Below are positions 1 to 64,000 of a DNA stretch of 64,000 bases, in pieces. The position numbers were made by a program, and so were the translations under genes. A model generated the notes under the pieces. The model was not told where the DNA came from. It saw nothing but the letters and a program-made list of their open reading frames with translations, and did not search any database. Each line of letters opens with the position of its first letter. Within the stretch, counting starts at the first letter, position 1. The stretch is from Amycolatopsis coloradensis (lineage in GTDB: Bacteria; Actinomycetota; Actinomycetes; Mycobacteriales; Pseudonocardiaceae): positions 403,009-467,008 of the forward strand of contig NZ_MQUQ01000004.1 of NCBI RefSeq assembly GCF_001953865.1. The letters run 5' to 3'.

Positions 1-1230
1 CGAATACACGTTCCGGGAGTTCAAGTCGATCACGCCGTCGCCGTCCCAGTCGTTCAGCTTGCCCTTGAAGGTGCCGAGGATGAACGCGTTGGTCATCGGG
101 CCGACTTCGGGATCGTGCAAGGTGGACAGCACGCCGTTGCCGGGGGTGAGCACCTCTTCCAGCGGCCTGCCCGCGATCCTGGACAGGTTCACGTGGCCCC
201 AGCCCTGGAAGCGGCCGCGCACGTACCGGATCGCGGCCTCCTCGCGTACCTGGAACTTCGGTTCGAGATGCCAGGTGCCGTACCGGGCGAAGCCGATGTT
301 GGCCTGCCGCACGCCCTGGCTCGGGTCGTCCGCGCGGCCCGACTTGAAGAAGGTCCTCGGCACAAGCGACTCGAAGAAGAAGTTGCCGCGGTCGCGCCTG
401 GTGCGGTCGGTGAAGCCGCGGAACAGATAGTTGTCACAGTGCGGCGAGCCGTCCTTGTGCAGCCCGGAGATCGTCTTGGCGATCACCAGCTGACGTTCGC
501 GGGTGCTCACGTTCGGGCAGGCGTGCGCCTGGCCGTAGATCCGGGCGAGTCCCTGCGGGGCCAGCGAGATCTTGCCCCAGTGCGTATTGCTCTCGTCCAG
601 CCGGACGTAGAGGTCGCAGTGGATGAGCAGGTAGATCGTCTCGTCGAAAGTGCGGCCCGGGGTGTAGAGGCCGGGCCTGCCGTCGAACGCCGGGTCCCCG
701 GTCTGCAGCTCGGAGATGAACAGCTTCGCCCACTCGGCGATCTCGGGGTCGTCGTCGGTGAGGAACTTCTGCAGGGTGGTCACCGCGGTGGCGCCACCGA
801 GCTTTTCGATGGCCCACAACGCATCCCAGCGCAGCTCGCGATTGGTGTCGGTGCGGGCGGCCTCCTCCAGCAGTTCGATCGCGTCGGCGTGGTCGCGGTC
901 GGCGTACTCGTAGAGCGCCTGTTCACGCATCACCGGGTCCGGATGCCGCAGGGCCTGCTCGCGCAGTTCCCCGTTGCTGCGGTTGTCCAGCCGGATGGCG
1001 ACCCGGTCGAGCGCGTACCCGAAATCACTGGCCCACGCGGCCGGATCCCCCGCGACGAAACGGGGATCGACGTTGCTCAACGTGGTGCGGTACGCGAAGT
1101 TGAGCGCGTCTCGCTGTTCCGTGCCCAGATCGTCCAGCAGGGCGGGCTCGGACGGGACGGCCTCGGCCCACGAACCGGGGCCGCGCTCCGTTACCAAGTC
1201 CGGGGACTTGTTGCAAAGATCGATAGCCAT
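1..1230 (-). CDS. HEAT-repeat protein, 3' end beyond the window (partial)
   Basis: The frame is open from an ATG at 1230 to the left edge without a stop, giving 410 residues of an incomplete protein. GGAAGG lies about 9 bases before the ATG. Roughly residues 95-170 form paired amphipathic helices (for example REQALRHPDP and EIAEWAKLFI) typical of HEAT repeats, which act as protein-binding scaffolds. The rest is rich in aromatic and charged residues and matches no family I know. At the edge, NDWDGDGVIDLN resembles a dockerin or EF-hand calcium loop. No signal peptide is visible. The gene is divergent from the kinase gene across about 230 bases. The HEAT call is fair; the function is unknown. 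Confidence 0.75.
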   Translation of the reverse strand, partial: MAIDLCNKSPDLVTERGPGSWAEAVPSEPALLDDLGTEQRDALNFAYRTTLSNVDPRFVAGDPAAWASDFGYALDRVAIRLDNRSNGELREQALRHPDPVMREQALYEYADRDHADAIELLEEAARTDTNRELRWDALWAIEKLGGATAVTTLQKFLTDDDPEIAEWAKLFISELQTGDPAFDGRPGLYTPGRTFDETIYLLIHCDLYVRLDESNTHWGKISLAPQGLARIYGQAHACPNVSTRERQLVIAKTISGLHKDGSPHCDNYLFRGFTDRTRRDRGNFFFESLVPRTFFKSGRADDPSQGVRQANIGFARYGTWHLEPKFQVREEAAIRYVRGRFQGWGHVNLSRIAGRPLEEVLTPGNGVLSTLHDPEVGPMTNAFILGTFKGKLNDWDGDGVIDLNSRNVYS

Positions 1231-1462
1231 CGCGGCAATCCTTCCCGTCTCCATGGATCGGTATCAGCAAAGTTAGGCGGCTACACCACGCCGCACCTTC
1301 TCGCAGGTTGCCGCTGTCCGTGTTCGCGCGAGTTCCCCCTGCCAGCAAGGAGGTCCGTCACTCGGACGGCGGTCGCCCCGGCGGCACCGCGCCGCCCACC
1401 ATTGAGGAACACTTCAGCTACGTAGAGCTTCCCTGCCATCCTTCAGCCGATGGGGGCGACCA

Positions 1463-2752
1463 GTGGGCACATTTCCGTCGACGGAGCCCGCGACGGTGGG
1501 CTGGGGAAGAATGCTGGGCCGGGCGGGGACCTGGGCGGGCACCGCCGCGCGGCACGGAACCGCCGGCGCGGCGGAGTCCTTACACCGCAGGCTGAACCGG
1601 AACGGCGGGCAGCCGGGGCGGGACAGGCTCACCACCATGCTCGTCGCCTTGGGACCGACGTTCGTCAAGGGCGGCCAGCTCCTCGGCACCCGCCAGGACC
1701 TGCTTCCGCCGCATCTGTGCGCGGCGCTCGGCCGCCTGCACGACCGCGTCAACCCGATGACCCGCGCACAGGCGGAGGAGGTGTGCACGCACGCGTACCG
1801 GGAAAGAACCTGGCCGTTCAAGGAATTCGACTGGACGCCGTCGGCGAGCGGCAGCATCGCCTGTGTCTACCGCGCACGGCTGCACGACGGCCGCGAGGTG
1901 GCGGTGAAGGTGCGCAGGCCGCGGATCCGCGAACGTATGCACGCCGATTTCGCCTTGCTGGGCAAGGGCGCCAGTGTGATCCAACGGGTGCCCGGCATGC
2001 GCAAGGTACCCGCCAGGCGGATGGTCGACCAGGTCGGTTTCGCGGTGCTGCGCCAGCTCGACCTCGACGCCGAGGCGGCCGCGCTGACCTCCCTGCGGGC
2101 CAACCTCACCGGGCTCGAGTACTTCCGGGTCCCGGAGCCACTCCCGGAAGCCTGCGGCGAGGGCGTGCTGGTGATGGAGTACCTCGAAGGACTCGGCCGG
2201 TTCGGCCCCGGCGAACTCACCAGGGAAGAACGGCGCGTACTGATCCGCAAGGTGCTGCACGGCGTGTACCAGATGCTCTTCCTCGACGGACTGGTGCACT
2301 GCGACATGCATCCGGGAAACCTTTATCTGACAAAGGATTCCGAGGTCGTCCTGCTGGACGCCGGATTCGTGGTGCACCTGGGCCCGGTGGTGCAGCGGCA
2401 GTTCGCAGAGTTCTTCCTGAACATGTCGATGGGCCGGGGCGAGGAATGCGCCGAGGTCGTGCTCCGGAGCAGCGAGTACGTGCCGCCGGACGCGGACCTC
2501 GACGGCTTCCGCGCCGGGATCGTGGAGCTGGTCACCGCCGCGCACCGGCGGACCGCGGGCCAGTTCCGGCTGGCGCCGTTCGCGACCAGACTGTTCGACC
2601 TGCAACGGCGATCCAACGTCGCCGCCGCGCCCGAGTTCGTGTTCCCGCTGGTCTCGCTGCTCGTACTGGAGGGGATGATCAACGAGTTCGATGTGGACGT
2701 CGATTTCCAGGCCGAGGCGATCCCGACCCTGCTCACCGCGTTGCGCACCTGA
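1463..2752 (+). CDS. ABC1/UbiB (ADCK)-family atypical kinase
   Basis: The 429-residue protein has the hallmarks of the UbiB/ABC1 protein-kinase-like family: the family-specific KGGQ near residue 69, VAVKVRRP as the lysine strand, HCDMHPGN near 280 as the catalytic loop and LDAGF near 298 in place of DFG. UbiB/ADCK proteins support quinone biosynthesis as ATPases; actinomycete members also occur near biosynthetic genes with unknown roles. No transmembrane C-terminus is obvious. The stop overlaps the next start as TGATG, so the two are probably translationally coupled. A later ATG is possible as the start. The family call is firm; the substrate is unknown. Confidence 0.88.
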   Translation: MGTFPSTEPATVGWGRMLGRAGTWAGTAARHGTAGAAESLHRRLNRNGGQPGRDRLTTMLVALGPTFVKGGQLLGTRQDLLPPHLCAALGRLHDRVNPMTRAQAEEVCTHAYRERTWPFKEFDWTPSASGSIACVYRARLHDGREVAVKVRRPRIRERMHADFALLGKGASVIQRVPGMRKVPARRMVDQVGFAVLRQLDLDAEAAALTSLRANLTGLEYFRVPEPLPEACGEGVLVMEYLEGLGRFGPGELTREERRVLIRKVLHGVYQMLFLDGLVHCDMHPGNLYLTKDSEVVLLDAGFVVHLGPVVQRQFAEFFLNMSMGRGEECAEVVLRSSEYVPPDADLDGFRAGIVELVTAAHRRTAGQFRLAPFATRLFDLQRRSNVAAAPEFVFPLVSLLVLEGMINEFDVDVDFQAEAIPTLLTALRT

Positions 2753-3927
2753 TGCCCGCCTTCCTCCCGCGGCGGATCCCGGTGCCGCCAGGGGAGTTCC
2801 GCCGCCGCTGCTGGCATCTCGTCGGGCCGGACACGCACCCGGTCGCGGCCGAACTCCGCGCCCGGTCGGCACCACCCGGTTCCGCCGGCGGCACGGCGAT
2901 CCTGCTCGGCGCCGAGTTCGGCTGGGAGGACAACGCGAGACTGCTCGACGGGATCGCCGCTGCCCGCCGTGACGGCGGACGGCTGGCGCTGGTGCACCTC
3001 GGCGCGGGTGGCGCCAGCCTGCTGCGAGCGGCGGCCAAGGAGGATTCAGCGCTCGACGTCCGATGCGTGGAGCTTTCCGCCGAACCGTCCACTCGGGCGA
3101 TCCGGGTCGCGGTCTCACTGCTCAACTCCGAGGGCGCGCTCCCCTCTCTCGCGCAGGTGGGCGACGACGGCCGGATCACCACCACCGCCTGGTGCCCGGC
3201 CGAGCTGCCGCCACTCCGCGCGGAAGATGCCCGGCCGGGCCGCTCGGTCGTGGTCACCGGCGGCCTCGGCGGCCTGGGACTGCGCGCGGCCGTCGTACTG
3301 TCCAAAGTGTACGGACTGCACCCGATCCTGATCGACGTCCTCGAACCAGCGCGGCTGCCGCCGTCCTCCGCCAGGCACCTGTCCGGACTGTGCGCGACCG
3401 TGCTCACCGCGGACGTCACCGACCGTCACGGGATCGCGCGCCTACTGTCCACGACGGACGCTCCTCCGGTCGGCGCCGTGGTGCACTGCGCCGGGCTGCT
3501 CACCGGAGGCCCGGTCGCGACCACGACCACCACGGCGCTCGTCCGCGCACAGCAGGTGAAAGTAGCCGGCCTCGAAGCCGTGCTCGCCGCGATCGACCCG
3601 GCCGGACTGCGGCAGCTGATAACTTTCGGCTCCATCACCGCCGAGGAACCACACCGCAGCCTCGGCGGTTACGGGCTGGCCAACGAACTCCTGCGCAGAT
3701 CCACCCTCCGTGCCGCGGCCGGCCTCCCCCGATGTTCGACCGTGGCGGCCCAGTGGTCACTGTGGAGCGGCGCGGGAATGGCACAGCAGGCGGGCGCGAT
3801 CCAGCAGGCGCGGCGAATGGGCATGACCCCGTTGCCGCTGCGCGCGGGCATGCACGCTCTCGTGCGCTTGTTCGGCTGGCCACCGGGGCCCGCCGATGCC
3901 GCACCCGTCCTCCTTTACGGCGGCTGA
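2752..3927 (+). CDS. Free-standing PKS-type ketoreductase (SDR, KR domain)
   Basis: The 391-residue protein looks like an excised ketoreductase domain of a modular polyketide synthase. The first 160 residues resemble the catalytically silent structural half (WHLVGPDTHPVAAELR at the start). The second half has a Rossmann NADPH loop TGGLGGLG near residue 170, HCAGLL, a serine in TFGSI near 293 and the catalytic pair Tyr307 and Asn311 in GGYGLANE. It starts on the stop codon of the kinase gene. No ACP or KS is nearby, so it would have to act in trans or on a non-PKS substrate. A long hairpin follows downstream. Confidence 0.85.
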   Translation: MPAFLPRRIPVPPGEFRRRCWHLVGPDTHPVAAELRARSAPPGSAGGTAILLGAEFGWEDNARLLDGIAAARRDGGRLALVHLGAGGASLLRAAAKEDSALDVRCVELSAEPSTRAIRVAVSLLNSEGALPSLAQVGDDGRITTTAWCPAELPPLRAEDARPGRSVVVTGGLGGLGLRAAVVLSKVYGLHPILIDVLEPARLPPSSARHLSGLCATVLTADVTDRHGIARLLSTTDAPPVGAVVHCAGLLTGGPVATTTTTALVRAQQVKVAGLEAVLAAIDPAGLRQLITFGSITAEEPHRSLGGYGLANELLRRSTLRAAAGLPRCSTVAAQWSLWSGAGMAQQAGAIQQARRMGMTPLPLRAGMHALVRLFGWPPGPADAAPVLLYGG

Positions 3928-4056
3928 AGTGGCGTGCGACCCCGATCCTGAGGTCCGTGAAGGCGTCTCTGGGCGGCTCCTCAGGCTCACTAACCGTCCA
4001 CTGAGGACACAAGTCAAGGCGAAATGTCCGCTTACATCTAGTTGACCGTATCCTGA

Positions 4057-4113
4057 AGTACATGAAGGCCCCCTTCCTTGCGTCTAGCGCAAGGAAGGGG
4101 GCCTTCATGTACT
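4057..4113. terminator. Perfect 26-bp-stem hairpin between convergent genes
   Basis: Positions 4057-4082 and 4088-4113 are exact reverse complements around a 5-base loop. The arm contains GAAGGCCCCCTTCCTTGCG. It sits between two converging genes and probably works as a bidirectional terminator. It may also belong to a dispersed hairpin family of this lineage. The 129 bases before it (3928-4056) show no gene. Confidence 0.7.
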
Positions 4114-4158
4114 TGACTGGTGAAGGATACTCAACGCCCCTCCGACGCTCCCCCAGGC

Positions 4159-4869
4159 TCAGCGGGTGCGGGAGAGCGGGGGCTTCGCGGACAGGCCGAT
4201 GAGCCGGGTGCAGCGCTGTACCGCGTCCGGATCCCCGTCGATCTTGAGCGCGCCCGCGACGAGCGCGTCGAACGGGCTGAGCATCTGCGCGCCGATCCGG
4301 ATGAAGGTGGCCGCGGTGGTGCCGACCACCATGACCGGATCCGTCGCGGCGCCGCGGGCGGCGGTCGCCTTCCCGGAGCGCACGGCGATGTGGAACACCT
4401 CGTCGTCCACCCGGAACTCGTAGCTCTCGTCCACTTCGGGCACTTCGGCGGGGTCGATCATCGCCTGCACGGCGAGGAAACCCCACGCCGACCGGCTGGC
4501 CCCGTTCACGGCGTCGTCCTCGGTGAGGAACTGCATCCCCCATTTCGCCAGGCCGAGGATGGACGGCAGCAGCGACGTGCCGAGTCCGGTGAGCAGGTAT
4601 CGCTTGCCACGGCCGTCCTCCGGCACCGGCTCGGTCCGCACCAGGCCGTGTTCGGCCAGCAGCCGCAGCCGGTCGGTGAGCAGGTTGGGGCCGATCCCCG
4701 GCAGGTTCTCGCTCATCTCGTTGAACCGGACCGGCCCGATCAGCAGTTCGCGCAGGATCAGCAGGGTCCAGCGTTCGCCGATGACGTCGAGCGCCGCGGC
4801 GAGTCCGCAGAACTGGCCGTAGTAGCGCTTCTCCGCCAAGTACCGTTCACCCGACCCAGGTTTGACCAC
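4159..4869 (-). CDS. HxlR-family regulator with C-terminal SCP2-like domain
   Basis: Residues about 15-110 carry an HxlR/MarR-like winged helix (CGLAAALDVIGERWTLLILR, then FNEMSENLPGIGPNLLTDRL). Residues about 140-230 resemble an SCP2 sterol/lipid-binding domain (FRVDDEVFHIAVRSGKA, LKIDGDPDAV). Such fusions suggest a DNA-binding regulator that senses a hydrophobic ligand. The GTG at 4869 has no Shine-Dalgarno sequence; a TTG ten codons later or leaderless translation are alternatives. It converges on the ketoreductase gene. The target is not identified. Confidence 0.82.
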   Translation of the reverse strand: MVKPGSGERYLAEKRYYGQFCGLAAALDVIGERWTLLILRELLIGPVRFNEMSENLPGIGPNLLTDRLRLLAEHGLVRTEPVPEDGRGKRYLLTGLGTSLLPSILGLAKWGMQFLTEDDAVNGASRSAWGFLAVQAMIDPAEVPEVDESYEFRVDDEVFHIAVRSGKATAARGAATDPVMVVGTTAATFIRIGAQMLSPFDALVAGALKIDGDPDAVQRCTRLIGLSAKPPLSRTR

Positions 4870-4943
4870 ACGAATTCATAGTGAGTCTGGACAGGAATTC
4901 TACGCCCGGCGGGCACACGTGAGCGGGAACCGGCGAAGAAATG

Positions 4944-5810
4944 TTACGAGCGCGGAGAGCGCTGCCGGGGCATCGGGGTTTCCCGCAGCTGCGCGGCCAC
5001 CACCAGCGGCAGCGCCAGCACCATCGGCGGATCGAGTTGCCGCCGCGGCCGGACCCGCAGGGTGAACGCCGAGTGCGTGAGCGCCACCCCGCCGGAAATG
5101 CGCACCGGTACCCGGCTCGCGGCGAAGTAGCCCCGGTCCAGTTCGTCGACCATCGCCTCGGCCACGGTGACGGACGGCGGGAAGCACATCGCCAGCGGGT
5201 AGTACTCGCCGTCCGGCAGGCCACCGAACACCGCCATCCCCGGCACCTCCGGGATCGCGCACGCGGCGGGTGCCTCCTGGGGGATGCCGGAGGAGAACAG
5301 GCCGACCACGGCGAACGCGTCCACACCCTCCCCGCCGGTGATCGTCCCGGTCAGCTGCACCGGGTCCGGTTCGACCAGCACGGACCGGAGATCGGCCAGC
5401 ACGGCCGCGAACGGCTGATCGGACCACGCGGTGACCAGCGCGCGGAACCGGCGCGGGGGCACCCCGACCAGCCGGGTGAACTGCGAGGTGAACGTGCCGA
5501 GGCTGGAATAGCCGACCTGCATGCAGATGTCGGTGACGTTCACCGAACTGTAGGCGAGCATCCGCTTCGCCTCCGCCATCCGCCACGCCGCGAGATACCT
5601 TGCCGGGGTGGACGCGGTCATCTGCCGGAACACCCGGTGGAAGTGGAACGGGCTCAGCAGCGCGGACTGCGCGAGGTCGCGCAGGGAAAGCTCGTCACCG
5701 ACGTTCTCCCGCATCATCCGCACCGAGCGCAAGACCGCTTCGATCCGGTCCTCCGCGGTCTGGTCGGTGGCACAGCCTGCCGACTCCAGTGGAACCCGCT
5801 CACCATTCAT
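4944..5810 (-). CDS. AraC-family transcriptional regulator with GyrI-like effector domain
   Basis: With the ATG at 5810 the protein is 288 residues; the frame is open further upstream but would run into the preceding gene. Residues about 20-115 hold two helix-turn-helix motifs (LSLRDLAQSALLSPFHFHRV and VTDICMQVGYSSLGTFTSQF). The rest has the strand-rich look of a GyrI-like ligand domain (FAVVGLFSSGIPQE, GMAVFGGLPDGEYYPLAM). It lies 56 bases after the SRPBCC gene on the same strand and is probably cotranscribed with it. Confidence 0.85.
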   Translation of the reverse strand: MNGERVPLESAGCATDQTAEDRIEAVLRSVRMMRENVGDELSLRDLAQSALLSPFHFHRVFRQMTASTPARYLAAWRMAEAKRMLAYSSVNVTDICMQVGYSSLGTFTSQFTRLVGVPPRRFRALVTAWSDQPFAAVLADLRSVLVEPDPVQLTGTITGGEGVDAFAVVGLFSSGIPQEAPAACAIPEVPGMAVFGGLPDGEYYPLAMCFPPSVTVAEAMVDELDRGYFAASRVPVRISGGVALTHSAFTLRVRPRRQLDPPMVLALPLVVAAQLRETPMPRQRSPRS

Positions 5811-5866
5811 GGAGAATCCCCCATTCGTCTCTCCCGCCCGGGGCGCGGGCGTCGATGGTGCCGGTG

Positions 5867-6700
5867 TCAACGGACTTCGGCGAGGCCACGAGCCTGGTCG
5901 AGCGCGGCCACCCAGGCCGCGGTGAACCGGCGGCGCAGCAGCAGCGCCCGCCGGTCGGGGAGTTCGAGCGCGCGCCAGCCGCTGTGGGAGAAGGAAAGCC
6001 GCTTCCCCGTCGCGGTGACCCGGCACCGGGTGCGGGCGGCCGCGCCGGGGATCTCGACCGAGAACCGCAGGCCGCCCGGTTCCTCGCTCCAGTCGTCCAC
6101 TCGGAACCGGCGCGGCCCCTCGTCGTCGACGATGAAGAACCAGCGCGGGGCGAATCCGTCGCTCGCGATCGGCAACCAGCGCACCAGGGCGTCGCGGTGC
6201 AGGGCGGCACCGGCGAACGAGGGCAGGTCGACCGAACCGTCGATGTCGTCACGCCATGCGTACCGGCTGGATTCGCCGGTGGCGAGATAACGCGCCAGTC
6301 GCCGGAAGAAATCCGTCCAGCCGGTCAGCAGTTCATCCGATTCCGCCGGGGTCCGGTGCGGGTCACGGTCCTCGACGGCGATTTCGGTGCCGTCCGGCAG
6401 CACCTTCGCCGTCCAGCGGATCCTCGCGATCGGCGAGAGCCCGAGAAAACGCCATTCGAAATCGATCACCCGGCACTCGACGACCTCGTGGGTGAGCACT
6501 TCGAAGAAATCGCCGTCACCGAATTCGATCCTGTCCCGTCTGCCCGGCAGCCACGGCTCGCCGATTTCACCGAACCAGTGCGCCAGCCGCATGGGATCGG
6601 CCAGCGCGAGCCAAGCCTTCTCGACCGGCACGGTGACCTTGAGCCCGACCCGGACAATTCCCGGTCCCACCACCGAACACTCCAGTCCCGGATCGTTCAC
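5867..6700 (-). CDS. Tandem SRPBCC (AHSA1/START-like) domain protein
   Basis: The 277-residue protein contains two SRPBCC-like halves. The first starts with VTVPVEKAWLALADPMRLAHWF and WLPGRRDRIEF, the usual AHSA1 entry motif; the second starts near residue 160 (LHRDALVRWLPI). SRPBCC folds bind hydrophobic ligands or assist enzymes. The GTG start is preceded by GGGAGG at good spacing. It is upstream of, and likely cotranscribed with, the AraC regulator. The ligand is unknown. Confidence 0.75.
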   Translation of the reverse strand: MNDPGLECSVVGPGIVRVGLKVTVPVEKAWLALADPMRLAHWFGEIGEPWLPGRRDRIEFGDGDFFEVLTHEVVECRVIDFEWRFLGLSPIARIRWTAKVLPDGTEIAVEDRDPHRTPAESDELLTGWTDFFRRLARYLATGESSRYAWRDDIDGSVDLPSFAGAALHRDALVRWLPIASDGFAPRWFFIVDDEGPRRFRVDDWSEEPGGLRFSVEIPGAAARTRCRVTATGKRLSFSHSGWRALELPDRRALLLRRRFTAAWVAALDQARGLAEVR

Positions 6701-6821
6701 TTCGACCTCCCCGGCGGCCTCTCGCTGAAACGATCAGAAAACCATATGTTCCGTTAGCATCCTACTGGCCGAACCTGATCGGTACCATCACTCATCCATA
6801 CGAATCACCAGGTGACGGTGA

Positions 6822-7952
6822 TCATTCTCCCGACTTTGGATGAAATGTGAACAAACGTTCCAACTGCCGCAACTGCGCGCGTTCCGGAGCGGCGCTCATC
6901 AGCTTTTCCCGCAACAGGCACGCCAGCGGATTGCGCCAGCCACCGATCCTGGCGAGCATCCGGGCCTGAGACCAGGCGGCACGAGCACGGCGTCGCCTGC
7001 GCCGTTCGTACTCCATCAACGCCGGCTCGATCCCCGCGCCGCCATCGAGACAATCGGCGAGCACCGCGGCGTCCTCGAACGCCTGCGAGGTGCCCTGCCC
7101 CATGTTCGGCATACTCGGATGCGCCGCGTCTCCCGCCAGCACCACCCTGGCCGCACTCCACGCGCGCAGTGGCTCGCTGTCGTAGATATCGGTCGCGGTG
7201 ATCTCTTCGCTCTCGGTCGCGGCCAGCAATTCCGGAATCGGCGCATGCCAGTTCTCGAAGAAACCGGGCGGCCTCGATTCGCTCGCACCTTCGACGGCGG
7301 GTGCCGAAGCGAACCAGTAAACCCGGCCGGCGGGCAGCCGCCAGATCCCGAATTGGTTCGGGCCGCCCATCGAGAGCACCCCGGGAAACGGCGGCAGCTC
7401 GAATTCGATCGTCGCACGCCAGACCGTGAAACCGGCGTAGCGGAGCGGCTCGGCCAGCCCGATGCCCGCCCGCACCGAAGACCGGATACCGTCGGCGCCG
7501 ACCACCAGGTCCGCGCGTGCTTCGGTGCCGTCGGCGAATTCGGCCACCGCGCGCCCGGCTTCCGTGCGCACACCGACGCAGCGGGCGCCGAAGACCGGGC
7601 GTTCGCCGAGCACTCCCGTGAGCGCGTCGAGCAAATCCTTGCGGTGCATACCCGCACCGCGTCCGCCGATCGTGTCCATGACCGGTCCGGACACCTCGTA
7701 GAGGGACCGGCCCGTCTTCGACCGCATCGACGTACCCGGCGCCGGCAACGCGCCCGCGCGCACCGCCGCCCCGGCGCCGATCGCGTCCAGCGCGCGAAGA
7801 CCGTTGGGCCACAAGGTAAGCCCGTTCCCGGATCGCGGCTCGGCCGCTCGCTCGCGGACCTCGACCCCGAATCCGGCCCGGCGCAGCGCGATCGCGGTGG
7901 CGAGCCCGGCGGGCCCGGCTCCGATGACCATCGCGGTGCGGTCCTGTGTCAC
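6822..7952 (-). CDS. FAD-dependent monooxygenase (PHBH fold)
   Basis: The 376-residue protein has the N-terminal FAD motif VIGAGPAGLATAIALRRAG, an RADLVVGADG segment (DG motif) in the middle and VVLAGDAAHPSMPNMGQG (GD motif) near residue 280, the three signatures of class A flavoprotein hydroxylases. GAGGAG lies 7 bases before the GTG start. These enzymes use NAD(P)H and oxygen to hydroxylate aromatic or polyketide substrates. It is divergent from an ABC exporter of the DrrAB type, so drug modification plus efflux is plausible but not shown. Confidence 0.88.
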   Translation of the reverse strand: MTQDRTAMVIGAGPAGLATAIALRRAGFGVEVRERAAEPRSGNGLTLWPNGLRALDAIGAGAAVRAGALPAPGTSMRSKTGRSLYEVSGPVMDTIGGRGAGMHRKDLLDALTGVLGERPVFGARCVGVRTEAGRAVAEFADGTEARADLVVGADGIRSSVRAGIGLAEPLRYAGFTVWRATIEFELPPFPGVLSMGGPNQFGIWRLPAGRVYWFASAPAVEGASESRPPGFFENWHAPIPELLAATESEEITATDIYDSEPLRAWSAARVVLAGDAAHPSMPNMGQGTSQAFEDAAVLADCLDGGAGIEPALMEYERRRRRRARAAWSQARMLARIGGWRNPLACLLREKLMSAAPERAQLRQLERLFTFHPKSGE

Positions 7953-8222
7953 GAAAATTCTCCTCGCGCCACGACGAAGCTAAGACCACCCATCCGGGTA
8001 ACGCTTCTCTCCCATTGCTGGAGAGAAAAAGACCGGAACAGCAACCTCGAAGAAGTTTCGAACGGAGGGTTCCGGATCACTTCGCCGACGCCGGAAAAGA
8101 TCGTTTTTGCCACTCAGGGGGCGGCTGTGCCGCACGATCCGGTTTCGGTACCTTGGTCATCCGCGTAGCGAGCCGGTTACTCAACGCTGAAGGCCCGCGT
8201 CGATTATTTTGGGAGTTTCGCC

Positions 8223-9203
8223 TTGTCTTCGAATACCGCTCTCGCGATAGAAACCACCGGACTGCTGAAGAAATTCGGCGACACCACCGCCGTGGACGGG
8301 GTCGACCTGGCCGTCCGGCCCGGAGTGGTGCACGGCCTGCTCGGCCCGAACGGCGCCGGCAAGACCACCACCATCAGGATGCTCGCCACCCTGCTGCGCC
8401 CAGACGCCGGTGCGGCACGGGTCTTCGGCCACGACGTGGCGACCGAACCGGACGCCGTGCGCAGTCGGGTCAGCCTCACCGGCCAGTTCGCCTCCGTGGA
8501 CGAGAACATCAGCGGCTACGAGAACCTGGTGCTGGTGGCGAGACTGCTCGGGCATTCCAGGGCGGCGGCCAAGGCAAGGGCGACCGAACTGATCGAGGCG
8601 TTCGACCTCACCGAGGCCGCGGGCAAGCAGGCGGCCAAGTACTCCGGTGGCATGCGCCGCAGGCTCGACATCGCGGCGAGCATCGTGGTCACCCCGGACC
8701 TGCTCTTCCTCGACGAGCCGACGGCGGGACTGGATCCGCGCAGCCGCAACCAGGTGTGGCATATCGTCCGTGAACTGGTCCGGGCCGGTACCACGATCCT
8801 GCTCACCACCCAGTACCTCGACGAGGCCGACCAACTCGCCGACCGCATCGCGGTGCTCGACCACGGCAGGACGATCGCGGAGGGCACCAGCGCCGAGCTG
8901 AAGTCCTCGCTCGGGTCCGGCGCGCTGCGGGTGCGGCTGAAGAACGAGGGCGACCGCGCCGAGGCCAAACGGCTGCTCGACATCGCGCTCGGCGTGCCGA
9001 TCATCCTCGACAACGAGCCCACAGCCCTGTCCGCGCAGGTGCCGGACCCGGACCGGGTGGCGCCCGCGCTGGCGATCCTGTCCAGCTCGGGAATCTCGGT
9101 CTCGGACTTCTCACTGGGCCAGCCGAGCCTCGACGAGGTGTTCCTCGCCCTCACCGGCCATCCCGCCGAAGACGACTCCGACAAGGAAGAGGCAGTCCGA
9201 TGA
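8223..9203 (+). CDS. ABC transporter ATP-binding protein, DrrA (daunorubicin-resistance) type
   Basis: The 326-residue protein has Walker [10 protein letters not shown], signature [10 protein letters not shown], Walker [13 protein letters not shown] and the H-loop replaced by Gln in [10 protein letters not shown], a known trait of DrrA-type ATPases. The C-terminal 90 residues match the DrrA-specific extension. The start is TTG with GGGAG about 9 bases before it. It overlaps the permease gene as ATGA. The pair should export a hydrophobic compound. Confidence 0.93.
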
Positions 9204-10033
9204 CCGCGCCTTACGCCACCGCCGTCCCGGACACCAAACTCCGCGGCGCGCTCGCGGCGCACGACCGCCCGCCCCGGCCGAATCCGCTCTACGCGTCGCT
9301 GACCTTCGCCTGGCGCGCGATGCTCAACTTCAAGCACGCGCCGGAACAGCTGAGCGAAGCCGTCGTCATGCCGTTCATGTTCGTGCTGATGTTCACCTAT
9401 CTCTTCGGTGGCGCGATCGCGAACTCCAGCGGCGAATACCTGCACTACTTCCTGCCAGGCATCCTGGTGATGACCGTGCTGATCATGACCGTGAACACCG
9501 GTGCCGCGCTGAACGCCGAAATGGCGAAGGGCATCTTCGACCGGTTCCGCACGCTGCCTTTCTGGCAGCCGGCGCCGATCGTCGGCGCGCTGATCGGCGA
9601 CATCGTCCGCTACACCTTCGCGATCGTGCTGACCGTCGGCCTCGGCCTGCTGCTCGGGTTTCGGCCCGGCGGCGGTTTCACCGGTGTCGTGCTCGCGATC
9701 CTGGTGCTGCTGGTGTTCGCGTTCGGCGTGGGCTGGATCTTCACCACGCTCGGCATGCTGGTGCGCAAACCGGAGTCGATCACGAACACCAGCATGATGC
9801 TGCTGTTCCCGCTCAGCTTCATCAGCAACATCTTCACCATGCCGGAGACCATGCCGTCCTGGATGGCGGCGATCGTGCGGGTGAACCCGGTCAGCCACGC
9901 CGCGACGGCCGTGCGCGGGCTCATGCACGGCACCGCGACGGCCGGTCAGATCGTGCTGGTGCTGATCATCTCGGCCGCGCTCGTCGTGGTGTTCGGCTCG
10001 CTGACCATGGTGCTCTACCGCCGCAAAAGCTGA
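9200..10033 (+). CDS. ABC-2 type permease, DrrB type
   Basis: The 277-residue protein has about six transmembrane helices (for example [15 protein letters not shown] and FSIVLTVG-like segments at mid-length) and the ABC-2 signature region around LRSLP-like [16 protein letters not shown]. It starts inside the end of the ATPase gene (ATGA). Its last 19 bases overlap, antisense, the end of the amidohydrolase gene. Confidence 0.92.
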
Positions 10034-11640
10034 TCGGCTCCCGCGACCACGGTCTGCCGGACCTCGGCCCGCAACAGCGAGCCGGGGCCTTCGGCGAACG
10101 GATCGCGGTCCAGCACCACGAAATCCGCCGCCAGCCCCGGTGCCAGACGTCCGGTCAGCCCTTCCCACCGGCACGAGTACGCCGCGTGCCGGGTGCCGTG
10201 CGCGAGGGCGTCGGCCATGGGCAGGGCGAACTCCGGGATGTTGGGCGGCAGCCCGGGATCGGACGCCGACCGCCGGGTGGTGGCGATGTACATGTTCGGC
10301 AACGGCGGATGCGGCGCGGTCGGCGCGTCGGAGCCGAACGCGAGCACCGCGCCGGCGGCGGTCAGCTCCGGCCACGGGTATCCGCGCCGCACCCGGTCGT
10401 CGCCGAGCATCGCCCGCCAGTTGTCCTGGATCGCCGGGTCGGCGTGCACCGGCTGCATGGACGCGACCACGCCGAGCCGGGCCAGCCGCCGCACGTTCTC
10501 CTCCGTCACCACCTCGACGTGCTCCAGCCGGTGCCGCCGGTCGCGCGGCCCGTTGACCTCGATCGCGTGCTCCAGCGCGGAAAGCGCGATGTCCGACGCC
10601 TCGTCGCCGATCGCGTGCAGCGCCACCTGCAACCCGGCCGCGTCCGCCGCGGCCACGACAGGGGAAAGCGCCGCCAGGTCCCAGATCGGCCCGGGATGGC
10701 TGCCGTCGGCGAACGGCGCCTTCATCGCCGCCGTGCAACTGTCGATCACGCCGTCCACCAGCAGTTTGATGCCGGTGACCCGCAACCACGGCCCGGACAG
10801 CCGCCCGGCCAGCTCCACCGCCCGCCGGACCTGCCGCAGGTCGTCCTCGGTGCGGCCGGTCCGCTCGACCAGCCAGTGCCCGGCCACCCGCAACGGCAAC
10901 CGGCCACCGCCGCGGGCCAGTGCCCGCTCCAGCGCGTCCAGATCGTCCTGCCCCAGCCCCATGTCCACCGCACCGGTCACCCCGTCGGACAGGTACCGCT
11001 CGAACGCCGAAGCCAGCGCGGTGTCACGCTCGTCGTCGCCGGCCTCAGCGTCGAGGAACCGCCGCACCAGCTGCAACGCGGCCGCCTCGTACAGCATCCC
11101 GTCCGGCTCGCCCGCCTCGTCGCGGCCGATCCGGCCGCCGATCGGGTCGGGGGTGTCCGCCGTGATCCCGAGCTCCCGCAGCGCGGCGCTGTTGACCCAC
11201 GTCGAATGCAGGTCGTTGGCGAAGAGGTAGACCGGCCGGTCCGGCACGGCCGCGTCGATCATGCCCCGTTCCGGGCTCCGCCCGTCCAGCGCGCCGAACA
11301 GCCAGCTGCGGCCGAGGACGCGCGGCGCACCGAGGTCGGCGTCCGCCGCCCCACGGACCTTGGACTGGATCTCGGCGACGTCGGCGGCGTCGAACAGGTC
11401 GACCTGCCGCAGCGCCTCGCCCATTCCCAGCAGGTGGGTGTGCGCGTCCACGAAACCGGGCAGCACGAACGCCCCGCCGAGGTCCACCAGCCGCGCGTCA
11501 CCCGCCATCCCGTCCGCCGTCGTGGTGTCGCCGACGAACTCGATCGACTCCCCGCGCACGACCATGGACTCCGCCCACGCGGGCTCGTCGGCGGTGAAGA
11601 TCCGGCCGCCCCGGTAGTGGACTCGTTCCGGCTTGCTCAT
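10015..11640 (-). CDS. YtcJ-like metal-dependent amidohydrolase
   Basis: The 541-residue protein fits the amidohydrolase-3/YtcJ family in length and motifs: FVLPGFVDAHTHLLGMG (metal-binding HxH) near residue 66, LQVALHAIGDEA and RHRLEHVEVV for later metal histidines, and FGSDAPTAPHPPLPN for the catalytic aspartate. No signal peptide is seen. These enzymes hydrolyse amide or related bonds. Its ATG overlaps the stop of the upstream permease gene (ATGA), so permease and hydrolase are likely coupled: uptake then hydrolysis of a nitrogen compound. Confidence 0.9.
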   Translation of the reverse strand: MSKPERVHYRGGRIFTADEPAWAESMVVRGESIEFVGDTTTADGMAGDARLVDLGGAFVLPGFVDAHTHLLGMGEALRQVDLFDAADVAEIQSKVRGAADADLGAPRVLGRSWLFGALDGRSPERGMIDAAVPDRPVYLFANDLHSTWVNSAALRELGITADTPDPIGGRIGRDEAGEPDGMLYEAAALQLVRRFLDAEAGDDERDTALASAFERYLSDGVTGAVDMGLGQDDLDALERALARGGGRLPLRVAGHWLVERTGRTEDDLRQVRRAVELAGRLSGPWLRVTGIKLLVDGVIDSCTAAMKAPFADGSHPGPIWDLAALSPVVAAADAAGLQVALHAIGDEASDIALSALEHAIEVNGPRDRRHRLEHVEVVTEENVRRLARLGVVASMQPVHADPAIQDNWRAMLGDDRVRRGYPWPELTAAGAVLAFGSDAPTAPHPPLPNMYIATTRRSASDPGLPPNIPEFALPMADALAHGTRHAAYSCRWEGLTGRLAPGLAADFVVLDRDPFAEGPGSLLRAEVRQTVVAGADQLLRR

Positions 11641-13061
11641 TTCACTCCTTGTGTCGACGAACGCATCGCGAGGACGTAGATCAGCGCCGGGACGATCAGC
11701 CCCACCGGCAGCGACAGGTCGATCCCGCCTGCCAGCTCGGCGAGGAACCCGGTGTGCACGCCGGGCACGGCCAGGAACTCGACCGCGAGCGCGGCGCCGA
11801 CCATCAGCGCGGCGAAACCGGCCCAGTTGACCCCGCCCCGGTACCAGAACGGGCCGCCCCGGCTCAGGTCACTGAGCGCGTGGCCGTCGTACCGGTTGCG
11901 CCGCAGCAGCACGTCGGCGACGTAGATGGCCATGATCGGGGCCAGCACCGCCACCATCATCTGCAGCATCCGGCTGACCATGTCCAGGAAGTTCGAGACC
12001 AGCAGCGCGTACATGGTCAGCAGGATGCTGACCGTGCCGTAGAACAGCACGCTGCGCGACCGGCGGACGCGCATCCCGATCGCCTGGAGCGCCAGCCCCG
12101 AGCTGTAGATGATCAGCGCGTTGTTGGCGATCGCGCCCAGGATCATGGCGATCAGGAAGACCGGGGAGAACCAGCCGGGCAGCAGGCCGGTGAGCGCGGT
12201 CTGCGGATCGCTCATGTCCAGCGTGGTGGCGGCGATCGCGCCCAGCAGGGTGCACAGCACGCTGGGCAGGTACGCGCCCGCCGCCGTCCAGCCGACGATG
12301 GCCGACGGCTTGGCGGTGCGCGGCAGGTAGCGGGCGAAGTCGGCGCTGGTGCTGTAGGACAGCGGGGCGGAGGAGACCATGGCCAGCCCCGCGGCCAGCG
12401 CCGCCCAAAGGTCGGGTCCTTGGAGTTCCTGCGGCGGCCGGTGACCCCAGTCGGCGTTGCCCACCACGAAGAACGCCAGGACCGCGAACACCACCGCGAG
12501 TGCCGCGGCGAGCGGCAGGTACAGCCTGATGATCGTGGCGTGCCCGTAGACGCTGATCGCCAGCGTCACCGCCGCCACGCCGACGATGACCAGTATCTTG
12601 CCCGTCGTGCCGAGGTCCAAGCCGAACCTGGCGCACAGGCTGAACGCCGTCACCGACGCCGCAGACAGGCTCAGCGCCACGTAGCACACGGAGATCAGCG
12701 AGCCGTTGACCGTGACCAGCACCCGGTTGCCGCGAACGCCGTACATGGTCCGGGTGATGACCGAACTCGGCGTGCCCGCGGCCGGGCCGCTGACCGAGAT
12801 CAGCCCGACCAGCAGCCAGAACAGGTTGCCGGCCAGGATCACGCCGAGTGCCTGCCACAGGCTCAGGCCCAGCACCACGAGCGCGCCGCCGACCACGAGG
12901 CTGAGGTAGCTGACGTTCGGCGCGGCCCACACGCCGAACAAATCGCGTGCCCGGCCGTGCCGCTCCTCGTCGCCGATGACGTCGATGCCGTGCGTCTCGA
13001 TGCGGGTGGCCTGGGCGGAGACGGGTTCGGATGCCGCTCCACTTGCTGGGTCTTGGATCAC
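11637..13061 (-). CDS. NCS1-family (cytosine/purine/allantoin) permease
   Basis: From a GTG at 13061 preceded by GGAGG the protein is 474 residues with about 12 hydrophobic helices. The N-terminal cytoplasmic part has RARDLFGVWAAPNVSYLSL, the NCS1 entry motif, followed by GTPSSVITRTMYGVRGN. The family imports nucleobases, hydantoins or related compounds with protons or sodium. A longer reading frame upstream is not coding-like. It heads a two-gene operon with the amidohydrolase and is divergent from the PucR regulator, a usual layout for regulated purine or amine catabolism. Confidence 0.9.
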   Translation of the reverse strand: MIQDPASGAASEPVSAQATRIETHGIDVIGDEERHGRARDLFGVWAAPNVSYLSLVVGGALVVLGLSLWQALGVILAGNLFWLLVGLISVSGPAAGTPSSVITRTMYGVRGNRVLVTVNGSLISVCYVALSLSAASVTAFSLCARFGLDLGTTGKILVIVGVAAVTLAISVYGHATIIRLYLPLAAALAVVFAVLAFFVVGNADWGHRPPQELQGPDLWAALAAGLAMVSSAPLSYSTSADFARYLPRTAKPSAIVGWTAAGAYLPSVLCTLLGAIAATTLDMSDPQTALTGLLPGWFSPVFLIAMILGAIANNALIIYSSGLALQAIGMRVRRSRSVLFYGTVSILLTMYALLVSNFLDMVSRMLQMMVAVLAPIMAIYVADVLLRRNRYDGHALSDLSRGGPFWYRGGVNWAGFAALMVGAALAVEFLAVPGVHTGFLAELAGGIDLSLPVGLIVPALIYVLAMRSSTQGVK

Positions 13062-13086
13062 GGCGGGCCTCCAGCGGTGTCCTCTG

Positions 13087-13101
13087 TGGACTGAGTGTCG
13101 G
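13087..13101. promoter_or_regulatory. Imperfect TGGAC-N5-GTC half-conserved site before the permease
   Basis: TGGACTGAGTGTCGG matches the first arm and spacing of the two perfect TGGAC-N5-GTCCA sites in this locus but only three bases of the second arm. It lies 26 bases before the permease start. It is a possible weak PucR operator, offered as inference. Confidence 0.3.
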
Positions 13102-13345
13102 TCGGTGAACCCGCGTCCGCGATCGACGTCGGCAGGGCGAGGCCTGGCCGAACCTCTCGCGTTGACCGGTAAGGCGCCCTGCCACCGCGATAGCGGGGCC
13201 TTCGGCCGGGGCGGGTTCACACTGGGTCCTGTTTGCGGGTCCATCTCAGCTCTGCCAACCGGCCCTGAGACTTGGGTCACGGGGTGTGGGGACGGTAGGG
13301 CGGCCCACCCGGCCGCGTCGATGGACGCGAGGTTGAACTTTTCGC

Positions 13346-14893
13346 GTGACTGTGGACACTGCGTCCATGCCGCTGACTGTCGCCGACCTGCTCGCCCTTC
13401 GCGCTCTCCGCCTGACCCTGGTCGCCGGGGAGGGCGGGCGCGACCGGGTGATCGAGGCCGCGCACGTCTCGGAGCTGGCCCGGCCCGGCGAGTGGCTGCA
13501 CGGCGGGGAACTGCTGATGACGGCCGGGGTGGTGCTGCCGACGGACCGGCGGTCCTGCCGGGGATTCGTGCGGGACGTCGTCGAGGGCGGCGTGGCGGCA
13601 CTGGCGTTCGGCGTCGGCCACGGCCAGCCGCATCGGGAGCCGCCCGGTGAGCTGGTGGCCGCCGCCGAGGCCGCCGGGCTGCCGCTGCTCGTGGTGCCGG
13701 ACGAGGTGCCGTTCATCGCGGTCACCAAGGCGGTGTTCGCCGCGCTGGCCGCCGAGGACCGGCGCGCACTGGAGCACACCGTCGACGTGCAACGCAGGCT
13801 GACCGTCGCCGCGACGTCGGGCGGCGGCCTGAACGCGATCCTCAAGGTGTGGCTGCACGCGACCGGTCGCGCCGCCGTGGTGACCGACCTGCTCGGCCGC
13901 GAGCTGGTCGCCGTCGGCGAGTCCGCGCCCGCCCTGCTCGCCGCCGGGCGCACCGTGCTGGACGAGGTCGGCGGCCGCGGGTTGCTGGGCAGCGCGTCGG
14001 TCGCGGTGAACGGGGTGACCGTGGCCGTGCAGCCGATCGGTGCCCGGCGGCTGCGCGGGCACGTGCTGCTCGCCCGGCCGCCCCAACCGCAGCCGGGCAC
14101 GGTGGACGCCGCGCTGGTGTCGCTGCTGACGCTGGAGCTGGAGCGCAGGCACCTTGCCGACGAACCGCGACGGCGAGCCGGCGCGGAGGCGCTGGCCCGG
14201 CTGCTGGACGGGCTGCCCGACGACCGGGCCGAGTCGCTGCTGTCCACGTTCGGGCTGGCCTCGCCCTCGGTGCGCGGTCTGGCGGTGGTGGCCGGGCCGG
14301 GGGAAGCGGACGACCTGGCGGCCGATCTCGCCCTCGTGCTGCCCGGTGGTCTCGTGCGGTGGTCCGAGGACACCGTGGAAGCGCTGGTCTTGGACGAGGT
14401 GGACGTGACCGCGCTGCTCGACCGGTTCGCTCCGAAGCGCCCAGCGGGCGTGGGCGCGGCACTGCGGCCGGGCTCGGCGGCCGTCTCGTTGCGGCAGGCG
14501 CGGGCGCTGCTGGCCACCAGCACGCGCCTTGGCCGTCCCGCCGAGGCCGGGGAACACAGCTCCAGCAGGCTGCTGCTCACCCTGGGGCCGCCGGAGCTGC
14601 TGGCGTCCTTCGCCGACACCGTGCTGGCGCCTGTCGACGCCGCCGATCAGCGGGGGCAGCTGCTGGCCACGTTGCGAGCGTGGCTGGAGGCCAACTCCGC
14701 CTGGGATGTCACGGCGCAGCGCCTCGGCGTGCACCGGCACACCGTGCGCAACCGCATCGACCGGATCGAGCAGCTCACCGGCCGGACGCTGACGACCGCG
14801 TCCGCGCGCTACGAGCTGTGGCTCGCGCTGGAGGCCCGGGACGCGCTCGCCTACGCCGAGACCGCACCGGATTCGTCACCGCGTCCACAGTGA
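13346..14893 (+). CDS. PucR-family transcriptional regulator
   Basis: The 515-residue protein has a PucR N-terminal domain (residues about 8-130, LTVADLLALRALRLTLVAG, and GEWLHGGELLMTAG), a central GGDEF-like/CdaR-like region, and a C-terminal helix-turn-helix (SAWDVTAQRLGVHRHTVRNR, about residue 450). PucR proteins activate purine or amine catabolism in response to the substrate. GTG 13346 is chosen; an ATG at 13367 is in frame but lies inside a perfect inverted repeat, which would make that repeat an autoregulatory operator over the start. Neighbouring permease, amidohydrolase and amine oxidase are the probable targets. Confidence 0.9.
   Translation: MTVDTASMPLTVADLLALRALRLTLVAGEGGRDRVIEAAHVSELARPGEWLHGGELLMTAGVVLPTDRRSCRGFVRDVVEGGVAALAFGVGHGQPHREPPGELVAAAEAAGLPLLVVPDEVPFIAVTKAVFAALAAEDRRALEHTVDVQRRLTVAATSGGGLNAILKVWLHATGRAAVVTDLLGRELVAVGESAPALLAAGRTVLDEVGGRGLLGSASVAVNGVTVAVQPIGARRLRGHVLLARPPQPQPGTVDAALVSLLTLELERRHLADEPRRRAGAEALARLLDGLPDDRAESLLSTFGLASPSVRGLAVVAGPGEADDLAADLALVLPGGLVRWSEDTVEALVLDEVDVTALLDRFAPKRPAGVGAALRPGSAAVSLRQARALLATSTRLGRPAEAGEHSSSRLLLTLGPPELLASFADTVLAPVDAADQRGQLLATLRAWLEANSAWDVTAQRLGVHRHTVRNRIDRIEQLTGRTLTTASARYELWLALEARDALAYAETAPDSSPRPQ
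13353..13367. promoter_or_regulatory. Inverted repeat TGGAC-N5-GTCCA at the pucR start
   Basis: TGGACACTGCGTCCA is a perfect 5-5-5 inverted repeat overlapping the alternative ATG of the PucR gene. The same arms and GC before the second arm recur at 14904-14918 ahead of the amine oxidase gene. The repetition within one locus supports an operator for the local regulator. Confidence 0.5.
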
Positions 14894-14903
14894 TCGGCTG
14901 AAT

Positions 14904-14918
14904 TGGACATCGCGTCCA
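14904..14918. promoter_or_regulatory. Inverted repeat TGGAC-N5-GTCCA before the amine oxidase gene
   Basis: TGGACATCGCGTCCA differs from the site at 13353 only within the 5-base spacer. It lies 61 bases before the amine oxidase start and 10 bases after the pucR stop, the right place for a regulator-binding site. Confidence 0.5.
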
Positions 14919-14979
14919 TCGACCGGTGCGGGGCGGCGCACGTACGTTGCCGTGCACGCTGACAGAAGGCAGGTGTTCG

Positions 14980-16275
14980 ATGGTTTCTCCGGAAGTCGAT
15001 GTCGTCATCGTGGGCGCGGGCTTCGCCGGGCTGACGGCCGCACGCGATCTCGGCGCGGCCGGGCGGACGGTGCGGGTGCTGGAAGCGCGTGACCGGATCG
15101 GCGGCCGCACCTGGTACCGGACCGACCTGTTCGACGGGGTCGGGCTGGAGATGGGGGGCACGTGGATCGTCCCCGAACAGACCTTCGTCACCGAAGAGGT
15201 CGACCGCTACGGGATCGCGGTCAGCGACAGCGAACTGCCAGCCCGGATGACCTGGTCCGACCGGGGCCGCGTGCTGGAGTCGCTGCTGCCGGTGCCGCCC
15301 GCCGAACTGGAGGACCTGGAACTGGCGGTCCGCGCCCTGATCGCCGCGGGCGCGCGGCTCGACGTGGACCGTCCACTGGCGGGACAGGGCTTGGCCGACC
15401 TCGACGTCCCGATCCGCCAGTGGGCCGACGAAGCCGGTTTGAAGGGCAACGCGCGGGAACTGCTGATCTCCTGGTTCTGCGGATGCGGCAACGCTTCGGC
15501 CGACACCGGCTCCGCGCTGGACGTGCTGCGCTGGCTCGCCGCCATGGGCAACTCCGTCTGGGGCATGGTCCGGGCCAGCGTGCTCGGCCGGACCTTCGAC
15601 GACGGCACCGCCTCACTCGCCACGGCGCTGGCGGAGGACGGCGGCACGGACATCCGGCTTGGCACACCTGTGCGGTGGGTGCGCCAGGAGGCGGACCACG
15701 TGGTCGTCGGCCACGACGGCGGGGTGGTCACGGCGCGGCGGGTGCTGATCACCGTCCCCATCGGCGTGCAGCGGCACATCGAGTTCACCCCCGCGCTGTC
15801 CGCGGCGAAACTGGCCATCTCCACCGAGAACCACGCCGGTCAGGGGCAGAAGGTGTGGGCGCTGGCCCGCAACGTGCCGGACGACCTGAGCGGGTACGGC
15901 TGGGGGACCGCGTTCGACTACGTCGGCGCGATGTACACCGTGCCCGAGGGCGTGGTGCTGGTGTGCTTCGCACCTGAGCACGACCGGGTGGACGGGCACG
16001 ACGTGGCGGACGTGCAGCGGGCGGTGCGCGAGTTCGCGCCTGAGGCCGAAGTCGTCGCCGCGACCACCTACGAATGGGTGGACGACGAATGGTCGCGCGG
16101 CACCTGGACGACGTTCCGGGCCGGGCAGATCACCCGCTATGAGCGGGATCTCGCCGTGCCGGAGGGCATGGTGCACTTCGCCGGCGCGCACACCGCCCAG
16201 CGGTGGCCGGGCTTCATCGACGGCGCGATCGACAGCGGCCGCCGCGCCGCCGCCGAACTGCTGGCGGTGCTGTGA
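14980..16275 (+). CDS. Flavin-containing monoamine oxidase family protein
   Basis: The 431-residue protein begins with the dinucleotide-binding motif VVIVGAGFAGLTAARDL and the flavin-amine-oxidase continuation LEARDRIGGRTWY, and ends with YERDLAVPEGMVHFAGAHTA and GFIDGAIDSGRRAA, the C-terminal FAD motif. It oxidatively deaminates an amine, giving aldehyde, ammonia and peroxide. The ATG at 14980 is preferred because GAAGGCAGG precedes it; an upstream in-frame GTG-like extension reads through promoter sequence. Context suggests catabolism of the compound imported by the NCS1 permease. Confidence 0.9.
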   Translation: MVSPEVDVVIVGAGFAGLTAARDLGAAGRTVRVLEARDRIGGRTWYRTDLFDGVGLEMGGTWIVPEQTFVTEEVDRYGIAVSDSELPARMTWSDRGRVLESLLPVPPAELEDLELAVRALIAAGARLDVDRPLAGQGLADLDVPIRQWADEAGLKGNARELLISWFCGCGNASADTGSALDVLRWLAAMGNSVWGMVRASVLGRTFDDGTASLATALAEDGGTDIRLGTPVRWVRQEADHVVVGHDGGVVTARRVLITVPIGVQRHIEFTPALSAAKLAISTENHAGQGQKVWALARNVPDDLSGYGWGTAFDYVGAMYTVPEGVVLVCFAPEHDRVDGHDVADVQRAVREFAPEAEVVAATTYEWVDDEWSRGTWTTFRAGQITRYERDLAVPEGMVHFAGAHTAQRWPGFIDGAIDSGRRAAAELLAVL

Positions 16276-16362
16276 CGTGTCTCCAGGCCACCGTCCCGCC
16301 TGCCATCGAGCCGATCTTCACCGGCTTCGCGGTGCAGCACTGTCCGACCGGACGAGCAGCGG

Positions 16363-16384
16363 GTCGTGAGTGGCGTTTCGGGTC
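16363..16384. repeat. Half copy of the GTCGTGAGTGG hairpin family
   Basis: GTCGTGAGTGGCGTTTCGGG matches one arm of the complete palindrome at 42721-42767, without a matching second arm here. The gap 16276-16420 between convergent genes holds nothing else. Confidence 0.5.
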
Positions 16385-16420
16385 AAGCGGCTGAGCCGAA
16401 TACCGCCGTCCTGGGCACGA

Positions 16421-17134
16421 TCAGTTCCGGGCACCGTGATCGGAGAGCGGGTTTTCGGCTCCCGCCGACCGGGCGGAAGCGTCCCGCAGGGCCGATTCGG
16501 GCAGCTCCCCCGTCAACGCGAAGTCCACTCGCCGCGCCACGGAGACGACCTGGTCGGCGAACCGCTCGTAGAACCGCGCCAGCAGCGCCACCGAGATGGC
16601 GGGCGCGACACCGTGCGCCCAGGCCGGATCGGTGACCTCGGTCATCAGCTCCTCGTAAAGCGCGTCGACGCGCTGATCGGACCGGGCCAGCGAGTGGAAC
16701 ACCTCGGCAGGCGACCCTTGAATCGCCGCGCCGAGGTCTTCCGCCATCGAGCAGACAAGTCCGGCCATCTCCCCGAATCGCCCGGACAGCGCCTCGGGGA
16801 CGGCGAATTCCGGCGCCCGGGCGGCTTGTTCGGCGATGTGCTGGGCGAGGTCGCCCATCCGCTCCAGCCGATCGGCGCAGTACACCGCCGCCAGCACAGT
16901 CCGCAGGTCTCCCGCCACCGGCGCCTGCAAGGCGAGCAGCTTCTGCGCGGTCTCCTCGCATTCGGTCCGTGTCGCGTTCATCCGCGTTTCGACGGTCGCC
17001 AGTTCGATGGCGGCATCGAGGTCGCGGTCGAGAAAAACCCGGTTGGCCAGGCGTAGCTCGTCGCACGCCATGCCGCTCATATCCGACAACCGGTCGCCGA
17101 GGACACCCAGTTGCCCCTGGAATCGCTCCCTCAT
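16421..17134 (-). CDS. phoU: PhoU-domain protein
   Basis: From ATG 17134 the protein is 237 residues of mostly helix with two PhoU repeats (MRERFQGQLGVLGDRL, YCADRLERMGDLAQHIAEQA, then ARFYERFADQVVSVARRVDF). The ER-x-GD signature near residue 85 and ERFADQ near 195 are the PhoU metal-site regions. PhoU proteins tune Pst phosphate uptake and PhoR signalling. The start overlaps the phosphoesterase stop as ATGA. No pst genes are nearby, so this may be a stand-alone paralogue. Confidence 0.88.
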   Translation of the reverse strand: MRERFQGQLGVLGDRLSDMSGMACDELRLANRVFLDRDLDAAIELATVETRMNATRTECEETAQKLLALQAPVAGDLRTVLAAVYCADRLERMGDLAQHIAEQAARAPEFAVPEALSGRFGEMAGLVCSMAEDLGAAIQGSPAEVFHSLARSDQRVDALYEELMTEVTDPAWAHGVAPAISVALLARFYERFADQVVSVARRVDFALTGELPESALRDASARSAGAENPLSDHGARN

Positions 17135-17868
17135 ACCAAGGCCTTCGCCGGTTCGAGGAGGTACGTCGCGTACGCGGCCCGGATCACCGGCTGGGCGACG
17201 TTCCGCACCGGGACACCGCCCGGACTCACCCCCTGTTCGGTCCCGTAATGCGCGTGCCCGTGCACCGCGAGAGCGACCTGGGCGTCGTCGATCGGCTCGC
17301 ACAAGAGGTAGGACCCGAGGAACGGGTGGATCTCCGGCGGCTCACCGTGCAGCGTCCCGGGAATCGGCGAGTAGTGCGTCAGCGCGACGACCACGTCGGC
17401 GCCCTCGTGTTGGAGCCCTTCGAGCGCGGTCCGCAGCCGTTTGGCCGCCGCCATGGTGTGCTCGACGAAGTCCTTCATCTCGCGCTCGCCGAAGCGGCTC
17501 GCGCATTTGCCCGCGAACCCGCCGCCGAAGCCCTTCACCCCGGCGACACCGAGGGTGCCGCCGTCGAGTTTCACTGTGGTGGCCGAACCCTCGAGGACGG
17601 TGATCCCGCTTTCCTCCAGCAAGCCGCTGACCGCTTCGGCCGCGTCGGAGTGGTAGTCGTGGTTGCCCAGCACCGAAACCACCGGGACGTCGAGCCCGGC
17701 GAACTCGTCGGCCACCACCCTCGCCTCCTCGACGGTGCCGTGCCGGGTGAGGTCACCGGCGAGCAGCAGTACGTCGGCGTGTTCGGCGATGTTGTCCAAT
17801 GCCGGCCGCAGCAGGCCACGGTTGTCCTTACCGAGGTGGACGTCCCCGACCGCGGCGACCCGGATCAC
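17131..17868 (-). CDS. Calcineurin-like metallophosphoesterase
   Basis: From a GTG at 17868 the protein is 245 residues and carries the full metallophosphoesterase motif set: GDVHLG at the start, LLAGDLT, VLGNHDYH, LTHYSPIPGT and VHGHAHYG. It should hydrolyse phosphomonoesters or diesters using two metal ions. It sits between the NTase-BON gene (GTGA overlap) and phoU (ATGA overlap). The coupling suggests one process, perhaps nucleotide or phosphate signalling. The longer upstream frame lies within the previous gene and is rejected. Confidence 0.9.
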   Translation of the reverse strand: MIRVAAVGDVHLGKDNRGLLRPALDNIAEHADVLLLAGDLTRHGTVEEARVVADEFAGLDVPVVSVLGNHDYHSDAAEAVSGLLEESGITVLEGSATTVKLDGGTLGVAGVKGFGGGFAGKCASRFGEREMKDFVEHTMAAAKRLRTALEGLQHEGADVVVALTHYSPIPGTLHGEPPEIHPFLGSYLLCEPIDDAQVALAVHGHAHYGTEQGVSPGGVPVRNVAQPVIRAAYATYLLEPAKALV

Positions 17869-18674
17869 CGGATCTCCTCGGCCCGCGCCGGCTCGCGCAC
17901 GTCGGCGAGCCGGACGTCGTTGTGCACCAGTTCGGCCGCGATGTGTTCGCAGATGACGGCCTCGAGGTCGGCCTTGCGGTTCTCGCAAGCGACCTCACCG
18001 CTGAGCCGGACCTGGTCGCCGCGCACGGTGACGTGCACGCCGAGTTCGGCGGTCCTCGGGTCCTCCGCCAGTGCCTTGGTCAGCCTGGCGACGAGATATT
18101 GGGGTGCTTCCGCGGGCATCGGTAGCTCCTTCCCGTCGATGATGGACAGTGCCGCGAGCAGGGTCAGGAACGACCACGCGTACGGCGATTCGGCAGTCTC
18201 TTCGGCCACCCGGTGCCAGTCGACCTGTTCGCGGAGATCGCGGGCGATCCGCAGCAGGGGCGCGAAATCGCATCGGTGCGGGCTGAGCACGAGAACCTTG
18301 TCGACAAGCAGGTCGGTCCCGTTGAGCACCGGCGCCGCGGTCGCCCCGATACGCATCAACGAGGCGCGGTCCAGCATGGCGTCGGTCACCGGGCGGTGAT
18401 TCGGCCGGAAGATCAAGTCGACCAGGCAGTCGCCGTCGTAGACCTTGGTGAGCCAGTCCTCGGGCGGATGCACGTGTCTCAGCCCCGCGGCTTCCAGGGC
18501 TTCCACCGCTTCGGGCACGTCTTCCTGCTTGAGGAAGATGTCGACGTCATGATCGGACGGCGGGCCGCCTCTCGCGTAGACGGCGAGGCCGCCCGCGACG
18601 GCGAACCGCACCGACGTACTGTCCAAAGTGGTCACCACCTTGGTCAGAGCGTGCAGTAGTTCCGTTTCTTTCAC
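17865..18674 (-). CDS. Nucleotidyltransferase fused to a C-terminal BON domain
   Basis: Residues about 20-130 look like a polymerase-beta-type nucleotidyltransferase: RFAVAGGLAVYARGG then SDHDVDIFLK, giving the GG and DxD motifs. Residues about 190-258 match a BON domain (HVTVRGDQVRLSGEVACENR, ELVHNDVRLADV), which usually binds lipid or phospholipid surfaces. The combination is not one I know as a standard architecture. It heads a three-gene overlapping operon with a metallophosphoesterase and PhoU. The substrate (nucleotide, sugar or protein) cannot be read from sequence. Confidence 0.75.
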   Translation of the reverse strand: MKETELLHALTKVVTTLDSTSVRFAVAGGLAVYARGGPPSDHDVDIFLKQEDVPEAVEALEAAGLRHVHPPEDWLTKVYDGDCLVDLIFRPNHRPVTDAMLDRASLMRIGATAAPVLNGTDLLVDKVLVLSPHRCDFAPLLRIARDLREQVDWHRVAEETAESPYAWSFLTLLAALSIIDGKELPMPAEAPQYLVARLTKALAEDPRTAELGVHVTVRGDQVRLSGEVACENRKADLEAVICEHIAAELVHNDVRLADVREPARAEEIR

Positions 18675-18778
18675 GGTCGCTCACCCACCCGGGTTGCCAC
18701 TACCTGCTTTCCGCTTCCCTCCGCCATGGGTACGGCTACCCGCTATCGCGCCGACTTAATCGGGCATTTGCGACGCGG

Positions 18779-19162
18779 TCAACCACCCGAAGGCGCGTTG
18801 CTGAGATCGACGACGCAGAAGCGGTTGCCGTCCGGGTCGGCGAGAACGACGAAGTCGGGCTTGGGCGGGTAGCTGTCCCAGCCGACGTCTCGGGCTCCGA
18901 GTTCCTTGAGGCGCGAGACTTCGGCTTCCTGCTCGGCGGCGGTGTCCACGAGGAGGTCGAGGTGGATCCGCGGGTACGGCTCGATCGGCGACCTGCTGGA
19001 CATCAAGCCCAGCGCGCGCCCGGACCCGTCGGCATGGACCAGCGTCCGCCAGTCGTCTCTGGCCCATTCGTCACTGGCCACGAGATCCAGCGCGGCGGTC
19101 CAGAACGCCACCGCTCGCGGCAGGTCCGACACGCCGATCACGGGAAAGCCGAGTCTGAGCAT
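18779..19162 (-). CDS. VOC (glyoxalase/bleomycin-resistance fold) protein
   Basis: The 127-residue protein has the paired beta-alpha-beta modules of the VOC superfamily: GFPVIGVSDLPRAVAFWTAA at the start, IHLDLLVDTAAEQEAEV in the middle and FVVLADPDGNRFCVVDL at the end. The size is normal for a single-chain VOC subunit that dimerises. Candidate roles are antibiotic binding or small-molecule isomerisation or dioxygenation; nothing nearby decides. Confidence 0.88.
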   Translation of the reverse strand: MLRLGFPVIGVSDLPRAVAFWTAALDLVASDEWARDDWRTLVHADGSGRALGLMSSRSPIEPYPRIHLDLLVDTAAEQEAEVSRLKELGARDVGWDSYPPKPDFVVLADPDGNRFCVVDLSNAPSGG

Positions 19163-19240
19163 GCCGACAGGTTAATCCCGGTTCGGGTGATCAGTCGCGG
19201 CCGAAGATTTCCGTATCCCCGTAACGGGTACGAGGCCGCC

Positions 19241-20599
19241 ATGACGACACGACAAGGACCCCGCGCCGTCCCCTCGGAGCAGGTGCTGAAAGCAGCCACG
19301 CGGCCGGGGTCCGCCGTGGACGCCTCCATCAAGGACACTCTTCGTATCGCGACCCGAGTCCTGTTGCCCATCCTGCTCACCGGTGTGCTCAAACGCCGGC
19401 CCCGGGCCATGGCTTTGGCGCAGAAATTCCAGACCGACCGGGCCGCCGCGCGCCTGCACGGCGAACTCCGGCACCGCTATGGCGATCATCCGCTGCACCT
19501 GCGGCTCCCGGGTTGCTCGATCGACCTCGCGCTCTCCCCGGAGACCGTGGGCACGGTGCTGGCAGGCACCCCCTCGCCGTTCAGCCCGGCGACCAGGGAA
19601 AAGAAAGCGGCGCTCGGCAAATTCCAGCCACACGGGGTGCTCATCTCCGAAGGACACGAGCGCGCGATCCGCCGCGAGCTGAACGAGGCCGTCCTCGAAC
19701 CCGGCAGGGAGCTGCACGAATTGGCCGAACCGTGGGCGCGGGTCATCGCCGCGCAGGCAGGCGAGATGCTCGACGCCGCGGCGCTCGACTGGGACACGTT
19801 CGCCACCCGCTGGTGGCGAATCGTGCGGCAGGTGACACTCGGCGGCGACACGACCGAAGACCGCGAGCTCACCGACCTGCTGGCCTCGCTGCGGCTCGCC
19901 GGGAACTGGGCTTACGCCGGACCTCGACGCCGCCGTACCCGGGAACGCTTCCTCGAGCTGGTCCGTCACCAGGTCGCGTTACGGCGTCCAGGCAGCCTCG
20001 CCGCCGCGCTCGCCGCGGCACCGGACGCGGACGGGCTGGATCCGGCCGGACAGCTGCCGCATTGGCTGTTCGCCTTCGACGCGGCCGGGATCGTCACGTT
20101 CCGGACACTGGCCCTGCTCGCCGCCCACCCCGAGCATCTTGCCGCGATCCGGGAGGAACTGGAGGACACGGACCTGTCTACCCCACAGCGGCTGCCGAGG
20201 ACACGCGCGAGCGTGCTGGAGTCCGTGCGGCTCTGGCCCACGACGCCGGCGCTGCTCCGCGAAACCCGTGGAAAGACGGCCTGGGGACCGGATCGCACCA
20301 CGGTCTTCGTGTACACGCCGTATTTCCACCGCGACGTCGAGCGCCTGCCCTACGCCGACCGCTTCGAACCCGCCATCTGGCTCGATGGCCGCGCCGCCGA
20401 CAATCCCGCCCTTGTCCCCTTCAGCGGTGGCCCGGGCGCCTGCCCGGGCCGGGACGTGGTGTTGTTCGCGACTTCGATGCTGCTGGCCCACCTCGTCCGT
20501 GATCACGACATCCAGTCGTCCGGCGCCTTGCTGACGCCGGGAAAACTGCCGCTGACGCTGGACAACTTCGGCTTGCGCTTCCGTCTCCACAAGGTCTGA
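19241..20599 (+). CDS. Cytochrome P450
   Basis: The ATG at 19241 follows GAGG at good spacing and gives 452 residues. The I-helix FDAAGIVTFRTLALL keeps AG-x-x-T, the K-helix has LESVRLWPTTPALLRE (ExxR), and the heme loop is VPFSGGPGACPGRDVVLF with the cysteine ligand. The sequence lacks a membrane anchor; it is probably soluble and fed by separate ferredoxin partners, none of which is adjacent. The unusual PSGG-like heme loop and 80-residue leader distinguish it from well-known CYP105/107 proteins. The substrate is unknown. Confidence 0.9.
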   Translation: MTTRQGPRAVPSEQVLKAATRPGSAVDASIKDTLRIATRVLLPILLTGVLKRRPRAMALAQKFQTDRAAARLHGELRHRYGDHPLHLRLPGCSIDLALSPETVGTVLAGTPSPFSPATREKKAALGKFQPHGVLISEGHERAIRRELNEAVLEPGRELHELAEPWARVIAAQAGEMLDAAALDWDTFATRWWRIVRQVTLGGDTTEDRELTDLLASLRLAGNWAYAGPRRRRTRERFLELVRHQVALRRPGSLAAALAAAPDADGLDPAGQLPHWLFAFDAAGIVTFRTLALLAAHPEHLAAIREELEDTDLSTPQRLPRTRASVLESVRLWPTTPALLRETRGKTAWGPDRTTVFVYTPYFHRDVERLPYADRFEPAIWLDGRAADNPALVPFSGGPGACPGRDVVLFATSMLLAHLVRDHDIQSSGALLTPGKLPLTLDNFGLRFRLHKV

Positions 20600-20652
20600 T
20601 CACCGCGTCGGGCCCACCCGAACTACCCTCGACGGTACGAGGAGGTGGTGAG

Positions 20653-20895
20653 GTGACGGACGAGCAGCTCATCGTCGAATTCGCGCTGACCCGCCTGGAC
20701 CATCCCGGCCTCGACCTCGAGGAAGTGGCCACGCTGACCGTCCGGCGGCTCGGTGAAGACCGGATGCTCGACTTCGCCGGGCTCACCCTCGCCAGCCGCG
20801 GCGAATTGCGCGGGGCCGTGTTCCCCGCCGCCGTCGAACACGTACTCCGGGTCGTCCTGACGTTGCGCGGTCCTGACGATCAGGCGGTGTCCTAG
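20653..20895 (+). CDS. Small protein of unknown function
   Basis: An 80-residue frame starts at GTG 20653 right after AGGAGGTGG, a very strong ribosome-binding site. The protein is mixed helix and strand (FALTRLDHPGLDLEEVATLT, then LTLASRGELRGAVF) with no motif I recognise. It ends 10 bases before the large regulator gene and is probably cotranscribed with it. Confidence 0.65.
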   Translation: MTDEQLIVEFALTRLDHPGLDLEEVATLTVRRLGEDRMLDFAGLTLASRGELRGAVFPAAVEHVLRVVLTLRGPDDQAVS

Positions 20896-20905
20896 GGTTC
20901 TCGCC

Positions 20906-23900
20906 GTGGGGTTGAGGGTGACGGTGCTGGGGCCGGTGCGGGTCTTCGGCGACGACGGCGAACAGATCGACACCGGCGGCGCCAAGCCGCGCATGCTGCT
21001 GGCCAGACTCGCACTGGCGGCGGGCGAGACGGTGTCACCCGGTGTGCTCATCGAGGACATCTGGGGACCGGACTCGCCGTCGGCCACCACGAACACCTTG
21101 CACGCGCTGGTGCACCGGCTGCGCAGGGCGCTGCCGGAGCCGGAAGTCGTGGAGTCGCCTGCCGGGGGTTACCGGCTCGCCCTGCCGACGGACAGCGTGG
21201 ACGCGCACCGGTTCGACGTCTTGGCGGCGCGTGGCAGGCGCGAACTCCTGGCCGACGCCCCCGAACAGGCGACCGCCACGCTCGGGGACGCGCTCGCGTT
21301 GTGGCACGGTGACGCGTTCGCGGACATACTCGCGGCTCCGTACGCCGGAATCGCCGGCGCGCGCCTCGAGGAAGTGCGCGTGGCCGCACTTGAAGACCGT
21401 TTCGAAGCGGAACTGCGGCTGGGCAGGCACTCCGGGATCCTGCCCGATCTGGAGGCGGCGTGCGCCGGGCGACCTTTGCGGGAACGCCTGGCCGCGTTGC
21501 GCATGCGCGCGCTTTCGGCGGCGGGGCGCCAGTCCGAGGCTCTCGCCGCGTACGAGGAGATCCGGGGCAGGCTCGCCGACGAACTCGGTGTCGATCCCTC
21601 CGCCGTGGTGCGGCAGGCCCAGCTCGCCGTACTGCGCGGAGAGGCGGATCGGACGGCGGCCCGCTCCGTGCCCACGCCGGGCAGACTGCCGTCCCGGTTG
21701 ACGTCGTTCGTCGGCCGCGAGGACGAATCGGCGTTGCTCGCGAACCTGATGGAGACGTCCCGGCTGGTCACCGTCGCCGGTACCGGCGGTGTCGGCAAGA
21801 CCCGGCTGGCCCTGGAAGTGGCGTCCCGGCATCCCGCGTACGAAAGCGGCAGGCTGTGGCTCGTCCCGCTGGCAGGTGTCGAGAAGCCGGAAGGGGTCGC
21901 CGACGCCGTCCTCGGCGCGCTCAGCGGCGGCCACCTCCCCGCCGGCGCCACCGAGCCGCTGGACCGGGCGGCCATCCTGCTCGGCGGGGACGACGCCGTG
22001 CTGGTCTTGGACAATTGCGAGCACCTCGTCGCCGAAGTCGCGCGCGTCGCCCAGCACCTGCTCGAAACCCGGCCGCGGCTGACCGTCCTGGCCACCAGCA
22101 GGGAGCCGTTGGACGTCCTGGGCGAAGCACTCTGCCGCCTCGACCCGCTCGGCCTTCCCGCCGAGCACACCGATCCCGGCGCATCGGCCGCCGTGCGGCT
22201 GTTCACCGACCGCGCGGCCGCGGTCCAGCCCGGTTTCGCCCGCACGGAGTCCACAAGGGACTCCGTGGTGGACGTCGTCCGCCGTCTCGACGGTTTGCCG
22301 CTCGCACTGGAACTGGCCGCGGCACGGCTGCGCTCGATGACCGTCGGCCAGGTCGCGCGGCATCTCGATGACCGGTTCCGGTTGCTCTCCACCGGGAACC
22401 GGGCGGCCCTTCCCCGCCAGCGCACCCTGCGCGCGGTGATCGAGTGGAGCTGGGACCTGCTGAGCGATCGCGAACGGACAGTGGCGCGCCGATTGGCCTT
22501 CTTCCCGGCAAGCGCCACCTTCGAGGCGATCGAAGCGGTCTGCTCGGACACCCTCTACGTACTCGACTCGCTCGTCGGCAAGTCGCTCGTGGAGCGCGGC
22601 GAGAACGGCTATCGGATGCTGGAGAGCATCCGCGCCTTCGCCGCCGAAGAGCTTTCCCGGGCGGGCGAACGGGCCATGATCCAGGACCGCTACCTCCGCC
22701 ACTTCGCCGCACTGGCCGCCGAGCACGAAGCTCTCGCACGGTCTCACTCCCAGCCCTCCTCACTGGCCGTCATCGCGGACGAGTACGACAACCTGGTGTT
22801 CGCGCTGAGGGTGGCGCTCGACGGCCGGGACGCGGAGGCCGTGGTGCGGCTGCTCGGCCTGCTGCACTGGTATTGGTACGCGGTGCGCTACGACGCCCGG
22901 ACGGAGTCGTTGATCGCCGAGGCGCTCACACTGGGTGACGCGCTCCCCCACGACGCCCGTGCCGCTTTCGCCGCGATCGACGCCCTGATCGGCGAGAGCG
23001 GGCCGTGCACCGATCCGGACCGGATGCGCGCCCTCGTCGCCCGCTGTTCGGAAACCGGCGCCTTCGAGCGGTATCCGTTCCTGCTGCTGGTGACGCTTCC
23101 CCTGGCCCAGCAGACGGGCCTCGACGACCTGGTCATGGCGGAGATGGCCCGGGCGCGAAACGGTTCCGACGCCTGGGCGGGGGCGTGCGTGTCCTTGCTG
23201 GAAGCCACCGCGGCCTCGGATCGTGGCGACTGGGCGGGCTCGGCCGCCGCACGCGGGCGGGCGGCCGCCGAGTTCGCCGAAACCGGCGACCGGCTGTGGA
23301 CGGCGGTGTCGACGGCCCTCCTGGCCGAGGTCCACCTCGTCCGCGGCGACCACGACGCGGCGATCGCCGCGCTGGAACGCTCCGTCGGTTTGTCCGCCGG
23401 GTCCGGCTCGCAGGACCAGGTCTCCCACCTGGTCGGGCTGGCCGCGGTCCGGATGCGCGCCGGCGACCTCGACGGCGCCGAGCGGGACATCGACGCGGCC
23501 GAAGACCTGACGCGCCCACTCGGCCTGCGATACATGGAGTTCGAAATCCGCCTTGGCCGTGCCGAGATCCACCGGCGCTCCGGCGACTTCCGGCGAGCGG
23601 AGCGGGAACTCGACGAGCTGGCCGCGCTGGCGCGACGGCTGCGGCTGCCGGAGGTGGAGACCGTCCTGGCGCCGGCCAGGATCGCTCTGCGCCTCACGAC
23701 CGGGGACGCGGACGGCGCCCGCGAACTGCTGCCCGCCGCGATCGCCGCGGCGCGGGCCAACAGGGCCGCCGCCCCGGCCGCCCAGCAGCTGGCCCGGCTG
23801 CTGTTCCTCGAAGACGACCCGGTCGGCGCGGCGACGGCGCTCGGCCTGAGCCAGGCGATTCGCGGAGCCTTCGACCACGGCGATCCGGAGCTGCGCGACC

Positions 23901-24031
23901 TGGTCGCCGAACTCGTCCGGCGGCTCGGCGAACACGGTTACGACACCGCGTTCCGGACGGGTGCGCGGCTCACCCGCCGCGACGCGACGCTCCGGCTGGC
24001 AGCGCACTCAGTTCCTGTCAGCGCCTTGTAA
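20906..24031 (+). CDS. SARP/AfsR-like regulator: OmpR-type HTH, BTAD, NTPase and helical repeats
   Basis: The 1041-residue protein has an OmpR-like winged helix (residues about 15-95), a BTAD domain (about 97-240, VDAHRFDVLAARGRREL and LGVDPSAVVRQAQL), an NB-ARC/STAND ATPase with Walker A GTGGVGKTR near 290 and VLVLDNCEHL as Walker B, then TPR-like helices to the end. Such proteins activate secondary-metabolite genes with ATP-dependent switching, often downstream of Ser/Thr kinases. No biosynthetic cluster is adjacent except the flanking P450 and serine hydrolase. The start is GTG with weak Shine-Dalgarno; its stop touches an inverted repeat. Confidence 0.88.
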   Translation: MGLRVTVLGPVRVFGDDGEQIDTGGAKPRMLLARLALAAGETVSPGVLIEDIWGPDSPSATTNTLHALVHRLRRALPEPEVVESPAGGYRLALPTDSVDAHRFDVLAARGRRELLADAPEQATATLGDALALWHGDAFADILAAPYAGIAGARLEEVRVAALEDRFEAELRLGRHSGILPDLEAACAGRPLRERLAALRMRALSAAGRQSEALAAYEEIRGRLADELGVDPSAVVRQAQLAVLRGEADRTAARSVPTPGRLPSRLTSFVGREDESALLANLMETSRLVTVAGTGGVGKTRLALEVASRHPAYESGRLWLVPLAGVEKPEGVADAVLGALSGGHLPAGATEPLDRAAILLGGDDAVLVLDNCEHLVAEVARVAQHLLETRPRLTVLATSREPLDVLGEALCRLDPLGLPAEHTDPGASAAVRLFTDRAAAVQPGFARTESTRDSVVDVVRRLDGLPLALELAAARLRSMTVGQVARHLDDRFRLLSTGNRAALPRQRTLRAVIEWSWDLLSDRERTVARRLAFFPASATFEAIEAVCSDTLYVLDSLVGKSLVERGENGYRMLESIRAFAAEELSRAGERAMIQDRYLRHFAALAAEHEALARSHSQPSSLAVIADEYDNLVFALRVALDGRDAEAVVRLLGLLHWYWYAVRYDARTESLIAEALTLGDALPHDARAAFAAIDALIGESGPCTDPDRMRALVARCSETGAFERYPFLLLVTLPLAQQTGLDDLVMAEMARARNGSDAWAGACVSLLEATAASDRGDWAGSAAARGRAAAEFAETGDRLWTAVSTALLAEVHLVRGDHDAAIAALERSVGLSAGSGSQDQVSHLVGLAAVRMRAGDLDGAERDIDAAEDLTRPLGLRYMEFEIRLGRAEIHRRSGDFRRAERELDELAALARRLRLPEVETVLAPARIALRLTTGDADGARELLPAAIAAARANRAAAPAAQQLARLLFLEDDPVGAATALGLSQAIRGAFDHGDPELRDLVAELVRRLGEHGYDTAFRTGARLTRRDATLRLAAHSVPVSAL

Positions 24032-24079
24032 GCCGGTTGTCATCGCCGACGGTCACCGTTGGGCGTACGACAACCGGCT
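24031..24079. promoter_or_regulatory. 11-bp inverted repeat before the serine hydrolase gene
   Basis: AGCCGGTTGTC (24031-24041) and GACAACCGGCT (24069-24079) are exact reverse complements separated by 27 bases, beginning at the regulator's stop codon and ending 14 bases before the hydrolase ATG. The wide spacing is unlike a simple terminator and would fit an operator bound by a dimer or a translational hairpin. Confidence 0.45.
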
Positions 24080-24093
24080 GAGAGGAAATCGAC

Positions 24094-25257
24094 ATGACGA
24101 ACGTCGAAAGCACGGGACGCCCGAAGGTACGCGAGGCCATGGACCGCGCGGTGAGTGAGCTGGGCGCGCCCAGCGTCGTCGTCCAGATCCAGGACGGCGA
24201 CGGCACGTGGTACGGCTCCACCGGACAGGCCGACACCGTGAGCGGCGCCCGGCGGGTGCCCGGCGAGCACCTGCACACCGGCAGCATCTCCAAAGCGTTC
24301 ACCGCGGCCACCGTGCTCCAGCTCGAGGCAGAGGGGCTGCTGGACATCGACGACACCGTCGAGCGCTGGCTGCCGGGAGCGATGGACGGGAGTGACTACG
24401 ACGGCACCAAGATCACCGTCCGGCAGCTGCTGTCCAACACCAGCGGCCTGTTCGCCACGGGTATGGCGAAGGAGGTGCAGCGCCGGTACAACGTCCGGTC
24501 CTCCTTCGACGAACACCGCTTCGAAGTCTTCCAGCCCGGAGCCGTGCTGGAACTCGCCGTGTCGGAGCCTCCGGCGTATCAGCCAGGAGAAGCCTTCTGG
24601 TACTCGAACGGCGGATTCGGCTTCGCCGCGGCGATCGTCGAGAAGGCCACGGGAAACAGCTTCGAGTCCGAACTGGACCGGACACTGGCGCGCCCGTTGG
24701 GACTGAGCCACACCTTCGCGCGCCACCGCGAGGAAACCGGGTACCGGGGACGTCATCCCCGGGCTTACTCGAAGGTCTTCCTCAGGGAAGGGGTCCGCCC
24801 GGACGAAGTCACCCCGGAGAACTGGCCCTCGATGCTGGAAGACCCGGCACTGCCCCCCTTCGACGTCACCGAGGTCAACACTTCCGCCGGGTGGGGCGCG
24901 GCCAACGTGGTGTCGACGCTCGACGAGCTGCTCGTGTTCTTCGCCGCGATGATCGAAGGCAGCCTGCTGCCACCCGCGCAGCACGAGAAGATGTGGACCA
25001 CCGTCTCCACCGAAGGCGCGCACTGGCTCGCGAACACCCGCTACGGCCTGGGGTTGTACGAACTGACCCTGTCCAACGGCCTGAAGCTGCGCGGCGGCAC
25101 CGGGCAAAGCTATGGCACGTGCACCTTCGTGATGGGTACTCCCGACGGTTCCCACATGCTGGCCGTCCACACCAACAACGACTGGGCGACGTTCCCGCTG
25201 CTCGACAGCATTCTGGAAGCGGAGTTCGGCGCTTCCGGTCTCGTACTGAAAATCTGA
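24094..25257 (+). CDS. Serine hydrolase, beta-lactamase/D-Ala-D-Ala peptidase (class C) family
   Basis: The 387-residue protein has the three motifs of penicillin-recognising hydrolases: SISK (SxxK) near residue 66, WYSNGGFGFAAAIVEKATG with YSN near 170, and a C-terminal RGGTGQSYGT in place of KTG. LEAEGLLDIDDTVERWLPG and VRQLLSNTSGLF are typical of the esterase/beta-lactamase-related group. There is no signal peptide, so it is likely cytoplasmic and acts as an esterase or peptidase on a small molecule. It follows the SARP-like regulator. Confidence 0.88.
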   Translation: MTNVESTGRPKVREAMDRAVSELGAPSVVVQIQDGDGTWYGSTGQADTVSGARRVPGEHLHTGSISKAFTAATVLQLEAEGLLDIDDTVERWLPGAMDGSDYDGTKITVRQLLSNTSGLFATGMAKEVQRRYNVRSSFDEHRFEVFQPGAVLELAVSEPPAYQPGEAFWYSNGGFGFAAAIVEKATGNSFESELDRTLARPLGLSHTFARHREETGYRGRHPRAYSKVFLREGVRPDEVTPENWPSMLEDPALPPFDVTEVNTSAGWGAANVVSTLDELLVFFAAMIEGSLLPPAQHEKMWTTVSTEGAHWLANTRYGLGLYELTLSNGLKLRGGTGQSYGTCTFVMGTPDGSHMLAVHTNNDWATFPLLDSILEAEFGASGLVLKI

Positions 25258-25268
25258 CGGTCGGCTCG

Positions 25269-25299
25269 GTGGCCCTTGCCCGGACCGGACAAGGGCCAC
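25269..25299 (+). terminator. Hairpin terminator after the serine hydrolase gene
   Basis: GTGGCCCTTG (25269-25278) pairs exactly with CAAGGGCCAC (25290-25299), starting 12 bases after the stop. There is no T-tract, as is usual in high-G+C actinomycetes. Confidence 0.7.
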
Positions 25300-25566
25300 T
25301 GTGTGCCAGGACACGGATTGACGCCGACGCGCCATCGGATCGCCGAACTCACCGCCACCGTCGGCCACCCCGACAAGGAAACCGTGCTCATCCCGGAAAC
25401 CGCCCTCCACACCACCCCACGCTCTGCACGCACCGGCCACCCGACCAAGCAGGCCAGGGCTCGGCGCACTGTTCGGCTCTCGTAGGGCGTCGGGGTCGTG
25501 AGCGCCGATTCACCGACAACCGCACGTGACCACGAAGAACACGGGGCCGATTTCCGGTGATGGGGT
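25300..25566. other. Gene-poor stretch
   Basis: A short open frame at 25276-25485 on the plus strand has no Shine-Dalgarno sequence and no recognisable domain. I see no other gene. The region borders a decayed endonuclease gene and may be part of its debris. Confidence 0.4.
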
Positions 25567-25905
25567 TCAGAACGGTGGTGGTTCGTCGGCGCGAGGTGTT
25601 CGCTCGCGGGGTTCGTGAAGAGGCGGTGGCGCGCTGTCGTACCGCTGCCCAGCCGGGGTGGTGACGGTCAAGGTGCCGTCGGGGACGAGCTGACAGCTCC
25701 AGCCGGGTTCGTCTTTCAACTGGTGGTCCCGGCGGCAGAAACAGCACTTGCCCGGACAGCGGATCGGTGACGATCCGGCGCAGCACAGTGTTCGACCCGG
25801 TCCCGGGCCCAAGCACATAGATGCCGTCGCAGATAGCCCGCACCTCAGGAGACAGGTGAACCGGCTCCGGCGCCGGGGTCTGGGTCTCCTGTAACGACCA
25901 GTTCC
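25567..25905 (-). pseudogene. Remnant of a DUF222/13E12-type HNH endonuclease gene
   Basis: Two frames on the minus strand each preserve part of this family. The upstream part reads SNTVLRRIVTDPLSGQ, the sequence that normally precedes the HNH core. One frame over, CRRDHQLKDEPGW followed by VPDGTLTVTTPAGQRY is the normal C-terminus after the core. The intervening 50 or so residues with the RFPGC and DH motifs are missing and the frame changes at the joint, so an internal deletion has destroyed the gene. No start or full N-terminus is left. Confidence 0.65.
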
Positions 25906-25993
25906 AGCGAACCTGGGTAAGCCCAAGAGAATTACGAGACCCAGTGTCGGGATTCGTCAGCTCGCGACTCGAGTTCGCCCAGTCGCCCCTCAC

Positions 25994-26050
25994 GTGTCGC
26001 GAAAGCCACTTTCGCGACATCTGACGTCCCGAAAGTGGCTTTCGCGACAC
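25994..26050. repeat. Dispersed palindrome family A, copy 1
   Basis: The arms TGTCGCGAAAGCCACTTTCG and CGAAAGTGGCTTTCGCGACA face each other around a short centre containing TCTGACGT. Three more copies lie at 42855, 48492 and 61198. All are intergenic. Confidence 0.85.
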
Positions 26051-26186
26051 ATCAAGTCCGGCCCTGTCGGCGAACTCGGGCACTGACGGGACCACGAGCG
26101 GCGGCGCAACGATTCACCGATGGGCGGCCAGATTCCCGTATCAGCCGGCCACATCCGGCTCGTCGCCTGCCGAGCCGCTGGCGGGT

Positions 26187-27161
26187 TCAGCTGATGAAGC
26201 CCGCCGACTTGAGCCAGTCGCGGGCGACCGTGGCGGACTTCTGGCCGTCGACGCTGACCTTCTTGTTCAGGTCCGTGAGCGTCGCGGTGTCGAGCTTCGC
26301 GGCGATCGGCGTGAAGACCTGTTCCAGCTGCGGGTACTTCTGGGCGAGCGGAGTGGCGATCGTGATCGCGGGGTTGTACGTCGGGAAGAAGTGCTTGTCG
26401 TCCTCGAGCACGGTGAGGTGCTGCGCGGCCACGCGCCCGTCGGTGGAGGCGACCGAACCGAAGCCGCAGGGGTCTCCCTTGCCGATGCTCGGGTAGACGA
26501 CGGCGTCGTTCAGCAGGTGCACCTGCGGGTCGGGCAGGGTGAACCCGTAGGTCTTCGCCAGGCCGGGGAAACCGTCGTCCCGGCTCTTGAACTCCGGGCC
26601 CATACAGGTCGCGGCCGCGGCCGGGTCCCGCTTCACCAGGGCCGCGTAGTCGGACAGCGTCTTGACGCCGGTCCGGGCCAGTGTCGCCGGGTTGCCGGCG
26701 AGGGCGTAGGTGTCGTTGGCCGGCGAGCGTGCCCACCAGGTGACGCCGTTGGCGGTGTCGGCTTGTTTGACGGCGTCGTACTGCGCCTGCGGGTCGCTGA
26801 TCGGTTTGGTCTGGTTGAGGTAGCTGATCCAGGCGGTGCCGGTGTATTCCCAGTACAGGTCGACCGCGCCGCTGGTGAGCGCCTGGCGGACGTTGCTCGA
26901 GCCGGTGATGTTGGTCTTGTCCTCCGGGCTGGCCCCGGCCGCTTGCAGTGCGACGAGGGCGATCTGGCCGAGCAGCAGCTGCTCGTCGAACTCCTTGGAG
27001 CTGACGCGGATCCGGGCACCGTTCAGCGCGTCGATCTTCTTGATGGATCCCGCGCCCACCTGGGCACCGGTCTCGTCCTTGCCGATCGTGCAGCCGGTCG
27101 CGAGCGCCGCTGCCGCGAGGAGCGCGAGCGCGGCGGCGGTCGTGCGCTGGAGCATCCGCAT
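26187..27161 (-). CDS. Glycine betaine/choline-type substrate-binding lipoprotein (OpuAC/OpuCC)
   Basis: The 324-residue protein starts with a lipoprotein signal peptide (MRMLQRTTAAALALLAAAAL) and the lipobox LATGC at Cys24. The mature part is an OpuAC-type receptor: RIRVSSKEFDEQLLLGQI, VRQALTSGAVDLYWEYTGTA and NDAVVYPSIG. It binds quaternary ammonium osmolytes, with a cage of aromatic residues (several W and Y visible), and delivers them to the importer encoded just upstream in the same operon, 27 bases away. Confidence 0.92.
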   Translation of the reverse strand: MRMLQRTTAAALALLAAAALATGCTIGKDETGAQVGAGSIKKIDALNGARIRVSSKEFDEQLLLGQIALVALQAAGASPEDKTNITGSSNVRQALTSGAVDLYWEYTGTAWISYLNQTKPISDPQAQYDAVKQADTANGVTWWARSPANDTYALAGNPATLARTGVKTLSDYAALVKRDPAAAATCMGPEFKSRDDGFPGLAKTYGFTLPDPQVHLLNDAVVYPSIGKGDPCGFGSVASTDGRVAAQHLTVLEDDKHFFPTYNPAITIATPLAQKYPQLEQVFTPIAAKLDTATLTDLNKKVSVDGQKSATVARDWLKSAGFIS

Positions 27162-27188
27162 GGGTTGGTCCTCCTTGAATTCGTCGAG

Positions 27189-29648
27189 CTACATGCCGCG
27201 CGGGTGCAGGATCTCCTCGGCGACCAGCCCCAGCCAGTCGACGAAGAGCGCCAGCGCGGCGACCATGATGCCGAAGGTCAAGCTCAGGATCGGGCGGTAC
27301 AGCCCGATCCCGGCGACAAGCCCGCCGCCGAGACCGCCTGCGCCGATGAACGTCGCCAGCGTCGCGCTCGCGACGGTGAGCACCAGCGAGGTCCGGATCC
27401 CGGCGAGAATCACCGGGACGGCCAGTGGCAGTTCGATCCGCCACAGGATGGCCGTCTTGCCCATGCCCATGCCGCGCGCGGCGTCGACGAGGGTCGGGTC
27501 GACGCCGTCGAGCCCGACGATCGTGTTGCGCAACACCGGCAAGGTCGCGTAGACGACGAGCGCCGTCACCGCCGTCGCGGTGCCCGTGCCGATCCAGAGC
27601 GCGAGCAGCACGACGAGCCCGATCGACGGGATCGCCTGGCCGAGATTGCCCAGCCCCAGGCCGATCGGCCGGGCCCAGCGGGCGCCGGCGCGGGTGAGCA
27701 GGATGCCGAGCGGGAGGGCGATGGCGATCGTGCACACCGTCGAAATCAGGGTGAGCCGCAGGTGCGCGCCCAATTCGGTGAGGATCTCGTCGGCGTTGAG
27801 GAAACGCTGTTCGATCGAGTCGAGCGGGTGCGCACGCACGATCATGAAAAGCGCCAGCAAGGCGAGGGTCAGCAGGACCGGGCGCACCAGCAGGCCGATC
27901 CGGCGCCGACGAGGCCGCGCGGGCGCCCTGGGGTCCGGATCCGGCTCAGGCACCTCCTCGGCGTCCGCGATCGCGGGCGCCTCGTCGGCGGGCCTCTCGT
28001 CGGCGGGCCCGAGCGCCGCGACGAGGCTGGGCACGTCGCACACCCCCAGCGGCCGCGCGGGGCCGTCCCCGGTGACCGTGACCGCGGTGCTGCCGGTCCG
28101 CACCATCACGTCCAGCACGTCCCGCAGGGTGGCGTCGGGCCGGACCGGAGGCAGGCCGTCCGGCGCGGCCGCCGTCCGCAGTTCCAGGTCACACACCCGG
28201 ATCAGCGCGAGCCGCTTCAGGTTCCGCTTCGAGCCGACGAAGCTCGCGACGTAGTCGTCCACCGGCGCGGCGAGGATCGCCTGGGGCGTGTCGTACTGAG
28301 CGATCACCGACCGCGGCCGCAGCACGGCGATCCGGTCGCCGACCTTCACCGCCTCGTCGAAGTCGTGCGTGACGAACACGATCGTCTTGCGCACTTTCCG
28401 TTGCAGGCGAAGGAATTCGTCCTGCAGCCGGGCGCGCGTGATCGGGTCGGTGGAGCCGAACGGCTCGTCCATCAGCATGACCGGCGGGTCCGCCGCCATG
28501 GCCCGCGCCACACCGACGCGCTGCTGCTGACCGCCGGAAAGCTCACGCGGATACCGGACGCCGTGCTCGCGGCTCAGGCCGACGACGTCGAGCAACTCGC
28601 GCACACGGCCCGCGATGCGTCGCCGGGTCCAGCCGAGCAGCCGCGGCACCACGCCGATGTTGGCGTCCACCCGCAGGTGCGGGAAGAGCCCGACCTGCTG
28701 GATGACGTAGCCGGTGTTGCGCCGGTGTTCGTCGAGGTCGAGCGCCGACACGTCGGTGCCGCCGATCGTGACGACGCCCGCGGTGGGCTCGACGAGCCGG
28801 TTGATCATCCGCATGGTCGTCGTCTTGCCGCATCCCGACGGACCGGTCAGCACGACGATCTCGCCCGCGGGGATGCGCATCGTCAGACGTTCGACCGCCG
28901 GTACCGTTTGCCCGGGATAGAGCTTGCTGACGTCCCGCAGCTCGATCGTCTCACCGCCCATTCCGGCGGCTTCCCCCGACGTCGCCGGAGGCGCCGCTCG
29001 GCGGGCACGGGGACGTCGCCGGGTGGTCAGCTTGCCGACCACCACGAAGGCCAGGTCGAACAGCAGCGCCAGCACCATGATCCCGAGCGTTCCGGTGAGT
29101 ACCTGGTTCAGTGAGTTGACCGAGCCGAACCGGCCGAGCCCGTCGAAGATCTCGTTGCCGAGGCCGGGGCCCTTGACATACGCGCCGATGGCCGCGATAC
29201 CGATCGTGATCTGCGTCGAGACCCGGATGCCGGACAGGATCACCGGCCAGGCGAGCGGCAGGCGCACGCGAAACAGCAGCCGTACGCGGCCGAACCCCAT
29301 ACCGCGCGCCGCGTCCACCACGGCCGGATCGACGCCACGCAACCCGACGATCGTGTTGCGCGTGATCGGCAGAAGTGCGTAGAGCACCAGTGCGAACAGG
29401 ACGTTCGTCAGACCCAGCCCGAACGGGCCGATCAGGATGCCCAGCAGCGCGATCGACGGAACGGTCAGGAACGCCGCCGTCGTCGTGGTCGCCATCGCGC
29501 CGAGCCACTGTCGCCGGTAGGTGAGCAGGCCGATCGTCATGCCGACCAGCACGGCCAGTGCCATCGCCGCCAGGGTGAGATCCACGTGCAGGATCGCGTC
29601 GTTCACGACGTCGATCCAGTTCTCTCGGAGGTACTCCCACAGGCTCAG
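27189..29648 (-). CDS. Single-chain OpuC-type ABC importer: permease-ATPase-CBS-permease fusion
   Basis: One frame encodes all membrane and ATPase parts of an osmolyte importer, about 819 residues. Residues 15-210 are the first permease with the EAA loop GVDPAVVDAARGMGFG. Residues 233-480 are the ATPase: Walker A GPSGCGKTTT at 269, signature LSGGQQQR, Walker B MLMDEPFG. Residues 484-545 look like a CBS segment and 588-819 are a second permease with its own EAA loop GVDPTLVDAARGMGMG. These are normally three or four genes. The start is uncertain: GAGGAG lies 7 bases before a CTG at 29648; the first GTG (29765) has no Shine-Dalgarno and reads through non-coding-like sequence. Confidence 0.88.
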   Translation of the reverse strand: MSLWEYLRENWIDVVNDAILHVDLTLAAMALAVLVGMTIGLLTYRRQWLGAMATTTTAAFLTVPSIALLGILIGPFGLGLTNVLFALVLYALLPITRNTIVGLRGVDPAVVDAARGMGFGRVRLLFRVRLPLAWPVILSGIRVSTQITIGIAAIGAYVKGPGLGNEIFDGLGRFGSVNSLNQVLTGTLGIMVLALLFDLAFVVVGKLTTRRRPRARRAAPPATSGEAAGMGGETIELRDVSKLYPGQTVPAVERLTMRIPAGEIVVLTGPSGCGKTTTMRMINRLVEPTAGVVTIGGTDVSALDLDEHRRNTGYVIQQVGLFPHLRVDANIGVVPRLLGWTRRRIAGRVRELLDVVGLSREHGVRYPRELSGGQQQRVGVARAMAADPPVMLMDEPFGSTDPITRARLQDEFLRLQRKVRKTIVFVTHDFDEAVKVGDRIAVLRPRSVIAQYDTPQAILAAPVDDYVASFVGSKRNLKRLALIRVCDLELRTAAAPDGLPPVRPDATLRDVLDVMVRTGSTAVTVTGDGPARPLGVCDVPSLVAALGPADERPADEAPAIADAEEVPEPDPDPRAPARPRRRRIGLLVRPVLLTLALLALFMIVRAHPLDSIEQRFLNADEILTELGAHLRLTLISTVCTIAIALPLGILLTRAGARWARPIGLGLGNLGQAIPSIGLVVLLALWIGTGTATAVTALVVYATLPVLRNTIVGLDGVDPTLVDAARGMGMGKTAILWRIELPLAVPVILAGIRTSLVLTVASATLATFIGAGGLGGGLVAGIGLYRPILSLTFGIMVAALALFVDWLGLVAEEILHPRGM

Positions 29649-29864
29649 GGCGCCGCTCCTCGACGTCGCAGGGCAGAAAACAGCCGACCACGCCAGGTGC
29701 GGCCGGGTCTCAGCCCAACATGTCCGCGGGGCTCCTGTCCACAGCTCGACGTAAAGATTCGGCACGGCCCGACCCGATCGCGCCCCGGATCCTGGTCAGC
29801 CCGCGCACGCAACCTCGGACGCCCCGTCGTCCGCGCTTCGCGGCTCGACAGCACGACCGGCAAT

Positions 29865-30350
29865 TCAGCCGGCAGATGATCGGACCACACGCCTGGCGAT
29901 CTCCGCGTCCAGCGGGCTCATCTCCTCGCTCACCGGTTCCGACGGCGGCCACCATCGAAAGTCCAGCGCTTCATCGTTGACGGTCAGCCGAGGCACGACC
30001 TGGAGCCGAACCCGATACACGGCCAGGAATTCCCGGCGCCCCGGCTTCGTGAGATCGAACTCGGCCACGGCGGCGAACGACAGATCCACCCCGTGGACGC
30101 CGGTCTCCTCACCCAGCTCACGTACCGCGGCCTCGCGTGGGCTCTCACCCGTCTCCCGCATCCCGCCCGGAAGCTCCCACTGCCTCCGCCTGCTGTCGAA
30201 CATCATCAGAACGGCTTCCGCGTGGATGACGACAACCAACGAAGCGGGCACGACCACCCGCTTGACCAGACGCCCCAACTCCTCTTCCGTGACGAAACGA
30301 AACTCGATCAAGGTGTTGCCGGCACGATCACAGATCGGCAGTTCAACCAT
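29865..30350 (-). CDS. NUDIX hydrolase
   Basis: From ATG 30350 the protein is 161 residues. The NUDIX box runs GGMRETGESPREAAVRELGE then ETGV, matching G-x5-E-x7-REU-x-EE-x-GU in full. NUDIX enzymes cleave nucleoside diphosphates linked to another moiety. A longer frame upstream has no family similarity. No operon partner is clear; it lies tail-to-head after the osmolyte importer start region. Confidence 0.88.
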   Translation of the reverse strand: MVELPICDRAGNTLIEFRFVTEEELGRLVKRVVVPASLVVVIHAEAVLMMFDSRRRQWELPGGMRETGESPREAAVRELGEETGVHGVDLSFAAVAEFDLTKPGRREFLAVYRVRLQVVPRLTVNDEALDFRWWPPSEPVSEEMSPLDAEIARRVVRSSAG

Positions 30351-30439
30351 GACGTCATTCCACCGCACTACCGACAGGATGCACCCGAGGCGGCCGCCGC
30401 GCATCGACCGCTTCGCGGCATGTGAGTGCGGTTTGCGGC

Positions 30440-30607
30440 TCAGAGGTGGGCGTCCGGGTGACACCATCCGGTGAGACGATTCGTGATGTCCAGCACATGA
30501 TCTTCAGCGGGATCCTCGTAGTGTCGGTTGCTGCCGACCGTCGTCCGAGTCACCCAGGCGCGGTACCCGTCGGGTCCTCGCCGAACGCGGCAAGACGCCG
30601 GGATCAC
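30440..30607 (-). CDS. Possible small protein of unknown function
   Basis: Downstream of the dehydrogenase gene a frame reads VIPASCRVRRGPDGYRAWVT, then GSNRHYEDPAEDHVLDITNR to a stop at 30440. The composition looks coding, but only a GTG at 30607 without a good Shine-Dalgarno sequence is available; upstream the frame overlaps the dehydrogenase end. It may be a real 55-residue protein or the tail of a lost one. Confidence 0.35.
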   Translation of the reverse strand: MIPASCRVRRGPDGYRAWVTRTTVGSNRHYEDPAEDHVLDITNRLTGWCHPDAHL

Positions 30608-30653
30608 CGGGTATTGCCAGCCGCCGAAGACCTCCGGCGAGAAATCCGATCGG

Positions 30654-31844
30654 TCAAGCCGTCGGCTGAAGCAGGATCTTCTGGGCACCGTCGAGCTTCT
30701 TCTGGAAGATCTCGTACGCCCGGGGTGCGTCGGCCAGCGGAAGCTTGTGCGTGGCGAACCCTTCGACACCGAGCGGGTCGTCGTCGGCGGTGAGGACCGG
30801 CATGATGTCGTCTATCCATCGACGGACGTTGGCCTGTCCCATCCGCAGCTGGATCTGTTTGTCGAACAAATCCATCATCGGGATCGGGTCGACCATCCCG
30901 CCGTACACTCCGGACAACGAAATCGTGCCGCCGCGGCGGACGCTGTCTATCGCGGCGTACAGCACGCTGAGCCGGTCGATGCCGGCCTTCTCCGTGATCT
31001 TGGCTCCCACTTGCCGCGGCAACAACGCGACCAGGTTCTGCGCCAGCCTGCCCACCGGCGCCCCGTGCGCTTCCATCCCCACCGCGTCGATCACCGAGTC
31101 CGCGCCACGACCACCGGTGAGCTGCCGGATGCCGTCGCCGATGTCCTTGTGGTCCCGCGTGTCGAGCGCGATGACACCATGTTCCCGGGCGCGCGCCAGC
31201 CGCTCGGGCACCAGGTCGACTCCGATGACCTCGCGAGCACCTTGGTGGCGGGCGATCCGGCAAGCCATCTGCCCGATCGGGCCGAGGCCGAACACCACGA
31301 CAGTGCCGTCGTGCGGGATGTTCGCGTAATCGACGGCCTGCCAAGCGGTCGGGACCACATCGGACAGATAGACGAACCGCTCGTCCGGCGGGCCGTCCGG
31401 AACCTTGATCGGCCCGTACTGCGCCTGGGGGACCCGCAGGTATTCGGCCTGCCCACCGGGCACTTGCCCGTAGAGCTTGGTGTAGCCCAGCAACGCCGCG
31501 CCCTTGCCCTGATCGGTCACCTGGGTGGTCTCGCACTGCGATTGCAGGCCACGGGTGCACATGTAGCAATGGCCGCAGGAGATGTTGAAGGGTACGACCA
31601 CCCGGTCGCCGGCTTTGAGCCCGCTCACTTCGGACCCGACCTCTTCGACCACACCCATCGGCTCGTGTCCCAGGATGTCCCCTTCGGTCATGAACGCCCC
31701 GAGTACCTCGTACAGGTGAAGATCGGAACCGCAGATGCCGGTGGAGGTGATCCGCACGATCGCGTCCGTGGGAACCTCGATCTTCGGGTCGGGCACCGTG
31801 TCGACGCGCACGTCGCGCTTACCGTGCCAGGTGACTGCCTTCAT
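30654..31844 (-). CDS. Zinc-dependent alcohol dehydrogenase (MDR family, formaldehyde-dehydrogenase-like)
   Basis: From ATG 31844 with AAGGAG before it the protein is 396 residues. It shows catalytic-zinc residues in TGICGSDLHLYE and GHEPMGVVEEVG, the structural-zinc cluster SCGHCYMCTRGLQSQC, and the Rossmann motif VVVFGLGPIGQMACRIA. The long form and DVVPTAWQAVDYA match the glutathione-independent formaldehyde-dehydrogenase-like group, which oxidises or dismutates aldehydes with bound NAD. It is divergent from an SRPBCC gene across 155 bases. Confidence 0.9.
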   Translation of the reverse strand: MKAVTWHGKRDVRVDTVPDPKIEVPTDAIVRITSTGICGSDLHLYEVLGAFMTEGDILGHEPMGVVEEVGSEVSGLKAGDRVVVPFNISCGHCYMCTRGLQSQCETTQVTDQGKGAALLGYTKLYGQVPGGQAEYLRVPQAQYGPIKVPDGPPDERFVYLSDVVPTAWQAVDYANIPHDGTVVVFGLGPIGQMACRIARHQGAREVIGVDLVPERLARAREHGVIALDTRDHKDIGDGIRQLTGGRGADSVIDAVGMEAHGAPVGRLAQNLVALLPRQVGAKITEKAGIDRLSVLYAAIDSVRRGGTISLSGVYGGMVDPIPMMDLFDKQIQLRMGQANVRRWIDDIMPVLTADDDPLGVEGFATHKLPLADAPRAYEIFQKKLDGAQKILLQPTA

Positions 31845-31999
31845 GGTGCTCCTTTTCCGTGTACGCCTACTGAACGCCCTCCGGTTTCCCTTCACGGCCG
31901 AGAGCAAACCCACAAGAAGTTCATGGTTCGTTTCAACCGCGGGAGGCCGGGTATCCAGCGGGCGAACAGGAAAAGCGGACCCGCCCCAGGAGGCGCTTG

Positions 32000-32467
32000 A
32001 TGAGCACGATCACCAAGTCCGTCGACGTCGAGGCACCGGTCAGCGACGTTTACAACCAGTGGACTCAGTTCGCCGAGTTCCCGCGGTTCATGGAAGGCGT
32101 GGAGCGAGTCGAGCAGCGCGACGACACGCACACGCACTGGACCATCACCGTCGCCGGTGTTTCGAAGGAGTTCGACGCCACCATCACCGAACAGCACCCG
32201 GACGAACGGGTCGCATGGAAATCCGATGACGGCCCGAACCACGCCGGTGTCGTCACCGTGCACCGCATCGACCAGCACAAAACCAGGGTCACCGTCCAGA
32301 TGGACATCGACCCCGAGGGCTTCGTGGAGAACGTCGCCGACAAACTCGGCATCCTCGATCGGCGCGTCCAGGGTGACCTCGACCGGTTCAAGACTTTCCT
32401 CGAGAACCGGGACGGCGCCGAGACAGGCGCGTGGCGCGGCGACGTTCCTCGTCCAGGGCAGTCCTGA
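32000..32467 (+). CDS. SRPBCC (polyketide cyclase/COQ10-like) protein
   Basis: The ATG at 32000 follows AGGAGG with 6-base spacing. The 155-residue protein begins STITKSVDVEAPVSDVYNQW and FAEFPRFMEGVERVEQ, the standard cyclase/dehydrase-like opening, and ends in a long helix (ILDRRVQGDLDRFKTFLENR). It binds an unknown hydrophobic ligand. Such proteins recur in actinomycete stress loci. Confidence 0.85.
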   Translation: MSTITKSVDVEAPVSDVYNQWTQFAEFPRFMEGVERVEQRDDTHTHWTITVAGVSKEFDATITEQHPDERVAWKSDDGPNHAGVVTVHRIDQHKTRVTVQMDIDPEGFVENVADKLGILDRRVQGDLDRFKTFLENRDGAETGAWRGDVPRPGQS

Positions 32468-32558
32468 CCTTTTAGGACCACCTCACCAAAAGCAGGGTCG
32501 TTGCCCGACGACAAGGTGAGGTCGGCGGCCGGTTCTCACGATCCGGGCCGTTTGCACG

Positions 32559-32596
32559 GATGTGGCCGGTTCCGTACACCAGGAACCGGCCACATC
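32559..32596. terminator. Perfect 15-bp hairpin between convergent genes
   Basis: GATGTGGCCGGTTCC (32559-32573) pairs exactly with GGAACCGGCCACATC (32582-32596) around 8 bases. It lies between the converging SRPBCC and MLLE-like genes and probably terminates both. Confidence 0.75.
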
Positions 32597-32704
32597 GCTG
32601 CCGCACCCGACGAGGGGTGCCGCACAGAATTTCAGAGCGTGAAATTTTCGGGCTGGACGGTGTCACGCCGAAACTCTGACCGTCCACAGTGGCCTTTCGG
32701 CGGT

Positions 32705-32971
32705 TCAGGTAGCGCCCTGGCCGGTCGCATCCGGGGGCGCGGCCTGCGCGAGCTTCTTCGTCACCTCGTCCACCTTGCTTTTGAGAAGCAGGTCGTTCTC
32801 GAGCAGGCCGAGGAGTTCGCTCTCGTCGATCTCCAGGAGCTTCCCGGTGATCTGTCCCGCCAAGATGGGCTGATGGCCCTGCACGAGGGGGAACAACGCC
32901 TCACCCAGCCGCACCTTTTTCTGCGTGGGACTCAGCCCGGCGAGCGCTTCGGCAGACAATTCGGCGGACAC
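32705..32971 (-). CDS. Stand-alone MLLE (PABC)-like domain protein
   Basis: The 88-residue protein, from a GTG preceded by AAAGGG, looks like the C-terminal MLLE domain of eukaryotic poly(A)-binding protein. LGEALFPLVQ, LAGQITGKLLEIDESELL and KSKVDEVTKKL line up without gaps with the same segments of human PABPC1 as I remember it. MLLE is a five-helix bundle that binds PAM2 peptides; the core ITG-x-LLE-x-D-SELL is kept, with Lys where PABPC1 has Met. Nothing else is attached. It lies 68 bases after katG, beyond a terminator. Function in a bacterium is unknown; a protein-binding role is the natural guess. Confidence 0.8.
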   Translation of the reverse strand: MSAELSAEALAGLSPTQKKVRLGEALFPLVQGHQPILAGQITGKLLEIDESELLGLLENDLLLKSKVDEVTKKLAQAAPPDATGQGAT

Positions 32972-32990
32972 CGCACACCCTTTCCCTCAA

Positions 32991-33023
32991 GGCCCGGCCG
33001 ATCGCTCGTGGATCGGCCGGGCC
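32991..33023 (-). terminator. Terminator hairpin after katG
   Basis: GGCCCGGCCGATC (32991-33003) pairs exactly with GATCGGCCGGGCC (33011-33023) around a 7-base loop. It separates katG from the MLLE-like gene, so readthrough would be partial at most. Confidence 0.75.
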
Positions 33024-33039
33024 CGTTGGCGAAGCCGGC

Positions 33040-35316
<2,277 letters not shown>

Positions 35317-35339
35317 CTACTTCCTTCCAAAGCGGCGAA

Positions 35340-35765
35340 TCATTTCGGAACACTTTCGGTCGCGCACTCGGGGCAAACGCCCCAAAAGACGACCTCCGCC
35401 TCGTCGATCACATAGCCGTGGTCGTTCGATGCGGTCAGGCAGGGGGCGGGGCCGACCGCGCAGTCGACGTCCTCGATCGCGCCGCAGGAGCGGCAGACGA
35501 CATGGTGGTGGTTGTCTCCGACCCTCGACTCGTAGCGGGCGAGCGCGCCGGCGGGCTGGATGCGCCGCACCAGACCGGCTTCGGTGAGTGCCCGCAGGAC
35601 GTCGTAGATCGCCTGGTGGGACACAGTGGGGAGCTCGGATCTCACCCGCGCGATCACCGTTTCGGTATCGGCGTGCGGGTGTTCACGCAGGGCGGCGAGC
35701 ACGGCCAGCCGGGGCCGCGTCACGCGTAGCGAGACCGCCCGTAACTGTGACTCGAAGTTGGACAT
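35340..35765 (-). CDS. furA: Fur-family regulator FurA
   Basis: The protein is about 141 residues. The winged helix spans residues about 5-80 (RVTRPRLAVLAALREHPHAD, VSHQAIYDVLRALTEAG). HHHVVCRSCGAIEDV supplies metal ligands and VCPEC near the end forms the second Cys pair of a structural zinc site. Together with katG downstream this is the classical furA-katG oxidative-stress operon of actinomycetes. ATG 35765 or GTG 35771 may be the start; neither has a clear Shine-Dalgarno. Confidence 0.93.
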   Translation of the reverse strand: MSNFESQLRAVSLRVTRPRLAVLAALREHPHADTETVIARVRSELPTVSHQAIYDVLRALTEAGLVRRIQPAGALARYESRVGDNHHHVVCRSCGAIEDVDCAVGPAPCLTASNDHGYVIDEAEVVFWGVCPECATESVPK

Positions 35766-35777
35766 CGCCACCGACGA

Positions 35778-35806
35778 TAAAAGCTTTTCTGTAACTGGTC
35801 AAATCA
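35778..35806 (-). promoter_or_regulatory. Probable furA promoter/operator
   Basis: On the minus strand TTTGACCAGTTACAGAAAAG followed by CTTTTATC precedes the furA start by about 12 bases, an A+T-rich island in G+C-rich DNA. It resembles, from memory, the conserved autoregulatory element before furA genes in mycobacteria and streptomycetes. TTGACC may be the -35 hexamer. Confidence 0.55.
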
Positions 35807-35864
35807 ACCGGACCGGCGATGCCCGGGTACCGGCTCGTCCGTCCCGGGCATCACCTCCGGCCCG

Positions 35865-36097
35865 CTACTGGGACAGACGGCTCGCCAGCAGCCGCTTGCC
35901 TTGTTCGGCGCCCTTGCGGCTCTCCGCCTGGGCACGGTGGAAGAAGCCGGCCAGTTCATCGTCTCCGTCGCGTTCCGCGTCCTTCGCGTAGTTTCCATCC
36001 GCAGCGCGTTGGAGAGGCAGGCTTCGGTGAACCAGATGAGGTTGTAGTGCTTGTCCTTCGTGCCCGTGACTTCGCCGGTCTCGGAGTTCGTCACCAT
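35865..36097 (-). pseudogene. Small helical protein gene interrupted by a one-base frameshift
   Basis: ATG 36097 has AAGGGAG before it. The first frame gives VTNSETGEVTGTKDKHYNLI and ACLSNALRMET, then falls into nonsense. Shifting one base near 35990 continues YAKDAERDGDDELAGFFHRA and ESRKGAEQGKRLLASRLSQ to a stop at 35865. Together they form one 77-residue, two-helix protein, so one base is missing, either a real mutation or a read error. The helical pattern is faintly ferritin-like; I do not recognise a family. Confidence 0.65.
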
Positions 36098-36283
36098 GGG
36101 CTCCCTTCCTCGTGGAACCGACCGGGTACCCGGTTGACGGTGACTCATACGCGGCCGAACGGGTATCCCCCGTCATGACGAACCGTCGACCAGGCCCCTT
36201 AGGCTGGATCCGGTACGTCTACGGCAGTACGGTGCCCGAGCGTTACCGCGGCCGGAAGACCCAAGCCGCGGCGCGTTGCGCGA

Positions 36284-37024
36284 TCACAGCGCCAGATCCG
36301 GATCCTCGGTGACCGAACGCAGCGCGGTCACGGTCGGGTGCCCTTCGGCCAGCAGCCGGGCGTCGCTGCCCGGCGGCAATTCGCCCTCCACGGTCACGGT
36401 GGTGAGAGTGAACGTGCCGCTCTCGTCGTTCTGGACATGGCTGCGCACGGACCCGAACTCGGCCAGCGGCGCGCGCTGCGGCGGACCCGCCTCGGCACGG
36501 TCGGGGACGTTGAGGTTCAGTGCCGTCCCCTCCGGCAGGCCCGCGAGCTGATCGAACATCTTCGCGGCGACGGCGACCGCGGTGTCCCAATGCGGCCGGG
36601 GGCGGGGATCCAATCCCACGTCGAGGGAGACCGCGAGGCTCCGCGCCCCGTTGATCGCCGCGGTGAGTGCCGCGCCGACGGTGCCGGAGTGCAGGACCGC
36701 GCGGCCGACGTTCGCCCCGCGGTTCACCCCCGACAGCACGACGTCCGGTGGTTCACCGAACGCTCCCTGCGCGGCAGCCAACGCGATCAGGCCGGGATGC
36801 GCGGCGACGGCATACGCCTGCACACCGGGGACTTCGGGCAGTTCCCGCCGCTCGACCGTCACGCGGCCTGCCTCGCCGGCGCCGGACAATCCCGCGCTCG
36901 TGCCGCTCGACTCCTCGGCAGGCGCGGCGATCACCACGGTCCAGCCGTGTTCCACGGCGCCGCGCGCGAGCGCGGCCAGCCCGGGTGCGTCGATGCCGTC
37001 GTCATTGGTGATCAGCGCACGCAT
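36284..37024 (-). CDS. surE: SurE-like 5'/3'-nucleotidase
   Basis: The 246-residue protein opens with the SurE signature MRALITNDDGIDAPGLAALA, which binds the metal through Asp-Asp, and continues VVIAAPAEESSGTSAG and VLSGVNRGANVGRAVLHSGT, both diagnostic. SurE removes phosphate from nucleoside monophosphates and sometimes polyphosphate. Its ATG shares one base with the stop of the PfkB kinase gene (TGATG), so the pair is coupled. Confidence 0.92.
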   Translation of the reverse strand: MRALITNDDGIDAPGLAALARGAVEHGWTVVIAAPAEESSGTSAGLSGAGEAGRVTVERRELPEVPGVQAYAVAAHPGLIALAAAQGAFGEPPDVVLSGVNRGANVGRAVLHSGTVGAALTAAINGARSLAVSLDVGLDPRPRPHWDTAVAVAAKMFDQLAGLPEGTALNLNVPDRAEAGPPQRAPLAEFGSVRSHVQNDESGTFTLTTVTVEGELPPGSDARLLAEGHPTVTALRSVTEDPDLAL

Positions 37025-37947
37025 CAGGATGCCTCCCATGGCTTCAACCGCACTCGTCCGGCGAGTTCCCGCACCGCCTCGTCGCTCCCCGAGCCGAGGC
37101 CGTGCCTGGTCACGTTGACCGCTCCCGCGGCGGCCCCCAGGATCAGCGCCTCTTCCAGCGACTTGCCCTGCGCCAGGCCGGCCGCGAGTCCGGCGGTCAT
37201 CGAGTCGCCGCCGCCGCGGGTGTCCACCGGCGTCAGGTCGGGCGATTCCACCAGGACCAGCTTCCCCTCTACGAGGGCGAGCGTTTCCTCGGCCGCCCGG
37301 GACACGACGATCGCCCGGGCACCGCACGAAGCCAGCTCACGACATCCCGCCGCGAGATCGGCCGGCGAGTCCGAATCGGCGAGGCCGTCGGCGACCATCT
37401 CTTCGTGGCTGACCTTGATCACCGCGGGCCTGCCCTCGATCGCCTTGGCCAGCCGCTCCCCGGAAAGATCCACCACCACCTCGGTGCCCTGGGCGCCGAG
37501 GTCGCGAGCGAGCCGTTCGTACATCGAATGAGGCACCGGCACGTCGTCCTCGTCCGGGCCGCTGAGGATGGCGACCTCCGCACGCAGCCCCTGCACCAGG
37601 GTCAGTTCGTAGAGATCGTCCAGCTCATGCCGTGACAACGCGTCGGCGGGCATCCGCACGACCTCGTCGCGGTGACCGTCCCGTCGATCGTGCACGTAGG
37701 CGCCGTTGCGTGCGGCGACCTCCCTGACCTCGACGTCGACACCGATCAGATGCCGCAGTACCCGTCCGGTCTCGCCGCCGAGCGCGCAACACAACATCGC
37801 CCGCGCGCCGAGCGCGTCGATCATCCGCGACTGCCACACTCCCTGCCCGCCCGCGTGCACGTGGACGTCGGGCACACCCTCGATTTCTTCCACCGTCACC
37901 GTCAACTGCGGAGACGGCGCGAACACCGCCACTCGACCATCAGCCAT
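37024..37947 (-). CDS. PfkB-family carbohydrate kinase
   Basis: The 307-residue protein starts like a 1-phosphofructokinase (VAVFAPSPQLTVTVEEIEGV, then HAGGQGVWQSRMIDALGA) and ends with the ATP/anion-hole motif DTRGGGDSMTAGLAAGL, where the family normally has GAGD; the catalytic Asp is kept. It phosphorylates a sugar, sugar phosphate or nucleoside. It is cotranscribed with surE and divergent from phosphoketolase, hinting at a shared sugar-phosphate shunt. Confidence 0.88.
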   Translation of the reverse strand: MADGRVAVFAPSPQLTVTVEEIEGVPDVHVHAGGQGVWQSRMIDALGARAMLCCALGGETGRVLRHLIGVDVEVREVAARNGAYVHDRRDGHRDEVVRMPADALSRHELDDLYELTLVQGLRAEVAILSGPDEDDVPVPHSMYERLARDLGAQGTEVVVDLSGERLAKAIEGRPAVIKVSHEEMVADGLADSDSPADLAAGCRELASCGARAIVVSRAAEETLALVEGKLVLVESPDLTPVDTRGGGDSMTAGLAAGLAQGKSLEEALILGAAAGAVNVTRHGLGSGSDEAVRELAGRVRLKPWEAS

Positions 37948-38049
37948 ATCCGCCGATTACCCACTTTGTCCGATTTCACCCAAGCCGTGTAGGCGGATCC
38001 TCCGGCGGGTAACCACCGCGGGAACCGGATCCAGCCGGAAGGAGTGAGC

Positions 38050-40347
38050 GTGGTCACGCGGATCGAGCCCGAAATCCTGCGCCGATACCGGCGGGCGTGC
38101 GACTATCTCGCCGGCGCGATGATCCACCTCAAGGACAACTTCCTGCTCACCGAACCGCTCCGGCCCGAGCACCTCAAGCCGCGGCCACTCGGGCATTGGG
38201 GCACCTGCCCCGGCCTGACACTCGTCTATGCGGGACTGAACCGGCTGGTGTCGAAGACGGGACAGCGGACCCTGCTGATCACCGGACCCGGTCACGGCGC
38301 TCCCGCGATCCACGCCAATCTCTGGCTCGAGGGCACACACGCCGAGTACGACCCGGCGCTCACCCTCGATGGCCACGGTATGGCCGAGCTGATCAAGCGG
38401 TTCTCGTGGCCAGGCGGCTTTCCCAGCCATCTGTCCCCCGAGGTCCCTGGCGTCATCCACGAGGGCGGCGAACTCGGCTACGCACTGGCTACCGCGTTCG
38501 GCGCGGCGTTCGACGACCCCCGCCTCCTGGTCGCGTGCGTCGTCGGCGACGGTGAAGCGGAGACCGGGCCGACAGCGGCCGCGTGGCACAGCCCGAAGTT
38601 CACCGGCCCCGGGGACGGCCGGGTGCTGCCGATCCTGCACCTGAACGGCTATAAGATCGCGTCACCCACGATCTACGAGGGCATGAGCGACGACGAACTC
38701 GTCGCCTACTTCATCGGCTGCGGCTGGACACCGCTTCTGGTCGACGTACGCGGTACCGACGATCCGGACACGCCACTCGCCGAAGCCTTGACCTCCGCGC
38801 ACGGGATGACCGGAAAACGGCCACCGATGATCGTCCTGCGCGGCACCAAGGGTCTCGGGCTGCCCGCAACCGATCCCGGCGGGACGCCGCTCGAAGGAAC
38901 GTTCCACGCTCATCAGGTTCCGTTTCCGGACGCCCTCGGCGATCCGGACGAGCTGGCCGCGCTCGAACGCTGGCTGCGTTCCTACCGTCCCGAGGAGCTG
39001 TTCGACGCCGACGGTGTCCCCCAAGCGGATCTGCTCGCCGTTCCTCCTGCTCCCGAGCTGCGGCTGGGGCGGGTTCCGCAGGCCAACGGCGGGAACCTGC
39101 GCCGCGAACTGCCGTTGCCGGAAGTCGGCAAGTTCGCTCTCGCGGTGGACCGGCCGGGCGATCGGGACGCGAGCGCGACCGAGGTACTCGGCGGCTGGCT
39201 GGCCGAACTGGTCCGCCGTGCGCCGCGGACGTTCCGGGTCTTCTGTCCCGACGAGCTGGAGTCGAACAAGCTCGGTGCCCTGCTGGAGGTCACGCGACGG
39301 CAGTTCGAGCCGGAGGTACCGGGCTACACCGAGCACCTCGGCACGCAGGGCCGGGTGACGGAAGTCCTGTCGGAACACCTGTGCCAAGGCTGGCTCCAGG
39401 GCTACCTGCTCACCGGGAGACACGGCCTCTTCCCCTGCTACGAAGCCTTTGTGTCCATTGTGGACAGCATGGTGAACCAATACGCCAAGTTTCTCAAGAT
39501 GTCCGGGGAGGTCGACTGGCGGACCCCGGTGGCGAGCCTGAACTATCTACTCACCAGCGACGGCTGGCGGCAGGAGCACAACGGCTACAGCCACCAGGGG
39601 CCGGGCTTCATCAACCAGATGCTCACGAAGAAGGCCACCACCGCCCGCGTCTACCTCCCCCCGGACGCCAACACGCTGCTCGAAACGATGCACCACTGCC
39701 TGTCCTCCACCGATCTGATCAACGTCGTCGTCGCCGGTAAACAGGACGGGCCTCAATGGCTCTCGCCGGACGAAGCCCGCGCGCACTGCCGGGCGGGGGC
39801 GGCGATCTGGCCGTGGGCGAGCACTTCCGGTCCCGCCGACGTGGTCTTGGCGTGCGCCGGGACCACGCCGACCGTCGAAACGCTCGCAGCAACGCGCCTG
39901 CTCGCCGACCTCGCCCCGGACCTGCGGGTGCGCGTGGTGAACGTGGTCGACCTGCTCACGCTGAGCCCGCCGGACCGGCATCCGCACGGGATGTCCGCCG
40001 AAGCCTTCACCGAATGCTTCGGCGAAGACCTCCCAGTCGTCTTCGCGTTCCACGGCTATCCCTCGGCGGTTCACGAGGTCCTCCACGGCCGTCCTGGCGT
40101 ACACCGCTTCCACGTCCACGGCTATCTCGAAGAAGGCACGACGACGACACCGTTCGCCCTCCTCGCGGACAACCGCATGACCCGGCACGACCTCGCCGCC
40201 GACGCGGTCACCCGGGCCCGCGGCTGGTCGTCCACCGGCGGCGATCTCGCCGGCGATCTCCGCCGACGGCGTGACGCGCTGCTCACCCTGTCCTATCGCG
40301 ACGGTGAGGACCCCGCCGAGATCACCGGGTGGCGGTGGGCCCGGTGA
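38050..40347 (+). CDS. xfp: Phosphoketolase (xylulose-5-phosphate/fructose-6-phosphate)
   Basis: The protein is about 765 residues, normal for XFP. It has GPGHGAPAIHANLWLEGT, the thiamine-diphosphate loop VVGDGEAETGPTAAAWH and HLNGYKIASPTIYEGM near the start, and the phosphoketolase C-terminus (HVHGYLEEGTTTTPFALLAD). It splits xylulose-5-P or fructose-6-P into acetyl phosphate and an aldose phosphate. GTG 38050 is preferred because GGAAGGA then sits 6 bases upstream. Its stop overlaps the acetate kinase start. Confidence 0.95.
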   Translation: MVTRIEPEILRRYRRACDYLAGAMIHLKDNFLLTEPLRPEHLKPRPLGHWGTCPGLTLVYAGLNRLVSKTGQRTLLITGPGHGAPAIHANLWLEGTHAEYDPALTLDGHGMAELIKRFSWPGGFPSHLSPEVPGVIHEGGELGYALATAFGAAFDDPRLLVACVVGDGEAETGPTAAAWHSPKFTGPGDGRVLPILHLNGYKIASPTIYEGMSDDELVAYFIGCGWTPLLVDVRGTDDPDTPLAEALTSAHGMTGKRPPMIVLRGTKGLGLPATDPGGTPLEGTFHAHQVPFPDALGDPDELAALERWLRSYRPEELFDADGVPQADLLAVPPAPELRLGRVPQANGGNLRRELPLPEVGKFALAVDRPGDRDASATEVLGGWLAELVRRAPRTFRVFCPDELESNKLGALLEVTRRQFEPEVPGYTEHLGTQGRVTEVLSEHLCQGWLQGYLLTGRHGLFPCYEAFVSIVDSMVNQYAKFLKMSGEVDWRTPVASLNYLLTSDGWRQEHNGYSHQGPGFINQMLTKKATTARVYLPPDANTLLETMHHCLSSTDLINVVVAGKQDGPQWLSPDEARAHCRAGAAIWPWASTSGPADVVLACAGTTPTVETLAATRLLADLAPDLRVRVVNVVDLLTLSPPDRHPHGMSAEAFTECFGEDLPVVFAFHGYPSAVHEVLHGRPGVHRFHVHGYLEEGTTTTPFALLADNRMTRHDLAADAVTRARGWSSTGGDLAGDLRRRRDALLTLSYRDGEDPAEITGWRWAR

Positions 40348-41429
40348 AGGTACTGACGGTCAACCCCGGGTCGGGCAGTCTGCGCCTGCACGTCGTCCGG
40401 ACCGAGGACGAGCACGTCCTCGACGCCGTGGAAATCGGCAAGCCCGCCGACGAGGCCGACGGTGAGATCGAGTCCTTTGTGGACCGCGTCGGCGAACTGG
40501 ACGCGGTGGCGCACCGGCTGGTCCACGGCGGCCGGGATCTCGACTCCCCCACCGTCGTCACGCCTGCCGTCCGGACGCGGATCGCGGACGTGCGCTCGCT
40601 GGCACCCGAGCACATCCCGCATACCGAAGCAATGCTGGACAAGCTGACCGAGCGGCTGCCGGGCCTCCCGCACGTCGTCTGTCCCGACACGGCCTTCCAT
40701 CGTGGCCTCCCGGAGGTGGCCCGCACCTATCCGCTGCCCGAGGCATGGCGGGCGCGATGGGATCTGCGCCGCTACGGGTTCCATGGCCTGTCTTACCAGT
40801 GGGCCTCGCGCCGGGCCGCGGAACTGCTGGAACGCCCAGCCGGGGACCTGAATCTGCTGATCGCCCATCTGTCGGGCGGCTGCTCCGTGAGCGCGGTGGC
40901 CCGTGGCCGCACTGTCGACACATCGATGGGTTTCACCCCGCTCGAAGGCACGATGATGACCAAGCGGTCGGGCGCCGTGGACCCGGGGATGCTGCTGTGG
41001 CTGCTGCGCGAAGGACATCTGACCGTCGGTGAACTGGAGGACGGGCTCTACCACCGCTCCGGGCTGCTCGGCCTGTCCGGCACGTCGGACGACACCCGCG
41101 AACTGGTCCGGCAAGCGCGCGACGGCGACGTCGCCGCCCGCTTCGCGCTCGCCGTGTTCGAGCACCGCGCCCGGCGTGAACTCGCCGCCGTCGCCGCGAG
41201 TCTCGACAGCGTCGACGCGCTGGTGTTCACCGGTGACATCGGCTGGGACCAGCCGGAAATCGCCGAAGCGGTCGCCGGTGGACTCGGTGTGCTCGGGATT
41301 TCCGGCGGCCTCGACGCCGGCCGCGACCGGGACGCGGTGATCAGCGATCCCGCGGCCTCCATCCCGGTGCTCACCGTTCGATCGCGCGAAGAACTCTCCC
41401 TGGCTCACGCCGCCGAGACGATCGCATGA
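40344..41429 (+). CDS. ackA: Acetate kinase
   Basis: The start GTG overlaps the phosphoketolase stop as GTGA. The 361-residue protein begins VKVLTVNPGSGSLRLHVV, the modified VLVINAGSSS motif, and carries RRYGFHGLSYQWASRRA, AHLSGGCSVSAVARG and SMGFTPLEGTMMTKRSG, all family signatures. It converts acetyl phosphate to acetate with ATP formation. It is some 35 residues shorter than usual and replaces the normal AGSSS Ser with GSGS. With Xfp it completes an ATP-yielding phosphoketolase bypass. Confidence 0.92.
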   Translation: MKVLTVNPGSGSLRLHVVRTEDEHVLDAVEIGKPADEADGEIESFVDRVGELDAVAHRLVHGGRDLDSPTVVTPAVRTRIADVRSLAPEHIPHTEAMLDKLTERLPGLPHVVCPDTAFHRGLPEVARTYPLPEAWRARWDLRRYGFHGLSYQWASRRAAELLERPAGDLNLLIAHLSGGCSVSAVARGRTVDTSMGFTPLEGTMMTKRSGAVDPGMLLWLLREGHLTVGELEDGLYHRSGLLGLSGTSDDTRELVRQARDGDVAARFALAVFEHRARRELAAVAASLDSVDALVFTGDIGWDQPEIAEAVAGGLGVLGISGGLDAGRDRDAVISDPAASIPVLTVRSREELSLAHAAETIA

Positions 41430-41458
41430 TCAGCGCGGGTAGCGGGTAGCCCTCGGTT

Positions 41459-42097
41459 ATGAACGACGAACGCATCGTCCGACGGCTGCTCGAACACGCC
41501 GGGCCGACGTATGCCGCCGAAGCCGGGGTCAAGCTGGCCGACCAGCCCTCGCCGCTGTATCGGCTGCTCGTGCTCTCGACGCTGCTGTCGACCCGGATCA
41601 AGTCCGACATCGCCGTCGACGCCGCGAAAGAGCTGTCCAAGGCGAAACTGACCACTCCCCGCGCCATGGCGGACGCCCGCCGGCAACACCGCGTGGACGC
41701 GCTGGGCAGGGTTCACTACAAACGCTACGACGAGCAAACCGCGACGGCGCTCGGCGAGAGCGCGAAGGCCCTACTGGGCCGGTACTCCGGTGACCTTCGA
41801 AAGCTCCGCGAAGAAGCGGGGCGCGATCGGGACGGGATCACCGAACGGCTTCGGAAGTTCTCCAGGATCGGACCGGTCGGCGCGGACATCTTCTGCCGCG
41901 AAGCACAACTCGTGTGGCCGGAACTTCGGCCCTACTTCGACAAGAAAGCCCTCGACGGCGCGAAACGAGTCGGCCTTCCGACGGACGCCGATGCCCTGGC
42001 GCGGCTCACCGACGCGAAGAAGCTGGCTCCGCTCGCGGCCAACCTCGTCCGGGTCGCGCTCGACAAGGATCTGGCCGACGAGATCACCGGGGACTGA
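41459..42097 (+). CDS. HhH-GPD endonuclease III-like protein
   Basis: The 212-residue protein has the all-helical layout of the HhH-GPD family: LLVLSTLLSTRIKSDIAVDA near residue 38 and a hairpin-like FSRIGPVGADIFCREAQ near 138. It lacks the C-terminal four-cysteine iron-sulfur loop of endonuclease III, so it may be a diverged glycosylase or non-catalytic homologue. It is 29 bases after the acetate kinase. Confidence 0.75.
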   Translation: MNDERIVRRLLEHAGPTYAAEAGVKLADQPSPLYRLLVLSTLLSTRIKSDIAVDAAKELSKAKLTTPRAMADARRQHRVDALGRVHYKRYDEQTATALGESAKALLGRYSGDLRKLREEAGRDRDGITERLRKFSRIGPVGADIFCREAQLVWPELRPYFDKKALDGAKRVGLPTDADALARLTDAKKLAPLAANLVRVALDKDLADEITGD

Positions 42098-42139
42098 ACC
42101 CGGCTCGGGCGCCAAACGTGACAAACGGAGGTGTTTCCC

Positions 42140-42568
42140 ATGAACGAACGAACGGCCGAATCGTCCTTGCGGCCCGCGGTACTGGTGCTCGCACTGATCC
42201 TGCTCACGGTAGGTGTCCTCGGGTTCTTTTTCCTCCCCGAGGACAATCAGGCGGGCGAAAACACCCTGTGGATCTTCAGCGCCACGGGAATGCTCGACAT
42301 CATCCGGACGGGCACCGGCGTTCTCGGCCTGACGGCCATGCTGAAACCCTCCGCCATCCGGGCCTACGGCTGGATCGTTTTCGTGGGTTTCGCCGGTTTG
42401 ACCGCCTTCGGTGTGCTTTCCGCGGCAACGACCACGGCCGGTGACGCGGTGAACTTCGGCTGGGCCGACAACGTGCTCCACGGCTTGGCCTCGATCGGCG
42501 CGCTGGGCATCGCCCTGGTGTCCACCCGGAGCGCGAAACCGGCGGAGCAGGCGGAACGCCGGGCGTAG
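42140..42568 (+). CDS. DUF4383-type four-helix membrane protein
   Basis: ATG 42140 follows GGAGG. The 142-residue protein has four hydrophobic helices (VLVLALILLTVGVLGFFF, TGTGVLGLTAMLK, AYGWIVFVGFAGLTAFGVLS, VLHGLASIGALGIALV) and the WADNVLHG motif before the last one, typical of DUF4383. The function of the family is not known. Confidence 0.8.
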   Translation: MNERTAESSLRPAVLVLALILLTVGVLGFFFLPEDNQAGENTLWIFSATGMLDIIRTGTGVLGLTAMLKPSAIRAYGWIVFVGFAGLTAFGVLSAATTTAGDAVNFGWADNVLHGLASIGALGIALVSTRSAKPAEQAERRA

Positions 42569-42720
42569 TTCGGGGGTCAGGGCCAAGAGTGTTCCCGGTA
42601 CCTGCGGCGGGCGAGGCGGTCCGTGAGAAAGACCTGGAACACGCGCCGGGGACCCACCAGGTACGACGAGGGCGCGTGTACTTCAGACGACCAAAGTGCC
42701 GATGCCGCGTGGGTCGAGAT

Positions 42721-42767
42721 GGTCATGAGTGGCGTTTCGGGTTCTCACCGAACCGCCACTCACGACC
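42721..42767. repeat. Dispersed palindrome family B, complete copy
   Basis: GGTCATGAGTGGCGTTTCGG faces CCGAACCGCCACTCACGACC around 7 bases, with two mismatches in 20. Related arms occur at 16363, 51216 and 61137. Confidence 0.75.
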
Positions 42768-42854
42768 AAACCCGACCAGGCACGCCACCTTTACCCCTCC
42801 CCTCACCGTCCTTACCCGCTCACGGCTCACCTGGCCGTGTGGTGCGCATCCCTG

Positions 42855-42911
42855 GTGTCGCGAAAGCCACTTTCGGGACATCTGATGTCCCGAAAGTGGC
42901 TTTCGCGACAC
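42855..42911. repeat. Dispersed palindrome family A, copy 2
   Basis: Arms TGTCGCGAAAGCCACTTTCG and CGAAAGTGGCTTTCGCGACA surround GGACATCTGATGTCC, itself a palindrome, so the whole is close to a perfect 57-base inverted repeat. Confidence 0.85.
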
Positions 42912-43108
42912 GGGCAGTCGGGGGTGGGGCGTTCGGGACGACGGTGATGCGAAAGCCTCATCCGTAACCTCACCGTTGAGAGCCCTGTTCGCAACACCTG
43001 TTCCGAGATCGAACATCAAGGGAGGGCGCGAGCACGCCACGGTTGACTTACCCCTCAAGAGATCCCGTATCGCCGCTCGCGACCGCCCCCGAATCCCGCA
43101 GTTCGAGG

Positions 43109-43318
43109 CTAGAGTTTCTCCAGCGCCTCGGGCTTGTGCACAGCCTCACCGCCACTCTTGTCGCTGCGCACCAGATACTGTGGCTCGTCACGAGACGCCC
43201 GGACGGTGCGACCGGCCGCCTCGGTGTCCGAGGTGATTTCTTTGAGCACCTCACCCACGGCTTCCCCGCCGTGACTGTTCCAGCGCACCCTGTCGCCCTG
43301 GTGAAATCGCTTCGTCAT
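43109..43318 (-). CDS. DUF2945 (HVA1/TUDOR-like) small protein
   Basis: ATG 43318 follows GGAGGAAGAA. The 69-residue protein reads KRFHQGDRVRWNSHGGEAVG then RDEPQYLVRSDKSGGEAVHK, the defining pattern of DUF2945: a small barrel with GDxVxW and a later QYxVxSDKxGxxAxHKPxAL. The family is widespread and uncharacterised. Its start overlaps the previous stop as ATGA. Confidence 0.9.
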   Translation of the reverse strand: MTKRFHQGDRVRWNSHGGEAVGEVLKEITSDTEAAGRTVRASRDEPQYLVRSDKSGGEAVHKPEALEKL

Positions 43319-43446
43319 TTCTTCCTCCCGTGAATCGCGAGCACGACACACCACAGCACGAAATAACCGGGCACCCCATGCCGAATCAGAACCACCAGAC
43401 CCATCAACAGGACCAGGGCCGTACCGATAGCCGTGAACAGGGACAC
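43315..43446 (-). CDS. Small single-pass membrane protein
   Basis: A 43-residue frame from GTG 43446 reads VSLFTAIGTALVLLMGLVVL then IRHGVPGYFVLWCVVLAI, i.e. one long or two short hydrophobic helices, and ends GRKK. It overlaps the DUF2945 start as ATGA. The Shine-Dalgarno (GGGGCG) is weak, but the coupling argues that it is real. Confidence 0.55.
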   Translation of the reverse strand: MSLFTAIGTALVLLMGLVVLIRHGVPGYFVLWCVVLAIHGRKK

Positions 43447-43754
43447 CGCCCCGGCTGGACGAGCACGTCCGCCGCCGACCGGGATCCGCGGCGATGTCCC
43501 GCCAAGGATCGTCCTTTGGGGACATTCGCCGCCGGATCCCAGCCGTCCGGCGACGCCTTGCCGAGTTCGCGCCATTCGATCGGGGTGGCCACGCCCGCAA
43601 CGAATACGGCCGACGAAATCTGCGCGTAACCATTCCGATTGGCGTCGCGGAACCGCGGTCTTTTTTCCCGGCCGCGCGCCGGAAGCCTTCGGCTCCGGGG
43701 TCTGGGTGCGGTCACGCTCCGCGCGGTAGTCGCCAGCCGATCCGGGCTCCGCCG
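43447..43754. other. Gap without a clear gene
   Basis: Several short frames cross this 308-base stretch but none has a ribosome-binding site or family similarity. It presumably holds the promoter of the two small genes downstream on the minus strand. Confidence 0.5.
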
Positions 43755-44192
43755 TCAGTTCCCCGCCCAGCCGCCTTGCTGCTCGGCGGCGTCGACATCG
43801 GCATCGGCGGTCGCGGTGTGCGCCAGCGCGGCCACGGTCTCCTCCAGCCCGCGCTGGACCTCCGCGTCGTCGGCGTCGCGGACGCTGTGCAAGGTCACGG
43901 TGAGGCGGGACGCGGCCGGGCCGTCCTCGGCGATGGACAACTCGCCTTGGTAGTCGTGGGGCCCTTGTGCTCCCCAACGCAGGGAGCGGTTGCCCTCATC
44001 GACCTTCAGCCACGCCTCTCCCTCCACGTGTTCACCATGGACCTCGGCTTCGACGTGGACGGCATCACCGCCCTCCGGTTCGGCCTGAGTCAGCTGCGGG
44101 AAGTAGCGCGGCAAATTCCGCGGCTCGCGCAGGAACGCGAACAGCTCGGAGGGGGGCATCTCGATCGTGGCGGTGTGGCGATAGTCGGTCAT
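43755..44192 (-). CDS. SRPBCC domain protein
   Basis: From ATG 44192 the protein is 145 residues. TDYRHTATIEMPPSELFAFL and NLPRYFPQLTQAE are the usual SRPBCC opening; the middle is strand-rich and the end is helical (EVQRGLEETVAALAHTAT). The acidic, Gln-rich tail is unusual. It is divergent from a short ANTAR-like gene. Ligand unknown. Confidence 0.82.
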   Translation of the reverse strand: MTDYRHTATIEMPPSELFAFLREPRNLPRYFPQLTQAEPEGGDAVHVEAEVHGEHVEGEAWLKVDEGNRSLRWGAQGPHDYQGELSIAEDGPAASRLTVTLHSVRDADDAEVQRGLEETVAALAHTATADADVDAAEQQGGWAGN

Positions 44193-44388
44193 GTTCCCGC
44201 GTACCCCGCGCCCCGTCCGCGAAACGCGCGGGCCGGGTGCTGGTCGAGCAGGCCGCTGTCGATGCGGCGATCGAGGAACGACACGGTCAACCGGCAGCAC
44301 GTGGTCGCGTTCCGCACGCGACCGGATCCGCCAGACCACACGCGGGAACCACTGGCGTTCAGCGGCCGAGGAGAGGACGGTGGGGCAT

Positions 44389-44640
44389 ATGACCACTTCG
44401 GAGCCCGATTCATTCGCGAACGCGGCTTGGGTGGTGCGCGCACTCGAAAGGCGGGTGGCGGTGAACGAAGCCGTCGGCGTCTTGCGGGGATGGCAGGACT
44501 GTGATGCCGGGCAAGCGCTCGCCGACCTGACCGGTGACACCGGCCCGGCCGGACGCGACGCCGAGGCCGCCCGGATCGCGGCCGTCGTCAACGCCCAGGC
44601 CGACGGCACCGCCGACCCCGATTACGGGGGCTGGGCCTAG
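44389..44640 (+). CDS. Short ANTAR-like protein
   Basis: From ATG 44389 (GAGGAGAGG upstream) the protein is 83 residues. RALERRVAVNEAVGVLRGWQ and CDAGQALADL resemble the first two helices of an ANTAR RNA-binding domain, with the third helix in AARIAAVVNAQADG. No sensor domain is attached. Its stop overlaps the stop of the GAF-ANTAR gene on the other strand through a shared CTAG. Confidence 0.55.
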   Translation: MTTSEPDSFANAAWVVRALERRVAVNEAVGVLRGWQDCDAGQALADLTGDTGPAGRDAEAARIAAVVNAQADGTADPDYGGWA

Positions 44641-45395
44641 CGCCCCTCGACGAGGTCAGCGGGGCGGAGCGAGCCGTCCGTGATCGCTCCCGTGACCTCG
44701 CGCAAGGTACTGCCATGATCGGCGACGTAGTCCAGGATCGCGGCGCTCGCGGTCGAGGGGTCGAGATCGAGGGTTCCGGCGACCAGCCCGACAGCCTGGC
44801 CGTACTGGGCGCGATCGTTCAGCGCGGTGACCCTGGCTTCCAGGAACCGGTCCGCGCGGCGATCGCCGCGTTCCTGCACCAGCGCGAGCACCGCCAGATC
44901 CGACACCACCTGCGCCAGCTCCAGCTGCCATTGCTCCAGCGTCACTTCCACGCCGTAGAACAGGTTGAACCCGCCTACCGCGCGTCCATCCAGCTTCATC
45001 GGCACGGCGACCGCCGAGCGGTATCCCGCGGCGAGCGCGGCAGGAACGAAGTTGGGCCACTTCTCCCGCTTCGCCGCCAAATCGGGTGACGTGACCAAGG
45101 TGGCGAGCGCGATGCAGTCGACACAGGGCCCTTGATCGATCTCGGTTTGCAGCGACTCCAGGAACTGCACTCGCTCGTCCGAAGCGGCCACCACGTCCAG
45201 TCCGCCGCCCGCGCGCGCCAGCAGCACCCCGGTCGAGGTGGCCCCGAGCAACTCGGTACCCATCTCGGTGATCAGGCGCAGCACGGTGGCGTTGTCCGGC
45301 GTGCCGACCAGGCGGGTGGTGATGGCGGCCAGCGCACCGGTCAGATCGGGCGCGAGTGTGCCGGGATCTCCGCCGGACCTGCGGTGACGACTCAT
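44637..45395 (-). CDS. GAF-ANTAR sensor/antiterminator protein
   Basis: Residues about 20-165 form a GAF domain (LRLITEMGTELLGATSTGVL, QGPCVDCIALA, AVAVPMKLDGRAVGGFNLFY). Residues about 190-245 are an ANTAR domain (QYGQAVGLVAGTLDLDPSTA). Such proteins bind paired RNA hairpins to prevent termination. ATG 45395 with GGAGG 4 bases upstream is chosen; ATG 45419 overlaps the previous stop and is also possible. It is cotranscribed with a second GAF-ANTAR gene. Confidence 0.88.
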   Translation of the reverse strand: MSRHRRSGGDPGTLAPDLTGALAAITTRLVGTPDNATVLRLITEMGTELLGATSTGVLLARAGGGLDVVAASDERVQFLESLQTEIDQGPCVDCIALATLVTSPDLAAKREKWPNFVPAALAAGYRSAVAVPMKLDGRAVGGFNLFYGVEVTLEQWQLELAQVVSDLAVLALVQERGDRRADRFLEARVTALNDRAQYGQAVGLVAGTLDLDPSTASAAILDYVADHGSTLREVTGAITDGSLRPADLVEGR

Positions 45396-45415
45396 GTTTC
45401 CTCCAGCTCGGCGGT

Positions 45416-46132
45416 TCATTCGGCAAGCTCGTCCAGGACGATGCGCCGCTCCAGCACGTCACGGGCGACGTGCAGGATCGACCTGTTCCGGCCATAGGCA
45501 TGAGCACGCAATCGGATGAACGCGTCATCGAGACCTATGTGCAACTGGGCGGCGAGCATGCCCGTGGCCACGTTGACATCTTGGAACGACCGCACCGGGT
45601 CAGGGGAGAACTCGTGCCCCTCCCCTTCCGCCTTCCGGGCGTGCCGCAGGAGCGCGGCGGCGCCGAGGTCCGCCGCCAACGTGGCGTCCCTGAGTTCGTC
45701 AGCGGGCAGGCCGCCGGTGCTGCGGCGGAACAGCTCCAGCGTGCCAAGCCGGATCGCGCCCAGCTGGAGCGGGAACGCGAACATCGCCACCGCTCCCTTG
45801 GCTAGCGCCGACTGGGCGAAGCCCGGCCAGCGCACCTGTGCGACGCTCAGATCGGGCACCAGTATCGGACTACCGAGGGTGAACGCCTCCACACCCGGCC
45901 CTTCACCGACGGTGTACTGCAGTTCCGCCAGATCGGCGACCCAGGAATCGCTGGCCCCGAGAACCTCTTCCGCGTGGGGGCCACCGCGCAAGGCGAGGGT
46001 CGCCGCGTCCACCTGGTCGAACGTCTCCACACACGTGAGACAAACCGTCTGCGCCCAGCCGTCCCGGCGGCCCGCCACTTCGGCGCCGGCGGCGATCGCG
46101 CGCCACAACGGCTGTCGTTGCCGCCCGTTCAC
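45416..46132 (-). CDS. GAF-ANTAR protein
   Basis: The 238-residue protein has a GAF-like N-terminus (GWAQTVCLTCVETFDQVDAA, EGPGVEAFTLGSPILVPDLS, MFAFPLQLGAIRLGTLELF) and an ANTAR C-terminus (FQDVNVATGMLAAQLHIGLD, FIRLRAHAYG). The CLTC pair could bind a metal or sense redox. It lies immediately upstream of the other GAF-ANTAR gene (ATGA overlap with the longer start of that gene). Confidence 0.87.
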   Translation of the reverse strand: MNGRQRQPLWRAIAAGAEVAGRRDGWAQTVCLTCVETFDQVDAATLALRGGPHAEEVLGASDSWVADLAELQYTVGEGPGVEAFTLGSPILVPDLSVAQVRWPGFAQSALAKGAVAMFAFPLQLGAIRLGTLELFRRSTGGLPADELRDATLAADLGAAALLRHARKAEGEGHEFSPDPVRSFQDVNVATGMLAAQLHIGLDDAFIRLRAHAYGRNRSILHVARDVLERRIVLDELAE

Positions 46133-46474
46133 CGTCGTGCCCCTTCACGCTGCGCACTCTTCCGGGAAGACCCCGGAAAAGCCACTTTACGAGATGACGC
46201 CCGAGTCGGCAGCCCCGCCACTGGCCACTCAGAGGCCAGTTGCGGAATCCGCCCGCCCGCGCGGATCGCGCCGAGCTACCGGTGGGTGAGCCGGTAGTCC
46301 TCGTCACGGATGCTGTTTTGGACGGTCACCCGACCACGAACTGGCCTTCGAGATCCAGCGCCTCTTTGCGAGCATGCCGATGCCAGGTCGTCGGGCGATT
46401 CTTCTTGCGCACGGCAGACCGCCGTCGGGGGCGGCGAACAGGCACGTGACTCCGTCGGCGCCGCCCGTAAGTGA
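46133..46474. other. Gap without a clear gene
   Basis: Minus-strand frames ending RKEALDLEGQFVVG and VQNSIRDEDYRLTHR have a protein-like look but no start, family or ribosome-binding site. I see no hairpin of note. Confidence 0.4.
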
Positions 46475-46657
46475 TCAGTGGCTTCGCTCGGCCCCTTTGA
46501 TGAGGGCGAGCCGGAGCACCCCTGCCGCCGTGTGCACGATGGCGGCCAACAACCACCAAGTGAAGAACGCGAGAACCAGGCCGACAGCGAGCATCACTCC
46601 CCCGCCCAACTCGGCGGCGTCGTCTGGCTCTCGTTCTCGAAACCCGTTCGGTTTCAC
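46475..46657 (-). CDS. Small single-pass membrane protein
   Basis: A 60-residue frame from GTG 46657 has one hydrophobic helix (VMLAVGLVLAFFTWWLLAAI) between a charged N-terminus (KPNGFREREPDDAAELG) and a short basic tail. It begins 3 bases after the ANTAR-like gene's stop, so the two are probably cotranscribed. The Shine-Dalgarno sequence is weak. Confidence 0.55.
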   Translation of the reverse strand: MKPNGFREREPDDAAELGGGVMLAVGLVLAFFTWWLLAAIVHTAAGVLRLALIKGAERSH

Positions 46658-46660
46658 CCA

Positions 46661-46849
46661 TCAGTTCACCCGGCCGTTGACCGCGGCCACGACGAGCGCC
46701 GCACAGCGCGTCAACGACACGCCCCTTTCCCGCGCCATCGAGTTCAAGGCGGCTCGCGCGGCTTGTTTCTCCAAGCCTTGCGCGGCAAGCACTTTCAAGG
46801 CCAAAGCGACATCGTCACCATACGGCGGGGAATCGGGTCGGACAGGCAT
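46661..46849 (-). CDS. Short ANTAR-like protein
   Basis: ATG 46849 is preceded by GGAGG at 6 bases. The 62-residue protein reads YGDDVALALKVLAAQGLEKQ then RERGVSLTRCAALVVAAVNG, which resembles the three-helix ANTAR RNA-binding domain without any sensor. A second such gene lies at 44389. Confidence 0.55.
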   Translation of the reverse strand: MPVRPDSPPYGDDVALALKVLAAQGLEKQAARAALNSMARERGVSLTRCAALVVAAVNGRVN

Positions 46850-47102
46850 CGCGGACCTCCGGCTCACGCGGTGAACTGGCGAAGCTCGATCGGATACCCC
46901 TTCTTTGTCCTCTTCACACCACCCACATGGAGTCAACTTCGAAGCTTGTTCGCGTCGTCAAGTGAGCGCGCCGCCGTCACCCCGATGGTCGATCACGAGT
47001 TTCGCGACCGGATCATCGGGTAGCCAGGCCGAGAAGACCGAGGGATCGGAGAAGACCCATGCACCGCGAAAGCGATCCGCGCTCGCCCGTGAGGACGATG
47101 AA

Positions 47103-47180
47103 ATGAAGACCGGGCTCCAAGGCAACGACCCGACCCGTGCCGATGACAATCCGCATGTGCCACCGGTGGCCGGGGAGTGA
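47103..47180 (+). CDS. Possible 25-residue peptide
   Basis: ATG 47103 has GAGGA 7 bases upstream and runs to TGA 47180, giving KTGLQGNDPTRADDNPHVPP and AGE at the end. It stops two bases before the next small gene starts. It is very short, so confidence is low, but the spacing looks like a translated unit. Confidence 0.35.
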   Translation: MKTGLQGNDPTRADDNPHVPPVAGE

Positions 47181-47182
47181 GC

Positions 47183-47356
47183 ATGACCGCAGGAACGGTA
47201 GACCTCGAGCGTGACACCGCGGAACCCCCGGATCCGGCACGCGATCGGGTGCACCCCGGCGTCGCGACGGAACCGCCCCGGTCCCAGCCTGGCAACGAGA
47301 TTCGCCTGGCCGCCGAACGTGCGGGCAGAGAATGGGAACAACCGGAAACCGACTGA
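47183..47356 (+). CDS. Small charged protein of unknown function
   Basis: ATG 47183 follows GGGGAG at 5 bases. The 57-residue protein (TAGTVDLERDTAEPPDPARD, ending RAGREWEQPETD) is hydrophilic, Pro- and acid-rich and probably disordered except for a C-terminal helix. No family recognised. Confidence 0.55.
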   Translation: MTAGTVDLERDTAEPPDPARDRVHPGVATEPPRSQPGNEIRLAAERAGREWEQPETD

Positions 47357-47422
47357 ACCCAGATGGCTTCGACAACGTCGCGCTCCGCGGTTATCGGTCA
47401 GTGGGAAGGGTAACCGCCGAAG

Positions 47423-47899
47423 ATGAGTGATCCCACCCTCCACGGTCTCGTCGCCACTCGACTGGTCGAGGCCACCAGGGTCGGCGCGCACGAGTATGTC
47501 ACCGACGTACTGTCGAAGCTTGCCGCGTCGGGCTCGGCCGAACTGCCGATACTGGTCGCCCGCGAACTGATCGACTCATGCGCGAGTGTCATTGTCCGCC
47601 ACCGCATGAGCACCGATGATGACGTCCTCTATAGCTTCATCGTCGAGAACGAGCGCGCCGAATCGGTGGACGTGGACAACCTGCCGCCTGGACCGCGTGC
47701 CGCGCTGCGTGCTCTGGTCGCCACGCTCAACGGCGATGAAAGCGCGTGTGACATTCAGGTGGCTCTTGCCACCCGCGGCACTCCGGAGGAGGCCGTCACG
47801 GTGCTCATCCACTGTCTTATGTGGACTCTGGAGCTGAAGAACTTTTCCCCGGATCGGTGCCCTCGGCTGAGCTGTTATTCCGATGGGGTCCGCGGTTGA
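47423..47899 (+). CDS. Conserved-looking protein of unknown function
   Basis: The 158-residue protein is mostly helical: LVATRLVEATRVGAHEYVTD, LPILVARELIDSCASVIVRH, VTVLIHCLMWTLELKNF. It has no signal peptide or known motif. The codon bias is clearly coding. A perfect hairpin follows its stop. I do not recognise the family. Confidence 0.7.
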   Translation: MSDPTLHGLVATRLVEATRVGAHEYVTDVLSKLAASGSAELPILVARELIDSCASVIVRHRMSTDDDVLYSFIVENERAESVDVDNLPPGPRAALRALVATLNGDESACDIQVALATRGTPEEAVTVLIHCLMWTLELKNFSPDRCPRLSCYSDGVRG

Positions 47900-47920
47900 A
47901 CGGCTGGTGTCGCGTGATCA

Positions 47921-47946
47921 GACGGCGATCATGCGTGATCGCCGTC
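47921..47946. terminator. Perfect 11-bp hairpin between convergent genes
   Basis: GACGGCGATCA and TGATCGCCGTC pair around TGCG. It sits 22 bases after the plus-strand stop and before the end of the converging DUF6221 gene. Confidence 0.75.
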
Positions 47947-47992
47947 CAATCTCAGGTCAGACCTGAAGGGTCAAGCGACACCGAGCCGTCTC

Positions 47993-48340
47993 CTAGTGCC
48001 GCCACGCCTCACGCCACAGCGGGTGGGCCTGGTACACGGATGCGATCAACTTGACCGAATCGTCGTCATGGCTGCCCAGGATTTCTTTGCGCAGGAACTC
48101 CACCTTCTCGGCGAACGGCACCGGTCGCCGTTCTTCGGCCGTTTCCAGTGGGCCCGCGGCGAGCAGAAGTCCGTCCCGGCCGTCTTCCCCACGAGCGGGC
48201 ATGATCCGCAGCCAGCCCCGCCGTTCCGCCTCGTCGATGTAGGGCAACTTACCGGCGCGCACTCGCTCTTCGTCTTCGGCGAGTCGTGCCAGTACGAACT
48301 CGTCGAGTCCACTCACATCCGCGTCGTTGAAATCCGTCAT
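47993..48340 (-). CDS. DUF6221-type protein
   Basis: The 115-residue protein fits DUF6221, small actinobacterial proteins with an acidic helical N-terminus (LDEFVLARLAEDEERVRAG) and a C-terminal VEFLRKEILGSHDDDSVKLI and HPLWREAW. The W-R-x-x-W-R-like tail is the family hallmark. No function is known. Confidence 0.75.
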   Translation of the reverse strand: MTDFNDADVSGLDEFVLARLAEDEERVRAGKLPYIDEAERRGWLRIMPARGEDGRDGLLLAAGPLETAEERRPVPFAEKVEFLRKEILGSHDDDSVKLIASVYQAHPLWREAWRH

Positions 48341-48673
48341 GACGACCGTCTACCCCGTTCCACGACCTCGCACACGCGATCCCTTCGAGACGGCGCCCCG
48401 CGCACGACTGTCTTCGGAGCGCACAGGCGCCGCGGAAACAGAGCCTACGTGGCGATCTCGTGGGTCGGGTTGCTCACGCCAGCCTCCCGGCTGTCGCGAA
48501 AGCCACTTTCGCGACGTCTAATGTCCCGAAAGTGGCTTTCGCGACACAGCCGCTTGGCATCGGACGCCGCGAAAGATGCTCCACCCTGCAGCCTGCCTTT
48601 TGGCTTGTCCCTCAACAACCCGAAACCCTACTCGCGACACAGCAGCGAGTCGTCCTCCCTGTGGGTCCCGATA
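48341..48673. other. Intergenic region with palindrome family A
   Basis: Apart from the hairpin at 48492 the stretch shows no gene. It lies between two minus-strand genes and presumably contains the DUF6221 promoter. Confidence 0.5.
48492..48546. repeat. Dispersed palindrome family A, copy 3
   Basis: TGTCGCGAAAGCCACTTTCG faces CGAAAGTGGCTTTCGCGACA, with CGACGTCTAATGTCC in the centre. The arms are identical to the other copies; only the centre varies. Confidence 0.85.
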
Positions 48674-49255
48674 TCAACCACCATTGACCGAGCCGTTCAA
48701 CGAAGTCACGGGCTCCTCCTCGGCTGAACCTTCGGTCTTGGCATCGCCGTCGAAGCGGTTACACAGTTCACCGACCGAGTGCGCGATCTGGCAGAGTTCG
48801 GCCAGCACCGCCCGATGGACCGTCCGGATGGCGTCGGCTTCCTCTTCCGCACGGGAGACGATGAGCCGTGCCTCGTGATGCGCGCCGCGTTCGATCTCCT
48901 TGCGGGCACTCTCGGCGTCGACGGCCGATTTCTCGGCGGCCGCCAGCAGCGCCTCGCTTTCCTTACGGGCCTGTTCCTTGATCTCACCGGCTTCGGCTTT
49001 GGCCACCGCGAGGATCTTCTCGATCCGCCTCCCCAACCCGCTGGCCTGGTCCGGTCCGGCGGTTCGAGGCGCTGGAACCTGGGCTTTGGCGAGCCTGCGC
49101 TCAGCCGTCCTCCGGGCCTTCTCCTGCCGGCCCACGCGCTTCTCCGCCATCCGCACATATTCGTCGACCTGGCGGCGGTCATATCCACGCAGGACGATCG
49201 GGAATCGGACGTCGGACTCCGTCGTTTCCTCGGTTTCGGACACCGTGCTTTCCAT
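48674..49255 (-). CDS. DivIVA-like coiled-coil protein
   Basis: From ATG 49255 the protein is 193 residues. DVRFPIVLRGYDRRQVDEYV is the N-terminal DivIVA/Wag31 membrane-curvature motif; from residue about 45 to 170 there is a nearly continuous coiled coil rich in Ala, Glu, Lys and Arg. Such proteins mark curved membranes or poles. An ATG at 49342 would add 29 unlikely residues; neither start has a clear Shine-Dalgarno. Confidence 0.8.
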   Translation of the reverse strand: MESTVSETEETTESDVRFPIVLRGYDRRQVDEYVRMAEKRVGRQEKARRTAERRLAKAQVPAPRTAGPDQASGLGRRIEKILAVAKAEAGEIKEQARKESEALLAAAEKSAVDAESARKEIERGAHHEARLIVSRAEEEADAIRTVHRAVLAELCQIAHSVGELCNRFDGDAKTEGSAEEEPVTSLNGSVNGG

Positions 49256-49413
49256 GCGCCCAGTGTCGGACAAGACAAGAGGCCCGGCAATCCGAAACCC
49301 GGTTTTCGTACCACCGAAAGCCCTTTCGGGCGTATTCGCCATTCTCGCAGCACTTAAACGAACTACTCGACGACAACTCCGTAATCCTTTTCACCCTCAC
49401 CGGAAGGCCAGGC

Positions 49414-49830
49414 TCACGACGGCCATGCGAACGGCAGGAAATCGTCGGCCGCGGGCGCGTCGAGCGCGGTGCGCCGGTCCGGATAGACATCCAGGACCGC
49501 GGCCATACCGGTCGCTGTCAACGCGCGTTGCACGATGGTGTGCGAGCCCAACGCGATCCGAAGCGTGACTTGATCCGCGGCGGCCAGATCGACGCCGGCA
49601 TGCAGGACCTGAACACCCGCGACACTCAGAAAGGTGACCTCGGCAAGGTCCAGCACGATCGCGCGAGTCGATCGGCTCCGCTCCAAAACGGCCTCGATCG
49701 CTTTCGTCACCACGAGGGCGGTGCAGGAATTCAGTTCACCGGCCAGCGCGATCACGGCAGGATCCCCATACGAGACCGACGCCCGTACTCCCGACCGGAA
49801 TGACAGTCCCGCTATCCACATGTCCTTCAT
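49414..49830 (-). CDS. STAS-domain anti-sigma-factor antagonist
   Basis: The protein is about 138 residues. Residues 18-125 form a STAS domain: VIALAGELNSCTALVVTKAI, AIVLDLAEVTFLSVAGVQVL (with the Ser that partner kinases phosphorylate) and LGSHTIVQRALTATGM. It should release a sigma factor by binding an RsbW-like kinase, which is not in this window. ATG 49830 is taken; an upstream in-frame ATG exists. Confidence 0.88.
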   Translation of the reverse strand: MKDMWIAGLSFRSGVRASVSYGDPAVIALAGELNSCTALVVTKAIEAVLERSRSTRAIVLDLAEVTFLSVAGVQVLHAGVDLAAADQVTLRIALGSHTIVQRALTATGMAAVLDVYPDRRTALDAPAADDFLPFAWPS

Positions 49831-50003
49831 ACAGCACCCGCACCTCCTATCCACAAAGAAAGAAGCCACGGCTGCGTCTTAACCGACATGCACCGGCCAC
49901 GGTAAGGCGGGTCCCTCGCCGCTCACAAGCCATTCACGTCCACGTCATCCGCACGTGTTCGCTTGAACACGCAGAGTGAGAGGCTCGAACGACCGCGAGT
50001 CCG

Positions 50004-50285
50004 TCAGGTCAGCCAAAATCGCATTTCGTCCTCGGTCAGTCGACGAACAGTGGTGATCACACCGTTATCGGCGCTGATCGCCCATCGCCAGGACAGAGGG
50101 GTCACCTGGATCGAAAGCAAATGCCGCCGATCCTTCACCCACAGCCAGCCATGTTGACACCGCGCCAGATAGAGCGGCCGTGACTCAATGCTCGATTCGA
50201 TCAGAACACGCACCGATCCGGGCGGCTCACCATCGCCGGTGGCCCAGATCTCGGCAACACGGTCACACACACCACCGTTCGCCAT
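50004..50285 (-). CDS. Small protein of unknown function
   Basis: The 93-residue protein follows AAAGGAAG. It looks like a small barrel: SVRVLIESSIESRPLYLARC, GWLWVKDRRHLLSIQVTPLS, RWAISADNGVITTVRRLTED. The Trp-rich strands are distinctive but I do not recognise the family. It is 33 bases after the membrane-anchored gene. Confidence 0.7.
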   Translation of the reverse strand: MANGGVCDRVAEIWATGDGEPPGSVRVLIESSIESRPLYLARCQHGWLWVKDRRHLLSIQVTPLSWRWAISADNGVITTVRRLTEDEMRFWLT

Positions 50286-50318
50286 CCGGCTTCCTTTCCG
50301 TACGGTGGCCGGGCACCG

Positions 50319-50972
50319 TCACCGGGTGCCGACGACTCGTGGCTGGTCATGGGGCAGCTCGACGTGTGCCTTCTGCTGATCGAGTTGTTCGGCGCCATTG
50401 GCCGCGTCGACACGTTCCTTGGCGGCGAAGCCGTCGCCGTTCGCCACGACCGTGCCTGCCAGGTCGAGCAGCTGGCCGGGCTTGACGCCCACGGGCGAAT
50501 CACCGGAGGGCAGCAGCTTCACCCACACCCGGTCGGTGGTGTTCTCCCCTGCCCAGAATCCTTCCGGTCCCGGCACCGACTGGACCGGTACGGCCTTGCC
50601 GGAAAGAGGCTTGCCGACGAACGAGGTGAGCTCTCCTCGCGGGAGGGGGAATACATCACGACCGTCCACGGTGACCCGTCCGGCTTTTTCGGAAGTGACC
50701 GGCGCCGAGTTCGCCGGGGGCGTGACGCCGTTGGTGTTCTGGTCGTCGCTTGCCGTCTGACTGCCCCCGCATTGAGTCAGGCTCAGGATGAGGGCCGCGA
50801 CGATGACCAAAGCCAGCAGTGCCAACCAGATCCAGCTGCGGCTCTTGCCTGTTCGAGTACCGGTTACCTCGGTCGCCCCTCCGGTTCGAAGCTTTCCCCG
50901 CCCCCGTGTCGTCCCAGGCCGTCCACGCGAACCGGCTTCGGATGCTGAGTGTTGTTCTCCTGGTCGTGTCAC
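50319..50972 (-). CDS. Single-pass membrane-anchored extracytoplasmic protein
   Basis: The 217-residue protein has a basic cytoplasmic N-terminus, one transmembrane helix near residues 47-66 (WIWLALLALVIVAALILSL) and an outer part with two strand-rich halves (VTVDGRDVFPLPRGELTSFV and VWVKLLPSGDSPVGVKPGQL). TQCGG after the helix could be a lipid attachment site, but no lipobox is clear. Function unknown; the second half resembles an OB/barrel fold. Confidence 0.75.
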   Translation of the reverse strand: MTRPGEQHSASEAGSRGRPGTTRGRGKLRTGGATEVTGTRTGKSRSWIWLALLALVIVAALILSLTQCGGSQTASDDQNTNGVTPPANSAPVTSEKAGRVTVDGRDVFPLPRGELTSFVGKPLSGKAVPVQSVPGPEGFWAGENTTDRVWVKLLPSGDSPVGVKPGQLLDLAGTVVANGDGFAAKERVDAANGAEQLDQQKAHVELPHDQPRVVGTR

Positions 50973-51286
50973 GGACGCCTGCTTTCTTCAGGAACGAACG
51001 TAAATCGGTATACCCGTCGAGCTGCCATCGCCCCCATGGATTTCTGTCCGACGTACCCGAGAGTGCGAACGCGTCTTCGGTGAAACCCTGGAGACAAGCC
51101 CTGACGCCGTCACGAACAGGTGAGGACCGCCGATGCCCTCCGTCAGATCTTCCGACCAAGGCCAGGCAGATGCGGAAAGACCCGGCCGTTCGTCCACGAC
51201 GCCGCCTTTTCATTCTCGTGAGCGGTAAGGACGGATTCGGATTCCGGCCCGAATCGTCACTCACGACCCACTCCCGCCATACCCGC
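50973..51286. other. Intergenic region with palindrome family B
   Basis: No gene is visible. A hairpin related to family B is at 51216-51266, just beyond the PKS stop. Confidence 0.5.
51216..51266. repeat. Palindrome related to family B after the PKS gene
   Basis: TCGTGAG near 51216 pairs with CTCACGA at 51260, and GGATTCGG pairs with CCGAATC inside. The pairing is imperfect in the middle. It may terminate the PKS transcript. Confidence 0.55.
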
Positions 51287-53500
51287 TCAGTGGCGCAGCA
51301 CCGAATCGAGGTGCGTGGCCAACTCGCCGGGCGACGGATGCGCCCACACCTCCGCGGGGGTCAAGGCGACGTCCAGGTCGGCTTGCAACCTGCGAGTCAG
51401 GGCCACCGCGAGCAGTGAGTCGAGACCCACTTCGGTGAATTTCGCGTGAGCGGGCACCGCGGACGGCTGGGTGCCCAGCAACGCGGCCAAGGTGTGCACC
51501 ACCGCTTCGCACACCAGTTGCGCCCTGCCGGGACCCGGTTTTTCGGCCAGGACCCTTGACGCGGGTGAAGTGTCCCCGGACACGGCAACCCCACTGTCCA
51601 CTTCGGAGAGAAGAGGTGCCGACCTGGCGTGCGGGAAAGCCCTGAACAAGAGGTCCGGCTGATAGTCGAACACCCCGGTGTTCACCCGCTGATGCCGCAG
51701 TAACGCTTCCAGCGCAGCGAACCCGTCCGTGGTGGAGAGAGTGTCGAAGCCCTGGGTGGCGAAGTGGGTCGCGCGGCCGGCTTCGCCCCAGGCGCCCCAG
51801 TTGACCGACAGGGTGGGCAGCCCCTGGTCGTGGCGCCATCGGGCGAAAGCGTCCACCCAGGCTCCTGCCGCGGCGTAGTTCACCTGCCCGGCGTTGCCCA
51901 GCATCGCCGACATGGAGGAGAACACGGCCAACCAGTCCAGAGAGTGATCCCGCACCGCTTCGTGGAGATTCAGCAGGCCCGTCACCTTGGGGTGCCATAC
52001 GCGTTCGAGCTTGTCGGCGGTGACGCCGGCGATCGGGGTGTCGTCGAGCACCACGGCGGTGTGCAGAATGCCCCGCAACTCGGCACCGGCCGCGGCGACC
52101 AGGCGCGGGGCGGTGTCCGGAGCGGCGATGTCGCCACGCACGATTTCCACCGCACATCCGGTGTCCGCGATCTCGCGCAGCACGTCGGCGGCTTCGGACG
52201 GCGGTTCGCCGCGTCCACCGAGAACGACGCGTCCGGCACCGGCGCGGGCCAGCCAGCGGGCGGCCTCCAGCCCCAGGCCCTTCGTCCCGCCGGTGACGAT
52301 GTAGGCGCCACCGGGGCGCACCACGGTGTCCCTGGCCGCGGCTTGAACGCGCAAGTGCTGCCCTGTCGCAGGAAAGTCCAGCACGACGCGTCCGATGTGG
52401 TCGCCAGAAGCGAGCTGTTTGAAGCCTTCCGCCGCTTCGGTCAGCGGCACGACCGTCCGAGGCAGCAAAGGCAGGCGCCCGTCCCGGATCCTGGCCATCA
52501 CCTGCCGCAGGGCGGCGCGGAACACCGCCGGTTGCTCGGTCGCGGTGAGCACGAGATCGAGGGCCGTGTAGGTGATGCCGTGGCGGAACGTGCGCAGATC
52601 GACGCGCGCGCCGTCGTACAGGTCGCGTTTGCCGATCTCGACGAATCGGCCGGTGGGGGCCAGCAGCTCCAGGGACGCCCGCATCGCGGCGCCCGTCAGG
52701 GAGTTGAGCACCACGTCGACGCCGCGCCCCGCCGTCAGTTCCGGCACCTGCTCCGCGAAGTCGAGCGTTCGGGAGTCCAGCACGTGTTCGACGCCCCGCT
52801 CGCGCAGGTGGTGACGTTTGGCCTCGGTACCCGCCGTGGCGATCACGGTCGCGCCGAGCGACCTGGCGACCTCGATCGCGGCGAGGCCCGTGCCGCCGGC
52901 GGCCGAATGCACCAGCACGGTCTCTCCTCGGCGCAGGTGCGCGAGGTCGTGCAGCGAGTGCCAGGCCGTGAGGTAGGTGAGCACGGACGGGACGATGTCG
53001 GCCGATTCCACGCCGTCCGGCACGGGCACGGTGAGGTCCGCCGCGACGACGCAGTCCGATGCCAGCGTTCCCGTTCCGTGCGGCACGACGCTGACGACGC
53101 GGTCTCCCGGGCTGAACTCGTGGACGTCGGCACCGACCGCCAGGACCACACCCGCGGCGTCGGATCCCAGAGCGGGCAGCGTTCCGTCATCGGTGGGGTA
53201 GATGCCCAGCGCGATGAGGACGTCGCGGAAATGCACAGTGGCCGCCTCCGGCCGCACCAGCACCTGCCCGGGGCCCGGCTCGGGCCGGGGTTCTCCGGTG
53301 GCGACCAGGTCGAGCCGGTCCAGGCTCCCGCCGGAGTCGGGTTCCAGAACGTACCGTTCTTCACCGGCGACGACGTCGACCGCCCCGGCCGTGCGTGGCG
53401 GCCGGATCGCCAGCGGGGCCCGCGTCATCCTCGCCGCGTACCGCTCCCCCGCCCGCCAGGCGACCTCCGTTTCCGGCGTGCCCGCGAGCAGTTCGGCCAC
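51287..53500 (-). CDS. Type I PKS, C-terminal half: ER-KR-ACP (separated by a frameshift)
   Basis: This frame continues the polyketide synthase encoded upstream; coding sequence in this frame begins near 53556, before the first ATG at 53500. Domains in order are ER (GQVLVRPEAATVHFRDVLIA, NADPH loop VLVHSAAGGTGLAAIEVA), KR (AYIVTGGTKGLGLEAARWLA, catalytic Ser in FSSMSAMLGNAG and Tyr in VNYAAAGAWVDAF) and ACP (FTEVGLDSLLAVAL with the phosphopantetheine Ser). No thioesterase follows, so release needs another enzyme. The KR and ER look active. Confidence 0.9.
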   Translation of the reverse strand: MAELLAGTPETEVAWRAGERYAARMTRAPLAIRPPRTAGAVDVVAGEERYVLEPDSGGSLDRLDLVATGEPRPEPGPGQVLVRPEAATVHFRDVLIALGIYPTDDGTLPALGSDAAGVVLAVGADVHEFSPGDRVVSVVPHGTGTLASDCVVAADLTVPVPDGVESADIVPSVLTYLTAWHSLHDLAHLRRGETVLVHSAAGGTGLAAIEVARSLGATVIATAGTEAKRHHLRERGVEHVLDSRTLDFAEQVPELTAGRGVDVVLNSLTGAAMRASLELLAPTGRFVEIGKRDLYDGARVDLRTFRHGITYTALDLVLTATEQPAVFRAALRQVMARIRDGRLPLLPRTVVPLTEAAEGFKQLASGDHIGRVVLDFPATGQHLRVQAAARDTVVRPGGAYIVTGGTKGLGLEAARWLARAGAGRVVLGGRGEPPSEAADVLREIADTGCAVEIVRGDIAAPDTAPRLVAAAGAELRGILHTAVVLDDTPIAGVTADKLERVWHPKVTGLLNLHEAVRDHSLDWLAVFSSMSAMLGNAGQVNYAAAGAWVDAFARWRHDQGLPTLSVNWGAWGEAGRATHFATQGFDTLSTTDGFAALEALLRHQRVNTGVFDYQPDLLFRAFPHARSAPLLSEVDSGVAVSGDTSPASRVLAEKPGPGRAQLVCEAVVHTLAALLGTQPSAVPAHAKFTEVGLDSLLAVALTRRLQADLDVALTPAEVWAHPSPGELATHLDSVLRH

Positions 53501-56500
53501 GACGTCGGCCGCACCGTCCTCGCTGCTTTCGCCGTCGATCCAGGTGACCGAGGACTGATGGTTGTTCGATGGCGGCCACGCGCAGCAGCCCGCCCAAGGC
53601 GCACACTCCGGGCCGCACCGGATCGTCGTCGAGCACCGGCCGGGCGTTCGCGCTCACCAGCCACAACCTGGGTGGCGCAGCGTCCTGCGCGTACTCACGG
53701 AGCAACGCCGTCACCCGCTTGACCCGCTCGAGGTCCTGAAGCCGTCCCGTCGCGCACCACACGACACCCGTGACGCCGGGACGGGACATGGCTTCGGCGT
53801 CTGTCCGGGAGACCGCTTCGCCGCGGCTTTCCAGAGCGGTGGCGACGTGGTCCGCGATGCCGTCTCGGTCGTCTGGCTCCTCGATCACCGTCCACCGGCC
53901 GGGTTCGGCAGCCGATTCGGGCAGCGGCTCGGGACTCCACGAGATCTCGAACAGCCGGGAATTCAGCAGAGCCCGCCCGGTGGAGGCGTCGGCGTGGCGG
54001 ACCAGCTCGATTCCCTCGAGCGCGCCGAGCCACGTCCCGGTTTCGTCGTAGAGGTCGGCGCGGCCGGTGGCGGCGTCGTGTTCGGTGTGCCGCACCTCGG
54101 ACCGGACCCAGGCGATCCGGCCGGGCTCGTCCGGCAAGTCGACGCCGGCTATCCCGACAGGCAACCACGGGGCGTCCGAGTCGTCGTCGCCGAGCACCAG
54201 TGGAGCCGCCACCGACAACAGGCACCCGTCGAACAGCACGGGGTGCACGCGGGGTGCGCCGGTGCGGATCGGCGCGCTCTCGGGCACGCGCACCCGCGTG
54301 ACACCGCCGTCCGCCACCTCGGTGATGGAGTGGAACGCCGAGCCGGTATCGAGCCCGACCCTGCGGAACTGCTCGTAGAGGTCATCGGCGGGCCGGGTCT
54401 TTTCGGGCACCTGTAAGGCTTCGCGTTCTTCGGCAGGGGCATCCCGGCGGATCGCCTTCGCCGAAGCCAGCCGTTCCCATCCGCCTCCGCCCTGCTGGAC
54501 GACCTCCAAATCCACTCGCGAACCCGTCCGGGTCGCGGTGACCTGCACCGGCAGCGTGGTGGCCAAGGGGGCCAGCCGTTCGAAACGCACACCGGTGAGG
54601 CGGACCTCGTCCGGGGCGCGGTCCACCAGATCGGTGACCGCGGCCAGCAGCAGTTCCACGTGAGCCGCCCCGGGGACGAGCGGGGTGCCGCGCAAGGTGT
54701 GCTGCTGGAGCCAGTCGATCCGGTCGGTGCCGAGGTCGGCCTGCCACACGTGACGGGTGCGGTCTTCGGCGTCGGGATCGGGTACGGCCGAACGCTCGCC
54801 GAGCCACATGTGCGCGGCGGTCCCGGTGGATCCGCGCGCCTTTTCCTGCCAGTACGGCGCACGGTCGAAAGCGGTGGGCGGCAACGTCGTACGACTCCCG
54901 CCGCCGTTGACCGCGTCGAGGTCCACCGGCACACCGGCCACGTGGAGCGCCCCGGCCGCCCGGCACAGCGCCTCATGGCTGTTCCGGTCGCGGATCAGCG
55001 ACGGCACCGCCGTGACCGGTGCGTGCAGTGCCGCCGCCGTCTCCTCGACCGCCTGCGTGAGGAGCGGATGCGGGGAAATCTCCAGAAAGGCGCGATAGCC
55101 GTCTTCGATCATCGCCCGGCACGCGCGATCGAAACGCACCGGCGAGCGCAGATTCCGCGCCCAGTACTCGCCGTCGAAGACGATTCGTTCACGCGGGTCG
55201 GTGGCCGTCGAGTAGAACGGCACCTCCGGCGGCGCGCCCGCCAGCCAGGCCGTCCGCTCGGTGATGTCGGTGAGGATCGGCTCGACCTGCGGCGAATGCG
55301 CGGCGACGACCACGGCGATGCGTTTGCAGAACACGCCGCGATCCCGCCAGCCCGCCAGCAGCCGTTCCACCGCGTCCTGGTCACCGGCGACCACGGTCGA
55401 CGCGGGCGCGGTGACCACGGCCACGGACACCCCGTCGAGGCCGGAGATCTCGGCTTCGACCTCTTCCACCGGGAGTGTCACGACCGCCATGCAGCCGCCC
55501 GCCACCCGTTGCAGCAGCGACGAACGGACGAGGGTGATGCGCATGCCGTCCTCGGGCGAAAGGATGCCCGCCGCCACCGCGGCGGCGGCCTCACCCATCG
55601 AATGCCCGACGACGGCGGCCGGGCGCACGCCTCGTTCACGCCACACCCGCGCGAGAGCCGTCTGCACCGCGAAGACCACGGGCTGGACAACGTCCATCTT
55701 CTCGGAGTGCGCACCCGACTCCAGGAATCGCCGCACCGGCACGCTGGCGTCGGCGGCGACGCGGTCCAAACGGTCGATCGTGCTCGTGAACGCGGTATCC
55801 CGGTCGAGCAGGTCACGCGCCATGCCCGCCCACTGCGACCCGTGCCCGGAGAAGACCCACACCGGCGCGCCGGGATCTCCGGTGGGTCCGCACACGACGT
55901 CGGGATGCTCGCGTTCTTCGGCCAGCGCGCGCAGTCCGGCGACGAGCTCGTCGCGGTCCGCCACGACGACGCAGGCACGCGTGGACAGGTGACTCCGGTG
56001 GACGGCGAGCGTGTGGGCGACATCGGCCGTCGGCGGGCGGGTGGCGGCGATGTGATCGGCGAGCCGGGCGGCGGTCGCCGCCAGCCCACCGGGAGAAGCC
56101 GCCGAGACGGCGTGCACGAGCGGATCGCCGGTCTCGGGCGACGAAGCCCGCTGGACGGTGGAAGGTGCCTGTTCCAGGATGGCGTGCGCGTTCGATCCGG
56201 TCACGCCGAAGGCGGAGACGGCGGCGCGCCTCGGCGCGCCTTCGCTGTCCCAAGGTGTGGTGGAGGTGGGGACGAAGAACCGGGTCCCGTCAGCGTCGAT
56301 TTCGGGATTCCATCGGGTGAAGTGCAGATTCGCCGGGATCACGCCGCGCTGGACCGCCAGTGCCGCCTTGATGAGGCCGAGTACACCCGCCGCGCTCTCC
56401 GGATGCCCGATGTTGGTCTTGAGGGAGCCGAGCGCGCACGGCGCGTTCGAGGAGCCGTACGCGTCCGACAGCGCCCCGAATTCGATCGGATCGCCGACGG

Positions 56501-57455
56501 GCGTGCCGGTGCCGTGCGCTTCGACGTAGCCGATGTCGTCCGCGGTGACGCCCGCGACGCGCATCGCCTCGGCCACCACCGCGCGCTGCGCCGGCCGCGA
56601 GGGCTGGGTGATCCCCCGCACGCGACCGGCGTGGTTGATCGCGGTCCCGCGGATGACGGCCAGGACACGGTCTCCGTCACGCTGGGCGTCGTCGAGCCGC
56701 TTCAGCGCGACCATGCCGCATCCCTCGCCACGGACGAATCCGTCCGCGCTCGCGTCGAAGGCGGCGCAGCGTCCGAGCGAGGAAAGCGCTCCGGCGCGCG
56801 CGAATCCGACGAGTCCGCCCCACTCCAGCTGCACGGTCACGCCGCCCGCCAGCGCGAGGTCGGTCTCCCGCTGGTGCAGCGAGCGGCATGCCAGATGCAC
56901 CGCGATCAGCGAGGACGCGCAGGCACCGTCCACCGCCAGCGAAGGCCCGTTGACGTCGAGAATGTAGGAGATCCGCCCGGGCGCGCCCGACGGGATCGCG
57001 GAAATCCCGTGATAGACGTTGAAGTTGGCGATGGTGAAACGTTTGGCGTAGTCGGCCCCGGAAATACCGATGAACAGGCCGGTCAGCGAACCGGCAAGGG
57101 AGCGTGGTGGCACACCCGCGTCCTCCAGCGCCTCCCAGGTCGCCTCCATCAGCAGCCTGTGCTGCGGGTCGACGCTGGGTGCTTCGGCGACAGGCACTCC
57201 GAAGAACCCCGGGTCGAACTGGTCGATGTCGTCGATGAAGGAACCGTTGCGCAGGGCACGCGCGTCGGTGAGGTCGGCGGGCACCACGCGTTCGTCATCG
57301 GGCCACCGCGTTCCGGGGCTCGAACCCGACACGACGTCGCGGCGATCCATGAGCACCTGCCACAGGTCTTCCGCCGACCGCACCCCGCCCGGCGCCCTGG
57401 CCGCCGTGCCGATGATCGCCACCGGGGTCTGGGTTTCCCTTGCCACAGCTGACAT
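53361..57455 (-). CDS. Type I PKS, N-terminal half: KS-AT-DH-psiKR (frameshift at the end)
   Basis: From ATG 57455 residues 10-430 are a ketosynthase with Cys179 in VDGACASSL, His314 in EAHGTGT and His351 in NIGHPESAAG. Residues 530-830 are an acyltransferase with Ser619 in GHSMGE and AAHS at the specificity loop, closer to mycocerosate-type synthases than to the usual HAFH or YASH. Residues about 900-1180 are a dehydratase (His919 in HTLRGTPLVP), then a structural KR half. Near 53556 the frame shifts by one base into the ER-KR-ACP frame; the last 65 residues here are not native. Corrected, the module is about 2055 residues, a single highly reducing, likely iterative PKS. Confidence 0.92.
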   Translation of the reverse strand: MSAVARETQTPVAIIGTAARAPGGVRSAEDLWQVLMDRRDVVSGSSPGTRWPDDERVVPADLTDARALRNGSFIDDIDQFDPGFFGVPVAEAPSVDPQHRLLMEATWEALEDAGVPPRSLAGSLTGLFIGISGADYAKRFTIANFNVYHGISAIPSGAPGRISYILDVNGPSLAVDGACASSLIAVHLACRSLHQRETDLALAGGVTVQLEWGGLVGFARAGALSSLGRCAAFDASADGFVRGEGCGMVALKRLDDAQRDGDRVLAVIRGTAINHAGRVRGITQPSRPAQRAVVAEAMRVAGVTADDIGYVEAHGTGTPVGDPIEFGALSDAYGSSNAPCALGSLKTNIGHPESAAGVLGLIKAALAVQRGVIPANLHFTRWNPEIDADGTRFFVPTSTTPWDSEGAPRRAAVSAFGVTGSNAHAILEQAPSTVQRASSPETGDPLVHAVSAASPGGLAATAARLADHIAATRPPTADVAHTLAVHRSHLSTRACVVVADRDELVAGLRALAEEREHPDVVCGPTGDPGAPVWVFSGHGSQWAGMARDLLDRDTAFTSTIDRLDRVAADASVPVRRFLESGAHSEKMDVVQPVVFAVQTALARVWRERGVRPAAVVGHSMGEAAAAVAAGILSPEDGMRITLVRSSLLQRVAGGCMAVVTLPVEEVEAEISGLDGVSVAVVTAPASTVVAGDQDAVERLLAGWRDRGVFCKRIAVVVAAHSPQVEPILTDITERTAWLAGAPPEVPFYSTATDPRERIVFDGEYWARNLRSPVRFDRACRAMIEDGYRAFLEISPHPLLTQAVEETAAALHAPVTAVPSLIRDRNSHEALCRAAGALHVAGVPVDLDAVNGGGSRTTLPPTAFDRAPYWQEKARGSTGTAAHMWLGERSAVPDPDAEDRTRHVWQADLGTDRIDWLQQHTLRGTPLVPGAAHVELLLAAVTDLVDRAPDEVRLTGVRFERLAPLATTLPVQVTATRTGSRVDLEVVQQGGGGWERLASAKAIRRDAPAEEREALQVPEKTRPADDLYEQFRRVGLDTGSAFHSITEVADGGVTRVRVPESAPIRTGAPRVHPVLFDGCLLSVAAPLVLGDDDSDAPWLPVGIAGVDLPDEPGRIAWVRSEVRHTEHDAATGRADLYDETGTWLGALEGIELVRHADASTGRALLNSRLFEISWSPEPLPESAAEPGRWTVIEEPDDRDGIADHVATALESRGEAVSRTDAEAMSRPGVTGVVWCATGRLQDLERVKRVTALLREYAQDAAPPRLWLVSANARPVLDDDPVRPGVCALGGLLRVAAIEQPSVLGHLDRRRKQRGRCGRRRGRTARGHAGNGGRLAGGGAVRGEDDAGPAGDPAATHGRGGRRRRR

Positions 57456-57505
57456 TTCCATCCATTTCGGGTCGGAGTGCCACCCACCGCGGGCGGCGCC
57501 GGGTT

Positions 57506-58675
57506 TCACAGCAGGAAGTCGATGGTCTTCAGTGCCGCGCGGGCCACGGGCGTGCCGACCAGGTCGGGGATCGTGGTGCGGCCACCGAGGTAGGAGTCGA
57601 CCCGGCGCCACACCGGCGGAACACCGGTCAACGCCGTGTGGAACAGGCCGGGACGCCGGGTGAAGATGTCCATGATCCGCCGGGACGCCCGCATTTCCGC
57701 TCCGAGCGTGGAGGACACCGCGGTGACGTAACCCTCCCGCGCGCGCTCGCGTCCGGGCTCGTCCTCGGCCCGCGCGAGGCGAACCGCCGCCGCCCCCGCC
57801 CACGTCCCGGACCGCAGCGCGAAGGAAATCCCCTCCCGAGACCAGGGATCACCCAGCCCGGCGGCGTCACCCGCCACCAGCACCCGGTTCCGCGCCAAGG
57901 GCGAGTCCGGCCGTCGGCACCGCGTGAGGTGGCCGGTGTCGTGCAGCGGCGTCAAATGGCCGAGTTCGTGGCGTCCGAGGAACTCACGGAGATAGGCCTT
58001 CGTCGCTTCGCCCTGGCCCTTGGCGGCCACCACTCCCGCGGTGCAGATGTCCCCCTTCGGGAACACCCAGCCGAAGGAGCCCGGCAGCGGACCCCATTCC
58101 ATGAGCATGCGGCCGCGCCATCGCGACGCCACGCGCCGGTCGACCGGCACCTCGACTTCGAGCGCGAGATCCACCTGCTCGCAGCTGACTCCGATATGCC
58201 TGCCGACCCGGCTCGCGCTCCCGTCCGCTCCGACGAGCGCCCGGGTGCGGACGAGGTCGCCGGTCGCGGTGCGGAGGTCGACGACGCCGTCGCCGTCCTC
58301 TATCCGTGCCACCGCGGTCCGATCGCGCACGGTGGCACCGGCTTCGGCGGCCAGCCGCGTCAAAGCGGCGTCCAGCTCGTCGCGGAACACCATCTTGCAT
58401 CGCACGTCACCCGTGGAGGCCATGGTGCGCACCCGGCGGCCGTCGAGCCCGAACGTGACCGCGTCGATCTCGTCGTGGATTTCGACGTCCAGCCCCTCGG
58501 GCAGAAAGGCCTGCGAGGATCCGATCAGGCCACCGCCGCAGGTCTTGTACCGCGGGAGACCCGCGCGCTCCAGCAGCAGAACGCGGCCACCTGCCTCAGC
58601 GGCCACTCTCGCCGCGCTCGCGCCGGCGGGTCCGGCGCCGACCACCACGACGTCCCACACTTCTCGCTCGCTCAC
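57506..58675 (-). CDS. Geranylgeranyl-reductase-family flavoprotein
   Basis: The 389-residue protein has VVVVGAGPAGASAARVAAEA at the start, the family motif LPRYKTCGGGLIGSS near residue 45, GADGSASRVGRHIGV, GWVFPKGD and VLVAGDAAGLGDPWSREGI. This family reduces isolated double bonds in polyprenyl or related lipids. GTG 58675 is 7 bases after AAAGGA. It is 50 bases upstream of the PKS start, so it probably reduces or oxidises the PKS product. Confidence 0.9.
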   Translation of the reverse strand: MSEREVWDVVVVGAGPAGASAARVAAEAGGRVLLLERAGLPRYKTCGGGLIGSSQAFLPEGLDVEIHDEIDAVTFGLDGRRVRTMASTGDVRCKMVFRDELDAALTRLAAEAGATVRDRTAVARIEDGDGVVDLRTATGDLVRTRALVGADGSASRVGRHIGVSCEQVDLALEVEVPVDRRVASRWRGRMLMEWGPLPGSFGWVFPKGDICTAGVVAAKGQGEATKAYLREFLGRHELGHLTPLHDTGHLTRCRRPDSPLARNRVLVAGDAAGLGDPWSREGISFALRSGTWAGAAAVRLARAEDEPGRERAREGYVTAVSSTLGAEMRASRRIMDIFTRRPGLFHTALTGVPPVWRRVDSYLGGRTTIPDLVGTPVARAALKTIDFLL

Positions 58676-58698
58676 CACGGATTCCTTTCTTCGGTGTC

Positions 58699-59745
58699 TC
58701 AAGAGGTGGTGGTGGCCGCGGGTGCGGTCCGGCGGGCAGGCGCACGCTTGGCAGGTGCCTTGGCGGGCGAGGCCGGGCGTTGTGGTGGCGCGCAAGGGTT
58801 GTCGCAGGTGAGGTGTGAACAGAGCACGACCGGGCCACTGCGTGACTCGACGACGAGGGAGCCGTCAGGCCGGCTCTTCACCGTGACCACGGCCGTCTCC
58901 GTGTCGACGGGCACGAGTTCCGTGTGCTCGGTGCGGCTTCTGGTGCGCCGGTGGAAAGCGGCCAGCGCGAGCAGCGCGAAGATCAGGAACCACAGCGGGC
59001 CCAGCAGCAGATGGCCCGGCGAGCCGCTGTCGGTGAACGTCGCCGCCACACCGCTCTGCATCGCGCCGTAGGTGGGCAGGTACCGCAGCACGCCGGTGCT
59101 TTCCGCCGGGTTGATGACGGGGTTCTGCACCATCACGTCCACCAGGCTGGTCATGATGATGACGAACATGCCCGCCAGCTCGGTCGACAAGGCGAGGCCG
59201 AGCACGATGCCCAAGCCGCCGTAGATCAAGCCGCTGGAGAACAGGCTGAGTCCTAGCGCCCCCGTGTCGCGCGGATCGCAGAAGAACGTCATCACGACGG
59301 TCGCGTAACCCGACACCACGGCCGCGACGAGGAACAGCGCGACCAGCTTGGCCGTCAACAGGCACAACCGGGAATGCCCGGCGAGCACGAGCCGTTGGTC
59401 GAAGTCGTTCGAGCGGCGGACAGCGGTGAACATCATGAAGCCGACGATGAGCGTCACGGCGTTGATCGCGGCGGAGATCAGCACCAGCTCGTCGGCGGCG
59501 ACGGTGACGGGCCTGTCGATGATCGCCGAGTGGAACTCCAGCGGCCGATCGGGCAGCACCAGGTGCACCACCGCGAGCCAGCACGGGATGAAGAACACGA
59601 CCAGCAAGAGAGCCAGCCGGTTGCGTGCGTGCTGGGCGACCTCGAAACCCACCGCCTTGAGCAAGGATGCCCGCCAGGTGGTGGCGACGGCCAGGTCGTC
59701 GAGCCTGGCCCGGACGCCGCTGGTCAGGTTCGTCCACGTTTTCAC
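58699..59745 (-). CDS. ABC transporter permease with Cys-containing, Ala/Pro-rich tail
   Basis: The 348-residue protein has about six transmembrane helices (LALLLVVFFIPCWLAVVHLV, AINAVTLIVGFMMFTAV, LVALFLVAAVVSGYATVVM and others) and no ABC-2 signature I can name. After the last helix an 80-residue tail carries CSHLTCDNPC and a Pro/Ala/Lys-rich end. Its GTG overlaps the ATPase stop as GTGA. It likely forms the channel of the cluster's exporter. Confidence 0.85.
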   Translation of the reverse strand: MKTWTNLTSGVRARLDDLAVATTWRASLLKAVGFEVAQHARNRLALLLVVFFIPCWLAVVHLVLPDRPLEFHSAIIDRPVTVAADELVLISAAINAVTLIVGFMMFTAVRRSNDFDQRLVLAGHSRLCLLTAKLVALFLVAAVVSGYATVVMTFFCDPRDTGALGLSLFSSGLIYGGLGIVLGLALSTELAGMFVIIMTSLVDVMVQNPVINPAESTGVLRYLPTYGAMQSGVAATFTDSGSPGHLLLGPLWFLIFALLALAAFHRRTRSRTEHTELVPVDTETAVVTVKSRPDGSLVVESRSGPVVLCSHLTCDNPCAPPQRPASPAKAPAKRAPARRTAPAATTTS

Positions 59746-60404
59746 GAGGCGACCCGCCGGTACTTCGCCTGCGTGGCGGAGCCGCCGACAGGTTCGGCGG
59801 CCACGACCACCCCTGACTCCAGCCGGTAGAGCCGGTCGAACCGCTCGGTGTCGTGGGCGATGTGCGAGATCACCAGCACGGAGGACCCGCGGTCGCGCAA
59901 TTCCGTGGTGATCGCCCAGAAGTTGAGGTAGTTCTCCCAGTCGAATCCCTGATACGGCTCGTCCATGAGCACGACCTGGGGGTCGTGCATGAGCGCCAGC
60001 GTGAGGTTCAGCTTCTGCTTCGTACCGCCGCTGAGCGCGCCCGCCTTCGTGTCCCGGTATCGCGCCAGCCCGAGCCGTTCGGTCAGTTCCGTGGCCCGGT
60101 CGAGGTTTTCGAGGTGATACGCGCACTGGAAGTACCGCAAATGCTGCGTCACGGTGAGGTCGTCGTTCACGACGATCCGTTGTGGACAGTAGCCGAGGCT
60201 GCCGCGCCGGGAGATCTTCCCCCGGTCGGCCTTGAGCGCTCCGGCCAGCAGGCCGAGTAGAGTGGTCTTGCCCGCACCGTTCTCTCCGATGATGCCGAGC
60301 AGTTCGCCTTCGCGGAGCTGGAATTCCACACCGCGCAGGACGGGCCGGTGCCCGTAGGACTTGTGGAGATCGACGACGCTCAAGGTGTTTTCTCGCAGGG
60401 ACAA
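59742..60404 (-). CDS. ABC transporter ATP-binding protein
   Basis: From a TTG at 60404 preceded by GAGGAG the protein is 220 residues, a single ATPase domain: Walker A GENGAGKTT, signature LSGGTKQKLNL, Walker B VVLMDEPYQGFDW and the H-loop HIAHD. It powers the adjacent permease. Longer frames upstream run through promoter sequence. It is the first gene of the four-gene cluster transcribed toward the PKS. Confidence 0.9.
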   Translation of the reverse strand: MSLRENTLSVVDLHKSYGHRPVLRGVEFQLREGELLGIIGENGAGKTTLLGLLAGALKADRGKISRRGSLGYCPQRIVVNDDLTVTQHLRYFQCAYHLENLDRATELTERLGLARYRDTKAGALSGGTKQKLNLTLALMHDPQVVLMDEPYQGFDWENYLNFWAITTELRDRGSSVLVISHIAHDTERFDRLYRLESGVVVAAEPVGGSATQAKYRRVAS

Positions 60405-60860
60405 GTGGACTCCTCGATGTCGGTGACGATCGCCATGGGCACGCGGCACGGACTGACCTGTGCTGACCGCTGCTTCGGCGCGACGGGGCGGAAACCCGCG
60501 GCCCGGCGGCGTGCTCCTCGAATCACGGTAACGCCTGGTCAGCGGATTCCACCGGCACATCACCCTTTCCAGCGCAACGGCCCGAAGCACCCGGAAACCG
60601 GCGTGCACCGTAAGCGCGACGGCAAATTACCCGGCCAGGAAACGATTCCGCAGTCTCCGACAGCACTCATCGGATGACTCGCGCCGGCACTCGTTCCCGT
60701 GACAAGCACGGTTTCCTCTTGTACACACCGGCATCCGTGCGGCATATTCGAATTTCGCCAAGATCGTTCTCGGCAGTCACGAGAGACAGCCACGCGCGGC
60801 AGTCCGCCGCCGTTCGCTGCGCGGTCACTGAAATTCATTCATCGGAGGAAGGAAATCGCC
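60405..60860. other. Divergent promoter region
   Basis: This 456-base gap separates the exporter/PKS operon from a plus-strand secreted-protein gene. It is less G+C-rich than its surroundings (for example GGCATATTCGAATTTCGCC), which fits promoters, but I cannot fix the hexamers. No gene is seen. Confidence 0.5.
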
Positions 60861-61118
60861 GTGAGGAAGACGATGATCGGCACGCTGCTCGGCATTGTCA
60901 TCGCCGCTGGGGCGTTGACATTCGCCTCGTCCGCGGCCGCGGAACAGCCTTCACCGCCGGGAATGTGGGTGAAGTCGCAGGACTACCAAAGCCACTACCT
61001 CTGCCGGAGCGCCGGCCTCACTGGCGAATTCTTCGGCCTGTGGAAAGAAGGCGAGTGGAAGTGTGAAGGGTCCACACTTTTCGTGCGGCAACTCGCTCCC
61101 GTCCCGGGCATCGGCTGA
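60861..61118 (+). CDS. Small secreted protein with two cysteines
   Basis: GTG 60861 follows GGAGGAAGGA. The first 27 residues are a classical signal peptide (RKTMIGTLLGIVIAAGALTF, cleavage after SSAAA). The mature part is about 58 residues with MWVKSQDYQSHYLCRSAG and GLWKEGEWKCEGSTLFV; its two Cys could pair. It is compact and aromatic-rich, like small secreted binding or inhibitor proteins, but I know no family. It may be unrelated to its neighbours. Confidence 0.8.
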   Translation: MRKTMIGTLLGIVIAAGALTFASSAAAEQPSPPGMWVKSQDYQSHYLCRSAGLTGEFFGLWKEGEWKCEGSTLFVRQLAPVPGIG

Positions 61119-61197
61119 CCGCGGCGGATCCGGCCGGTCGTGAGTGACTTTTCCTGTTCGGTTGATCGCGGGTTCGGTCCGTGATGCCCGGCGGCCA

Positions 61198-61252
61198 TGT
61201 CGCGAAAGCCACTTTCGGGACACCAGACGTCGCGAAAGTGGCTTTCGCGACA
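61198..61252. repeat. Dispersed palindrome family A, copy 4
   Basis: TGTCGCGAAAGCCACTTTCG faces CGAAAGTGGCTTTCGCGACA around GGACACCAGACGTCG. A half copy of family B lies just upstream at 61137. Both fall between converging genes and may stop transcription. Confidence 0.85.
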
Positions 61253-61288
61253 CCACCCGAATCGGGGCCTACATGAACTGGGGCCGCC

Positions 61289-62188
61289 TCACCCACCGTA
61301 GATATCCAGAACGACCTTCAGCAACTCGAAAACACGGATCCTTTTCGCGGGCTCGGACGCGCAGGTGAGCGGGCGATCCACCGGGAAATGCCGTTCGCGC
61401 AAGTACACCGTGCAACGAGGTTCGGTGAACTCGACCCGCCAATCGGAACCGCTCTCGCGAACCTCCTCCACGAGACGGAGAGCGTCGATTCCGGTGGCAC
61501 CGGTGGCCGCGCGGGCGTGATGGTGGGCCGCTTGAACGATGGGCTCGAACGAGGACCGGCCGCGGAGGAACTCGGTGTCGAGCGTGCCGCGCAGATACCG
61601 GTGGACGATGTCGTTCGCTCCGTCCGGCCGCAGGCCGCCGAAGGTGAACCCATGCGGTAGCAACACCATCGAGGGAGCGAAGCGGCACCCTCCGACATGG
61701 CTGCATTCCCAAGTGGCTTCAGGGAATTCCTCGGCCACCGCGGCGGCGAGTGACCGGCCACGGACCGCGCAACACGTGTCGTGCCTGCCGTGAACGCAGA
61801 CGAGCGCGAGAGGCCCGGACACTACGCGCCCCGGTGCGGAGGGGACGCGGGAGAGTTCGGCCGCGTCCGTGAATTCCCCGGTGCGGATCTCTTCGTGTCC
61901 GGGACGTGCGTCGATCCGGAACCAGCGCGAAAGCCGCTCCCGCGCGGATGAACGGCGCGCGACCCGGCGCACCAAAGCGATCCGGCCGTGGACACGCGCC
62001 GACCAAGTGGTCAGCGAAGCCACCGCGGCCGGGTCGAGACCGGACTCCTTGAGCGCGAACCGCCCCCATGGGCCCGGATGCTCGATGAGCAGCCAATGGT
62101 CCGCGGGCGGGGCCGTACCTTCTCCGGGATCCCCCGCGGCGTCGGCCAAGTCCGCGCAACGACCCCGCTCCACCGGTATCGCGGTCAT
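61289..62188 (-). CDS. Sucrase/ferredoxin-like (thioredoxin-fold iron-sulfur) protein
   Basis: The 299-residue protein starts HWLLIEHPGPWGRFAL and contains the Suc_Fer-like signature LVCVHGRHDTCCAVRGR near residue 145, WECSHVGGCRFAPSMVLLPH and GFTFGGLRPDGANDIV. The Cys of these motifs are placed like the ligands of thioredoxin-like [2Fe-2S] ferredoxins. It would pass electrons to a partner enzyme. Its ATG overlaps the oxygenase stop (ATGA), so it may serve the JmjC protein or a reaction on the same substrate. Confidence 0.87.
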   Translation of the reverse strand: MTAIPVERGRCADLADAAGDPGEGTAPPADHWLLIEHPGPWGRFALKESGLDPAAVASLTTWSARVHGRIALVRRVARRSSARERLSRWFRIDARPGHEEIRTGEFTDAAELSRVPSAPGRVVSGPLALVCVHGRHDTCCAVRGRSLAAAVAEEFPEATWECSHVGGCRFAPSMVLLPHGFTFGGLRPDGANDIVHRYLRGTLDTEFLRGRSSFEPIVQAAHHHARAATGATGIDALRLVEEVRESGSDWRVEFTEPRCTVYLRERHFPVDRPLTCASEPAKRIRVFELLKVVLDIYGG

Positions 62189-63465
62189 GCGCTCGCGGCC
62201 ATCAGCACGCCTTCCCGGAGCAGGCGCCGGACGAGGACGAGCTGATCGGTTCGATCCATCCCCGGAACCTCCCCCACGCGCCACGTACTTCCGTCCAGCA
62301 AGGCCGACAAGGCGGTCGCGGTGGAAGCGGGAAGCACGATGTGCCGGTCCGGGAGGCCGAGTACGACGTGGCCGTCTCCCTCGTCCCGGACGCGGAAACG
62401 CAGACCGTCGCGGCGCCGCACGGAGTCACCGTCGCCGAGGTTCAGCGCGAACGTGGCGGCCGCGACCGGGGCCACTGGCTCCGGTCGATTCCCTTTCCAC
62501 GCCCTGTCACGGACGTGCCGGGCGATGTCTTCGGCAGGCACGGCCTTCAGCGCGGCGATCAGGTCGTCCCGGACCGACTCGAAATGATCTTCCAGCTGAG
62601 CAGGATCGGCGACGTCGATCCCCAAGGGCAGGGACGTGCGCAACCGGTCGTCAGCGCCGACGAGAGCCGTGAGTGCTTCCACCAGGGCGAACCTGGTGAT
62701 GACGTGGACACCGACGGTCAGATGGGCGGAAACATCGCCGAGAGCGGTCGCGGAATGCAGCCAGCCGCGCGGGAGGTACAGCACGTCACCGGGCTCGAGG
62801 ACTTCGTCGATGACCGGAGCGTCCTCACGAGCCCGCGCCGCGACAGCGTCGGCGTGCTCGTTCCACTGCTGGTCGCGAAGTGGCGCCGTGTGGACTGGCG
62901 CGTGCACCTTCCAATGTTTGCGACCGGCGAACTGGAGGACGAAGACGTCGTGCACGTCGTAGTGCGCGGAAAACCCCTGTGAAGACGGCGGAGTGATGTA
63001 GGCGTTGACCTGCGCCGGGTGACCGAGTTCGTCGGTCAGGCCGGTGACGAAGTCGATGATGCCCGGCCACGTGCGGTGCAGGCCTTGCAGCACGATGGTG
63101 CCACCGTCGGCGAACAGAGCGGCGACCCGGTCGTCGGCGACCTGATCCCCGATTTCGGCGCCGACACCACCACCACCGGTGAACGAACGGGAATCAATCA
63201 CCGATCCGTTACGGGCCATGCGCAGGAATGGCGTACGCAGGCCACGGCGGGACAGCAGTTCATCGACGCCGTCCAAGTCGAGCAGATCTCCGAAGCGGTC
63301 GCCGGTCCGCCGCAACAACGGCTTCCGGCCCCAGTGCCGGGTGGAAAACTCTTCGACGCCGGATCCGACCAGCCGCGTCAGGGGGCTCTTCGGCTTACGG
63401 CCGTCCGCCGATACCGGGGCATCCCCGATACCGGCGGACGGCTCGCTCAGGTCAGCTCGCGCCAC
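62185..63465 (-). CDS. JmjC/cupin_4 (RoxA-like) 2-oxoglutarate Fe(II) oxygenase
   Basis: GTG 63465 gives 426 residues; a longer frame (to 63573) lies inside the peptide gene. The iron motif is His168-x-Asp170 in FSAHYDVHDVFVLQFAGRKH with the distal His237 in YLPRGWLHSATALG. Residues 160-245 are the JmjC barrel, and the rest matches RoxA/YcfD-type ribosomal oxygenases, with a helical dimer region and a winged-helix-like end. Those enzymes hydroxylate His or Arg in proteins. Its start overlaps the last 14 bases of the peptide gene, so the peptide is the natural candidate substrate. Confidence 0.85.
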   Translation of the reverse strand: MARADLSEPSAGIGDAPVSADGRKPKSPLTRLVGSGVEEFSTRHWGRKPLLRRTGDRFGDLLDLDGVDELLSRRGLRTPFLRMARNGSVIDSRSFTGGGGVGAEIGDQVADDRVAALFADGGTIVLQGLHRTWPGIIDFVTGLTDELGHPAQVNAYITPPSSQGFSAHYDVHDVFVLQFAGRKHWKVHAPVHTAPLRDQQWNEHADAVAARAREDAPVIDEVLEPGDVLYLPRGWLHSATALGDVSAHLTVGVHVITRFALVEALTALVGADDRLRTSLPLGIDVADPAQLEDHFESVRDDLIAALKAVPAEDIARHVRDRAWKGNRPEPVAPVAAATFALNLGDGDSVRRRDGLRFRVRDEGDGHVVLGLPDRHIVLPASTATALSALLDGSTWRVGEVPGMDRTDQLVLVRRLLREGVLMAASA

Positions 63466-63661
63466 TGTCCGCGCCGCCGTCGGCTCCGCCGTCGTGCTGG
63501 CCGGGAGTGCCCTGGCCGGCGCCGGAGTCGGCCGGGCCTTCGGCACCGCCGTCGGCTCCGCCGTCGTGCTCACCAGGAGTCCCCTGGCCGGCGCCGGAGT
63601 CCGCCGGGCCTTCCTTGTCCTTGTCCGATGTGGTGGAAATGTCGTCGTCGTTCAGGCTCAC
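63452..63661 (-). CDS. Asp/Gly-rich peptide with two 24-residue repeats; candidate modified precursor
   Basis: GTG 63661 has AAAGGGA 6-7 bases upstream. The 69-residue product is SLNDDDISTTSDKDK, then two near-identical units (EGPADSGAGQGTPG then E/QHDGGADGGA), then DSGAS. The only difference between units is Glu versus Gln before the His. It has no signal peptide. Each unit has exactly one His, next to Asp-Gly-Gly. It heads the operon with the oxygenase. It could be a ribosomally made precursor with a repeated core; it could also just be a disordered acidic protein. Confidence 0.7.
   Translation of the reverse strand: MSLNDDDISTTSDKDKEGPADSGAGQGTPGEHDGGADGGAEGPADSGAGQGTPGQHDGGADGGADSGAS
63470..63613. 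repeat. Two tandem 72-base units inside the peptide gene
   Basis: The DNA at 63470-63541 and 63542-63613 encodes the two 24-residue units and is nearly identical at base level as well, so the duplication is recent or under homogenisation. Confidence 0.8.
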
Positions 63662-63835
63662 TTCGGTTCCCTTTCGGATGATCCGGCCGGTCGCCGGATG
63701 AATCACTGCCTGACTACCCCCGATCGGCACCGAGCACACCTCGATTGCCCACCCGAACGAGTTTCCGTACGGATGGCTTAAACGCGCAAGGAGCGGGGTA
63801 TTCGCGGCACACCACCACTCTCGGCAAGGAGAATC

Positions 63836-64000
63836 ATGCCCCCGAAACGTCAGCGCGAGCAGCCAGAATCGGCGGAAGCCACATCGAACGCCACGGTCGG
63901 CCGGTCGGGTGAGGGGCAGCGGGGGGACTACCTGACGACGGCTCAGGGGGTCCGGCTGCCGGACACCGATCACTCATTGAAGGCAGGCCCGCGAGGACCG
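63836..64000 (+). CDS. Catalase, 3' end beyond the window (partial)
   Basis: ATG 63836 follows AAGGAG. The 55 visible residues include GDYLTTAQGVRLPDTDHSLK and AGPRGP, the conserved opening of clade-2 (large-subunit, KatE/HPII-like) catalases. It is divergent from the peptide/oxygenase operon. Only the N-terminus is in the window, so length and active-site residues cannot be checked. Confidence 0.85.
   Translation, partial: MPPKRQREQPESAEATSNATVGRSGEGQRGDYLTTAQGVRLPDTDHSLKAGPRGP

Follow-up and report, generated by a model that had tools for sequence, protein, structure and literature searches.

A stand-alone MLLE (PABC) domain gene in part of the genus Amycolatopsis and its probable eukaryotic origin

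The MLLE (PABC) domain of the poly(A)-binding protein PABPC1 binds PAM2 peptides through residues that are named in PMC2854688, where the accessible text assigns Q560, G563, E564, F567, G579, T582, and L586 to the end that holds the Phe residue. In the eukaryotic system this Phe is the main binding determinant of PAM2, according to the accessible parts of PMC2854688 and PMC9249222. Besides PABPC1, the portion of the latter 2022 paper that was available names only UBR5 and fungal Rrm4 as MLLE proteins, and its species list of solved members spans animals, plants, fungi, and kinetoplastids. A literature search on MLLE or PABP in bacteria, with most subscription papers outside its scope, returned no bacterial MLLE in titles or abstract openings among the matches listed. 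Here we analyzed a 64,000-nucleotide stretch of the Amycolatopsis coloradensis genome (hereafter the window; assembly GCF_001953865.1, contig NZ_MQUQ01000004.1), which contains a small gene for a protein of this kind. Coordinates of the locus refer to positions in the window (Table 1).

By every sequence test run, the window gene encodes a stand-alone MLLE/PABC domain, which is what the initial annotation had proposed from the letters alone. The profile search that it had suggested gave a significant result, with MLLE (PF00658) as the only Pfam match of the 88-residue protein (E = 1.7e-18, 66.8 bits against a cut-off of 27), covering residues 10–70 and profile positions 2–62 of 66. The best PDB matches were human PABPC1 MLLE chains (E = 2e-17), aligned without gaps over residues 3–75 with 40 of 73 positions identical. 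The segments LGEALFPLVQ, LAGQITGKLLEIDESELL, and KSKVDE lay in this ungapped alignment, as the initial annotation had stated. The Smith-Waterman score against the human MLLE was 179, while 2000 shuffles of the window protein reached at most 55, which excludes a chance likeness. The NCBIfam model of the human-type poly(A)-binding protein (TIGR01628) was matched with 67.3 bits at profile positions 524–591 of 595 only; its whole-protein cut-off of 497.1 bits was not reached by this protein of 88 residues, which has no RNA-recognition motifs. The central motif KITGMLLE reads QITGKLLE in the window protein (six of eight identical) and is eroded in its relatives, for example to HVTKKLLE. Lower PDB matches were 8s6u (45.7 bits), wheat 2dyd (43.5), 1nmr (40.7), 1i2t of hyd/UBR5 (37.9), 6h7a (25.5), and yeast 1ifw (18.2). 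Given the ungapped homology to solved structures, the window protein would be expected to fold as a helical bundle of the five-helix type. Its codon use is host-like, as had also been noted: GC3 was 0.84, and on a codon index built from seven neighboring genes 8 of 52 equal-length neighbor pieces scored below the MLLE gene.

Table 1. Features of the MLLE locus in the window.
Feature	Position	Strand	Basis
SRPBCC/polyketide-cyclase-like gene	31997..32467	+	PF03364 E=1.5e-22
Stand-alone MLLE (PABC) protein, 88 aa, GTG start	32705..32971	-	ORF; PF00658; PABPC1 MLLE match
Ribosome-binding-like stretch GAGGGAAAGGG, 6 bases before the MLLE GTG start	32978..32988	-	sequence read; putative assignment
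Strong hairpin with perfect 13-base arms, in the katG–MLLE spacer	32991..33023	-	fold
katG, catalase-peroxidase (presumed), directly upstream of the MLLE gene	33040..35316	-	ORF
furA-like regulator (presumed)	35340..35771	-	ORF
surE	36284..37024	-	PF01975 E=6.6e-41
pfkB-family sugar kinase, adjoins surE	37024..37947	-	PF00294 E=1.5e-27

Upstream of the MLLE gene lie two ORFs that we take to be katG and a furA-like gene, as named in the initial annotation. The ORF order in the window agrees with the placement of the MLLE gene downstream of furA-katG that was given there. The spacing between katG and the MLLE gene is 68 bases and contains a hairpin, whose fold (32972–33042, minus strand) had an energy of -41.9 kcal/mol and a z of -4.0. 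This hairpin is possibly a partial terminator lacking a T run; a terminator scan of 32400–33200 did not report it, and a promoter scan of the same region found none. The interval between pfkB-surE (36284–37947) and the MLLE gene is occupied by a short, apparently broken gene and by furA and katG, and all of these genes are on the minus strand. The first 35 and last 42 residues of that short gene (35868–36097, minus strand) are in different frames; its reading frame therefore appears interrupted, whether by a frameshift or by an error in sequencing. The SRPBCC-like gene is a recurrent neighbor: copies of 94% identity lie next to a damaged MLLE copy at one locus (L013) and next to pfkB at another (L060). 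Elsewhere in the window, a single 858-residue ORF (27189–29765, minus strand) comprises two permease stretches and an ABC ATPase beside an OpuAC-type binding protein, and is read from its sequence as a fused glycine-betaine-type transporter.

Within the actinobacteria searched, PF00658 was restricted to one genus. It was found in 5 of 80 Amycolatopsis genomes, in 5 of 390 genomes (1 of 46 genera) of the family set, and in 3 of 397 genomes (1 of 85 genera, all Amycolatopsis) of the order sample. In the class sample (1/394 genomes, 1/138 genera) and the phylum sample (1/396 genomes, 1/237 genera) the only match was the window genome itself. The five sets overlap, and those for order, class, and phylum are samples; in all of them, no match was found outside Amycolatopsis, and 14 control genomes had none either. 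The window genome (9.05 Mb, 57 contigs) has one MLLE copy, and the other carriers include A. thailandensis, A. regifaucium, and A. oliviviridis. A scan of genome contigs with a narrow peptide pattern from the window protein alone gave 468 pattern matches and no relative. A second scan, with an alignment of the bacterial proteins, recovered five loci in three named Amycolatopsis species. No MLLE was matched in plasmids, phages (E up to 1e-5), or viral contigs, and there is thus no sign of a mobile carrier.

Damaged copies or remnants of the gene were present in three genomes, namely A. thailandensis, G025, and G073. Of the three copies in A. thailandensis, one is intact and lies between unrelated genes; the other two are truncated, and one of these sits behind a surE remnant. 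When the 80 genomes of the genus were searched with the bacterial alignment and matches up to E = 0.1 were accepted, 11 genomes matched. Besides the five carriers, these included G025 and G073, with clear C-terminal remnants (E about 1e-11; L109 near 8120–8230 and L112 near 7551–7670, respectively), and G025 additionally has two weak N-terminal pieces. The weak matches in G009, G021, G024, and G077 (E 0.01–0.07) were taken as chance. The remnants of G025 and G073 start at nearly equal profile positions (47 and 43 of 84), as if breakage had occurred near a preferred site. Pieces of a second MLLE-like type (PEQREFWFGRAL) were also seen, at L106 and L108 in G025 and at about 700–1166 of L012 in G074; after PEQREFWFGRAL, another frame carries a stretch with GMLLE, and both G025 copies of this type are broken. 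The G025 copies are 95% identical to each other across 125 bases, and one of the two aligns with L012 for 322 bases at 84% identity. The profile matches behind this second type were weak (E 0.006 and 0.017).

The core of the window protein was 56–57% identical to the human MLLE, compared with 51–53% between human and wheat and 55% between human and 8s6u. Its identity to the intact Amycolatopsis relatives was 50–62% in this alignment, and no other bacterial copy resembled the human domain as closely. The bacterial rows grouped as one clade in all three trees, each time in 200 of 200 bootstrap replicates. The branch joining this clade to human PABPC1 was weakly supported (79/80 in one tree, 84/80 in the last tree), and without yeast the tree only split bacteria from eukaryotes and the PABPC1 placement was not recovered. 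The last tree comprised five eukaryotic MLLE sequences and the bacterial rows, with a rooting that was not fixed by the data. The phylogeny with eukaryotic MLLEs, a check named at the outset, thus placed the bacterial clade apart from the five eukaryotic domains, and since the intact bacterial genes form one such clade, there was probably one old capture with later losses. A transfer from a eukaryote to an ancestor within Amycolatopsis is very probably the direction, as the simplest reading of one bacterial genus against a domain solved from animals, plants, fungi, and kinetoplastids (species list of PMC9249222). The initial annotation had left the choice between a transfer from a eukaryote and an unrecognized bacterial family; of these the transfer is now better supported, because only one genus was found within the actinobacterial samples searched, and the bacterial family is correspondingly disfavored.

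The position of the gene in the relatives differs from that in the window. Directly behind surE, the loci of G042, G033, and G063 (L009, L010, and L011) have an MLLE frame that overlaps the surE stop if the first start codon is used, and the first MLLE ATG follows that stop by about 8 bases; each of the three genomes has pfkB immediately ahead of surE. The early description of a free copy downstream of furA-katG holds for the window, but the gene belongs to a small family of the genus that sits behind surE in three relatives. SurE was matched in 28 of 80 genomes of the genus. Among the 16 genomes with the closest surE (at least 70% identity), the MLLE gene was directly behind surE in 3 and absent there in 12, and in the window genome it was 3.3 kb from surE. 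In one of the 12, G052, a 27-base piece of the MLLE leader with 93% identity is still present behind surE, a sign of loss. Mapped on the SurE tree, the occurrence of MLLE takes three changes, which would fit one gain plus two losses; the PfkB+SurE tree (12 genomes) requires four, so that a single gain is not proved by these trees.

To describe selection on the gene, Nei-Gojobori dN/dS was calculated for all 10 pairs of the five intact genes. The values were 0.20–0.64, and nine of them were below 0.45, indicating purifying selection. Values for surE (0.17–0.21) and pfkB (0.11–0.16), from four genomes each, were lower, and selection on MLLE is looser than on both. In 8 of the 10 pairs, amino-acid identity surpassed the highest value obtained when the same base changes were placed at random 300 times; this neutral control was not exceeded in G000–G033 and G033–G063. 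The ORFs are intact in five genomes although the synonymous distance reaches about 1. From the dN/dS range and the eight pairs that exceeded the neutral control, the gene is probably translated and selected, if loosely, in most of these lineages.

At the Phe end of the peptide pocket, the window protein retains six of the seven residues named in the accessible text of PMC2854688 (G563, E564, F567, G579, T582, and L586), with Q560 replaced by V. Of the ten Leu-end residues named there, five are kept (L585, I588, K606, E609, and L614) and five are changed (K580Q, M584K, A610V, V613K, and H617A). In the four other intact bacterial proteins, G563, T582, and L586 are retained but E564 and F567 are lost, as is G579 in three of them; T582, L585, and L586 are kept in all five intact copies. 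With the Phe-end residues largely kept in the window protein, and with Phe as the main determinant of binding in eukaryotes, a peptide-binding adaptor with drifted specificity is plausible.

The search for a host PAM2 partner, which had been proposed at the start, did not point to one. The PAM2 motif reads xxLNxxAxEFxP, and the canonical pattern L-[N/S]-x-x-A-x-E-F-x-P, written with common codons only, had no match in 10 genomes. A looser pattern matched in all ten and was no commoner with MLLE: the five MLLE genomes gave 33 matches, and the five that lacked a PF00658 match, of which one (G025) holds MLLE remnants, gave 42. These matches were counted irrespective of reading frame, and several near-identical sites recur in both groups. 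A backwards-pattern control gave 8 matches in all 10 genomes together, the excess over it being common to both groups. In the six frames of the window and of seven loci, PAM2-like peptides were scattered, and none lay in surE or pfkB frames by position.

We propose a single capture, in which an ancestor of part of Amycolatopsis took up the C-terminal domain of a eukaryotic PABP. The domain would have settled behind pfkB-surE as a free-standing gene, with further copies arising later at a few other sites and with loss of the gene in many descendant lineages. In the lineages that retain it, the gene would probably give a small soluble cytoplasmic protein that acts as a peptide-binding adaptor. 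Its conserved Gly/Thr/Leu pocket may hold a hydrophobic, Phe-like residue in the unstructured tail of some bacterial protein, and its specificity would have drifted from PAM2. Taken whole, from the single capture to the retained adaptor, this account is in our judgment moderately favored. A more specific version, in which part of Amycolatopsis domesticated the domain as a free adaptor that is linked to the pfkB-surE operon and recognizes its own bacterial peptide motif, is put forward tentatively, as a possibility on the lesser side of even.

The chief rival to the adaptor reading is a tolerated relic on its way out, that is, a captured eukaryotic domain that folds and is tolerated, has no important function, and is decaying and already lost in many lineages. 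The gene is indeed rare and patchy (5 of 80 genomes), two of the three A. thailandensis copies are cut short, G025 and G073 have remnants only, G052 has its 27-base leader remnant, dN/dS rises to 0.64, and the pattern scans of 10 genomes found no PAM2 partner. However, dN/dS was below 1 in every one of the 10 pairs and below 0.45 in nine, five genomes kept the ORF while synonymous distance reached about 1, and T582, L585, and L586 persist in all five intact copies. We consider a relic rather unlikely, though it is the alternative that we take most seriously.

The remaining explanations are far less probable. An old bacterial family, which would be the source or sister of the eukaryotic domain through vertical descent or bacteria-to-eukaryote transfer, would fit a small tree whose rooting is not fixed by the data and a profile search that covered samples of the window's own phylum and 14 control genomes. 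No other genus appeared in the family set, in the order, class, and phylum samples, or in those controls, and the solved eukaryotic members spread over animals, plants, fungi, and kinetoplastids (PMC9249222, species list), which makes such a family very improbable. Equally hard to favor is a secreted PABP mimic that binds PAM2 proteins of a eukaryote: the close likeness to animal PABPC1 and the retained Phe pocket would suit it, but the N-terminus (MSAELSAEAL...) does not look secretion-like when judged by eye, three relatives have the gene packed closely behind surE, and half of the named Leu-side residues are changed. Contamination or an assembly error that placed a eukaryotic piece in a bacterial contig was rejected as having practically no chance of being true, being refuted by the four other genomes that carry relatives at 48–62% identity, one of which consists of a single 8.0 Mb contig; the host-like codon use and the 542 kb contig also argue against it.

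MLLE is a domain known from eukaryotic proteins. A free bacterial copy with a probable eukaryotic parent, which selection has maintained in several species while others lack it or have it damaged, offers a small-scale example of the passage of a eukaryotic protein-interaction module into a bacterium. At 88 residues, whether the protein binds peptides, and which, is directly testable. Among known systems, it is closest to the MLLE of PABPC1 (PF00658; PDB 3ktp, 1jgn), with 40 identities in a 73-residue ungapped alignment that takes in the N-terminal helix region, and with six of the seven named Phe-end residues. Unlike PABPC1, it is free-standing, bacterial, and without RNA-recognition motifs, it reads QITGKLLE for KITGMLLE, and half of the named Leu-side residues differ. 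The MLLE of UBR5/hyd (PDB 3ntw, 1i2t) belongs to the same family, with about 40% core identity and 37.9 bits for 1i2t. It scores below PABPC1 (66 bits), however, and its match starts at residue 20–21, after the first helix region, full-length chains included, whereas the PABPC1 match includes the helix before the LGE motif of the window protein. The UBR5 domain is also part of a roughly 2800-residue enzyme, in contrast to the free-standing window MLLE. To PDB chain 7pze, which we take to be Rrm4, the window protein scored only 14.3 bits (E = 0.47), and the Rrm4 MLLE again lies within a larger protein. Fungal Rrm4 MLLEs are nevertheless alike in one respect, in that their specificity drifted to PAM2-like peptides (accessible text of PMC9249222), and they may serve as a model for a changed specificity in Amycolatopsis. 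Set against these systems, the bacterial gene represents a new setting for a known domain rather than a new kind of domain.
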